From a virus: a stretch of 31,808 nucleotides of DNA. The notes under the pieces were generated by a model, which did no database searches, had not been told where the DNA came from, and saw only the letters and a program-made list of their open reading frames with translations. Positions 1 to 31,808 of the stretch are shown one piece after another. The position numbers and the translations under genes were made by a program. Location of the stretch: IMG/VR virus record IMGVR_UViG_3300031576_000229, positions 1 to 31,808 of that record; one strand, 5' to 3'. Each line of letters begins with the position of its first letter. The first letter of the stretch is position 1.

Positions 1-134
1 ATATCACAAGCGATAACAATTGTCGCTTCGTTTATTGCGCCAAAGCGCGCAATCTCAAAATTCCTCCCCGACCAATCCGCCCAAGACGGCGAATATGGTC
101 AGGGCATCCTTTTGAGGGGAATGGTGAATCAAGA

Positions 135-198
135 CTGGCTTCCCGCTCTCTAAAGGGGCCGCTCATCGGGAAGCCAGCGACATAAGATGAGCGGCCCC
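135..198 (+). promoter_or_regulatory. Pseudoknot-capable leader RNA
   Basis: Two perfect inverted repeats interlock. Arm 135-145 pairs with 167-177 (CTGGCTTCCCG with its complement). Arm 155-166 lies inside that loop and pairs with 187-198 (GGGGCCGCTCAT with its complement). This order is the geometry of an H-type pseudoknot, or of two mutually exclusive hairpins. It ends seven bases before the AAGGAG ribosome binding site of the gene at 217, so it probably acts in the 5' leader on translation or transcription. The pairing is seen directly; the regulatory role is inferred. Confidence 0.55.
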
Positions 199-216
199 AC
201 AATTCAAGGAGAGCTT

Positions 217-1290
217 ATGTCAACTACTGCTTCGATTTCAGTTTGCCGCAATTGCGGCAATTCATTCGATATTTCGACGGTGCTCTACGAAGCGCACCAT
301 TTCACCGCGACCCCCAAGCGATGTCCGCGTTGCAGCGACATCGCGCAGAATCGCCCGGCGGAAGCCGTCGTCGCAGAGCGCGAGGTGCTCGCCTGGGGCG
401 ATTGCTGTACGATAGACCTCGACGTGTCGCAATTTGTCTTCAAGCAGACCGCATCGGGCGGCTGCTGGAAGGGCACGCTGAAGCAACGCACACCCCGGCC
501 ACCGGGAGTGTCGCTCAACGGCGATACCCAAATGGCGCGGATCGAGGTCTACGACCATCGGAATCCGGAAGAGCGAGACCGCTCGCTCTTCAACAGCAAG
601 CCGGCCCACGTGCAAGTGGCGCGCGTGGTACACGACGCGCCAGTTACACGGAAGTTTATCCACCACCGCTACGAGCTCCGCGATGGCCGGGAGTTCGAGC
701 GCGGGTACGCTTACCCGCCCGACGTGGCTGAATCGAAAGGGCTGAGCTATCTCGGCCCGGTGGAGGTCGAGAAGACGTTCACCCCCGAGTTCGTCTACCT
801 CGATCTGTATCCACCCGCCCAGAGCCTCGCCGGTGCGCGGCTGGTAGTCACGGGAGAGAATGTCTCCCTCCACGACCGGAATGCGTTAGGCGAGCCGATT
901 CTGGATGCGCAAGGGCAGCCCGCTTTCTATCCGCAACCGTGCACAGTCGGTTCGATCCTCTCCGCGTGGGAGCTTCTCTGGCAGGGCGATTTCCTCGCCC
1001 TTTACCAAACGGACATCTTCGCCCGCGTCTCAGCTCTCTACGCCGAGCACGTGGATACGCTCGGCTGGTACGTGGCGGCAATTGCGGCCTACGATGATGT
1101 TGTTTTCGGGTTGAGCAAAGCGGGGACGCTCCCACCAAATGCTGAGAAACGATGGGAGAAGATCGCAAAACTCCGCGCCCAGGCAGCTAGCACCACGCAC
1201 GGGGCCGAGGCGTTAACCGCTCTCAGGATAGCCATCAAAGCTATGGAGAGACTGACCGGCTTCGAGCCGGAGGGAGGCGAAAATGACTGA
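217..1290 (+). CDS. Zinc-ribbon hypothetical protein
   Basis: A 357-residue protein that I do not recognise beyond its N-terminus. Near residues 10-40 it has two CxxC pairs (CRNC and CPRC) spaced like a small zinc ribbon. The rest is acidic-to-neutral and soluble, with no signal peptide or membrane segment. An upstream ATG at 187 lies inside the leader dyad and lacks a ribosome binding site. The ATG at 217 follows AAGGAG at good spacing, so I use it. It overlaps the next gene by eight bases, which makes it the first gene of an operon with a vWA protein and a DUF1874 protein. The zinc ribbon suggests nucleic-acid or protein binding; that is inference. Confidence 0.75.
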   Translation: MSTTASISVCRNCGNSFDISTVLYEAHHFTATPKRCPRCSDIAQNRPAEAVVAEREVLAWGDCCTIDLDVSQFVFKQTASGGCWKGTLKQRTPRPPGVSLNGDTQMARIEVYDHRNPEERDRSLFNSKPAHVQVARVVHDAPVTRKFIHHRYELRDGREFERGYAYPPDVAESKGLSYLGPVEVEKTFTPEFVYLDLYPPAQSLAGARLVVTGENVSLHDRNALGEPILDAQGQPAFYPQPCTVGSILSAWELLWQGDFLALYQTDIFARVSALYAEHVDTLGWYVAAIAAYDDVVFGLSKAGTLPPNAEKRWEKIAKLRAQAASTTHGAEALTALRIAIKAMERLTGFEPEGGEND

Positions 1291-1849
1291 GATTATCAGG
1301 CAGCAGCAAGCAGTCCTGAAGGCGGAGAGTAAACTCTCCGCCTTCCTCGGCAAACGGAAGGATGCAGAGGACGCACGCACGCCAGCGCACATCCTCTGCG
1401 ACTGCTCAAGATCAATGGCCGGTGAGAAAATCACCCGCCTCCGCACAGTCATCGACGGATTGCGCGGGAAACATTCAATGCGCCTGCTCGCCTTCGGGAA
1501 CCAAGTCGCCTTCGTCGCTTCCCTGCCCGCCGCCGGCGGCGGGACTCCCCTGGCCGAGGCGCTGGCTCTCGCGCTCACAGATCGCTCGCGGCGCATCATT
1601 GTGCTCTCCGATGGAGAGCCGGACGATGCCTCGCGCGCCCTGGCCGAGGCAGACAAGCTGAAAGCGGCAGGCGTGCGCCTGTCAGCCATCTACATCGGCC
1701 CAGAGGGCGGCTCCGGATACGACTTCCTTCGCAGGCTCACTGCTCGATGCGGCGGGCAAATGACAAATGTCGACCTGCTCACCAACGGCGAGGCGAGGCA
1801 GATCGAAGTAAAAATCGCGGGGCTACTCGCGAGCGGAGGCACAGCATGA
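1283..1849 (+). CDS. von Willebrand factor A domain protein
   Basis: A 188-residue vWA (MIDAS) protein. The metal-binding DxSxS motif is seen at residues 40-44 (DCSRS), the second-loop threonine at T88 in GGGTP, and the third-loop aspartate at D110 in LSDGEPDD. vWA domains bind protein partners through a divalent metal ion and often assemble complexes with ATPases or chaperones. An N-terminal helical stretch (1-34) precedes the domain; no signal peptide, so it is cytoplasmic. The start follows GGAGGC and overlaps the previous gene; its stop overlaps the next start in ATGA, so the three genes are translationally coupled. The partner is unknown, but the co-translated zinc-ribbon protein is the obvious candidate. 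Confidence 0.85.
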   Translation: MTEIIRQQQAVLKAESKLSAFLGKRKDAEDARTPAHILCDCSRSMAGEKITRLRTVIDGLRGKHSMRLLAFGNQVAFVASLPAAGGGTPLAEALALALTDRSRRIIVLSDGEPDDASRALAEADKLKAAGVRLSAIYIGPEGGSGYDFLRRLTARCGGQMTNVDLLTNGEARQIEVKIAGLLASGGTA

Positions 1850-2184
1850 TCCACCTACTAAACTCCGCGATGATGCCATCCCTCGACGGCACATACACAA
1901 TTCGGCGAATCTCCCAGGCCGAGTTCAACAGCCTGCTGCGCGAGAGCCTCGCAGTACGGAAGCTCAAGAACTACATAGGCTATGGCGATAACCTCCGAAT
2001 TCTGCGCGAGGAATTCGGCGTGCATCTCCAGACCAGCCGCGAGCAGGCAGTCGTCACCAACGGCGACTGCCTACTCATCATGAAATTGAAATACCGAGTG
2101 CGCGACCCCGGCGAGAAGGCCGGCAAGGCTCGCCACGAAATCGCGGACTTCGAGTTCGCAATTTCCACGTTCCGCGCAGCCTAA
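1846..2184 (+). CDS. DUF1874 / AcrIII-1 (B116-like) family protein
   Basis: A 112-residue protein that fits the DUF1874 family by pattern: an N-terminal LLNSA strand, a helix beginning ISQAEF, an IG..... helix leading to FGVHL, a NGDCLLIMKLKYR strand and a C-terminal FEFAIST. Some members of this family (AcrIII-1 of SIRV1) are viral ring nucleases that degrade cyclic tetra-adenylate and so block type III CRISPR signalling; others (STIV B116) have no settled activity. The usual IGH motif reads IGY here (Y46), so the catalytic histidine seems to be lost. It is the last gene of the operon, coupled by ATGA and followed by a terminator. The family call is from recall of the pattern, not a search. 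Confidence 0.7.
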   Translation: MIHLLNSAMMPSLDGTYTIRRISQAEFNSLLRESLAVRKLKNYIGYGDNLRILREEFGVHLQTSREQAVVTNGDCLLIMKLKYRVRDPGEKAGKARHEIADFEFAISTFRAA

Positions 2185-2286
2185 CGCCCTTGCAATTCCA
2201 GCGCGGGTCAGATAGTATTCTGCCTGCGCTGGACATTTGATCGAACCAGCTTGGGATTGAGACATTTTTAGACGCTTCAGCGCAAG

Positions 2287-2319
2287 AGCCGCTTTCCTTT
2301 CGAGGTCAGCGGCTTTTTC
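2287..2319 (+). terminator. Intrinsic terminator
   Basis: A seven-base stem (AGCCGCT 2287-2293 with AGCGGCT 2308-2314) is followed by a run of five T. It closes the operon 217-2184. Confidence 0.75.
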
Positions 2320-2358
2320 ATTTACACCCAGCCCGGCCGGCTCTAATCTCCCCGCGTG

Positions 2359-3258
2359 ATGCGGGCTCCCAAGACTTTGCTGCTGCTGCTGCTGCTCAAG
2401 CCTACCCTTGCACAGGAGGCCGACGTATGCGCGCCCACCTTTCGCGGCTGCTCAATCTGCGGAACAGCCAAAACCAAAAGGCAGCAACAGCAAGCTCTGC
2501 TCAAGAATCGCACGGAGCCGCCCACACGCGCCCCTCGCCTTTCCCTCTCCCGCATGCTCAGCGCCCAATCGCCTGCCGACCTCGACCAGTCCGCAGGCGC
2601 AACCGCAACCGGCTACGTGGCCAGTGTGAGCCGTGGCCCACGTGAAGCCGTGAATTGTGGGCGGAGTGATCTGAGAGACCTGCGTATTGCCCTAGTCCCT
2701 CGCGCCAGGCAAAGGCTGGACAAGCGGAAATGGGTGATTGCGGAGATTACCCCTCGCGGCCAGGAAAAATTGAACGTAGGGCTTTCTGACGCAAAAAAGC
2801 TGGTGGGAAAGAAAGTGCGGATTCGGGGTTGGCTCTTCTTCGATGCCGCCCATGCGCGCGACCGGCGAAGCCGGGGGACGGCATGGGAGATTCACCCGGT
2901 GACAGAAATTGAAGTGACGATGCCTCCGGAGACATCGCCGCAAAGGGACAGGGATAAGGAAGTCCGGCAACACGAAAAAAAGGCCGGGAAGCCACAACAA
3001 CTTGCCCGGCCGGATCCATCGCCGCGCCTGCCAGGACTCAGACGGCCTGGCGATCGGCTGCGCGGCACGTTGCCCTTACGCACGCGGTCGCACACGAACC
3101 CATTGACCAGCCCTTGCCGCGCACGTTGCCAGGCGAGCGCCTGGCTCTCAATTGCCGCACGGCTTCCCCCGAAACCGCGCGGCACGCCCATATCATATCA
3201 ATTCTCCTGCTCAATCCGAGCCAGGCATCAGTCCCCTGCCCGACCGGTCTCGCGCTGA
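2359..3258 (+). CDS. Secreted OB-fold-like protein
   Basis: The best-conserved part is about residues 80-187. It starts ATGYV, contains NCG at 99-101, a strand pair around EITPRG and KKVRIRGWLFFD, and ends WEIHPVTEIEV. This resembles small OB-fold, nuclease-like proteins that are often exported. The N-terminus (MRAPKTLLLLLLL) looks like a signal peptide, but its leucine run is made by six GCT triplets, and residues 40-66 are low complexity. No ribosome binding site is seen at 2359 or at the internal ATG 2554, so the start is uncertain. The tail after residue 190 is low complexity, lies antisense to small late genes, and may not be conserved. Downstream of a terminator, so it is expressed separately. 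Confidence 0.55.
   Translation: MRAPKTLLLLLLLKPTLAQEADVCAPTFRGCSICGTAKTKRQQQQALLKNRTEPPTRAPRLSLSRMLSAQSPADLDQSAGATATGYVASVSRGPREAVNCGRSDLRDLRIALVPRARQRLDKRKWVIAEITPRGQEKLNVGLSDAKKLVGKKVRIRGWLFFDAAHARDRRSRGTAWEIHPVTEIEVTMPPETSPQRDRDKEVRQHEKKAGKPQQLARPDPSPRLPGLRRPGDRLRGTLPLRTRSHTNPLTSPCRARCQASAWLSIAARLPPKPRGTPISYQFSCSIRARHQSPARPVSR
3038..3196 (-). CDS. Small hypothetical protein, end of late operon
   Basis: A possible 52-residue gene with an ideal AGGAG ribosome binding site seven bases before its ATG. It is cysteine- and arginine-rich and has no recognisable domain. A competing frame starts at ATG 3191 and is served by the same site at longer spacing; its N-terminal 50 residues also look protein-like, so one of the two is probably translated. 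It would be the last gene of the leftward late operon, overlapping the convergent OB-fold gene. Confidence 0.35.
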   Translation of the reverse strand: MIWACRAVSGEAVRQLRARRSPGNVRGKGWSMGSCATACVRATCRAADRQAV

Positions 3259-3413
3259 AAATCTTCGAGCTTTGTGATGCGGAAATCGAGGAAGCGAATC
3301 TGTTCCTCGATCTTCACCAGTGACAGGCGCACGCCCCAGTACGCGCCGAAGGCGGCAGTCACCGACGAAAACACCGCAATCGCAACCATTACCATCCAGG
3401 GCTGAAATGCCAT
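3228..3413 (-). CDS. Holin-like / XhlA-like small membrane protein
   Basis: A 61-residue protein with one N-terminal membrane segment (about residues 5-28, MVMVAIAVFSSVTAAFGAYW) followed by a charged amphipathic helix (IEEQIRFLDFRITKLEDF) that should form a coiled coil. This is the layout of haemolysin XhlA-type and other class III holin-like lysis accessories. Start chosen at the ATG behind GGAGG; longer versions run into the previous gene. It lies four bases after the DUF4394 gene at the end of the late operon, where lysis genes are often found. No endolysin is seen next to it, so a lysis role is inferred. Confidence 0.6.
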   Translation of the reverse strand: MAFQPWMVMVAIAVFSSVTAAFGAYWGVRLSLVKIEEQIRFLDFRITKLEDFQRETGRAGD

Positions 3414-3417
3414 CGCC

Positions 3418-4371
3418 TTACCTCCGAAAGGGCGCAATGGCCAAATCAATAAACCCGCCGTCATTTAACAGGACGAAACGCGCGACCACCGGCTGTCTCC
3501 GGCCAAACGGCAGGTTCGGATCGATCTGACCCAGGTCGGCAACAAAGAGTAACTGACTACTAACACCAACTAATGTGTTGTTACCCTGCGCATCAGTATA
3601 GACGTCAAGATCGGCGATGCTCGTGAAATTCACGGCCTGCCCGTTCCCATTCACGATCTGGCCAATCGTCCGCAGCTTTCCGCCGCCTGTGTTGCTGCTG
3701 CCGGTCGCGTTCTTCGAAGAGATCGTCACGAGCACATCAAGATCGTAATCGATCGCATAGAAGATCGTGTTTGCCGCACCAGCCACATTGTTCGTGTAGG
3801 CGCCGCCGCAGAGATTCGGGTCACGCCCGGCGTTCACATCCGCCGGATCGTATGTGATCGCCGTCTGCGGCGCGGTAACGTTGAACAAGCCGCCCTGGCT
3901 CACCAACGCGAAGTTCTGGTCATTACTGCCAATCAACCGGATCGCATCCACCACCGGGTTGAAATCCATCAACGACTGGACGCCGCCGGCAAAGCGCGGT
4001 GAAAGCCTGCTCGTCGCGCCCGCCTGGCCGATCCGGTAGAGCGACCCCTGGTCGCTGAGCGCATAGAGGTTCCTGTCAGCCGGACGAAAATCAATCCCGA
4101 TCAACTGACCGTCGAACCCATTGCCGCCGTTGACCGGAATAAAGCGACTGCCATTGAAGATAAACAGCCGATTCTTCGCATCAAGCGTGACGATCGTCGC
4201 GCCGAACGGAAGCCCGCTCGGCCCGAAGAGGCCCGCCTGCGGCTTTGCCTCTGCACGCGCGGCCCAGGTCGGCCCATCTTTCCCATGCTGGTGCTGGGAA
4301 TTCAGCAGCGCCGGCACAACCACCAGAAGCACAAAACAGGCGACCAGAAATCTAACCTTCAAGCTATTCAT
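3418..4371 (-). CDS. Secreted DUF4394 domain protein
   Basis: A 317-residue protein with an N-terminal export signal (about residues 1-24, a hydrophobic run LVACFVLLVVVPALL) and then a DUF4394 domain over most of its length. Family hallmarks seen: IGIDFRPADRNLYALS, DFNPVVDAIRLI, YDPADVNAGRDPN, AYTNN and a TIFYAIDYDLDVLV strand. DUF4394 proteins are predicted beta-propeller-like extracellular proteins of unknown function, common in bacterial chromosomes but unexpected in a phage late operon. The ATG at 4371 follows GAGGG; an upstream TTG is unlikely. A role in lysogenic conversion of the cell surface or in adsorption is inference. Confidence 0.85.
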   Translation of the reverse strand: MNSLKVRFLVACFVLLVVVPALLNSQHQHGKDGPTWAARAEAKPQAGLFGPSGLPFGATIVTLDAKNRLFIFNGSRFIPVNGGNGFDGQLIGIDFRPADRNLYALSDQGSLYRIGQAGATSRLSPRFAGGVQSLMDFNPVVDAIRLIGSNDQNFALVSQGGLFNVTAPQTAITYDPADVNAGRDPNLCGGAYTNNVAGAANTIFYAIDYDLDVLVTISSKNATGSSNTGGGKLRTIGQIVNGNGQAVNFTSIADLDVYTDAQGNNTLVGVSSQLLFVADLGQIDPNLPFGRRQPVVARFVLLNDGGFIDLAIAPFRR

Positions 4372-4380
4372 AAACAACCC

Positions 4381-4938
4381 TCACCGCCCGACGCCCAGGA
4401 GCATCAGGCTCTTCGCACTGCCCGCGGCGGCCTCGGTGTAGTAGACCTTGACCCACATCGCATCGACTTCAAGATCCTCAATGACAGTGCTAAAAGTCTT
4501 ATTGATCGCCATGACAAACCCAAAATCGATGTCCTCGACATCCGCCTCAGCCCAGGTCTCGCCCCACAAATCAGTCGAGCCACCCAGTGTCTTGAGCGTC
4601 CTCGAACCGGGAACCACCCCGCCATCAGAACGATCAGTCGTCCCGATCGTCCCATCTGCTTTCACCATACGGCAGCGGGTAAGCGTGCAGTTTTCCCCAC
4701 CCGTGGAGCTCCACCATTCAAACCGAACCTCAATCCCGTCGATCGTGGACCCGGCAGGAATCGCGAGGCCGAGATTCGTCCCCTTCAAATAGTTCGTGCT
4801 CCCACCGCCAGGCGACATGGAGTTCGTCGCATCCGAGTTATCGTCAGCCGTGACCCGCGTCGGGTTAATCCAGGCTTCAGAGCCGAAGGCAGCATCATTC
4901 GCGCCCGTCCCAACCAATACAAATCCGGTATCGGCCAT
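4381..4938 (-). CDS. Putative virion surface beta-sandwich protein
   Basis: A 185-residue protein, tryptophan-, glycine- and threonine-rich with alternating hydrophobic strands (GIEVRFEWWSS, VEDIDFGFVMAI, VDAMWVKVYY). This pattern is typical of jelly-roll or Ig-like appendage domains in phage adhesins. It has no signal peptide or coiled coil. Its start has GAGGAA upstream. It sits between the phosphatase-like and DUF4394 genes in a run of closely spaced late genes, so a structural, host-facing role is likely but inferred. Confidence 0.6.
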   Translation of the reverse strand: MADTGFVLVGTGANDAAFGSEAWINPTRVTADDNSDATNSMSPGGGSTNYLKGTNLGLAIPAGSTIDGIEVRFEWWSSTGGENCTLTRCRMVKADGTIGTTDRSDGGVVPGSRTLKTLGGSTDLWGETWAEADVEDIDFGFVMAINKTFSTVIEDLEVDAMWVKVYYTEAAAGSAKSLMLLGVGR

Positions 4939-4941
4939 AAC

Positions 4942-5394
4942 TCAGTTCCTCGCCAACAAATCGAGCAGGCCCAGCCAGTTTTCGCGTAGGAACCTTTCAA
5001 TCCCCCGCCCCGGCCGAAACTCCCGATCTATCCCGAGATACACATCAAGAGCAGTATCGAAGCTCTCATTCCTGATCGCCCCGCTGATCGCCAGCCAGAA
5101 AAGCGCGAGCGCAGGCGCCCGCGATCTCCCCTCATTGCAGTGAATAGTGACCGCGGCATCGATCAAGACCTGCCCAGCCATCCAGCGCGCAAAGATCAGA
5201 AACGACTCTGGCCTGAAGAGCGGCCGCGGCGGATCGATCAGGTTCAGAAACAATTGCCGTGGGGCTTCCACCGCCAGGTATAAGGGATGAGCCGGCGAGA
5301 CTTGGCCCTTGCCTGAGACCTGGTTGCTGTGACAGGGGTGCTTACAGGCATGCACGAGCGCAGCCGAGGACGCAGGCGCGCCACAGCATTCCAT
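4942..5394 (-). CDS. Cysteine-phosphatase-like protein
   Basis: A 150-residue protein with the sequence IHCNEGRSRAPAL at residues 84-96. This carries HC-x5-R (C86 nucleophile, R92), the active-site loop of dual-specificity and protein-tyrosine phosphatases, followed by a hydrophobic helix (ALFWLAISG) as in that fold. It is near the lower size limit for the family, and a candidate general-acid aspartate is not clear (D54 or D79 are possible). Start at the ATG behind AGGTGG; longer forms overlap the upstream gene. It lies among virion surface genes, so it may be a virion or late accessory enzyme. Activity is inferred from the motif only. Confidence 0.6.
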   Translation of the reverse strand: MECCGAPASSAALVHACKHPCHSNQVSGKGQVSPAHPLYLAVEAPRQLFLNLIDPPRPLFRPESFLIFARWMAGQVLIDAAVTIHCNEGRSRAPALALFWLAISGAIRNESFDTALDVYLGIDREFRPGRGIERFLRENWLGLLDLLARN

Positions 5395-5426
5395 CCCACC
5401 TACCCATAATCTTGTGTCAACCTGCC

Positions 5427-6290
5427 TCAATTCCGACCCACCCAATTGCGGAAGAAGACGAAATACGCGCTCGGCGTAAAGGCCGAAAACTTCGAGCCGC
5501 CGAGACCCAGACGCACCGCCCCGCTCAAAGAAAACTTCGCGCCCGCATTCACGAGCCCCACCCAATCGCCTTCACCCATCGGCTCATAGGGGAGCGGCAG
5601 GGCGTAGTAGGCATGGAACGCCGAGCCGGTCCGCCGCAGGCGAACCCATTTGACCTCAACCGCGTTCGCCCCGTTGACTACGCCCGGCCCCACCGTCTCA
5701 TCAGATCGGCGGGTGTAGATCGTCGTGTCCGAGAGGATCATCGCGTAGACACCCTCGGTGAAAGCAGGATTCACCGCAGCCAGATAGGTCAGATAGGTGT
5801 TGCCGGCAGAGGGCACGGGCACAACGATCTCAGCCCAGACATCGAAGTCGTTGCTGATCGTCTGGTAGACGAATGAGTCCGGAGGATCGGTCAGATTGGG
5901 TAGCGAAAGCTGGAGCCGCCCCGTCTTCGGCTCAGCCGTCCAGCCAGCGCCAGCCGTAGTCCAGAAAGCCGAGATCGCATCATTCTCGAACTCGTCAGGG
6001 ACCGGCGCGGCCAACTCCTTGCAAAGCAGAAAGACATCGGCCGGACGCATCACCACCTGACTCACCAACAGATGCCGGCTGTCAGCGCCAACCCTCAGGA
6101 CATCGCCGACAAGCAGCGAAGCATTACGGCGCACTGAGACCGTAGCCGTGACGCCCTGCTCGCCGCCATTCCGGCCCACAATCTGCGGAACGCGCAGACC
6201 TGGCGCGAAGACGTCCACATAGGCCGGCGTGATCACGGTCGCCGCGCCGCCGGCCAATGGGTACCTAGTAATGGATGTTCGCAGAGCCAT
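5427..6290 (-). CDS. Putative adhesin with concanavalin-like domain
   Basis: A 287-residue protein. The first 95 residues are a beta-rich base (VSVRRNASLLVGDVLRVG). From about residue 97 a domain opens with DEFENDAISAFWTTAG and runs through FVYQTISNDFDVWAEIVVP and VEVKWVRLRRTGSAFHAYY. This is the pattern of a laminin-G / concanavalin A-like glycan-binding jelly roll. It follows the head-tail connector gene, so a short tail-fibre or receptor-binding role is likely. The upstream ribosome binding site is weak. The fold call is by pattern; glycan binding is inference. Confidence 0.6.
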   Translation of the reverse strand: MALRTSITRYPLAGGAATVITPAYVDVFAPGLRVPQIVGRNGGEQGVTATVSVRRNASLLVGDVLRVGADSRHLLVSQVVMRPADVFLLCKELAAPVPDEFENDAISAFWTTAGAGWTAEPKTGRLQLSLPNLTDPPDSFVYQTISNDFDVWAEIVVPVPSAGNTYLTYLAAVNPAFTEGVYAMILSDTTIYTRRSDETVGPGVVNGANAVEVKWVRLRRTGSAFHAYYALPLPYEPMGEGDWVGLVNAGAKFSLSGAVRLGLGGSKFSAFTPSAYFVFFRNWVGRN

Positions 6291-6308
6291 AAGGTCGACC
6301 CAATCAAC

Positions 6309-6578
6309 TTAGAGATAAACCGGCAGGCGCTCACGCCTGATCGTCTCAGCCAACTCCGCATAGAGCTCGGCCTGTTCCTGGGACGGAAAGCGCGCGTACT
6401 TCGCACTGATCGCACTAGCTGCTGCTGCTGCTGCTTCAAACTTATCGTCGTGCAGCGCAATCAGCGAAGAGACCTCCTCATCGGAGACCTGCTGGTCGTT
6501 TGTGTCGGTGTCGCCGACGCGAAACCTGACCCAGTTCAACGACTTCTCCAAAGCGGCAGGGTCGTAACTCCAGCTCAT
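6309..6578 (-). CDS. Phage head-tail connector protein (gp6-like)
   Basis: An 89-residue helical protein with the pattern of gp6-like connectors: an N-terminal WVRFRVGDTD, then SDEEVSSLIAL, then a long alanine-rich helix ending AISAKYAR. Such proteins form a ring under the portal and seal the head. A run of six alanines (residues 50-55) is encoded by six consecutive GCT triplets read on the other strand (6418-6435), one of the dispersed triplet repeats. The start is coupled to the 24-residue gene upstream, whose stop overlaps this gene's ribosome binding site. Confidence 0.75.
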   Translation of the reverse strand: MSWSYDPAALEKSLNWVRFRVGDTDTNDQQVSDEEVSSLIALHDDKFEAAAAAASAISAKYARFPSQEQAELYAELAETIRRERLPVYL

Positions 6579-6581
6579 AAA

Positions 6582-6656
6582 TCACCTGTGCGGACAAACC
6601 CAGCCGGGGATAATCAGTGAAAGGATCAAACAGACAATGTGCGGATACGTTGGCAT
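6582..6656 (-). CDS. 24-residue hydrophobic micropeptide
   Basis: A tiny gene with an excellent ribosome binding site (GAGGAGGAG) before its ATG. Product: MPTYPHIVCLILSLIIPGWV plus CPHR, mostly one hydrophobic segment with two cysteines. It fills the gap between two late genes, and its stop codon lies within the ribosome binding site of the connector gene, so it may serve mainly for translational coupling. Not matched to any family. Confidence 0.45.
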   Translation of the reverse strand: MPTYPHIVCLILSLIIPGWVCPHR

Positions 6657-6668
6657 AATTACTCCTCC

Positions 6669-7004
6669 TCAGTGTTCGATAATGAGCAGCAAATCTCTCT
6701 GCGCTCCTTGATTTACAGCCACAGCGGCAAGCCCGGAACGGATCTTCAGGTAGAGAGTCCCGGAGAACTCGCTCCCAGCGATGATCCCTCTCGAGGCCGC
6801 CGCCGTGTAGACGGTCTCCGTGCCGTCCTTGTTATACAGGTCAACGAAGGTCGTGCCGTCATGCGAGACCTGAAAGCTCAGGTTCGCCACCGTCCACGCC
6901 GACGGCATGATTATTTCCTTAATGGTTCGCCCCGGACCGATAAAGATCGACCCGCTCAACGATTGCCCACTGGCAATGGTGACTGTTTGAGAAAGCAGGC
7001 TCAT
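6669..7004 (-). CDS. Putative virion beta-rich protein
   Basis: A 111-residue protein with strands typical of phage decoration or tip domains: IASGQSLSGSIFIG, LSFQVSHDGTTFVDLYNKDG, FSGTLYLKIRSG. No signal peptide, no cysteines. A GAGGAATGAGG ribosome binding site precedes the start, 30 bases after the gene at 7035. It is one of several small beta proteins between the capsid and connector genes. Its exact role is not recognisable. Confidence 0.6.
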   Translation of the reverse strand: MSLLSQTVTIASGQSLSGSIFIGPGRTIKEIIMPSAWTVANLSFQVSHDGTTFVDLYNKDGTETVYTAAASRGIIAGSEFSGTLYLKIRSGLAAVAVNQGAQRDLLLIIEH

Positions 7005-7034
7005 TCCTCATTCCTCGCTGACAATTCACGCACC

Positions 7035-8285
7035 TTACACATTCTTCACGGCTTGCACGGCTATCCGGACGTCAGTGACGGCCGCCGAAAGCTGCGCCGT
7101 CCAGTTATTCGCCGCCGCGGTCTGCGTCCAGGGCACGGCGAAAGGAACGACCGCCCCGCCATTGGCGGCGATCGCCAACGAGAAGCGCACCGTGCCGCCG
7201 GTCGCATCGCGGAAATCAACGCGCACGGCTGTCGCGCTGCTGTTCGTGACTATCAGCAGCGTCAGATCGTGGAACACGCCGGCCGCGCCAGCCGCGAGCA
7301 GCGTCGTCTCAGTCGTGGATGAGAGCGTGATCGTGGACTGCGTGACTAGGTCGCGCACGTGATTGAGCACCACGACCTGACGGCCCAGATCATCAAACCG
7401 GGCGTCCACCCGATCCGCATCCGCAACCGCGGTCGGATTTGTGGTGAGCGCCTTGCCGCCGAACTTGACCGGGTTGCCGCTGTCGGCCGCATCGTGCGCA
7501 ACGTTGCCGGTGGCGTTCGAGGCCGTCACAGTACCATCCACGGTCAGAGAGCCGCCGTTGTCGTCCACCGAAATTAACCCAGTGGAATCAGACGCCAGTG
7601 TGACGCGTAAAGCCGTCACCTCCGTCCCGCCGCCAGTGATTGAAAGAGGAGCCGGGACGGTCACTACATCGACGTCGCCAATATTATTCGCGCCAGCCGG
7701 GAGCGCGGCATCAATCGTCGCTGAGGTCCACAATCGCCCCGCATTTATCTGCAAAGGTTCATAATCGCCGTCAGTCCCACTGAGGTTGGCCGGCGTCGCC
7801 TTACGCACGGCCAGGGACTGGATTCCGGGATCCCCATTGCCGGCAACCACATCCTCAGCCAGCACCAGGTTGTCAATCAGCTGGAGGGCCACGAGCGCCG
7901 CCCCATTCTCCTGCACGGCGAACGTACCGCCGTTGTCCACGGTGAGTGAACCGCCCGCATCATCCACACTAAGAGAGGCTCCGGCGTCATCGACGGAAAT
8001 GACGTTGCCACCATCCTGCACAGTCACCGTACCGTCCACGGTAAGCGACGCCCCCGCGTCCGAGACCGGCAGCGGCTTGGCCACGGAGACCGCGCGCAAG
8101 ATGTCGCTCGCATCCTCCCAGAGAATGGCGTTGCCAGTGATCGTCGCGTCGGTATCGCCCTCGGTGTACTGAGTCCCGCCGCCGCCACCGGCGTCAACGA
8201 TCACGTGCTGCGTGTGCTCTTCGGCGGATTCAGTTGTCTTCAGCTTGAACTTATTGCCCAAGCCGTCATGCCTGGTTAGGCTCAT
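7035..8285 (-). CDS. Putative fibre-like protein with repeated VDDAG motifs
   Basis: A 416-residue protein. Residues about 72-120 and 240-255 carry a short repeat of the form VDDAGxSLTVDG (at least six copies, in variants such as DAGASLSVDDAGG and DNGGSLTVDG), as in beta-helical phage fibres or spikes. The C-terminal third has a compact beta domain (TLLIVTNSSATAVRVDFRD, RFSLAIAANGGAVVPF) that resembles other phage structural caps. Glycine near residues 32-37 forms a flexible linker. It follows the 8292 gene by six bases. A trimeric fibre or spike role is inferred from the repeats. Confidence 0.6.
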   Translation of the reverse strand: MSLTRHDGLGNKFKLKTTESAEEHTQHVIVDAGGGGGTQYTEGDTDATITGNAILWEDASDILRAVSVAKPLPVSDAGASLTVDGTVTVQDGGNVISVDDAGASLSVDDAGGSLTVDNGGTFAVQENGAALVALQLIDNLVLAEDVVAGNGDPGIQSLAVRKATPANLSGTDGDYEPLQINAGRLWTSATIDAALPAGANNIGDVDVVTVPAPLSITGGGTEVTALRVTLASDSTGLISVDDNGGSLTVDGTVTASNATGNVAHDAADSGNPVKFGGKALTTNPTAVADADRVDARFDDLGRQVVVLNHVRDLVTQSTITLSSTTETTLLAAGAAGVFHDLTLLIVTNSSATAVRVDFRDATGGTVRFSLAIAANGGAVVPFAVPWTQTAAANNWTAQLSAAVTDVRIAVQAVKNV

Positions 8286-8291
8286 AATCCC

Positions 8292-8801
8292 TCAACTCGT
8301 CGCGATCGTGATCTGCTGACCGGTCTCAAATCTGCCGCGCTCAACCGTGTAGATCGCGCCATCGTTCATCTTCATCTGGCAATCGAAGTAGTACGTGCGG
8401 CGAGCAGTCAGGTTGACCGTGTTGGCCGCCGTCAGATCAAAGCGCAACTCCGGAGTCGAGGCGGATAGGATCTGCCCAATGCCAACGTTGTTCGTCGTCG
8501 TGATGGACTGCATCCCACCCGACGAAGTCCAGGTCGCGTTCGCCGTCGCGTCCGCCGCCGTCTGACTCGCCTTGATCGTGAGCCAGGCAGTTGAGACCGT
8601 CCGCGCAGCCCCACTGCGCAGCGCCGGGACAATCGGGTAAATGAGCAGTTCCCGCGTGTCGCCGGCGACCAGCCCGGCGACATGGTCGGCAACCCGCGTC
8701 CCATAGACGCCGAGTTGCTGGCCACGCAAGGATGTCGCCCATTCATCATCCCAGTCACCAAAACCCGGACGGTACCGGATTGGCAGATTGCGCACGCTCA
8801 T
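8292..8801 (-). CDS. Putative virion structural protein
   Basis: A 169-residue protein. The N-terminus (MSVRNLPIRYRPG) leads to a basic and aromatic segment, then LLIYPIVPALRSG, WLTIKASQTAAD, and a strand pair RTYYFDCQMKMNDGAIYTVERGRF. The last strand pair resembles a phage protein type with a beta-sandwich that binds along the virion. The ATG at 8801 overlaps the previous stop in ATGA and is preferred to the longer form. Exact role unknown. Confidence 0.6.
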   Translation of the reverse strand: MSVRNLPIRYRPGFGDWDDEWATSLRGQQLGVYGTRVADHVAGLVAGDTRELLIYPIVPALRSGAARTVSTAWLTIKASQTAADATANATWTSSGGMQSITTTNNVGIGQILSASTPELRFDLTAANTVNLTARRTYYFDCQMKMNDGAIYTVERGRFETGQQITIATS

Positions 8802-9040
8802 TCTCCGCACAGATACTCCTTTTCGAGCGCCGCAAATGAACGGCAAATCTGATCATCAATCTGCCGCCGCAGCTCATCAGCCAGGAGCCTGACCTCAGCC
8901 TCGGTGAGGGCCGCATCACCGCCATTGACTGGCCTCGCCATCTCCACGGCCAGACAGAAACAACAAGCCAGTGGCTGACTACAGAAGACACAGAAGTAGG
9001 TTCGTGAAACCTCACAGGTTGCGACGGAGATTTCCTTCAT
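8798..9040 (-). CDS. Small cysteine-rich hypothetical protein
   Basis: An 80-residue protein. The first 30 residues hold seven cysteines (CEVSRTYFCVFCSQPLACCFC), which could make a zinc knuckle; the rest is a charged helix (EAEVRLLADELRRQIDDQI). An inner start at MARPVN would remove the cysteine region. The ATG shares a base with the previous stop (TGATG), so the two are coupled. No family recognised. Confidence 0.5.
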   Translation of the reverse strand: MKEISVATCEVSRTYFCVFCSQPLACCFCLAVEMARPVNGGDAALTEAEVRLLADELRRQIDDQICRSFAALEKEYLCGE

Positions 9041-9285
9041 CAGCGCCCCCGGTGGCGAAGCTTCTGCCGAAGTCTCGACGCCACTCCCCCACCCTGTTTA
9101 ATTTCCGAGGGTTTCGGGAGATCGGCCGGCGTACTGACAGGCAGCTCCTCAATCTGAGTGGGCGCATCTTCCACGAACAGGGTCGCAACGCCGCGCTCGA
9201 TCAGCAGCAGCGCCACCGGCTTCGCCGGATCAAGCACATCGCCCACGCTGCTCATCTGATACGGCTTAAGCAGTCGGATTTTCAT
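9040..9285 (-). CDS. Small phage head-region hypothetical protein
   Basis: An 81-residue protein with the pattern MKIRLLKPYQMSSVGDVLDP followed by ALLLIERGVATL, a short type often seen near capsid genes (KxxLLKPYxxxxGDVID...LIxRGxA). The C-terminal 30 residues are basic and probably disordered. Behind GAGGG; overlaps the upstream gene by 20 bases. Function unknown. Confidence 0.6.
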   Translation of the reverse strand: MKIRLLKPYQMSSVGDVLDPAKPVALLLIERGVATLFVEDAPTQIEELPVSTPADLPKPSEIKQGGGVASRLRQKLRHRGR

Positions 9286-9556
9286 AAGCCCTCACAGTCA
9301 CCCGGAGCACAGCGCGCCCGGAGTAAAAATGCCACGCCTCACCATCAGCCCACTCGACGCCATTGCGCGCGGTCTCCCGCGCGCGTTCAAGCGTCGAATC
9401 GAGCGGCGCCTTCATCACGCGCTCCAGCTTCTTGCCATCATTGAGATGGACAGCAAGAAGCCAGGCACGCGCTGACGAGTCGAGCGGAGCCTCGACCGTA
9501 ACACCAGCCCGGCCTGCGACCGGTGGCTCTTTCTGTCGCCAGAAACTCAGCTTCAT
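9266..9556 (-). CDS. Hypothetical protein, paralogue of 10025-10300
   Basis: A 96-residue protein. Its last 40 residues (ARNGVEWADGEAWHFYSGR followed by AVLRVTV) match the end of the product of 10025-10300 (GRNGINWVEGRAWVHYPARR, VVKVTI), so the two genes arose by duplication on either side of the structural gene 9567-10025. The conserved part looks like a small beta domain. The start follows GAGG at nine bases. Function unknown; position suggests a head or connector accessory. Confidence 0.55.
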   Translation of the reverse strand: MKLSFWRQKEPPVAGRAGVTVEAPLDSSARAWLLAVHLNDGKKLERVMKAPLDSTLERARETARNGVEWADGEAWHFYSGRAVLRVTVRAYENPTA

Positions 9557-9566
9557 GCGATCAACC

Positions 9567-10025
9567 TCAGACGATCAACCGCTGCGAGTAACCAGCCTCA
9601 GCGGCTGAGCTCGGTGACTGCTCGGCCCGCGTGAGGACGCAAACGCAAACGCTAAACCCGCCAGCCGTACCATCACCGTTCGTCGCCACCAGATCGAGGT
9701 ACCGCTTCCGCCTCGTCAGGTCGAGGCAGATCGAGAACAGTTTGTTGTCGTCCGTCGCGCTGGGAAGTGTCGAGGTCGAGCCGGCGTCATTGGCCGACGT
9801 GCCGAAGATTGCCCCAGTCACGTCCGCCATGCCCGACCCTGACGTATCAGACTCCTGGACCTTGAGCGCAGCCACCGCAATATCATTCGCGCCCATGACC
9901 CAGATGAACTCAGCATAGTCATAGCCGAGCGTGTCGATCTCAACCGTAGTCCACGAGGCATTATCCACAATGGCCACCGGAAAGGTGACCCCAATTACTT
10001 TCTTGTCTTGCGCCGCAATCATCAT
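9567..10025 (-). CDS. Putative capsid decoration / structural protein
   Basis: A 152-residue, cysteine-poor beta protein with strands VIGVTFPVAIVDNASWTTVE, YAEFIWVMGANDIAVAAL and YLDLVATNGDGTAGGF. This is typical of small, high-copy virion proteins encoded next to the capsid gene. The start is the ATG that shares its A with the previous stop (TGATG), behind GGAGG; the longer form overlaps a real gene. Decoration is inferred from position and composition. Confidence 0.6.
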   Translation of the reverse strand: MMIAAQDKKVIGVTFPVAIVDNASWTTVEIDTLGYDYAEFIWVMGANDIAVAALKVQESDTSGSGMADVTGAIFGTSANDAGSTSTLPSATDDNKLFSICLDLTRRKRYLDLVATNGDGTAGGFSVCVCVLTRAEQSPSSAAEAGYSQRLIV

Positions 10026-10300
10026 CAGCCTCCAAAATGTTCGGCCCGCAGGATCGTCACTTTCACGACCCTGCGCGCGGGGTAATGGACCCAAGCCCGG
10101 CCCTCGACCCAGTTAATGCCGTTGCGCCCAATCTGCTGAGCCAGGTCCTCAAGCTCCTCGATCGGGAGCACAAGCGACTGCTCGAGGCGTCTGCCAGTAT
10201 CGAGCACAGTGGTGAGCACGTAACCTTGCGGCTGCTGCTGATCAGCGGCCGCGGCGGGCGTCTCGAAAGACGCCCGCTCCTGCTTTCTCCTAGTCGCCAT
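10025..10300 (-). CDS. Hypothetical protein, paralogue of 9266-9556
   Basis: A 91-residue protein with a basic, Ala/Gln-rich start (including AAADQQQPQ, where a GCT triplet run is read as glutamine) and a conserved C-terminal module RNGINWVEGRAWVHYPAR shared with its paralogue. The ATG at 10300 is behind a purine-rich AAGGGGGG site. It directly follows the capsid gene. Function unknown. Confidence 0.55.
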   Translation of the reverse strand: MATRRKQERASFETPAAAADQQQPQGYVLTTVLDTGRRLEQSLVLPIEELEDLAQQIGRNGINWVEGRAWVHYPARRVVKVTILRAEHFGG

Positions 10301-10311
10301 CCGCACCCCCC

Positions 10312-11685
10312 TTAGCTCGACGCCATAATCAGACCGACCACGGGGCCGGCATTCGTGGTGTCGCCCACATCGTGCACGACGATATCGAATCGCTCCGAAC
10401 CCTTGATCCCGATCTCGTCAGTGTCGAAATAACGATGCTCACTCATCGAGATCGTCGTCTGCCGGCGGTCTCCGAAGCGCGAGGCCAGGCGCAGATCGCC
10501 GAATACGACTGGGACCTGGGAATTCGCCTCGGTCTTCGGCATCACTTGCGAAGTCTCGACCGGATAGCCCAGGAAGGTACGCATCCGCTTGCCCTCGATT
10601 TCCTCCGCCGTCACGCCGCCCGCGGCCGTCGCCAGCCGCTGCATCACGGTCGACCAGAAGAAGCGCCCACAGAACCAGCGCGTAACACGGTTGTCGGCAT
10701 ACTCGGGCAGCGAGCCGACTACTGAGTTGAAATTGGCCAAGGTCAGTTCCGAATAGGCGTTGCCCGCGCCCACAACCAAGCCCACGCCGCCCGACGCGGT
10801 GTAGACCGTTTTCAGTCGATTCCTAACTCCTTCAATTCCACCATACGTGCTCGTGCCATCGCCATTGAAGCCACACTCATCCTCTTTGTTGGCGAAAGCG
10901 TAGCCGACCTCGCCGGCCAAGTCATCGCCCAGCGCGACAATGATGTCTTCATTGAGCTCAGAGGAAATCCGCGTGAGTGTCATCAACTTGCGCGCGGTCA
11001 GAGTGATTTGGTCCCAGGTCTTTTCCGACTCAGTGGGAGCCGTGGCTTCACCCGAGAAGTAGGCGGTCAGGCCGCCAATCCTGCGGCCTAAAGACTTTGT
11101 GTCCCGCATCATCGGCGTGACGCGCGAGAAGCGACGAAACACGCCATACTCTTCGCGCAGGTCGATCAGATCGTTCTCGAACTCAGGCGGCACGAGATAC
11201 CCACCCGTGGTGTTGATCGACTCCTTCATCGTCTTAAATTCACGGCCCTGCTCATCGATGAGCTTGACGCCGTGATCAAGACAATACTGCGCGGCCAACT
11301 CCGACTTGCCGAGCAGTGCCGAGGCCCACATCCCAAAGCGGTAGGCAGCCTCGGAACTTTCACGCTTCGTGTCACGCCGGAAGTTTTTCACGCTGCCCCA
11401 GCGCGGACGATGATCGATCCGACTTTCGCCCGGATCGTCGAAGCTACGCCTGCCCTTGCTCTCACCCGGCTCATTCGCTGTTAGTTCAGTTTCGGCGTCT
11501 TCGAGGAACTGAAGGTCGCTAATCCGGTCCTTCAGCCACTTCGCTTCAGTGATGCGATGCGCGAGGGTTTGATGTTCCTCTTCAGTCGCAGCTTCGCCCT
11601 TGGCCTCGAGCTCCGCCGCCAGTGCTTTCTGATCCTGCACCAGCTTCAGGAGCTTGGCCCTCAAGCCTTTTATTCTGTCGCTCAT
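10312..11685 (-). CDS. HK97-family major capsid protein
   Basis: A 457-residue capsid precursor. Residues 1-65 form a charged coiled coil, the delta or scaffolding domain, which the protease encoded next door should remove. The body starts near YRFGMWASALL and carries family landmarks: TTGGYLVPPEFENDLIDL, RVTPM, LTRISSELNEDI, a NKEDECGFNGDGTSTYGGI loop, RWFCGRFFWSTVMQRL, FLGYPVETSQVMP and VVFGDLRLASRFGDR. The start follows GAGGTGA. It is the gene after the protease, as in most HK97-type modules. Confidence 0.93.
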   Translation of the reverse strand: MSDRIKGLRAKLLKLVQDQKALAAELEAKGEAATEEEHQTLAHRITEAKWLKDRISDLQFLEDAETELTANEPGESKGRRSFDDPGESRIDHRPRWGSVKNFRRDTKRESSEAAYRFGMWASALLGKSELAAQYCLDHGVKLIDEQGREFKTMKESINTTGGYLVPPEFENDLIDLREEYGVFRRFSRVTPMMRDTKSLGRRIGGLTAYFSGEATAPTESEKTWDQITLTARKLMTLTRISSELNEDIIVALGDDLAGEVGYAFANKEDECGFNGDGTSTYGGIEGVRNRLKTVYTASGGVGLVVGAGNAYSELTLANFNSVVGSLPEYADNRVTRWFCGRFFWSTVMQRLATAAGGVTAEEIEGKRMRTFLGYPVETSQVMPKTEANSQVPVVFGDLRLASRFGDRRQTTISMSEHRYFDTDEIGIKGSERFDIVVHDVGDTTNAGPVVGLIMASS

Positions 11686-11693
11686 GTCTCACC

Positions 11694-12929
11694 TCAAGTT
11701 ATCAGTTCTATCTCACGCAACTGATTCAGCTTGTCAGTGAGTGATGAGCGCCAATCGAAGTTATTGATTGACGGCTGATCGGCTCGGCTGCGCTCTTCGG
11801 GTTGCACAGTTTCAGGTTCGGGAGTGAGAGCAGCTTTGCTCTCATCCCAGGGAACGAGGATTGTGTCGTCCTCGAATTCACGCCGCATCTTTGCATAGTA
11901 CCGTTCGACTTTGCCCCGAACGGCCTCCGCATCGTCAGCGGGAATGTCCACTCCGCCGCGCCCGCCCTGCAGAGCGGCCGCAACGGCAAAGATCGCTTTG
12001 GGAACCGCCATGAGTTCCCCACGAATCACATCCGCGAACGGGAGCTTGTAGCTCCCGAAATCCTTCGGCTTCGAAGCATCATACCAGAAGTGAGCCTTTC
12101 GGTAGTCGCCATTCGGCTCGTCTTCGGCCCCGGCCCAAGCCCGCACACGCCCGCGCGCCACATCCGAGTCCCAGTCACGATCTCGCGCAGCCAGTGGCAA
12201 ATCCATCGCGCCGGTCGCGCCCTTGATCTCAGTTGCGGGCGCAGGACCTTCTCCCGCGAGCGGCAACTCAGAGAGCAGCACGCGGAGCTTCAACAGGTAC
12301 TCAGCAAACTCAGCTTTGCCGGACTTGAACTCGCTGATCACAGTTTCAACGCGCCGGACCAATGCGGCACAGTTCTCCACGGATTTACCCGCGACGGATG
12401 TCGCGGGGTTCATGCCCCGCAGAACATCAGACGTGTCCTCAAGCCTGACCTCGCGCAGGTTCCTCACCCTTGTTTCAGCCGCTTCTCTCTGATTCACAAC
12501 CTCGAAATCATATTTGCCGGGGATAGAGTCGTAGCCGAAGGACATCTCAATTGGCGCGCCAGCCTTGATCGCTTCGAATACTTCATCGCCGCGCGGCGTA
12601 CCGAGGTACTCGCGCGCCACCTCCAGGCCGCCAACCGCATCAGGCGCGCTCTCGAACACAGATGCCGGCAGCGCATCGCGCCCAACCTCGCGCAGTGAGC
12701 GCACGACGGCAATCGGAGGCGTGCAAAAGTAATCAAAGCCGTCCGAACCATGATTCCAGAGATGTAAAACCTTATGGCCGCGCTCACGAATCGTTTTTGC
12801 AAAAGCGCCGAGCCAGAGCCTGTCCCCGCCCAGGTCCACATTGCCGAACACAGCAGCGATGCCAGTCACCGTCCGGCCCTCAATCCCCTTCACAAACTGC
12901 GGCAGATTCTTGAACTCGCGTTCAGCCAT
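11694..12929 (-). CDS. HK97-type prohead protease with C-terminal extension
   Basis: A 411-residue protein. Residues 1-170 are the U35 prohead protease: TVTGIAAVFGNVDLGGDRLW, a HLWNHG motif with the likely catalytic histidine, and IEMSFGYDSIPGKY with the likely serine. After a linker, residues about 220-350 form a second domain (RDRDWDSDVARGRVRAWAG, KAHFWYDASKPKDFGSYKLP, RGGVDIPADDAEAVRGKVER). This is a known fusion partner in phage proteases, perhaps for targeting the capsid. The ATG at 12929 follows GGAGGGG and overlaps the portal gene by eight bases. Confidence 0.88.
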   Translation of the reverse strand: MAEREFKNLPQFVKGIEGRTVTGIAAVFGNVDLGGDRLWLGAFAKTIRERGHKVLHLWNHGSDGFDYFCTPPIAVVRSLREVGRDALPASVFESAPDAVGGLEVAREYLGTPRGDEVFEAIKAGAPIEMSFGYDSIPGKYDFEVVNQREAAETRVRNLREVRLEDTSDVLRGMNPATSVAGKSVENCAALVRRVETVISEFKSGKAEFAEYLLKLRVLLSELPLAGEGPAPATEIKGATGAMDLPLAARDRDWDSDVARGRVRAWAGAEDEPNGDYRKAHFWYDASKPKDFGSYKLPFADVIRGELMAVPKAIFAVAAALQGGRGGVDIPADDAEAVRGKVERYYAKMRREFEDDTILVPWDESKAALTPEPETVQPEERSRADQPSINNFDWRSSLTDKLNQLREIELIT

Positions 12930-15177
12930 CGCTTTCCCCTCCAACTATCGGAATATGAATGCACCGGCACGCGCCATAGCCCGATCCGCACTCAGGATTC
13001 GGGACCATCGGAAGATCTTCCTCGAGCTCCGCCATCATCCCGTCCGCGTCCGTGCACGGGTCGCAGGTGCGCGCATCGAGCACCGACGTATACACCCAAC
13101 CTTCAACTATCACCCCCACGGCCTTCGGCTTCGCCGCATAGAGCCGGCCCTCCGCCGCCCTGCCCAAATTTACGGCGACATTCGCCGCTTCGGATGCCGC
13201 GCGCGAAAGGAACGCGGTGCTCTGGCCCTCCAGTTGCGCACGCACCGCGTCCTGCAATTTCTCCGCGCTGACCAGCGAGACGAGGTGTGCTGCTGCTGCT
13301 GCCGCCCGGGCCTGCACGTCATTCAGCACGCGACTAATCGTCGCTTCGGCCAGGCGATCCAACGCCGTCTCGTCAACCTCGCCGACCTTCAAGCCCTTCA
13401 GCGGCCTAATCTCCTCAAGCCGCTTCTCATCAGCGCCGGCGAAGCGTTGGCGCTGCAGTTCCTGACGGATCAGCGCTCGCCCATCGACATAAAGCCTCTC
13501 CACGCGATCCCGCACGCCGGCATGGGAAGACTGCGGCCAATCGAGCACCAGCTTGTGGTAGTCGCGCGGGGCCAGTTGCGCAAGCTTCCGCACGGCCTCC
13601 GCGATCAACACCCCGCGCACAATGAGGAGCCACGCTTCGATCTCAGCCCGGCCCGCATCCATCGCCGCGCCCGTCGCGCGCACGTTAGCCTTGCGCTCCA
13701 GGTCATTTGGCTCCCGCCAGCAGGCGACGCCATCCCAGTCGAAGGACTTGCGCGCGCGTCCGCCAGCACGCTTCTCACCCGCATCGCCGGCCGTTTCCTC
13801 AGTCACCTCTTCCGGCCTGCGGGCGCCGGTCAATACCAGGCTGATCGCGGACGCAGTCACGCCAGCAGCAGCCTCAAGCTGCCGCCTGATCACATCCGGC
13901 GTAATCGGGATCTGGTTTACACGCCGGAGGTAGTAATCACCATCCGGGCGTGGCGGATAACCGAGCACGCTGAGCGCCTGGTTGAGCGTAAGCAGGCCAA
14001 CACGGAAGTCCTCTCGCGCACGCTGTGAGCGGGAAGCAATCTCTTCCTGCAAGGCCATCACCTGGTCCATATCCCAGTTCACCCGCACAGATTCGGAGAG
14101 CACCGCCTTACCACCTTCCCACTCCGGCAAGAGCGTCCAGGTCAGAAAGGTCCGCAGCCGCTTGAACAAGGGCGACATCGTGTTCATCCAGAAGTCACGC
14201 TGCGATTCCTTAGCTGATCCGCGCTGGTTGACGTAGAGCAGACCGACGAAAGCACCGACCAGCAGCGGCGGCACGCCAAAGACCGCGCAGATGCGGGCTT
14301 CAATCTGAGCGCGCAGCGTCTGCGATTCAATCTCACTCAGGTCACTGCCGATCTTCTGATAATCGGCATTCTCATCGAGCACAGCCGGCCCGCGCTCCAT
14401 TTCCCCGCCCCAGCCGTAACGGTCGACCCATCGCTCCTGGATCTTCCGCGCCTGCTCTTCGGTGAGCGCGCGGCCCTTGATTTTGATGATCCCACTCGGG
14501 ACCCCCGCATTTTGAAAGAACGCCCGGACATAATCCGTCTGCTGAGAGTCAGCCTCGACAGAACCAAGAGCCACGCCAAGTGGAGCCAGCCCATGATACC
14601 GGTTCGAGATGTCAGTCAGCCGCGAGCACAAAATATCTCGCGAGGCAAACCTGACAGTCTCGCCGCCGCTCTTCCACTCATAGCCGGTGATGCGACGGCC
14701 GGCAATCACAGGAGCCATCTTCGCCGGATCAAGCGGCCAGAGCTCGACCGGCTTATCACTTCCCTTCCCACGCACAATCTCCGCGTAGAACGCGCCGGCA
14801 ACCTGCTCACTTACCAACCAGCTTTGCAGAAACTGAGCGCCATCCATCTCTTCATTCGGACGCAGCAGCAACCGGCGAAGCGAATGGCCCGGCTCAGCAG
14901 TCCACTGCCCAGCCTTCCCAGCCCGCTCCACGATCGGCTCCGGATCGAGCGCAGCCTCCGCGATTTTCCTTACGCACGCATAAACCAATTCATTGCGCCG
15001 GTGCCACGAAACCAGACTGTTGATATTCGTAGACGGGTACGCAGCCAGCCCCTGCACACCAACCCGCGCTGAATCAAAAGCATGCTTCAAAGATCGATCG
15101 TCGAGAGAAGAGGGAGATAGCAGTCGCTCACGCCCGCCCGCCCGCCAGAAAGCTTTTGCGCGGTCCCTCCACGTCAC
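12922..15177 (-). CDS. Portal protein fused to MuF-like head morphogenesis domain
   Basis: A 751-residue fusion. Residues about 50-400 are an HK97-type portal (LVYACVRKIAEAALDPEP, ELWPLDPAKMAPV, FFQNAGVPSGIIKIKG, ICAVFGVPPLLVG). After a linker, residues about 490-745 form a minor head protein of the Mu gpF / SPP1 gp7 type, with TCDPCTDADG (C705, C708) and CRCIHIP (C737, C739), which mark its C-terminal metal-binding end. A run of six alanines (QARAAAAAAHLV) comes from a GCT repeat at 13289-13306. The GTG start overlaps the terminase stop (GTGA) behind AGGGAG. An ATG at 15234 is less likely. Confidence 0.88.
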   Translation of the reverse strand: MTWRDRAKAFWRAGGRERLLSPSSLDDRSLKHAFDSARVGVQGLAAYPSTNINSLVSWHRRNELVYACVRKIAEAALDPEPIVERAGKAGQWTAEPGHSLRRLLLRPNEEMDGAQFLQSWLVSEQVAGAFYAEIVRGKGSDKPVELWPLDPAKMAPVIAGRRITGYEWKSGGETVRFASRDILCSRLTDISNRYHGLAPLGVALGSVEADSQQTDYVRAFFQNAGVPSGIIKIKGRALTEEQARKIQERWVDRYGWGGEMERGPAVLDENADYQKIGSDLSEIESQTLRAQIEARICAVFGVPPLLVGAFVGLLYVNQRGSAKESQRDFWMNTMSPLFKRLRTFLTWTLLPEWEGGKAVLSESVRVNWDMDQVMALQEEIASRSQRAREDFRVGLLTLNQALSVLGYPPRPDGDYYLRRVNQIPITPDVIRRQLEAAAGVTASAISLVLTGARRPEEVTEETAGDAGEKRAGGRARKSFDWDGVACWREPNDLERKANVRATGAAMDAGRAEIEAWLLIVRGVLIAEAVRKLAQLAPRDYHKLVLDWPQSSHAGVRDRVERLYVDGRALIRQELQRQRFAGADEKRLEEIRPLKGLKVGEVDETALDRLAEATISRVLNDVQARAAAAAAHLVSLVSAEKLQDAVRAQLEGQSTAFLSRAASEAANVAVNLGRAAEGRLYAAKPKAVGVIVEGWVYTSVLDARTCDPCTDADGMMAELEEDLPMVPNPECGSGYGACRCIHIPIVGGESDG

Positions 15178-16517
15178 ACGTACACTCCCTGGCTCGACTG
15201 CAAATCCACATAGGCGACGATGTAGCGCAGGCAATCCATCCCATGGTTATCCCGGCCAACCGGTGTTTCCTTCACGCCGGTGGCATTTTCCGCCCATACG
15301 TAAGACTCAACCTCTTCCTCCGTACAGCAGGGCTTCTTCGCCTCGGCCAAATCCAAATCCCGCTCCACGAGCGAATCACGGAGTAGAAAGAGTCTCGGCT
15401 TCCCATCTTTCGCTTTCCTCAGCCGCCCAGCCACTGCCTGCAGTCCGTCGCTGATAGATTTGTAGGCGGCAATGGTTCCTATCTTCAGGTGGCGTTCGAG
15501 CGTCGCGCGGTCTTCGGCGTCGTGATCGCAGACAATGGCCGCCGGCACGGGGTCGCCAGCCACACTCGCCAGAATCAGCGGGGCAAGATCCTCAACGAGG
15601 GACTTGGTACGGTAGATCTCCCGATAGCGGTAGAGCCGCCCGTCCGGATCTTCCGCCCATGCCTGCCAGCAGAATGGATTCGTGAAGCCAAAGTCCACCA
15701 CCCAGTACCGCGGCCAACTCTCAGGGATGTCGAAGCGGTCGATCAAATGAATAGCCGGATCCCAGTCCGTGTAAACCATCCCCTCAGCCATCACCCACAG
15801 ACCCTTGCGAAGCCGCAGGTATCGCACACCAGACAGGTTATCGAGCTTTGAGAGGTACGCCGAGCCATACTCAGTTAGTCCGGACTTTGCGAAGAGCAAT
15901 GGATTGTCTTCGTGCCGCGATTCGAGCAGCCGGCATTTGCCAGCCTCACACCGCTTCTTGAGCCAGTGACGAGGCGATCCCGGGTTGCAGTCCGCGTTCA
16001 GGACCTGATACGGCAGCACGCCGTTGCGCAGGCGCGTCGTCAGGTTGTCCCAGTCCTCTTCCCGTAACTCGATTGCCTCTTGGGCAAAGATCGTGTCGAA
16101 CTCAGTGGACATGATCCTTGCCGGATCATCCATCCCGGCAACGATCACCTCAGAGCCATTCGGATAGGTATAGACCTGACGGTACCTGCGCTGAGGTCCC
16201 GACCTGACAGGGGAGTTCTGGGGCAGGACCTTCTCTTCGAAGGTCACGAGGCCACTCTCAGTGAGGGACGCCCGTGTTTTCCGGGCGATCAGATGGCGCG
16301 AGCCTGGGTACTTGCTCGCACGCAGATGGAGGACTTCCAGGAGCGCCCTGCTTTTGCCCGTGCCCGCCGGCCCGCTCATCAGCAATTCGGCATCGCGAGC
16401 GTAGAACGCCTCGATCGCCGCGCCGCGAGGCTCATACGGCCGCTGGTCCGGCGTGGCCTCGACCTGCCCGCCCTGGACCACCACGATCGCCATAAAGAAG
16501 AGAGAGAGAAGAGACAT
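15174..16517 (-). CDS. Terminase large subunit
   Basis: A 447-residue packaging motor. The ATPase Walker A is GPAGTGKS (residues 49-56) and the Walker B region is TIFAQEAIE; a coupling region is followed by the nuclease domain with YWVVDFGFTNP (first metal-binding Asp), AIVCDHDAEDR and DNHGMDCLRYIV near the end. The start is uncertain. The ATG at 16517 lies 19 bases from the only good AGGAG because a GCA repeat lies between them. An ATG at 16493 begins the conserved part (MAIVVVQGG) but has no ribosome binding site. It is followed directly by the portal gene. Confidence 0.92.
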   Translation of the reverse strand: MSLLSLFFMAIVVVQGGQVEATPDQRPYEPRGAAIEAFYARDAELLMSGPAGTGKSRALLEVLHLRASKYPGSRHLIARKTRASLTESGLVTFEEKVLPQNSPVRSGPQRRYRQVYTYPNGSEVIVAGMDDPARIMSTEFDTIFAQEAIELREEDWDNLTTRLRNGVLPYQVLNADCNPGSPRHWLKKRCEAGKCRLLESRHEDNPLLFAKSGLTEYGSAYLSKLDNLSGVRYLRLRKGLWVMAEGMVYTDWDPAIHLIDRFDIPESWPRYWVVDFGFTNPFCWQAWAEDPDGRLYRYREIYRTKSLVEDLAPLILASVAGDPVPAAIVCDHDAEDRATLERHLKIGTIAAYKSISDGLQAVAGRLRKAKDGKPRLFLLRDSLVERDLDLAEAKKPCCTEEEVESYVWAENATGVKETPVGRDNHGMDCLRYIVAYVDLQSSQGVYV

Positions 16518-16533
16518 TGCTGCTGCTGCTGCC

Positions 16534-16863
16534 TTACTCCTGAAGCATGACGCCGGCGGGAAGCGGCTCATTGGCATGAAACTTCATCGCACGATAGAAA
16601 CCGCCATTCTCTTCACCGTAAAAGCTCATCGACGCGATGATGCTGGCCCAGGCACTCGCATCAACCGTGATCTCAAAAAGCACGGGAGCGCCATCTCTTC
16701 CATTCTCACGCTTCACCATCCGAACAGAGCCGCCGACGCATCGCTGGAAAAACAGGCCATCAGTCAGATGGAATGCGCCAACCAATGACTCAGACAATTG
16801 CGCACCACGTTCCTCGCAAACACGCGTGCCGCCATACCGCATTTCTGGATATTGACTCATCAT
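16534..16863 (-). CDS. Hypothetical protein with FHxTxGLFFQ domain
   Basis: A 109-residue protein. Residues about 31-68 (FHLTDGLFFQR, GGSVRMVKREN, APVLFEI) repeat the whole of the 41-residue gene just upstream; the rest (ASAWASIIASMSFYGEENG) is a helix and tail that the small gene lacks. The start overlaps the previous stop, behind AAGGAG. The position, between small and large terminase, is usually a place for packaging accessories, but no function is known. Confidence 0.6.
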   Translation of the reverse strand: MMSQYPEMRYGGTRVCEERGAQLSESLVGAFHLTDGLFFQRCVGGSVRMVKRENGRDGAPVLFEITVDASAWASIIASMSFYGEENGGFYRAMKFHANEPLPAGVMLQE

Positions 16864-16988
16864 CACTGCTCTCCTTTTGACCCCAGCTCAAAGAGCACAG
16901 GAGCATCAGCCTCTGCACTCTCACGCTTGATGATCTTGACTGAACCATCCAGCTTCTGGAAAAACAAGCCATTGGTAACGTGAAACAT
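16863..16988 (-). CDS. 41-residue paralogue of the downstream gene
   Basis: A short gene with a clear GGAGG ribosome binding site. Its product starts MFHVTNGLFFQKLDGSVKII and ends APVLFELGSKGEQ, matching residues 31-68 of the 109-residue protein encoded next to it. Its stop overlaps the next start. The match to a neighbour in the same register supports that it is real in spite of its length. Confidence 0.65.
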   Translation of the reverse strand: MFHVTNGLFFQKLDGSVKIIKRESAEADAPVLFELGSKGEQ

Positions 16989-16999
16989 AAAACCTCCAT

Positions 17000-17254
17000 T
17001 CAGGGACAGGACCGCGACGGTCGCTCCACCTGAAGCGCCACTGGTTGCAGTGGCTGGTTAAATGTCAGGACAAACAGGTAGACATCACCCCGCCAGAAGG
17101 CGAGCAGACGCTCTCGCCACGAAAGCCTCCATCGCGTGAGCACAGTGCCATCCGCTTGCCGGAACGCAGGCAACGAAGCGTATTCGTCTTGCCCTTCGGC
17201 AAAGACAATCTCCGGCAACTCGACACCAGGTAGAACTGGAGAAACAGGTTTCAT
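17000..17254 (-). CDS. Small phage protein, WRERLLAF type
   Basis: An 84-residue protein. The C-terminal half (TRWRLSWRERLLAFW, DVYLFVLTFNQPLQPVAL) matches a phage hypothetical type that I recall from many phages, found near terminase or DNA metabolism genes. The ATG at 17254 lies at good spacing from AGAAGG; a GTG at 17260 would overlap the previous stop. Function unknown. Confidence 0.6.
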   Translation of the reverse strand: MKPVSPVLPGVELPEIVFAEGQDEYASLPAFRQADGTVLTRWRLSWRERLLAFWRGDVYLFVLTFNQPLQPVALQVERPSRSCP

Positions 17255-17256
17255 CG

Positions 17257-17466
17257 TCACACCTTCTCAGGATCAATCCCGACGTAGACCTCTAGCGCGG
17301 ACTCAGCCCACCAAACTTCAACCTGCCGTCCGTCACCAGCCATATATCGAACCAGGTAAGACCGCTCAGTGGTCAAGAATTCGGCACGACCGATAATCTT
17401 GCCAGTTTCGCTAGACCCAACCAGTTTCACAGCTTGCTGCATCTCGAACTTGTAACCTGTATCCAT
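17257..17466 (-). CDS. Small SH3-like hypothetical protein
   Basis: A 69-residue protein with a central SYLVRYMAGDGRQVEVWW that resembles small SH3-like phage domains (YLVRY...DGR..E.W). Its last 12 residues (LEVYVGIDPEKV) are nearly the same as the end of the small terminase encoded next to it (IKVYVGIDPKRV), so the 3' ends were duplicated. Ribosome binding site GAGGGTG. Function unknown. Confidence 0.55.
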   Translation of the reverse strand: MDTGYKFEMQQAVKLVGSSETGKIIGRAEFLTTERSYLVRYMAGDGRQVEVWWAESALEVYVGIDPEKV

Positions 17467-17468
17467 AA

Positions 17469-18017
17469 TCACACCCTCTTCGGGTCAATCCCGACATAAA
17501 CCTTGATCGTCTGCTCGCCGGTCACCGCATCCTTCGGCTTGCGCTCGCCCATCTCGATCGCGATGTCTTCGAGCGTTTCGCGCCAGGCCTTCTCATTGAA
17601 GAGCCGGCCCGTTTTCGAAGGCGCGAAGCGGATCGCGCCAAGCAACTCCGCATGCTCTTTGAGTGCCGCCACCCGCTCAGCTTTCAGCGCCAGGCCAGAT
17701 GCAAGCGCAGCCTCCGTACGCTGAAGCTTCCGGGCCGCGATTTCCTCGCGGCATTTTTGCCTGTGGTAACTGAGCGTCGAGCTCGCCAGCTTCCGACCAT
17801 AAACCATCCCCCAAAAATCCTGGAGCGCCCGCTCCCGGGTCCCCGCCGCCAGAAGCATCAGGAGCAGATCCATCTGCTCGTCGGTCAGACGGGCGGCATT
17901 GGGGTCCGCAATCGGCGGCGGCACAGTGACCCGCTTGCGCAGCGGCATGGGCTTCGAAAGCTTCTTTGCCCTGCGCTTCGCCGGGTTGGCCTGCTTTTTT
18001 GGCTTCAACTTCGCCAT
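17469..18017 (-). CDS. Terminase small subunit-like protein
   Basis: A 182-residue protein. The N-terminus is very basic (KPKKQANPAKRRAKKLSK), then LTDEQMDLLLMLLAAGTRERALQDFW gives a helix-turn-helix-like region for DNA recognition. The rest (VAALKEHAELLGAIRFAP, NEKAWRETLEDIAIEMGERK) is a helical oligomerisation region of the small-terminase type. It should recognise the packaging site and load the large subunit. Start behind GAGGTGA. It lies a few small genes ahead of the large terminase. Confidence 0.75.
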   Translation of the reverse strand: MAKLKPKKQANPAKRRAKKLSKPMPLRKRVTVPPPIADPNAARLTDEQMDLLLMLLAAGTRERALQDFWGMVYGRKLASSTLSYHRQKCREEIAARKLQRTEAALASGLALKAERVAALKEHAELLGAIRFAPSKTGRLFNEKAWRETLEDIAIEMGERKPKDAVTGEQTIKVYVGIDPKRV

Positions 18018-18151
18018 TCACCTCGAAAAACCTCGAAACCCGAGAGCAGATTTCCGTCACGGTGAGTCCCCGCCAACTACAGCACACACGTGGGACGCGT
18101 AGAAATGGAGCAAATTACGCCCACTCCAGCGCCCCCAGACCGCGCACACAA

Positions 18152-18469
18152 TCAATCCAGCGCGCACGCATCCACTGCTACCACAGATCGGACAATGTAG
18201 TTGTACGAGTAGCCGCCACCCATCAACGGCTCAGCGCTGGGAATCCAGTCCGCCGCAATCTCCTGCAGCGCCAGCGTCAGCGCATCGTGATCGACCGCGG
18301 CGAGATCAATCACCATCCGGATGTTACGCGCGGGGCGCGGCAGCGGATCAGTTGTGCGCACCGGCTCATCCTCATCAACGAGAGCAGCAACAGGCAGATC
18401 AGCCGACATCGCCCATCCTCCATCACTGGTGAGCGCCGGCGCGGCAAAGTCCTGTGGTGTAACCATCAC
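18152..18469 (-). CDS. Hypothetical late protein
   Basis: A 105-residue protein without a recognised domain. The first 50 residues are acidic and proline-rich; the second half (RMVIDLAAVDHDALTLALQE, then GGYSYNYIVRSVVAVDA) looks folded. The start overlaps the previous stop in ATGA and has GAGGATGA upstream. It is one of the first genes of the late operon. Confidence 0.55.
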   Translation of the reverse strand: MMVTPQDFAAPALTSDGGWAMSADLPVAALVDEDEPVRTTDPLPRPARNIRMVIDLAAVDHDALTLALQEIAADWIPSAEPLMGGGYSYNYIVRSVVAVDACALD

Positions 18470-18702
18470 TCATCCTCCCCAAACAAATCAGCCACAGCCC
18501 TACGCTGTGAGCGGAAATGGAGATGCGCGGCGCTGGACTGCGCCTTCGATGGCGCAGGCACCAGCGAAAGGAACTGCTCACACGCATCACGCAACGCAGC
18601 GACCGCGGCCCATAGCTTACGAGCCGCGGCACTCCTCGGATTCTTGACCGTGCGCACGAGCAACGTGATCACCAAGGGGATCGCCACATCGAGGTAGGAC
18701 AT
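18466..18702 (-). CDS. Small hypothetical protein with hydrophobic N-terminus
   Basis: A 78-residue protein. Residues 4-18 (LDVAIPLVITLLVRT) form one hydrophobic segment, followed by a helical, basic body (AARKLWAAVAALRDACEQFL) and an acidic end. It could sit at the membrane. The start has an AGGG site a few bases ahead and its stop overlaps the next start. Function unknown. Confidence 0.5.
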   Translation of the reverse strand: MSYLDVAIPLVITLLVRTVKNPRSAAARKLWAAVAALRDACEQFLSLVPAPSKAQSSAAHLHFRSQRRAVADLFGEDE

Positions 18703-18794
18703 TCCATCCCTCCAAAGAAAGAAGTCGGCGACCCACCGATGCCCCCAGCGATCGCCGACCAGAAAGGATTCACAAAAGAATCATCAGGTTCACT

Positions 18795-18859
18795 GTGTAA
18801 GTCTTACACGATCCGGCCCGCACAATCAATCCAATTGTCACGATTGGTTTCACGTGACA
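18795..18859. promoter_or_regulatory. Operator-like palindromes upstream of late operon
   Basis: A perfect palindrome GTGTAAG-T-CTTACAC (18795-18809) and a second dyad TGTCACG (18836-18842) with CGTGACA (18853-18859) lie about 90-160 bases upstream of the late gene at 18702. A possible leftward promoter (TTGATT, 17 bases, TAAGAC on the minus strand) overlaps the first palindrome. This fits a regulated start for the late operon, but the promoter is weak and unproven. Confidence 0.45.
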
Positions 18860-18909
18860 CGGGATGTGACGCGCGGTCTGCGGCTCTCCACGTCTCGGGC
18901 TGCTTGCGC

Positions 18910-18973
18910 GCGCGGGAGCCAGCCGCCGCCGCTTTGTCACGCGGACCGCACTACTGGCGGCTGGCTCCCGCGC
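18910..18973. repeat. Perfect 18-bp inverted repeat
   Basis: Arms 18910-18927 and 18956-18973 are exact complements (GCGCGGGAGCCAGCCGCC and its reverse) around a 28-base loop. The surrounding 18703-19076 has no convincing gene. There is no T run after it on either strand, so it is not a simple terminator. It could be an RNA structure or a protein-binding site, such as one for packaging. Confidence 0.75.
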
Positions 18974-19076
18974 TGCCCAGTTCTCCACGGCATCCCACCG
19001 CACGCGGTCTCGGTCTCGGTCTCCAGATGAGAGAGTTGCGCCATTCACGGCCCGAGGTGTAGGATGCAATCAACTG

Positions 19077-19227
19077 GCAGTGGTAAATACCCTAATGGCT
19101 GAGGACACTGCTGAACCGGGAGGGCGAAAGCACTCCCACAAATCGATAGCCCGTAAAGGGCGAACGAGCGCTCGCGATAGAGTCACATCACGCGAGCGGC
19201 ACGGCCCGGATCAACGTCCGGGCTTTT
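19077..19227 (+). ncRNA. Candidate structured small RNA with terminator
   Basis: Read on the plus strand this stretch has five hairpins in a row: GCAGTG (19077-19082) with CACTGC (19106-19111); GGGAG...CTCCC around 19117-19138 with a GAAA tetraloop on a GC step; a GCCC/GGGC hairpin near 19150-19162; CGCTCGCG with CGCGAGCG around 19170-19200; and a terminator, GCCCGGA (19204-19210) with TCCGGGC (19217-19223) followed by TTTT. The order fits a discrete RNA of about 150 bases. Its end lies antisense to the last codons of the gene 19211-19615. A promoter is not clear (a weak TTGCGC to TAGGAT around 19035-19065). No family recognised. Confidence 0.5.
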
Positions 19228-19615
19228 GCTTTTGCTGCTGCTGCTGCAATTCCTGGGACGGAGTAAGAAGATTCGTCGGTGCAGCCGCCGCCGCCGCCGC
19301 TTCCTCACTCACAGGCTCGGCAATCTCCCCATACCGCATCGCACTCAGCAGCCGAGCCTTTTCCCGCTCACACTCACTAAGCTCCCGTATGATCGCCGCT
19401 TTGAGCTCCTTGTATTTCGCATCCAGACGGCGGCGCTCTTCTTCAAGCCAGCCCACACGCTCATCGAGAAACACATAGTCCAGGGAGAAGTTCAGCCGTT
19501 CGGTGTCCGAGATTGCGCGGAAGATCTTCCGCGCCGCACGCTCCACCTGATCCACGCGCTTCTCGATGTCCACGTTTCGTTGCAGGCCGGCCTGCAGTTT
19601 GAGCAAATCCGCCAT
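19211..19615 (-). CDS. Coiled-coil protein with polyalanine and polyglutamine tail
   Basis: A 134-residue, strongly helical and charged protein (VDQVERAARKIFRAI, LEEERRRLDAKYKELKAAII, CEREKARLL) likely to form a coiled coil. The tail has a run of eight alanines (from a GCC repeat at 19283-19300) and then five glutamines (from the GCT repeat at 19234-19248 read in another frame). The ATG at 19615 has GGAGG upstream. It is the most upstream minus-strand gene and is separated from the late operon by 500 bases. Scaffold or regulatory roles are possible; nothing decides. Confidence 0.55.
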   Translation of the reverse strand: MADLLKLQAGLQRNVDIEKRVDQVERAARKIFRAISDTERLNFSLDYVFLDERVGWLEEERRRLDAKYKELKAAIIRELSECEREKARLLSAMRYGEIAEPVSEEAAAAAAAPTNLLTPSQELQQQQQKQKPGR

Positions 19616-19652
19616 ACGAAATGACCCCCCCTCCTCGCGCATGTTACACGAC

Positions 19653-19680
19653 TTGCAATCCGTTTCGTTCGTGGTATAGT
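19653..19680 (+). promoter_or_regulatory. Sigma70-type promoter
   Basis: TTGCAA (19653-19658), 16 bases, then TATAGT (19675-19680), reading right. It is followed within 80 bases by a terminator, so it should make a short RNA. Confidence 0.6.
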
Positions 19681-19686
19681 ACGTCC

Positions 19687-19766
19687 ACCATTTGGCGCTT
19701 TACTTCCGTGGAGCGCCGCGATTCGATCAAGGGCCGCCATCTCCGTGTGCGGCCCTTTCGCTTTTC
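19687..19766 (+). ncRNA. Candidate 80-base small RNA
   Basis: This lies between the promoter at 19653-19680 and an intrinsic terminator. It has a first hairpin GGCGCT with AGCGCC (about 19694-19719) and a terminator stem of nine pairs, AAGGGCCGC (19729-19737) with GCGGCCCTT (19749-19757), followed by a T-rich tail. There is no open reading frame with a ribosome binding site. Start and end are predicted from these signals only. No family recognised. Confidence 0.6.
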
Positions 19767-20023
19767 AGCCACTCCCCTTCGAACTCCTGCTGCTGCTGCT
19801 GCTGCCAACTCCAGATTGATTCCCGCTCTTGCCGCCGGTCGAGATCGGGGGAGACTCGCGTGGATGCGGCCAAAGCGCCGCGGCTTTTCTCACAGTTGGC
19901 AGGAGCACACGTATTGGATGGATGGGCCGGGCCACGCCTGACGCCGAGGCCCTGAGCATCCCCCTTCGCACGGTCCTCGCTTACAGCGCCTCGCTATCGC
20001 GCTGTCCGGAGATTGAAGGCTGT

Positions 20024-20087
20024 CCGCCCGCCACCGCCGCGCCCCGAAAGAGAGTTCAAAGTTTCGGGGCGCGGCGGCGGCGGGCGG
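20024..20087. repeat. 26-bp inverted repeat (large hairpin)
   Basis: Arms 20024-20049 and 20062-20087 pair at 25 of 26 positions around a 12-base loop (GAGAGTTCAAAG). The stem is almost all G and C apart from three A-T pairs at the loop end. The stability and the short loop suggest an RNA hairpin or a cruciform-forming DNA site. Confidence 0.85.
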
Positions 20088-20192
20088 AGGGAAAGGGCGC
20101 TGGCACGGCCGTCCCGGCGTACGTTTCTGCCGCCCGCTCCGGGGCTGATCGGATGCTGCGCGGCTTCCATTTAGACAACGCCCTACCGGGCT

Positions 20193-20325
20193 AAAAATGT
20201 GGAACGCGCCCAGAGCAGAAGAGAGGGCCGCGCCACTGCCGCCTTCCACCTGGACGTGCGGGAAGTTGCAAGCGGCGGCAGCGGCGCGGCCCTCGACGTG
20301 CAGGAAGAGCGCGTCCCACATTTTT
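20193..20325. repeat. Nested 133-bp dyad (giant hairpin)
   Basis: Three nested stems: 20193-20209 with 20309-20325 (16 of 17 pairs, ending in an A run and a T run), 20223-20243 with 20274-20294 (20 of 21 pairs, starting GAGGGCCGCGCC), and 20243-20247 with 20261-20265 in the inner loop. The A/T-run ends could let it terminate transcription from either side. No gene overlaps it with support. Confidence 0.85.
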
Positions 20326-20497
20326 CCTCTATTCGGAAGGCGAAGCGCCGTTAGATTCGGAAGCGGCCAAAGCGCCGCGGCTTCCATACAATTTTCCTTT
20401 GCGTCTGTGACGCGGACGTTGGCTTGTATCCCGCGAGCAGTCCACGGGATTCGGACGTTGGACCACTCACCAGGCAGGGGGTTCCCTTCGAACGTCA

Positions 20498-20794
20498 TGG
20501 TCTGTTCGTGTGTGTGGTTTGTGTGGCCGTGGCTGGCGTCGTGCGGGCTGGTGCTTTTGTTCGTGCGTTCCGGGTGGCCGCGCGCGTGCGTGGTTTTGCC
20601 GCGCCGGCGTCGCCGTTGGCGCGCCGGTCGCTCGCTCTCTTTGCTTCGCGTTGCCCTGGCTCGCGGTCGCGCGGGCTGCGGGTTTCCCGGTGGCGGCCGC
20701 GCCCGCCGGTCTCCGGCGTCGGGCGCTCGCGCGTGTTTCGTCGGTGGGTCATTGTTTCGTTCTTTTTTCTTTCTTTTTTTGCTTCTGGTTGTTG
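20498..20794 (+). other. Adenine-depleted tract 1
   Basis: The plus strand has a single A (20751) in 297 bases; 20498-20750 has none. The tract is rich in G, C and T, starts with a GTGTGTGG stretch and ends in a T/C-rich stretch just before a promoter. Frames stay open here only because stops on either strand need A or T partners that are missing; no ribosome binding site or conserved domain supports a protein. Confidence 0.9.
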
Positions 20795-20820
20795 ACACAC
20801 GTGTGCACAGGTGTTAATAT
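20792..20820 (+). promoter_or_regulatory. Consensus sigma70 promoter with internal palindrome
   Basis: TTGACA (20792-20797), exactly 17 bases, TAATAT (20815-20820). A perfect ten-base palindrome CACACGTGTG (20796-20805) begins in the -35 and fills part of the spacer, as an operator would. It reads into the second adenine-depleted tract, so that tract is probably transcribed. Confidence 0.75.
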
Positions 20821-21438
20821 GTGTGTGTTGGTGGCGGTGGTTGCTGGTGGTTGGTGCGGTCGGTTCCGCGCGCGGCTGCTGGCCTTTTCCTGGGGGTGCT
20901 TCATGTCCGCTTCTTCTTTCGTTCGTCTCTTTGGTTGTGCGCCGGCTGGTCTCTGGCTGGCCTTCCTTTTCCTGCGCCCTGCGCGTGGCTGCTCGGTTTG
21001 CGGCGGCTTCGGCTGGGCTTCCTGCTCGTCGCTGGCTCGCGTTCGCGGGCTGGCCTGATCGTTTCGTTTCCCGCCGGCGTGGCTCGGTCGCGCCGGCGCT
21101 TTCCTTTTGGGGGTGGCCGTGGCTTCTTCTTCTCGCTCTTCTTCCGCTTCTCTTCCGCGCTGCGCTTCGTGCGCTGGCGCTGGGCTGCTGCCTGGCGCGG
21201 TCGTTTGCCCGGCGTGCGGCGGGCGGGGCCGGGTTGCTGCTGCCTCGCCGGCGGGTTCGTCCGCGCCTGCCTCGGTTTGCGCCGGCGCGTGCTGGTCGTC
21301 GGGCGCGGGGCTGCCTTGCGCCGCGTGCGTGGCTTCGCGCCGGGCTGCCTTGCGGGCGTCGGTTCGTCCGGCCTCGCGGTGGGCGGGCGGGCCCTGGCTG
21401 CCCCGCGCTTCTTCCGCGCCGGCGGGTTCGCTTTTCGG
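20820..21438 (+). other. Adenine-depleted tract 2
   Basis: Only two A (20903 and 21058) occur in 619 plus-strand bases; 21059-21438 is 380 bases with none. From 21439 to 21799 A stays scarce but returns. It begins directly after a consensus promoter, so an RNA with nearly no A is expected. It contains G runs (GGCGGGCGGGGCCGGG near 21219) and pyrimidine runs (CTTCTTCTTCTCGCTCTTC near 21124). Overlapping open frames exist in several registers on both strands; they are a by-product of base composition. Confidence 0.92.
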
Positions 21439-21799
21439 ATGATCGGGTCGGCGGCTGGATGGTTCAGAACTCGCCTCGCCGCTGTCGTTTTTTGGGGGTT
21501 TCGCGTGCGCTTTCTTTCGCTTCTTTTCTTTTTGGCCTGGCTGCTCGCGGCTTGGTGGGCTGTCGCCGCGCCGCGGCTGGAATTCAGGCGATCAGGTCGG
21601 GTCTCGCTCGCCTGGCTGCGGCCGGATCGGCGGGGCGTGGGCGCACACCTCGTGCGGCTGCCGCTTCCGATCTGGTGCTCGCGCTGGCTGTGGCTGTGCC
21701 GCGCTTGCGGCACGGGGCACACTGCGCGCAGGCTCCGCCGTGTTTCGTCGGTGGGTCATTGTTTCGTTCTTTTTTTTTCTTTCTGTTGCTTTTTTGTGC

Positions 21800-21828
21800 T
21801 TGACGACACGTATTCACATATGTAATAA
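21800..21828 (+). promoter_or_regulatory. Sigma70 promoter for early operon
   Basis: TTGACG (21800-21805), 17 bases, TAATAA (21823-21828), with a palindrome ACATATGT (21816-21823) touching the -10. It lies 68 bases upstream of the ATG at 21896 and is the likely start of the rightward early operon. Confidence 0.7.
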
Positions 21829-21895
21829 TGTGCCATCAGATCGAGACAAACGGTACACGCGCGCGGCCACATTCGCGCGCAACACGGAGGAAATC

Positions 21896-22339
21896 ATGAT
21901 CAGGATTCAGAGCAGATATTTCGTGAAGGCTTTTCGGAAGGCGCGCGAGGTGCAGCCCACGGTGCGGCGCGCGAGTGAGCAGGAATACGATGTGCGCAGG
22001 TCGGACGGCCGGTTCACCCGCGTAGTGCTTATGTTGCACGCAGGCGGCTTGTGGGCTGCCTGCGGTTGCTATGCCGGCTCGCCGCAGGGGCGGAATGCCC
22101 CGCTCCCTTGCTATCACGTGGCGGCGGCTCTGCTCAGCGATGAGCCGGTGATTGCAGGGGCTTCGGCTCCCGCTGCTGCTGCCTCACCCGTGCGGATCCA
22201 CTCTCACTTTTGCCCCGGCCATCATGGGCTCTGGCAATGCGGCTTCCAGGGCTGCGAGGCGCTGGACGATCTGCACTGCGATTCGTGCGAGCAGCGCGAG
22301 ATCGAAAAGCTGGACTGGTCGCTGGCAATGGCAAATTAA
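21896..22339 (+). CDS. SWIM zinc-finger protein
   Basis: A 147-residue protein. It has a SWIM finger CxC...CxH at C56, C58, C72, H74 (CGCYAG...PLPCYH). The C-terminal third adds a second cysteine and histidine cluster (HSHFCPGHHGLWQCGFQGC, LHCDSC), likely a further zinc site. A run of alanines (APAAAAS) is encoded by a short GCT repeat. SWIM domains bind DNA or proteins, as in recombination or transposition regulators. The ATG follows CGGAGGAAA; the promoter at 21800-21828 precedes it. Likely an early regulator; its target is unknown. Confidence 0.75.
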   Translation: MIRIQSRYFVKAFRKAREVQPTVRRASEQEYDVRRSDGRFTRVVLMLHAGGLWAACGCYAGSPQGRNAPLPCYHVAAALLSDEPVIAGASAPAAAASPVRIHSHFCPGHHGLWQCGFQGCEALDDLHCDSCEQREIEKLDWSLAMAN

Positions 22340-22448
22340 ATAGTTAAGGTTTGTGACCAGCTCGCACGGGTAGCGCCTTGCGAGTCGAAAACCGGCTGGG
22401 CACAGCAGTACGCGCCAGGTCACCGCGTCCCGGGGGCAAGCTGCAAGC

Positions 22449-22479
22449 CCCGCGCCTGGACTACGCTACCAGGCGCGGG
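22449..22479. repeat. GC-rich 11-bp hairpin
   Basis: CCCGCGCCTGG (22449-22459) pairs exactly with CCAGGCGCGGG (22469-22479) around nine bases, just ahead of the gene at 22493. The rest of 22340-22448 also shows a closing stem GTGACC/GGTCAC (near 22353 and 22419) around a smaller CTCGCA/TGCGAG hairpin, so this gap may be a structured leader. Confidence 0.55.
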
Positions 22480-22492
22480 CATTGAGGCACAC

Positions 22493-22810
22493 ATGAAACT
22501 GAGGCACGCAACAACCAAAAAGGCAGCAGCAGCAATCGCGCGGCAGGGATTCCGCCTGGATAAGGCCGATCCCGAGGCGAAGATCAAGGGCGTGTGGCTG
22601 CACACGCCCTCGGCCTCGCCCTGGGCGGTGCTGCACACGATCCGCAAGCACGGGGCGCGCCTCGCGGATGTGGTCGTGATCGAGGTCGAAATCCCACGAT
22701 CACAGCTTCGCCGCTTCCGGCGCGGGCTCTGGTACGCACAAGTAAATATTCCCGCGAGCGCGATTCGCGGGGAAATGGCCGGCGCTGAGTTCAGCGGCGG
22801 CGCGCAGTGA
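22493..22810 (+). CDS. Putative ADP-ribosyltransferase-like small protein
   Basis: A 105-residue protein. MKLRHATTKKAAAAIARQGF has the layout of the LYHGT(S)...A..I...GF opening of small ART-like proteins, with RHAT in place of YHGT. It continues with GVWLHTPS, VVVIEVEIPRSQLRRF and YAQVNIPASAIRG, in the order seen in such folds. Four consecutive alanines come from a GCA repeat (22523-22534). Weak ribosome binding site (GAGG). Homologues of this kind are often of unknown function; enzymatic activity is not supported beyond the pattern. Confidence 0.5.
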   Translation: MKLRHATTKKAAAAIARQGFRLDKADPEAKIKGVWLHTPSASPWAVLHTIRKHGARLADVVVIEVEIPRSQLRRFRRGLWYAQVNIPASAIRGEMAGAEFSGGAQ

Positions 22811-22832
22811 CAGCAACGCGGAGGAAGACAAA

Positions 22833-23033
22833 ATGAATATGGGAAATTTCAATACCTTACTCGCGCGCTTTCGCGCGGGACACTTTTTGGTAGATGAAAC
22901 TTGCGCGCGAAAAACGCGCAAGGCGTTCGAGCGCGGGATGCAAGTGGACGCGCGACGGCTCTGGCTCTCGCTGCACAGAGCGGTACGCCTGGGCCTACTT
23001 ACATCTGGCCGCTCCCCCAGGCGAGCGGATTGA
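22833..23033 (+). CDS. Small hypothetical early protein
   Basis: A 66-residue, basic, helical protein (ARFRAGHFLVDETCARKTRK, ARRLWLSLHRAVRLGLL). The start has a strong GCGGAGGAA site. It might be a small winged-helix or DNA-binding protein, but no motif decides. It lies ahead of the RecT-like gene in the same operon. Confidence 0.6.
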   Translation: MNMGNFNTLLARFRAGHFLVDETCARKTRKAFERGMQVDARRLWLSLHRAVRLGLLTSGRSPRRAD

Positions 23034-23106
23034 AGAGAGGGCAACATCAGAAATAGCGAGGCAGCCAGGCGAGCAGGGATTGCTGCTACCTCGCACGAGG
23101 AGAAAT

Positions 23107-23949
23107 ATGAGTGAAGCATTACAACTAGCCGGCAACGGCAACGGCCTGAATGACTGGCAGGTAATCCGCGATCAGGCAACGATCCTGCTCAAGTCCAGTT
23201 TTTTGCCACAAGCCATAAAAACGCCAGAGCAGGCGATGGCCATTATCCTAACCGGGCGAGAGCTCGGCATAGGAACGATGGCCGCCCTAAACACAATCAA
23301 TGTGATACAGGGCAAACCGACAATCTCACCACAACTCATGCTCGCCCTCATCAATAGGTCGGGCCAGCTCGAGGACATTAAAATCGAGACGGGCGAAATG
23401 GGCGCAACCTGCGCAATCAAAAGACGCGGACGCACGACCTACACAGCGCGCTTTGGCCCGAAAGAGGCGGCGGCGATGGGGCTGGGCGCAAAGGACAACT
23501 ATCGAAAACAGGCGGCGACAATGTACAAATGGCGCGCAGTCGCGGACGCCGCGCGCGCAACATTCCCAGACGCAATTTTGGGACTGTACACGCCCGACGA
23601 AATGGGCGCGGAGGTAACTGATGATGGCGAGATCATCGAAACTGAACTGAAGGCAGAACCCAATCAGAGACAGCAGCAGCAAGGCTCGCCACCTCCAACC
23701 CCCGGCGCGCCGACGGCAAAGCAGGCGCGGCTCCCAGGAAAAGCTGGCCAGATTCAAAGTCTGGCTGAGTTTCTCGGCTGGGACGAGACGACCCTGCGGG
23801 CCGGGATCAGTTCGGCGCTCGATATCGTGATCACAAGCGATTCGGCTTCCACGCTGGCATCGCTCAATCAGCAGGAGCTCGCACAGGTGGCGCAGCTTCT
23901 GGATGAAGAGCGCAAGTCACGTGTGAAGGCGCAGGGAGGTAAGGCATGA
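23107..23949 (+). CDS. RecT-like single-strand annealing protein
   Basis: A 280-residue protein. The core, residues 30-170, has the pattern of phage RecT-type recombinases: AIKTPEQAMAIILTGRELGI, VIQGKPTISPQLMLALINRS, a strand region with RRGRTTYTARFG, and YKWRAVADAARATFPDAILG followed by LYTPDEMGAEV. These proteins anneal complementary single strands during replication-linked recombination. The C-terminal part is a disordered linker with four glutamines (residues 189-192, from a CAG repeat) and a helical end. The ATG is behind GAGGAG. No partner exonuclease is seen nearby. The family is inferred from pattern. Confidence 0.65.
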   Translation: MSEALQLAGNGNGLNDWQVIRDQATILLKSSFLPQAIKTPEQAMAIILTGRELGIGTMAALNTINVIQGKPTISPQLMLALINRSGQLEDIKIETGEMGATCAIKRRGRTTYTARFGPKEAAAMGLGAKDNYRKQAATMYKWRAVADAARATFPDAILGLYTPDEMGAEVTDDGEIIETELKAEPNQRQQQQGSPPPTPGAPTAKQARLPGKAGQIQSLAEFLGWDETTLRAGISSALDIVITSDSASTLASLNQQELAQVAQLLDEERKSRVKAQGGKA

Positions 23950-24074
23950 CAACCAACCAGCTTGTGCGCAGGATCAACGAGCACGTGATCTGCGGCAAGC
24001 CTGCCACTGGCAGGCCGGAACGAAGAATCAACGCATCATCAGGGCCCGCCTTCGCGCGGGACAGTTTCAGGTGA
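23946..24074 (+). CDS. Small coupled hypothetical protein
   Basis: A possible 42-residue gene. Its ATG overlaps the RecT-like stop in ATGA. The product (MTTNQLVRRINEHVICGKPA and a basic tail) is basic and has one cysteine. It fills part of the gap to 24171. No family recognised; coupling is the only support. Confidence 0.4.
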   Translation: MTTNQLVRRINEHVICGKPATGRPERRINASSGPAFARDSFR

Positions 24075-24170
24075 AGACCTTCACGGGCTGGCGCAATGCC
24101 AGCCCAACCGACAAATTCGATTTGCAGCGAGAGGCTGATTCCAAAGTGCTGCCTGTAAGAAAGAGGTCAC

Positions 24171-24371
24171 ATGAAAAATTATTCGATCGTCGTCACGCTG
24201 CCGGAACTGCCGGCAGCGCACGCGCAGTGGAGCGTCGAGACCAAGGCGTCCTCGCTCCACAGCGCACTCAGCAAGGCGCTCACGCAGGTTGAGCGATTGC
24301 CCGCCGTGAAAGGCAGGCATATCACGGAGGCAAGGATTGCCGTGCAGATCCGAAAGGAGGAAAAGCGATGA
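24171..24371 (+). CDS. Small hypothetical protein
   Basis: A 66-residue protein: a strand (MKNYSIVVTLPELPA), a helix (SSLHSALSKALTQVERL) and a second strand (EARIAVQIRKEEK). This is a compact beta-alpha-beta layout like small double-stranded-RNA-binding or DUF-type folds. Start behind AGAGG; its stop overlaps the next start. Function unknown. Confidence 0.6.
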   Translation: MKNYSIVVTLPELPAAHAQWSVETKASSLHSALSKALTQVERLPAVKGRHITEARIAVQIRKEEKR

Positions 24372-24625
24372 AGGCAGCAAAGCCCGCGCGCTTCACGCCA
24401 GTAGGCCCTTACTGGAGAGCGAGGCAAGCCGCCGAATGGGCCGACATCGCGGTCGGCGTGCTGTACCGCTGGAACCGGGAGGGGAGGCTCCCCTGTCCGG
24501 ACGTAGTCGTCCGGCTGGGAGGCAAAGAGCGAGGTCCCTTGCGGTTCAAAATTCAACCATTCAAGGACTGGTGCGACGGCGGGGACTTCACGCGCGCCGC
24601 CGCCGAAAAAGACAAGCGCAAATAA
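24368..24625 (+). CDS. Excisionase-like HTH protein
   Basis: An 85-residue protein with a MerR/AlpA-type winged helix at residues 16-68: WRARQAAEWADIAVGVLYRW then NREGRLPCPDVV and a wing that ends RFKIQPFKDW. This is the form of phage excisionases and AlpA-type activators. Just over 1 kb upstream of the integrase, so directing excision is a reasonable guess. The start overlaps the previous stop in ATGA. Confidence 0.7.
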   Translation: MKAAKPARFTPVGPYWRARQAAEWADIAVGVLYRWNREGRLPCPDVVVRLGGKERGPLRFKIQPFKDWCDGGDFTRAAAEKDKRK

Positions 24626-24656
24626 TTCCGCCAAACCGATCAAGTACGGATCGGTG

Positions 24657-24693
24657 TTGGCGTTACAATCAGGCGCGGGGTACAATCCCGCGC
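24657..24693 (+). promoter_or_regulatory. Promoter overlapped by an inverted repeat
   Basis: TTGGCG (24657-24662), 18 bases, TACAAT (24681-24686). The -10 is the centre of a perfect dyad GCGCGGG (24673-24679) and CCCGCGC (24687-24693), and a second dyad ACCGATC/GATCGGT lies just upstream (about 24636-24656). This looks like a repressible promoter for the genes from 24719 on. Confidence 0.5.
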
Positions 24694-24718
24694 ATCTCAA
24701 CCGACACACGGAGGAAAT

Positions 24719-24940
24719 ATGGCAAAAGCGACAATCGGAAATACCCAGCGCAACGATTGGATTGCCGAGCGGCAATCCAAAGAGTTCAAAACCTGCCAGG
24801 CCACCGAGGCGTACCTGACAACCACGGGATACTGGTCGGAACCAGTACTAATCACGGATACCGACGAGGCGGACAAGTTCCAGAATCGGCATCCGATCCT
24901 GGACACCGCCCAGGACGGACGGCTTCACTATCGCAAGTGA
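24719..24940 (+). CDS. Small hypothetical early protein
   Basis: A 73-residue acidic protein (SKEFKTCQATEAYLTTTGYW, ITDTDEADKFQNRHPI) with no recognised domain. A CGGAGGAAAT site precedes it, the same leader form as at 21896 and 25248. It shares a base with the next gene (TGATG). Function unknown. Confidence 0.65.
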   Translation: MAKATIGNTQRNDWIAERQSKEFKTCQATEAYLTTTGYWSEPVLITDTDEADKFQNRHPILDTAQDGRLHYRK

Positions 24941-25257
24941 TGGCACGCCCACCCAAATACAAATCCGAGGAAGAGCGGCGCGAAGCTCAGCGCCTGCAAA
25001 AGCGCCGCTCAGCCTCCATTCTGCGCAGGCGAAAAGCCGGCCTCCCCGACGAAGCCCCGCCGCACGCCACGATCAGCAGCGAGCGTGGCGCGGGCCACAA
25101 GCTCACCCCGGAACAAGTCAGGGAAATCCGCCGCCTCCACGCGGCGGAGAACTGGACCTTCACCACGCTCGCCCGGCAGTTCGGGGTCAGCGTACAGACC
25201 ATCTCCGCTATCGTGCGCGGAGAAAGCTGGAAAAACACGGAGGAATTATGGAATTGA
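24940..25257 (+). CDS. HTH DNA-binding protein
   Basis: A 105-residue protein. The first half is very basic (SEEERREAQRLQKRRSASIL). Residues 55-98 form a helix-turn-helix: LTPEQVREIRRLHAA, TFTTLARQFGVSVQTISAIV, GESW. The same module occurs at the end of some HNH endonucleases and as stand-alone phage regulators. The start shares a base with the previous stop. Probably binds DNA near this operon. Confidence 0.75.
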   Translation: MARPPKYKSEEERREAQRLQKRRSASILRRRKAGLPDEAPPHATISSERGAGHKLTPEQVREIRRLHAAENWTFTTLARQFGVSVQTISAIVRGESWKNTEELWN

Positions 25258-25568
25258 TCGAGCTGATAAAATCAATGCCGAAGGGCAAAAGCCTGACTCA
25301 AAAAGCGCAGGGCAGATTTCTGACCCTGCGGCATGACACGCAGAGCGGGGCCGGGTTTCATGTGTTCCAATCATGGCTCACAAACGAAACCTACGATGGG
25401 GACCCCGAATCATTTACATGTGAATGCGCGTTTCAGTTCAAGTCTCACTGCCACATGGAGCGAGGCTCACTAACGGCGGAACAGGCCGCGAAAATATACG
25501 AGTCCGCCAAATCGGATTTCATCGCGGGCCGACAGCCGCGATTCGGAAAGATCACTTTCGAGAGCTAG
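25248..25568 (+). CDS. Hypothetical early protein
   Basis: A 106-residue protein with two cysteines and histidines in SFTCECAFQFKSHCHMER, possibly a small metal site, between a helical start (LIELIKSMPKGKSLTQ) and a helical end (EQAAKIYESAKSDFI). GGAGGAAT precedes the ATG, which lies in the end of the HTH gene. Function unknown. Confidence 0.6.
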   Translation: MELIELIKSMPKGKSLTQKAQGRFLTLRHDTQSGAGFHVFQSWLTNETYDGDPESFTCECAFQFKSHCHMERGSLTAEQAAKIYESAKSDFIAGRQPRFGKITFES

Positions 25569-25623
25569 CTACTTGCCTTCCCCTCCGTGCGGCATTACTC
25601 TCCCCGCCGCACGGAGGATCCCC

Positions 25624-26706
25624 ATGACAGTGCGCAAGCGCGCGGATCACTGGCACCACGATTTCCAGGTCGCGGGCCGGCGGTACCGCGCCGCCATCCC
25701 GGAAGCCCGGACGAAGGCCCAGGCCGAGCGCGCCGAGTCGCGCGCGCGGGAAGAGGTGTACCAGGCCAAGTACGGCGACCAGCCACGCCGCCCAATCACC
25801 TTCGGCGAGTTCGTGCGCGAGATCTACGCGCCGATCGCGCGGGAGACCACCCGCAACTACACCACGAATGCCGGCTACCAGGCCGGCAAGCTCACCGAGC
25901 AGTTCGGCGACCGCCCAATCGCCGAGATCACGCACTTCGAAATCGAAAAGTGGCTGCTGACGCTGCGCGACAAGTACGCGCCGGCAACAATCAATCACTT
26001 CATCAAGCGCGCAAAGGTGGTCTTTGGGCGCGCGGCAGCCGAGGGGTTCATCGATCCGGAGAAGAACCCCTCGCGCCTTCTTTCGAAGATCGAGGAGACT
26101 CCGCGCGCAAAACGCCGGCTCTCACGCGAAGAAGAAGAGAAGATTGCTGCTGCTGCTGCCGGGTTGGGGCTTGAGTACGTGGCCTCAGCCATGATGATCC
26201 TGCTCGAAACCGGGATGCGGCCGCAGGAGTTTCTCCTGATGCGCCAATCCCAGGTGAATCTGGCCGAGGGGATCGTCACGGCGATCAGCTACAAGTCTGG
26301 CCGACGCCGCGCCGCGACGGCACAGCCGAAGAGCCGCGACATTCCGCTCACCGCTCGGGTCCGGGCGGAGTTCGAGCAGTTGCTGGGATCTTCCCTTGCC
26401 GGCTCTGGCGAGGACGACCGCCTCTTCCCATTCGATTCGATCCGCAAGGCGTGGGATTCGTGCTGCAAGCGCGCTGGGATCGAGGAGTTTTGGCTGCGCT
26501 GGTGTCGAGACGAGGCGGCCTCGCGCTGGGCGGAGGCCGGGATGGATCCGTTCACGATCGCGCGACTGCTCGGCCATAGCAGCCCGCGAACGAGCATGAT
26601 TTACGTGCGCGCGTGGAGGGACGAGACGCTGAGGAAAATGGAAAGCGTCACAAATCCGTCACAAGGGCAGCAGCGACAGCGAGCCCCAGTGATCGTAAAC
26701 TCCTGA
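25624..26706 (+). CDS. int: Tyrosine recombinase (phage integrase)
   Basis: A 360-residue integrase. An N-terminal arm-binding domain (1-55) and a SAM-like core-binding domain (58-150) precede the catalytic domain. Catalytic residues seen: R199 (TGMRPQE), K236 (PKSRDIPL), R295, H318 (LLGHSS) and Y327 (MIYVRA). The HxxR box reads RWCR (292-295), so the usual histidine is R292. Five alanines (residues 175-179) come from the GCT repeat at 26146-26160. The ATG at 25624 is behind CGGAGG. It ends ten bases before a tRNA-Arg fragment that is its target, as in many phages. Confidence 0.92.
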   Translation: MTVRKRADHWHHDFQVAGRRYRAAIPEARTKAQAERAESRAREEVYQAKYGDQPRRPITFGEFVREIYAPIARETTRNYTTNAGYQAGKLTEQFGDRPIAEITHFEIEKWLLTLRDKYAPATINHFIKRAKVVFGRAAAEGFIDPEKNPSRLLSKIEETPRAKRRLSREEEEKIAAAAAGLGLEYVASAMMILLETGMRPQEFLLMRQSQVNLAEGIVTAISYKSGRRRAATAQPKSRDIPLTARVRAEFEQLLGSSLAGSGEDDRLFPFDSIRKAWDSCCKRAGIEEFWLRWCRDEAASRWAEAGMDPFTIARLLGHSSPRTSMIYVRAWRDETLRKMESVTNPSQGQQRQRAPVIVNS

Positions 26707-26966
26707 TAACAAAGATGCGCTTGGCTGGACTCGAACCAGCGGCCTACTGCTTAGGAGGCAGTTGCGAGGCTGTTGCCTCTTGTTGTTTTTCCCTTCCTTC
26801 TCTTTTCTTTTCAGTAGTTTATCTCGGCTGAGTCTTTCCTTCAGTACATTCAAGTTACTTCTTTGTGACCGAAGTAGCGTCACAAATCCGTCACAAACAA
26901 AAACACCCCCCCCATCGCGGCCCGAATTCTCCCACCGAATTGCTGGTCCCGGTCAGTGTGTCACAA
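26644..26966. other. attP: attP with integrase arm-type sites
   Basis: An exact 21-base repeat that starts AGCGTCACAAATCCGTCA occurs at 26644-26664 (inside the end of int) and 26876-26896, on either side of the core (26716-26762). Each repeat holds two GTCACAA motifs 11 bases apart (26647, 26658; 26879, 26890). Single copies lie at 26960-26966 and, inverted, near 26863-26869. This is the arrangement of lambda-type arm sites that the integrase N-domain binds. Confidence 0.8.
26716..26762 (-). other. tRNA-Arg(CCT) 3' fragment (attP core)
   Basis: Read on the minus strand: anticodon arm ACTGC-CTCCTAA-GCAGT (anticodon CCT at 26755-26753), variable AGGCC, T-arm GCTGG-TTCGAGT-CCAGC, acceptor CAAGCGC and discriminator A. 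No D-arm or 5' acceptor follows, so the gene is only the 3' half. Phages that integrate in a tRNA carry just this part, so it is the crossover core. It also identifies the host target. Confidence 0.85.
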
Positions 26967-26993
26967 GCCTTAAATAATTTGGCCGGATTCGGC

Positions 26994-27245
26994 TCAGGCT
27001 TTTTTCCGCGCCCGCTGGGGCTGGAGCGCATGCGCTTTTCCCAAAAGCAATTCTTCCTGCTGTCTCAACGCCTCGGCCTCGGCCTCTTTGGCTGCAACCC
27101 AAAATTTCTTATATCTGGTCAGAATCTCGGCGGCGACCTGATTGTGCGAGTCATATCCAAACTGAACCGCAAGCTTGCGCAGTTCCTCGACAGCGTCAAC
27201 ATCCAGGCGCACCGCCAATAATTCCCTGTTCACTTTCGTCGCCAT
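26994..27245 (-). CDS. Ribbon-helix-helix repressor candidate
   Basis: An 83-residue protein with an Arc/MetJ fold pattern: strand RELLAVRLD (8-15), helix VDAVEELRKLAVQFG (17-30), turn, helix HNQVAAEILTRYKKF. A basic C-terminal helix follows. It is transcribed from a promoter whose -10 lies six bases ahead of the ATG, so the mRNA would be leaderless, as for lambda cI. Divergent from the RHH gene at 27348 and near int: the likely lysogeny repressor, by position. Confidence 0.75.
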   Translation of the reverse strand: MATKVNRELLAVRLDVDAVEELRKLAVQFGYDSHNQVAAEILTRYKKFWVAAKEAEAEALRQQEELLLGKAHALQPQRARKKA

Positions 27246-27251
27246 ACACAT

Positions 27252-27280
27252 AAATTATTTTACCTGCGCACACTTGTCAA
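27252..27280 (-). promoter_or_regulatory. Leftward promoter of the repressor
   Basis: On the minus strand: TTGACA (27280-27275), 17 bases, TAATTT (27257-27252). Transcription should start at or next to the ATG at 27245. Its -35 shares six positions with the rightward -35. Confidence 0.7.
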
Positions 27281-27302
27281 CGGGAACAGATGATGTTATA
27301 TT
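27274..27302 (+). promoter_or_regulatory. Rightward promoter of the replication operon
   Basis: TTGTCA (27274-27279), 17 bases, TATATT (27297-27302). It drives the RHH gene at 27348 and the initiator. Its -35 overlaps that of the leftward promoter, so the two should compete. Confidence 0.7.
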
Positions 27303-27313
27303 ACGACATCTGT
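27286..27313. promoter_or_regulatory. Palindromic operator over the rightward -10
   Basis: ACAGATG (27286-27292) and CATCTGT (27307-27313) are exact complements; the longer 11-base half-sites agree at nine positions. The centre falls on TATATT, so a bound repressor would block rightward transcription. Confidence 0.7.
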
Positions 27314-27347
27314 CTACACATATCATCAAGCAGAAGAGGGAGGGACT

Positions 27348-27548
27348 ATGAAGGTAGAAAAGAAAAGGATGCCGCCAATCGCCAACCGACAACGGCAGGC
27401 GGCAAAGCAGGCCGTGGGCCTGCGCCTGCCGCACGCAATTCTCGAGTTCATCGACTTAGTAACCGAGGAGGAAGGCCGGGAAACCAGGCAGGAGACGATC
27501 GAAGAAATACTGCGGCGCGAGATGATTCGCGCGCAGCAAGCCAAATGA
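27348..27548 (+). CDS. Ribbon-helix-helix regulator, first gene of replication operon
   Basis: A 66-residue protein. A basic start (KKRMPPIANRQRQ) is followed by a RHH pattern: strand VGLRLP (23-28), helix HAILEFIDLVTEEEG, helix RQETIEEILRREMI. The start has GAGGGAGG. It faces the other RHH gene across a 100-base divergent promoter region, so it may be the counter-repressor, like Cro. Confidence 0.75.
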   Translation: MKVEKKRMPPIANRQRQAAKQAVGLRLPHAILEFIDLVTEEEGRETRQETIEEILRREMIRAQQAK

Positions 27549-27598
27549 TGCAAAATCTTCAGATCGAAAAACGGACTGAATTAAAGGAGGGCGCTGAG

Positions 27599-28453
27599 GT
27601 GTATCTGGCCGTCCGGAACTGGGAGAAATTTCAGCAGTACAAGGATCGTGATCCGAAATGGATTAAGCTCCACCGCTGCCTGCTGGGCGACTACGAGTTC
27701 AGCCAGCTAAGCGACCAAGCCAAAGCCCACTTAATTCAAATATGGCTGATAGCGGCAGAAACCGGGAACCAGGTCCCGAACGACGCCGACTGGATCGCGC
27801 GGCGAATCGCCGCCACGACTCCCGTAGACCTGTACGCTCTTATTACAGCGGGGTTCCTCGTGGAGCGTACAGACACACCCGGCGTGTCTGTACGCTCCAC
27901 GGAGGAACCCCGTACAGATCTGTACAAATCTGTACTTAGAGCAGAGCAGAGCAGAGCAGAGAGAGAGAAGAAGAGAGAAGAGCAGCAGCAGGCAGCGGCG
28001 GCAAACGGCTTCGCTGCTGCTGCTGCCGCCTTAAATGGTTTCGGAACTGAAAAACAGAAAAGCAGTTTCGATCGCAAGACGATCGAAAGCTTCCTGACTG
28101 CCACAAAAAACCACGTCAGGAACCCCGGCGGCCTCGCCACAAAACTGCTCAGGACAGGGGAGGAAGACCTCCTCATAGGCCAGTGGCAAGACCGCCAGGC
28201 GTTGAAGGCTATGCCCCGCCCCGCGCCGGCCACCCTTTCAGCCTGGGAACAGGCCGAGGCTGAGCGTGAGCTCCTCGCCCTCGCGGAAGAGATGGGACTC
28301 GAATGGCTTCATCGGATGAAGTCGAATTTCGAAGAGGGGGATGAAACTTCATCCCCTGTTTACAAGCGAATCCGCGATCTCATCGCGGAGAGGGAAGAGG
28401 AAAACCGACGATGCTACGTCGAGTTATTTTATAGGAGGAAACATGAGGATTAA
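27599..28453 (+). CDS. Phage replication initiator protein
   Basis: A 284-residue protein. Residues 1-75 match the N-terminal winged-helix domain of phage replication proteins: VRNWEKFQQYKDRDPKWIKL, AHLIQIWLIAAETG, VPNDADWIARRI. The middle is charged and disordered, with a GCT-encoded alanine run (28013-28030); the C-terminal part has helices for helicase or loader contact (AEERELL type). I prefer the GTG at 27599 behind AAAGGAGG; an ATG at 27545 overlaps the previous stop. It carries an origin-like dyad, as does lambda O. Confidence 0.8.
   Translation: MYLAVRNWEKFQQYKDRDPKWIKLHRCLLGDYEFSQLSDQAKAHLIQIWLIAAETGNQVPNDADWIARRIAATTPVDLYALITAGFLVERTDTPGVSVRSTEEPRTDLYKSVLRAEQSRAEREKKREEQQQAAAANGFAAAAAALNGFGTEKQKSSFDRKTIESFLTATKNHVRNPGGLATKLLRTGEEDLLIGQWQDRQALKAMPRPAPATLSAWEQAEAERELLALAEEMGLEWLHRMKSNFEEGDETSSPVYKRIRDLIAEREEENRRCYVELFYRRKHED
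27830..27990. other. Candidate replication origin inside the initiator gene
   Basis: Six CTGTAC/GTACAG motifs lie within 106 bases (27830, 27868, 27888, 27912, 27920, 27930). A 28-pair inverted repeat with one bulged base (27849-27876 with 27884-27912, seven-base loop) includes two, and a 14-base palindrome GTACAGATCTGTAC (27912-27925) includes two more. Next comes a purine-only-like AG run (about 27938-27985). Iterons, dyad and an asymmetric purine run inside the initiator gene are typical of lambdoid origins. Confidence 0.7.
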
Positions 28454-28841
28454 CGAGTATAAACGCGTGTGCAATTGCGGAAGATGCGGGAAAGATCCCG
28501 TGCTATTCCGCCTGGAATTAATCGCAGAGGAGCCGAAGGACGTCGCGGCCCTTGAGGGCCTGCTGGCCCGGATCAAGGAAGAGAAAGAGGAAGAGAGGCC
28601 GCTCATCACGAACAGACAAGAGCGCCAGGCATTCAATAGAGGGCTAGCCCTGATAGCCCGGACTGAAGACAATTTCAGCGCGCCGCTCTGCGCTCACTGC
28701 GGGCACGGCAAGGAACAACATGAGCGGTACGGATGTATTCACGAGTCAGAGGACGGGGAGTGCCCTTGCAAGAAGACGGGTAATGGCAAATCAAATCAGC
28801 GAAGCCCGCGCCGCGTACCTGCGGCTAAAGGCAAGAGGTAA
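28443..28841 (+). CDS. Zinc-binding small protein
   Basis: A 132-residue protein with two cysteine clusters: C10, C12, C15 (CNCGRCG) and C83, C86, H93, C98, C107, C109 (CAHCGHGKEQH, GECPCK), likely two zinc knuckles. They are joined by a charged helix (LEGLLARIKEEKEEE). The ATG follows AGGAGG and overlaps the initiator. The last 20 residues are overlapped by the next frame. Probably binds nucleic acid. Confidence 0.65.
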   Translation: MRINEYKRVCNCGRCGKDPVLFRLELIAEEPKDVAALEGLLARIKEEKEEERPLITNRQERQAFNRGLALIARTEDNFSAPLCAHCGHGKEQHERYGCIHESEDGECPCKKTGNGKSNQRSPRRVPAAKGKR

Positions 28842-28974
28842 AGAGTTGCGCGGCAAGCGGCCGCGCAAAACGACCTCCGCGGGCCAGATGGCCTATGGAC
28901 GGTTTCGAGGGAAAAGCAATGGCCGAGGTAGAAAAAAGGAAGATGCTGCTGATTCGCTCTCACGACCAGAGTGA
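28783..28974 (+). CDS. Small basic protein
   Basis: A possible 63-residue gene that begins MANQISEARAAYLRLKARGK and continues very basic. It overlaps the ends of both neighbours, and its ribosome binding site is weak. The first half looks more protein-like than the competing frame. Function unknown. Confidence 0.4.
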   Translation: MANQISEARAAYLRLKARGKELRGKRPRKTTSAGQMAYGRFRGKSNGRGRKKEDAADSLSRPE

Positions 28975-29173
28975 GGCGCGTTGCCAGGCGTGTGATGCGC
29001 CAATCATATGGACCATCACACGCCTGGGCCGGCGAATGCCGATGAATCAGGGATTCGCCACCAAAGGCTACGAGAAAGACGGCACTGGTGCGCTCACGCT
29101 CGTCAGCGCATACGCTGACGAGACACACTGGGCGACCTGCCCATTCGCAGGTCGGTTCCGAGGAAGGGCCTGA
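28919..29173 (+). CDS. Small zinc-site hypothetical protein
   Basis: An 84-residue protein with C22 and C25 (CQACDAPIIWTIT), RLGRRMPMN, and later H70 and C74 (HWATCP). A single zinc site is likely. This is a common short phage type near replication genes (CxxCxxxIxW...MPxN...HxxxCP). Start behind GAGGG. Function unknown. Confidence 0.65.
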   Translation: MAEVEKRKMLLIRSHDQSEARCQACDAPIIWTITRLGRRMPMNQGFATKGYEKDGTGALTLVSAYADETHWATCPFAGRFRGRA

Positions 29174-29199
29174 TCATCGCCGAGGAATTTGGAGCAGAA

Positions 29200-29832
29200 G
29201 TGATATATCTGAGCGGCAGGCTACAAGCAGCGAAGACTGGGCTTCGGCCCGACATCGGGATCATGCTTGGATATCGCGGCGCCGTGGGCCGCAACTCACA
29301 CGGCAGAGGCGGACTAGCCAAGGTGATGTGGGCAGCCGACAACGGCTGCTTCACAAGCCCCGACCTCAACGTCGGCGCTTATCTCAAGTGGCTGGGATCA
29401 CTAAGCCAGTTTCGGGAAACCTGCCTATTTGCGGTAGCGCCCGATGTCGTCGCCGATGCGCGCGCCACTTGGGAGCGCAGCCGCGAGGTTCTACCGCGCA
29501 TCCGCGCAATTGGTTTTGCCGCCGCCTTCGTCGCGCAGGACGGGATCGAGGATGAGCAGATCAACTGGGATTCCTTCGACTGCCTGTTTATCGGCGGCTC
29601 CACGGAATGGAAACTGTCGACAAACACCCATTGGCTTTGCCGCGAGGCAATTGCACAAGGCAAATGGGTCCACATGGGCCGAGTGAATTCTTTTCGAAGA
29701 TTGTTGCAGGCCCGGTTCGCCGGCTGCCACTCCTGCGACGGGACACAGTTGGCCTTCGCGCCAGACAAGAGGCTGGCGCAACTGGAGAGATGGTTGGACT
29801 GGATGAAGATCCAACCGACATTGGACTTTTAG
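29200..29832 (+). CDS. TGT-like TIM-barrel enzyme
   Basis: A 210-residue protein with motifs of phage relatives of tRNA-guanine transglycosylase: AADNGCF (46-51), [10 protein letters not shown] (78-87), VAQDG (111-115), IGGSTEWK (131-138), [10 protein letters not shown] (155-164) and SCDGT (178-182). In DpdA-type relatives such barrels exchange guanine for a 7-deazaguanine in DNA; others have unknown use. The start is a GTG behind GGAG. Next to a methyltransferase, so nucleic-acid modification is plausible. Substrate not known. Confidence 0.6.
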
Positions 29833-29836
29833 CGTA

Positions 29837-30226
29837 ATGAAATTGCTGGATCTATTTTGCGGGGCTGGTGGCGCGGCGATGGGTTATTACCACGCAGGTT
29901 TCGAAGTCGTCGGCGTGGACATCGAGCCGCAGCCACGCTACCTATTCGAGTTCCACCAGGCAGACGCCCTCGAATTCGTGGCGTGCAACGGCGCGGAGTT
30001 CGACGCAATTCACGCGTCGCCGCCGTGCCAGGCATATAGTCGGATGAAGTCCATGACGAAAAGGAAATACCCGAAGCTGATAGAAGAAACGCGCTACGCA
30101 AATTCACGGGCGAGAGCAGGACGAAACCCCACCCTCGCCCCACGATCAACCACGACACGGTTGACCGCGGCCATCGAAGAGATGGCGCGCGGATTCTCAC
30201 TCGAGAGAGTGAGTTTGACAATATGA
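29837..30226 (+). pseudogene. Truncated C5-cytosine methyltransferase
   Basis: The first 87 residues are a good cytosine-C5 methyltransferase start: motif [16 protein letters not shown] (SAM binding), VVGVDIEPQ (motif II), FHQADALEF, and motif [13 protein letters not shown] with the catalytic cysteine. After LIEETR the protein becomes unrelated and stops at 129 residues, with no motif VI, VIII or target domain, so it is cut or frame-shifted near 30090. Another frame stays open to about 30285 but does not restore the family. It may be inactive. Confidence 0.7.
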
Positions 30227-30256
30227 CCAAGCCGGTTCAAATCCGGCCCGCGGTCA
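30162..30256 (+). other. tRNA-like 3' arm after the broken methyltransferase
   Basis: A T-arm-like hairpin GCCGG-TTCAAAT-CCGGC (30231-30247) is followed by CCGCGGTCA, which is an exact complement of TGACCGCGG at 30162-30170. The T-loop and acceptor order are like a tRNA, but the stretch between lacks a seven-base anticodon loop: the main hairpin there (CTCACTC-GAGA-GAGTGAG) has even spacing. It could be a decayed tRNA or an old attachment site. Confidence 0.3.
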
Positions 30257-30291
30257 CACAATCAGCCGTGTCTCCCACACAATGAGACACA

Positions 30292-31005
30292 ATGGAACAA
30301 ATATCGGTTACAAGCCCTTTTAAGCACATCAAGGCCAGAAAGATAATTATCCTCTGGGGAGCCGTGATTTTGGTCTGCATAACGGCGCTCAGCTGCGTCT
30401 CGTCATTCATGATCTACCGAGGCGGATTCGCCGACCTCGGTATTTTCCAGCCGCTGCTATCGCTGTTTGCCGTCGTCGTCGTGGAAGGCGCGTTCGTGTG
30501 GCTGGTCTACGGGTTCACGCGGGCGTTTTCATCAACCACTGAGCGGGGGATCGCCCTGCTCGGAATGAGCTTCCTGGTCGTCGTAATGTTGATCAATCTG
30601 GTAACGCATTTCATGATGGTGAAGAACATCCCACTCAATTCCTTTCAGCAGTCGTGGATCTCCTGGGGCGCGATTACGGTCTTCATCGTCGTTCTGCTGA
30701 TCGTCCTCTGCATCACCTTGGCCGATCCCGTGATCCGCCTTGTCCGGCTCGAACTCCGTTACCTCGGCCTACAACAGGAGAAGATTCTCGAAGCCAAGAC
30801 CGAAAGCCTGGATAGCGACCAGATTCAGGAAGCGATGGCAGGACGCGCCGAATGGGAGGCGGGTCAATTGGCCGATCGGATACTGGGTGAGGCACAACGG
30901 CCCAGAGAGCACCGGCGCCAGATTGCCAGTCGCTGGCAGGACCGCGAGGATCCATTCGCCAGCCTGCCCGTTGAAGAGCCACCGGGAAAAGACCCGCGCC
31001 GCTGA
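30292..31005 (+). CDS. Four-helix membrane protein
   Basis: A 237-residue protein with four predicted membrane helices, about 18-42, 50-77, 86-108 and 122-146, followed by a cytoplasmic charged tail with a coiled-coil part (LEAKTESLDSDQIQEAM) and a proline-rich end. No enzyme motif is seen. A phage membrane protein here might act in exclusion or replication anchoring, but nothing decides. No clear ribosome binding site. Confidence 0.65.
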   Translation: MEQISVTSPFKHIKARKIIILWGAVILVCITALSCVSSFMIYRGGFADLGIFQPLLSLFAVVVVEGAFVWLVYGFTRAFSSTTERGIALLGMSFLVVVMLINLVTHFMMVKNIPLNSFQQSWISWGAITVFIVVLLIVLCITLADPVIRLVRLELRYLGLQQEKILEAKTESLDSDQIQEAMAGRAEWEAGQLADRILGEAQRPREHRRQIASRWQDREDPFASLPVEEPPGKDPRR

Positions 31006-31067
31006 TCCAACCCTCACCTTCCCCGCAGACGGGCGGCGGGGAAGAGAACAGCGGCGTGGATCATGCT

Positions 31068-31097
31068 GGCAGCAGCAGCATCGCTGCTGCTGCTGCC
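31068..31097. repeat. GCA/TGC hairpin
   Basis: GGCAGCAGCAGCA (31068-31080) and TGCTGCTGCTGCC (31085-31097) are exact complements around four bases. It is made of two copies of the dispersed triplet repeat in opposite directions, between genes. Confidence 0.85.
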
Positions 31098-31119
31098 GTG
31101 ACGGGGTCCGGGGAGAAAT

Positions 31120-31285
31120 CAAACCCCCGAACCTCGGCAGAGGTCAAATCTCCGAACCTTTTCCGGGGCAATCTCGAAATCCCCGAACCTTCGCCTAAAG
31201 GGCAGGGAACAGGGGACTTGCGAAATCCCCGAACCCGGGCCGAGTTCGATCAAGGCCAAATCCCCGAACCTTTGGAGTTCGGGGA
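31120..31285. repeat. Iteron array (AAATCCCCGAACC)
   Basis: Five direct copies: near 31120-31133 (variant), 31146-31158 (one change), 31177-31189, 31223-31235 and 31258-31270 (the last three exact), spaced 26-46 bases, and one inverted TTCGGGGA at 31277-31285. The copies fall in different frames, so they are DNA-level sites. Such arrays serve plasmid- or phage-type initiators, partition proteins or repressors. Gene-free stretch 31006-31344. Confidence 0.75.
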
Positions 31286-31344
31286 AGAGGTCGAAACAAG
31301 TACTATCCTCTCGAATCAAAATCGACTCTGGAGGTTAGAAACAT

Positions 31345-31680
31345 ATGCAGATCGACACGGTAAACGGAGATCTCGCCGGGTTCTCCGATTTGTTGGGCGC
31401 CCCGAACCCAAAATCGAGATCGGCCAAATCACGGCGGCGATCGCCGGGGAACTCGACGCCCGGCCCGGCCGAGGCCGTTGGCATGGAAGTCGAGCCGAAG
31501 CTGAGCAGCTTAGACTTTTTGCTCAGCATGTTGCAGAGCGATTTAGGCGAGATCGCCGACGCCGGCGGCGGGGTCAAATTGTTCAACCCGCCCGACCGGA
31601 TCATCATCGTCCTGCAGGGAATCCGCCTGTGCAGGAACCATTCGATTCTGCACAGTGGCCAGACGTGCCCAATGTGCTGA
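31345..31680 (+). CDS. Small hypothetical protein with cysteine end
   Basis: A 111-residue protein. The first 50 residues are basic and disordered; the rest (LSSLDFLLSMLQSDLGEIAD, VKLFNPPDRIIIVLQGIRL) is folded and ends CRNHSILHSGQTCPMC, a likely zinc site with C96, C108, C111 and histidines. The start has GGAGG ten bases ahead and directly follows the iteron array, so it may bind or be controlled by it. No family recognised. Confidence 0.6.
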   Translation: MQIDTVNGDLAGFSDLLGAPNPKSRSAKSRRRSPGNSTPGPAEAVGMEVEPKLSSLDFLLSMLQSDLGEIADAGGGVKLFNPPDRIIIVLQGIRLCRNHSILHSGQTCPMC

Positions 31681-31693
31681 AGTCAACTACCCG

Positions 31694-31726
31694 CCACTAA
31701 GCCGCCCAAAGCGGCGGCTATAGTGG
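31694..31726. terminator. Hairpin after the last gene
   Basis: CCACTA-AGCCGCC (31694-31706) pairs with GGCGGCT-A-TAGTGG (31713-31726) with one bulge, around CAAAGC. It follows the last gene by 14 bases. There is no T run, so it is a weak terminator at best. Confidence 0.45.
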
Positions 31727-31808
31727 GGGCTTGTGTCTGTACTCGCGAGGTTCGAGCAACCACGCTTTTCGACACCATAGGCCGATTGACTGCGGCCTTC
31801 GCTCTGAT

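Follow-up and report, generated by a model that had tools for sequence, protein, structure and literature searches.

A predicted early operon of a temperate phage written almost without adenine, possibly in escape from adenosine-cutting ribonucleases

When genes are engineered to lack ACA for single-protein production with MazF, the mRNA without the nuclease target survives (PMC4775720, PMC9102682). Type III CRISPR defence is known to use HEPN RNases with a specificity for adenosine: Csx1 from Pyrococcus is one of them, and many enzymes of the Csx1/Csm6 group cleave after an adenosine or a purine (PMC7192623). Phages can also keep translation going under attack by supplying resistant tRNAs (PMC10264068, PMC11555353).

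The locus described here, a putative early operon of a phage, resembles each of these systems in part. As with MazF and ACA-less genes, a message stripped of its targets would survive while others are cut; however, those genes are engineered and lack only ACA, whereas the phage operon is natural and its core keeps A in start and stop codons alone. Csx1/Csm6, an antiviral activity that cuts at adenosine (PMC7192623), would leave an A-free message intact, but the link of these enzymes to the phages is one that we infer: no such enzyme or other A-specific nuclease was identified with the phages or a host, and the search for Csm6 HEPN domains, in 99 genomes, had a silent control. Translation would continue under attack as it does in tRNA-based evasion, but there resistant tRNAs are supplied, whereas the A-free operon would possibly do without the attacked tRNAs. 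Genes of the histone H1 and AlgP type have long T-free runs on their coding strand, which are A-free on the other; these genes, however, are repetitive and lose the base through amino-acid repeats, whereas the phage tract has no repeats, codes on the other strand and extends the loss to its leader. Diversity-generating retroelements share with the locus an adenine-specific change of DNA, but here there are coding genes, about 1 kb is affected, and neither a reverse transcriptase nor a template repeat is found. In layout, the operon is like the accessory early-region cassettes of temperate phages, with an early-type promoter and small genes placed where the late and early modules diverge; its small orphan membrane and zinc-ribbon proteins and its absence from one relative are further likenesses. 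Exclusion of a nucleotide is not known from such cassettes, nor did literature searches bring up a case.

The window (the whole stretch of DNA analysed, a viral contig of 31,808 bp from an IMG/VR record, here G000) contains recognized genes for capsid, portal, terminase, a RecT-like protein and integrase, and is, on its sequence, a temperate tailed phage. Its late genes occupy the minus strand up to about 18.7 kb, its early genes occupy the plus strand from 21.9 kb onward, and the A-poor tracts sit between these modules. The features of this region are as follows.

20497..20817, plus strand: tract 1, A-free from its ATG and open in all three plus-strand frames
20725..20784, plus strand: 60-bp direct repeat D1, copy 1, just upstream of P1
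20792..20820, plus strand: predicted promoter P1, TTGACA-17-TAATAT (10/12), with the palindrome CACACGTGTG in the spacer region
20827..20902, plus strand: leader of 76 nt with 0 A, predicted for the 5' end of the transcript from P1, its start placed from the position of the -10 box
20903..21058, plus strand: ORF2a, 51 aa, hydrophobic; its ATG and TGA hold its only two A
21119..21442, plus strand: ORF2b, 107 aa, with a GTG start and a TGA stop at 21440-21442
21439..21825, plus strand: ORF2c, 128 aa, 7.5% A; its ATG overlaps the ORF2b stop (ATGA)
21732..21791, plus strand: copy 2 of the 60-bp repeat, upstream of P2 and 87% identical to copy 1
21800..21829, plus strand: predicted promoter P2, which would serve the next early operon, with -35/-10 architecture and half-sites like those of P1
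21896..22339, plus strand: early gene of normal composition for a SWIM-like protein (CxC...CYHV, 147 aa), which bounds the A-poor cassette

A direct count gives one A per 297 bases at 20498-20794 and two A per 619 bases at 20820-21438. When the two are pooled (916 bases, GC 0.70), three A stand against 274 T, where about 138 A would be expected at the same GC and with strand symmetry (log10 P = -59, or -77 for A versus T alone). The longest A-free run has 380 bases (21059-21438) and the second 253 bases (20498-20750). Because T is raised to about 30%, A alone being missing, and the bias is strand-specific, it is not simply one of high GC. This recount agrees exactly with the A numbers and the 380-base run given in the earlier note, but the tract does not end at 21438, as that note had it: low A reaches about 21800, the stretch 21439-21825 being still A-poor. 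In the core formed by ORF2a and ORF2b, the only A positions are 20903 (ATG), 21058 (TGA), and 21439 and 21442 (ATGA). A reappears at both promoters, over 20795-20819 and 21803-21850, and makes up 16% of the next gene; the exclusion is limited to stretches for which transcription is predicted.

The same property was seen in a relative, G001 (IMGVR_UViG_3300019360_000024; 35,051 bp), from the same metagenome, whose capsid is 76% identical to that of the window phage. The G001 contig appears circularly permuted because its terminase gene spans the contig ends. Its A-poor tracts lie beside TerS, on the strand that matches the window plus strand, and comprise the following.

31988-31767: ORF A, 73 codons, A-poor, preceded by GGGGGTG-TCTC-ATG, with a 196-base A-free run closed by TGA
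30103-29849: ORF Ba, 84 codons, with three A, in the start codon, one Asp codon and the stop codon
29838-29524: ORF Bb, 104 codons, membrane/Arg-rich, 6% A

The last two, by the next early operon of G001, follow an A-free leader of 57 nt. Since blastn found no similarity between the islands of the two phages, composition is conserved here without conservation of the DNA sequence, which the earlier note had proposed to check among relatives. A third relative, L107/L191, has a terminase 62% identical and conserves the SWIM-like gene, and in L107 the next gene and operon and a promoter-like sequence are present while the A-free cassette is absent; the cassette is therefore accessory, and has been seen in two phages of one metagenome, as contig sequence. 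The SWIM-like protein is conserved in G001 and L107, and its CxC...CxH residues are kept; the L107 homologue scores 12.9 bits against the SWIM zinc finger PF04434, below the cut-off of 19.6. Relatives of this protein were found in one genome (G306, of the phylum of a Blastocatellia MAG), in which there is neither an A-free tract nor a related terminase. In this large bacterial genome, the SWIM-like genes occupy two chromosomal loci (L287:8304-10392 and L288:6897-9498), each followed after about 1.3-1.8 kb by a gene for a membrane protein; judged by eye only, this is similar to the protein of window positions 30292-31005.

Among 269 loci (3.6 Mb, GC-rich actinobacteria included), runs of more than 126 bases free of any one base occur only in this phage and G001. 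In 60 bacterial genomes, A-free runs of at least 142 bases were found in 10; the listed runs, not all of which were inspected, are mostly low-complexity or repeat-like, with at least one GC-rich exception, and several are the antisense of Lys/Ala/Pro-rich genes. A low-A region in G003 is a GGGGTC tandem repeat. When viral contigs were scanned for TGGGGGTGYTTCATG with 30 non-A bases after it, two matched, G001 and the GC-rich contig L086, and the latter has no A-poor, ATG-started ORF of 30 codons at the match. The window has no DNA similarity to phages and plasmids, the island has no significant similarity to 13 relatives, and the 28-bp core of the D1 repeat has no exact match in the viral contigs. 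Protein searches in phages found nothing for ORF2b and the SWIM-like protein, and in profile scans of viral contigs ORF2c led only to G001 and ORF2b to nothing. We could not find natural A-free genes in a literature search either, which is weak evidence, subscription papers being missing from it; base exclusion of this kind seems not to have been described.

Every stop codon needs A (or T, on the other strand), so all frames are open in the tracts, and an open reading frame by itself proves nothing here. However, both A of tract 2 fall in a single frame, at the ATG of 20903 and the TGA of 21058. A Shine-Dalgarno sequence GGGGGTG (20892-20898) stands four bases ahead of this ATG, and a second (21109-21115) three bases ahead of the GTG at 21119. 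On the coding strand, GGGGGTG precedes a start codon at two sites in the window and at two in G001, all of them at these ORFs, and each genome has a single further match on its opposite strand, apparently by chance; GGAGG-ATG, by comparison, occurs 24 times in the window genome, counting both strands. GGGGGTG reads as GGAGGTG with its A changed to G, and would, by way of a G-U pair, still be able to bind the anti-Shine-Dalgarno sequence. ORF2b is related to Ba (z 4.9) and ORF2c to Bb (z 11.8); in both comparisons plus-strand frame 0 is the best among same-strand frame pairs, and mismatches are highest at codon position 3 (28/32/45 for ORF2b/Ba, 25/26/41 for ORF2c/Bb). For ORF2a, no supported homologue was found. 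From the positions of the ATG and TGA, the GGGGGTG sites, the ATGA overlap, the plus-strand promoters and the frame-specific homology, we consider it very probable that tract 2 is plus-strand coding DNA made up of small genes. The island had been called gene-free in the earlier note, which does not hold for tract 2, lying between two promoters. Tract 1 is probably coding as well, but its frame is ambiguous: the ATG frame gives 106 aa and ends at the TAA of 20817, another frame ends at a TGA (20793-20795) at the end of the tract, and the weak resemblance to the upstream tract of G001 did not settle the ATG frame in the frame test.

The proteins of tract 2 are small, rich in Arg, Cys and Trp, and free of Lys and acids. 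ORF2b, which occupies most of the 380-base run, is rich in Arg, Ala, Cys and Ser and has a zinc-ribbon-like CxxC...CPxC pattern; its match to the DnaJ-type zinc ribbon PF00684 (18.1 bits, E 0.0034) is below the cut-off of 32.7, and its structure prediction, from a two-row alignment, is of low confidence (pLDDT 44). ORF2c has an N-terminal hydrophobic helix, according to a low-confidence model, and an Arg/Trp-rich part.

Transcription of tract 2 from a consensus promoter, as the earlier note had it, agrees with the match at 20792-20820. Between 20000 and 22000, two promoter-like sites were found against 0.0 expected, both on the plus strand and none on the minus strand. The architecture of P1 is similar to that of P2, and in G001, likewise, the promoter of the A-free operon resembles that of the next early operon; the window pair consists of the repeat and TTGAC-type promoters, and the G001 pair of TTGC-N-GGTACCAT. 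Such paired like promoters in both phages suggest a common regulation of the two operons.

A-free codons encode just F, L, S, C, W, P, R, V, A and G, and the proteins are therefore basic and hydrophobic, without Lys and acids. These are low-complexity proteins, and part of the A effect is amino-acid choice. At fourfold-degenerate sites, however, there is one A in 133 in ORF2a and ORF2b versus 10.8% in other window genes (p 1e-5), and none in 125 in ORF A and Ba versus 13.4% in other G001 genes (p 4e-8). Given the proteins and the codon usage of the genome, the log10 P of having no A is -9.9 for ORF2b, -5.9 for ORF A and -6.6 for Ba, and amino-acid choice would not suffice to explain the absence. 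The lack of A in leaders of 76 nt (window) and 57 nt (G001) has chance probabilities of 1e-8 and 4e-7, and the 60-nt gap between ORF2a and ORF2b is also A-free. With high confidence, then, we read A as excluded at the protein, synonymous-codon and untranslated levels alike. A nucleotide missing from leader, codons and ribosome site points to a pressure on the composition of the RNA itself. The earlier note had set its idea of A exclusion against a conserved protein in one frame with synonymous-site bias: ORF2b and ORF2c do have counterparts in G001 in the same frame, but A is scarce at the very synonymous sites and absent from the leaders, and nucleotide-level exclusion, the core of that idea, therefore survives.

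The explanation that we favour, though tentatively, is that a temperate phage carries this early operon as an accessory, with a message nearly free of adenine from which A would be excluded by selection acting on the early mRNA. Selection at the RNA level is what we infer because the exclusion is strand-specific, covers the leader and synonymous sites, and ends at the promoters; selection rather than mutation is rather probable as its cause. The operon would be expressed while an adenosine-cutting endoribonuclease is active, whether from host defence (an enzyme of the Csx1/Csm6 type or an A-preferring HEPN RNase) or as a shut-off RNase of the phage, and the message, offering almost no cut site, would survive. 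Granted the preceding steps, RNase escape may be the reason, with a likelihood somewhat short of even, and the explanation as a whole is held no more firmly than this. More doubtful is the claim that a natural cassette was selected to drop one nucleotide throughout its message, start and stop codons excepted, so that the phage could make its proteins while other RNA falls to an adenosine-specific RNase, as anti-defence by composition. An ACA-cutting MazF, suggested in the earlier note, would not by itself demand the loss of every A, whereas adenosine-specific HEPN RNases would. MazF-type enzymes require longer motifs. If escape from an A-specific RNase were true, it would mean anti-defence through composition and not through a protein, and would suggest that such RNases are widespread in these hosts. 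The transcript would not be wholly protected, since ORF2c and Bb, on the same predicted transcript, retain 6-7.5% A.

The cause could instead lie in the proteins, if products made of the ten residues listed above were needed and local codon preference or overlapping frames removed the remaining A. A-free codons give exactly these residues, homologues retain the residue classes, and six frames are open across much of the region; but fourfold sites lack A while T there is raised, the leaders, the 60-nt gap and the Shine-Dalgarno sequences are A-free as well, and extra frames need the absence of stop codons, not the total absence of A. We regard this as unlikely; were it so, the phages would still offer a set of natural proteins composed almost entirely of ten amino acids. 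A-free codons might also avoid the targets of anticodon nucleases (e.g., Lys, Glu, Tyr, Asn, Asp or His tRNAs), so that the operon could be translated during their destruction, tRNA-directed phage defence being established (PMC10264068, PMC11555353): codons for Lys, Tyr, Asn, Gln, Glu and Thr are absent from ORF2a, ORF2b, ORF A and Ba, and those for Asp, His and Ile are almost absent. Since this leaves the A-free leaders, gap and Shine-Dalgarno sequences unexplained, it is improbable. Decidedly improbable is a mutational origin, by which a strand-specific process such as reverse-transcriptase copying of the diversity-generating kind or adenine deamination stripped the A and selection kept those of start and stop codons, as the strand asymmetry, the sharp edges and the retention of A only where essential might suggest. 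Error-prone copying, offered in the earlier note, is unsupported: a reverse transcriptase is absent from both phage contigs (the window may be a fragment), and no template repeat with A at the variable-repeat differences was found within 18900-22500, where D1, the only long repeat, has no such pattern. Moreover, A has been lost across about 1 kb in two diverged phages, and the A of Lys and Glu codons would go too, except where the proteins could change freely.

A non-coding, A-free regulatory RNA, as pictured in the earlier note, would fit the promoter upstream and the lack of matches above cut-off to protein families, but is very improbable in view of the placement of start, stop and Shine-Dalgarno sequences and the frame-specific homology. 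The tracts fold no more stably than their shuffles (z -1.2, -0.3 and -0.2), which is nothing unusual for such a composition and means that A is not excluded for the sake of structure, and a search of the tracts in Rfam gave no match at gathering score. The minus strand, whose frames are open, might encode a Lys/Arg/Ala/Pro-rich protein like histone H1 or AlgP in a T-free gene, such genes being a frequent source of runs of this kind in bacterial genomes, where several A-free runs are their antisense. This is highly improbable: tandem repeats are absent (self-match about 0.42), a T-free strand cannot hold a start codon, no minus-strand promoter-like site was seen, and a plus-strand frame was best in the frame comparison. 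That the tract is an artefact of assembly has a practically negligible probability, for although the contig is metagenomic, the property recurs at the corresponding place in an independent contig whose sequence has diverged.

Large and near-perfect inverted repeats (20023-20088, 20223-20294 and 20193-20325) stand between the late genes and tract 1; their 27-nt arms are 96% complementary, and a nested pair has the arms AAAAATGTGGAACGCGC/GCGCGTCCCACATTTTT. A 62-bp element at 19069-19130 is 84% identical to G001 31149-31088, the rest of the island having diverged. Laid out as GCAGYG, GGTAAATACCC, AATGGCTGAGGAC and a CRCTGC-like end, with a compensatory pair change from GCAGUG/CACUGC to GCAGCG/CGCUGC, and followed in G001 by a terminator-like hairpin, it looks like a small structured RNA; Rfam gave no convincing match to it.

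Elsewhere in the window, the gene at 29837-30226 (129 aa) covers a DNA methyltransferase in its N-terminal part only, matching about 96/327 profile positions, and appears to be truncated or split. The protein of 210 aa at 29200-29832 belongs to a family of unknown function, phrog_15826 (E 1e-58); its GGSTEWK motif presumably recalls relatives of DpdA-type tRNA-guanine transglycosylases. Runs of (CTG)n/(CAG)n with four to six units, absent in ten other capsid relatives examined, are frequent in G001, L107 and L190, and number 11 across the window genome (positions 2378, 6418, 13288, 16518, 19233, 19787, 22523, 26145, 28013, 31069 and 31083).
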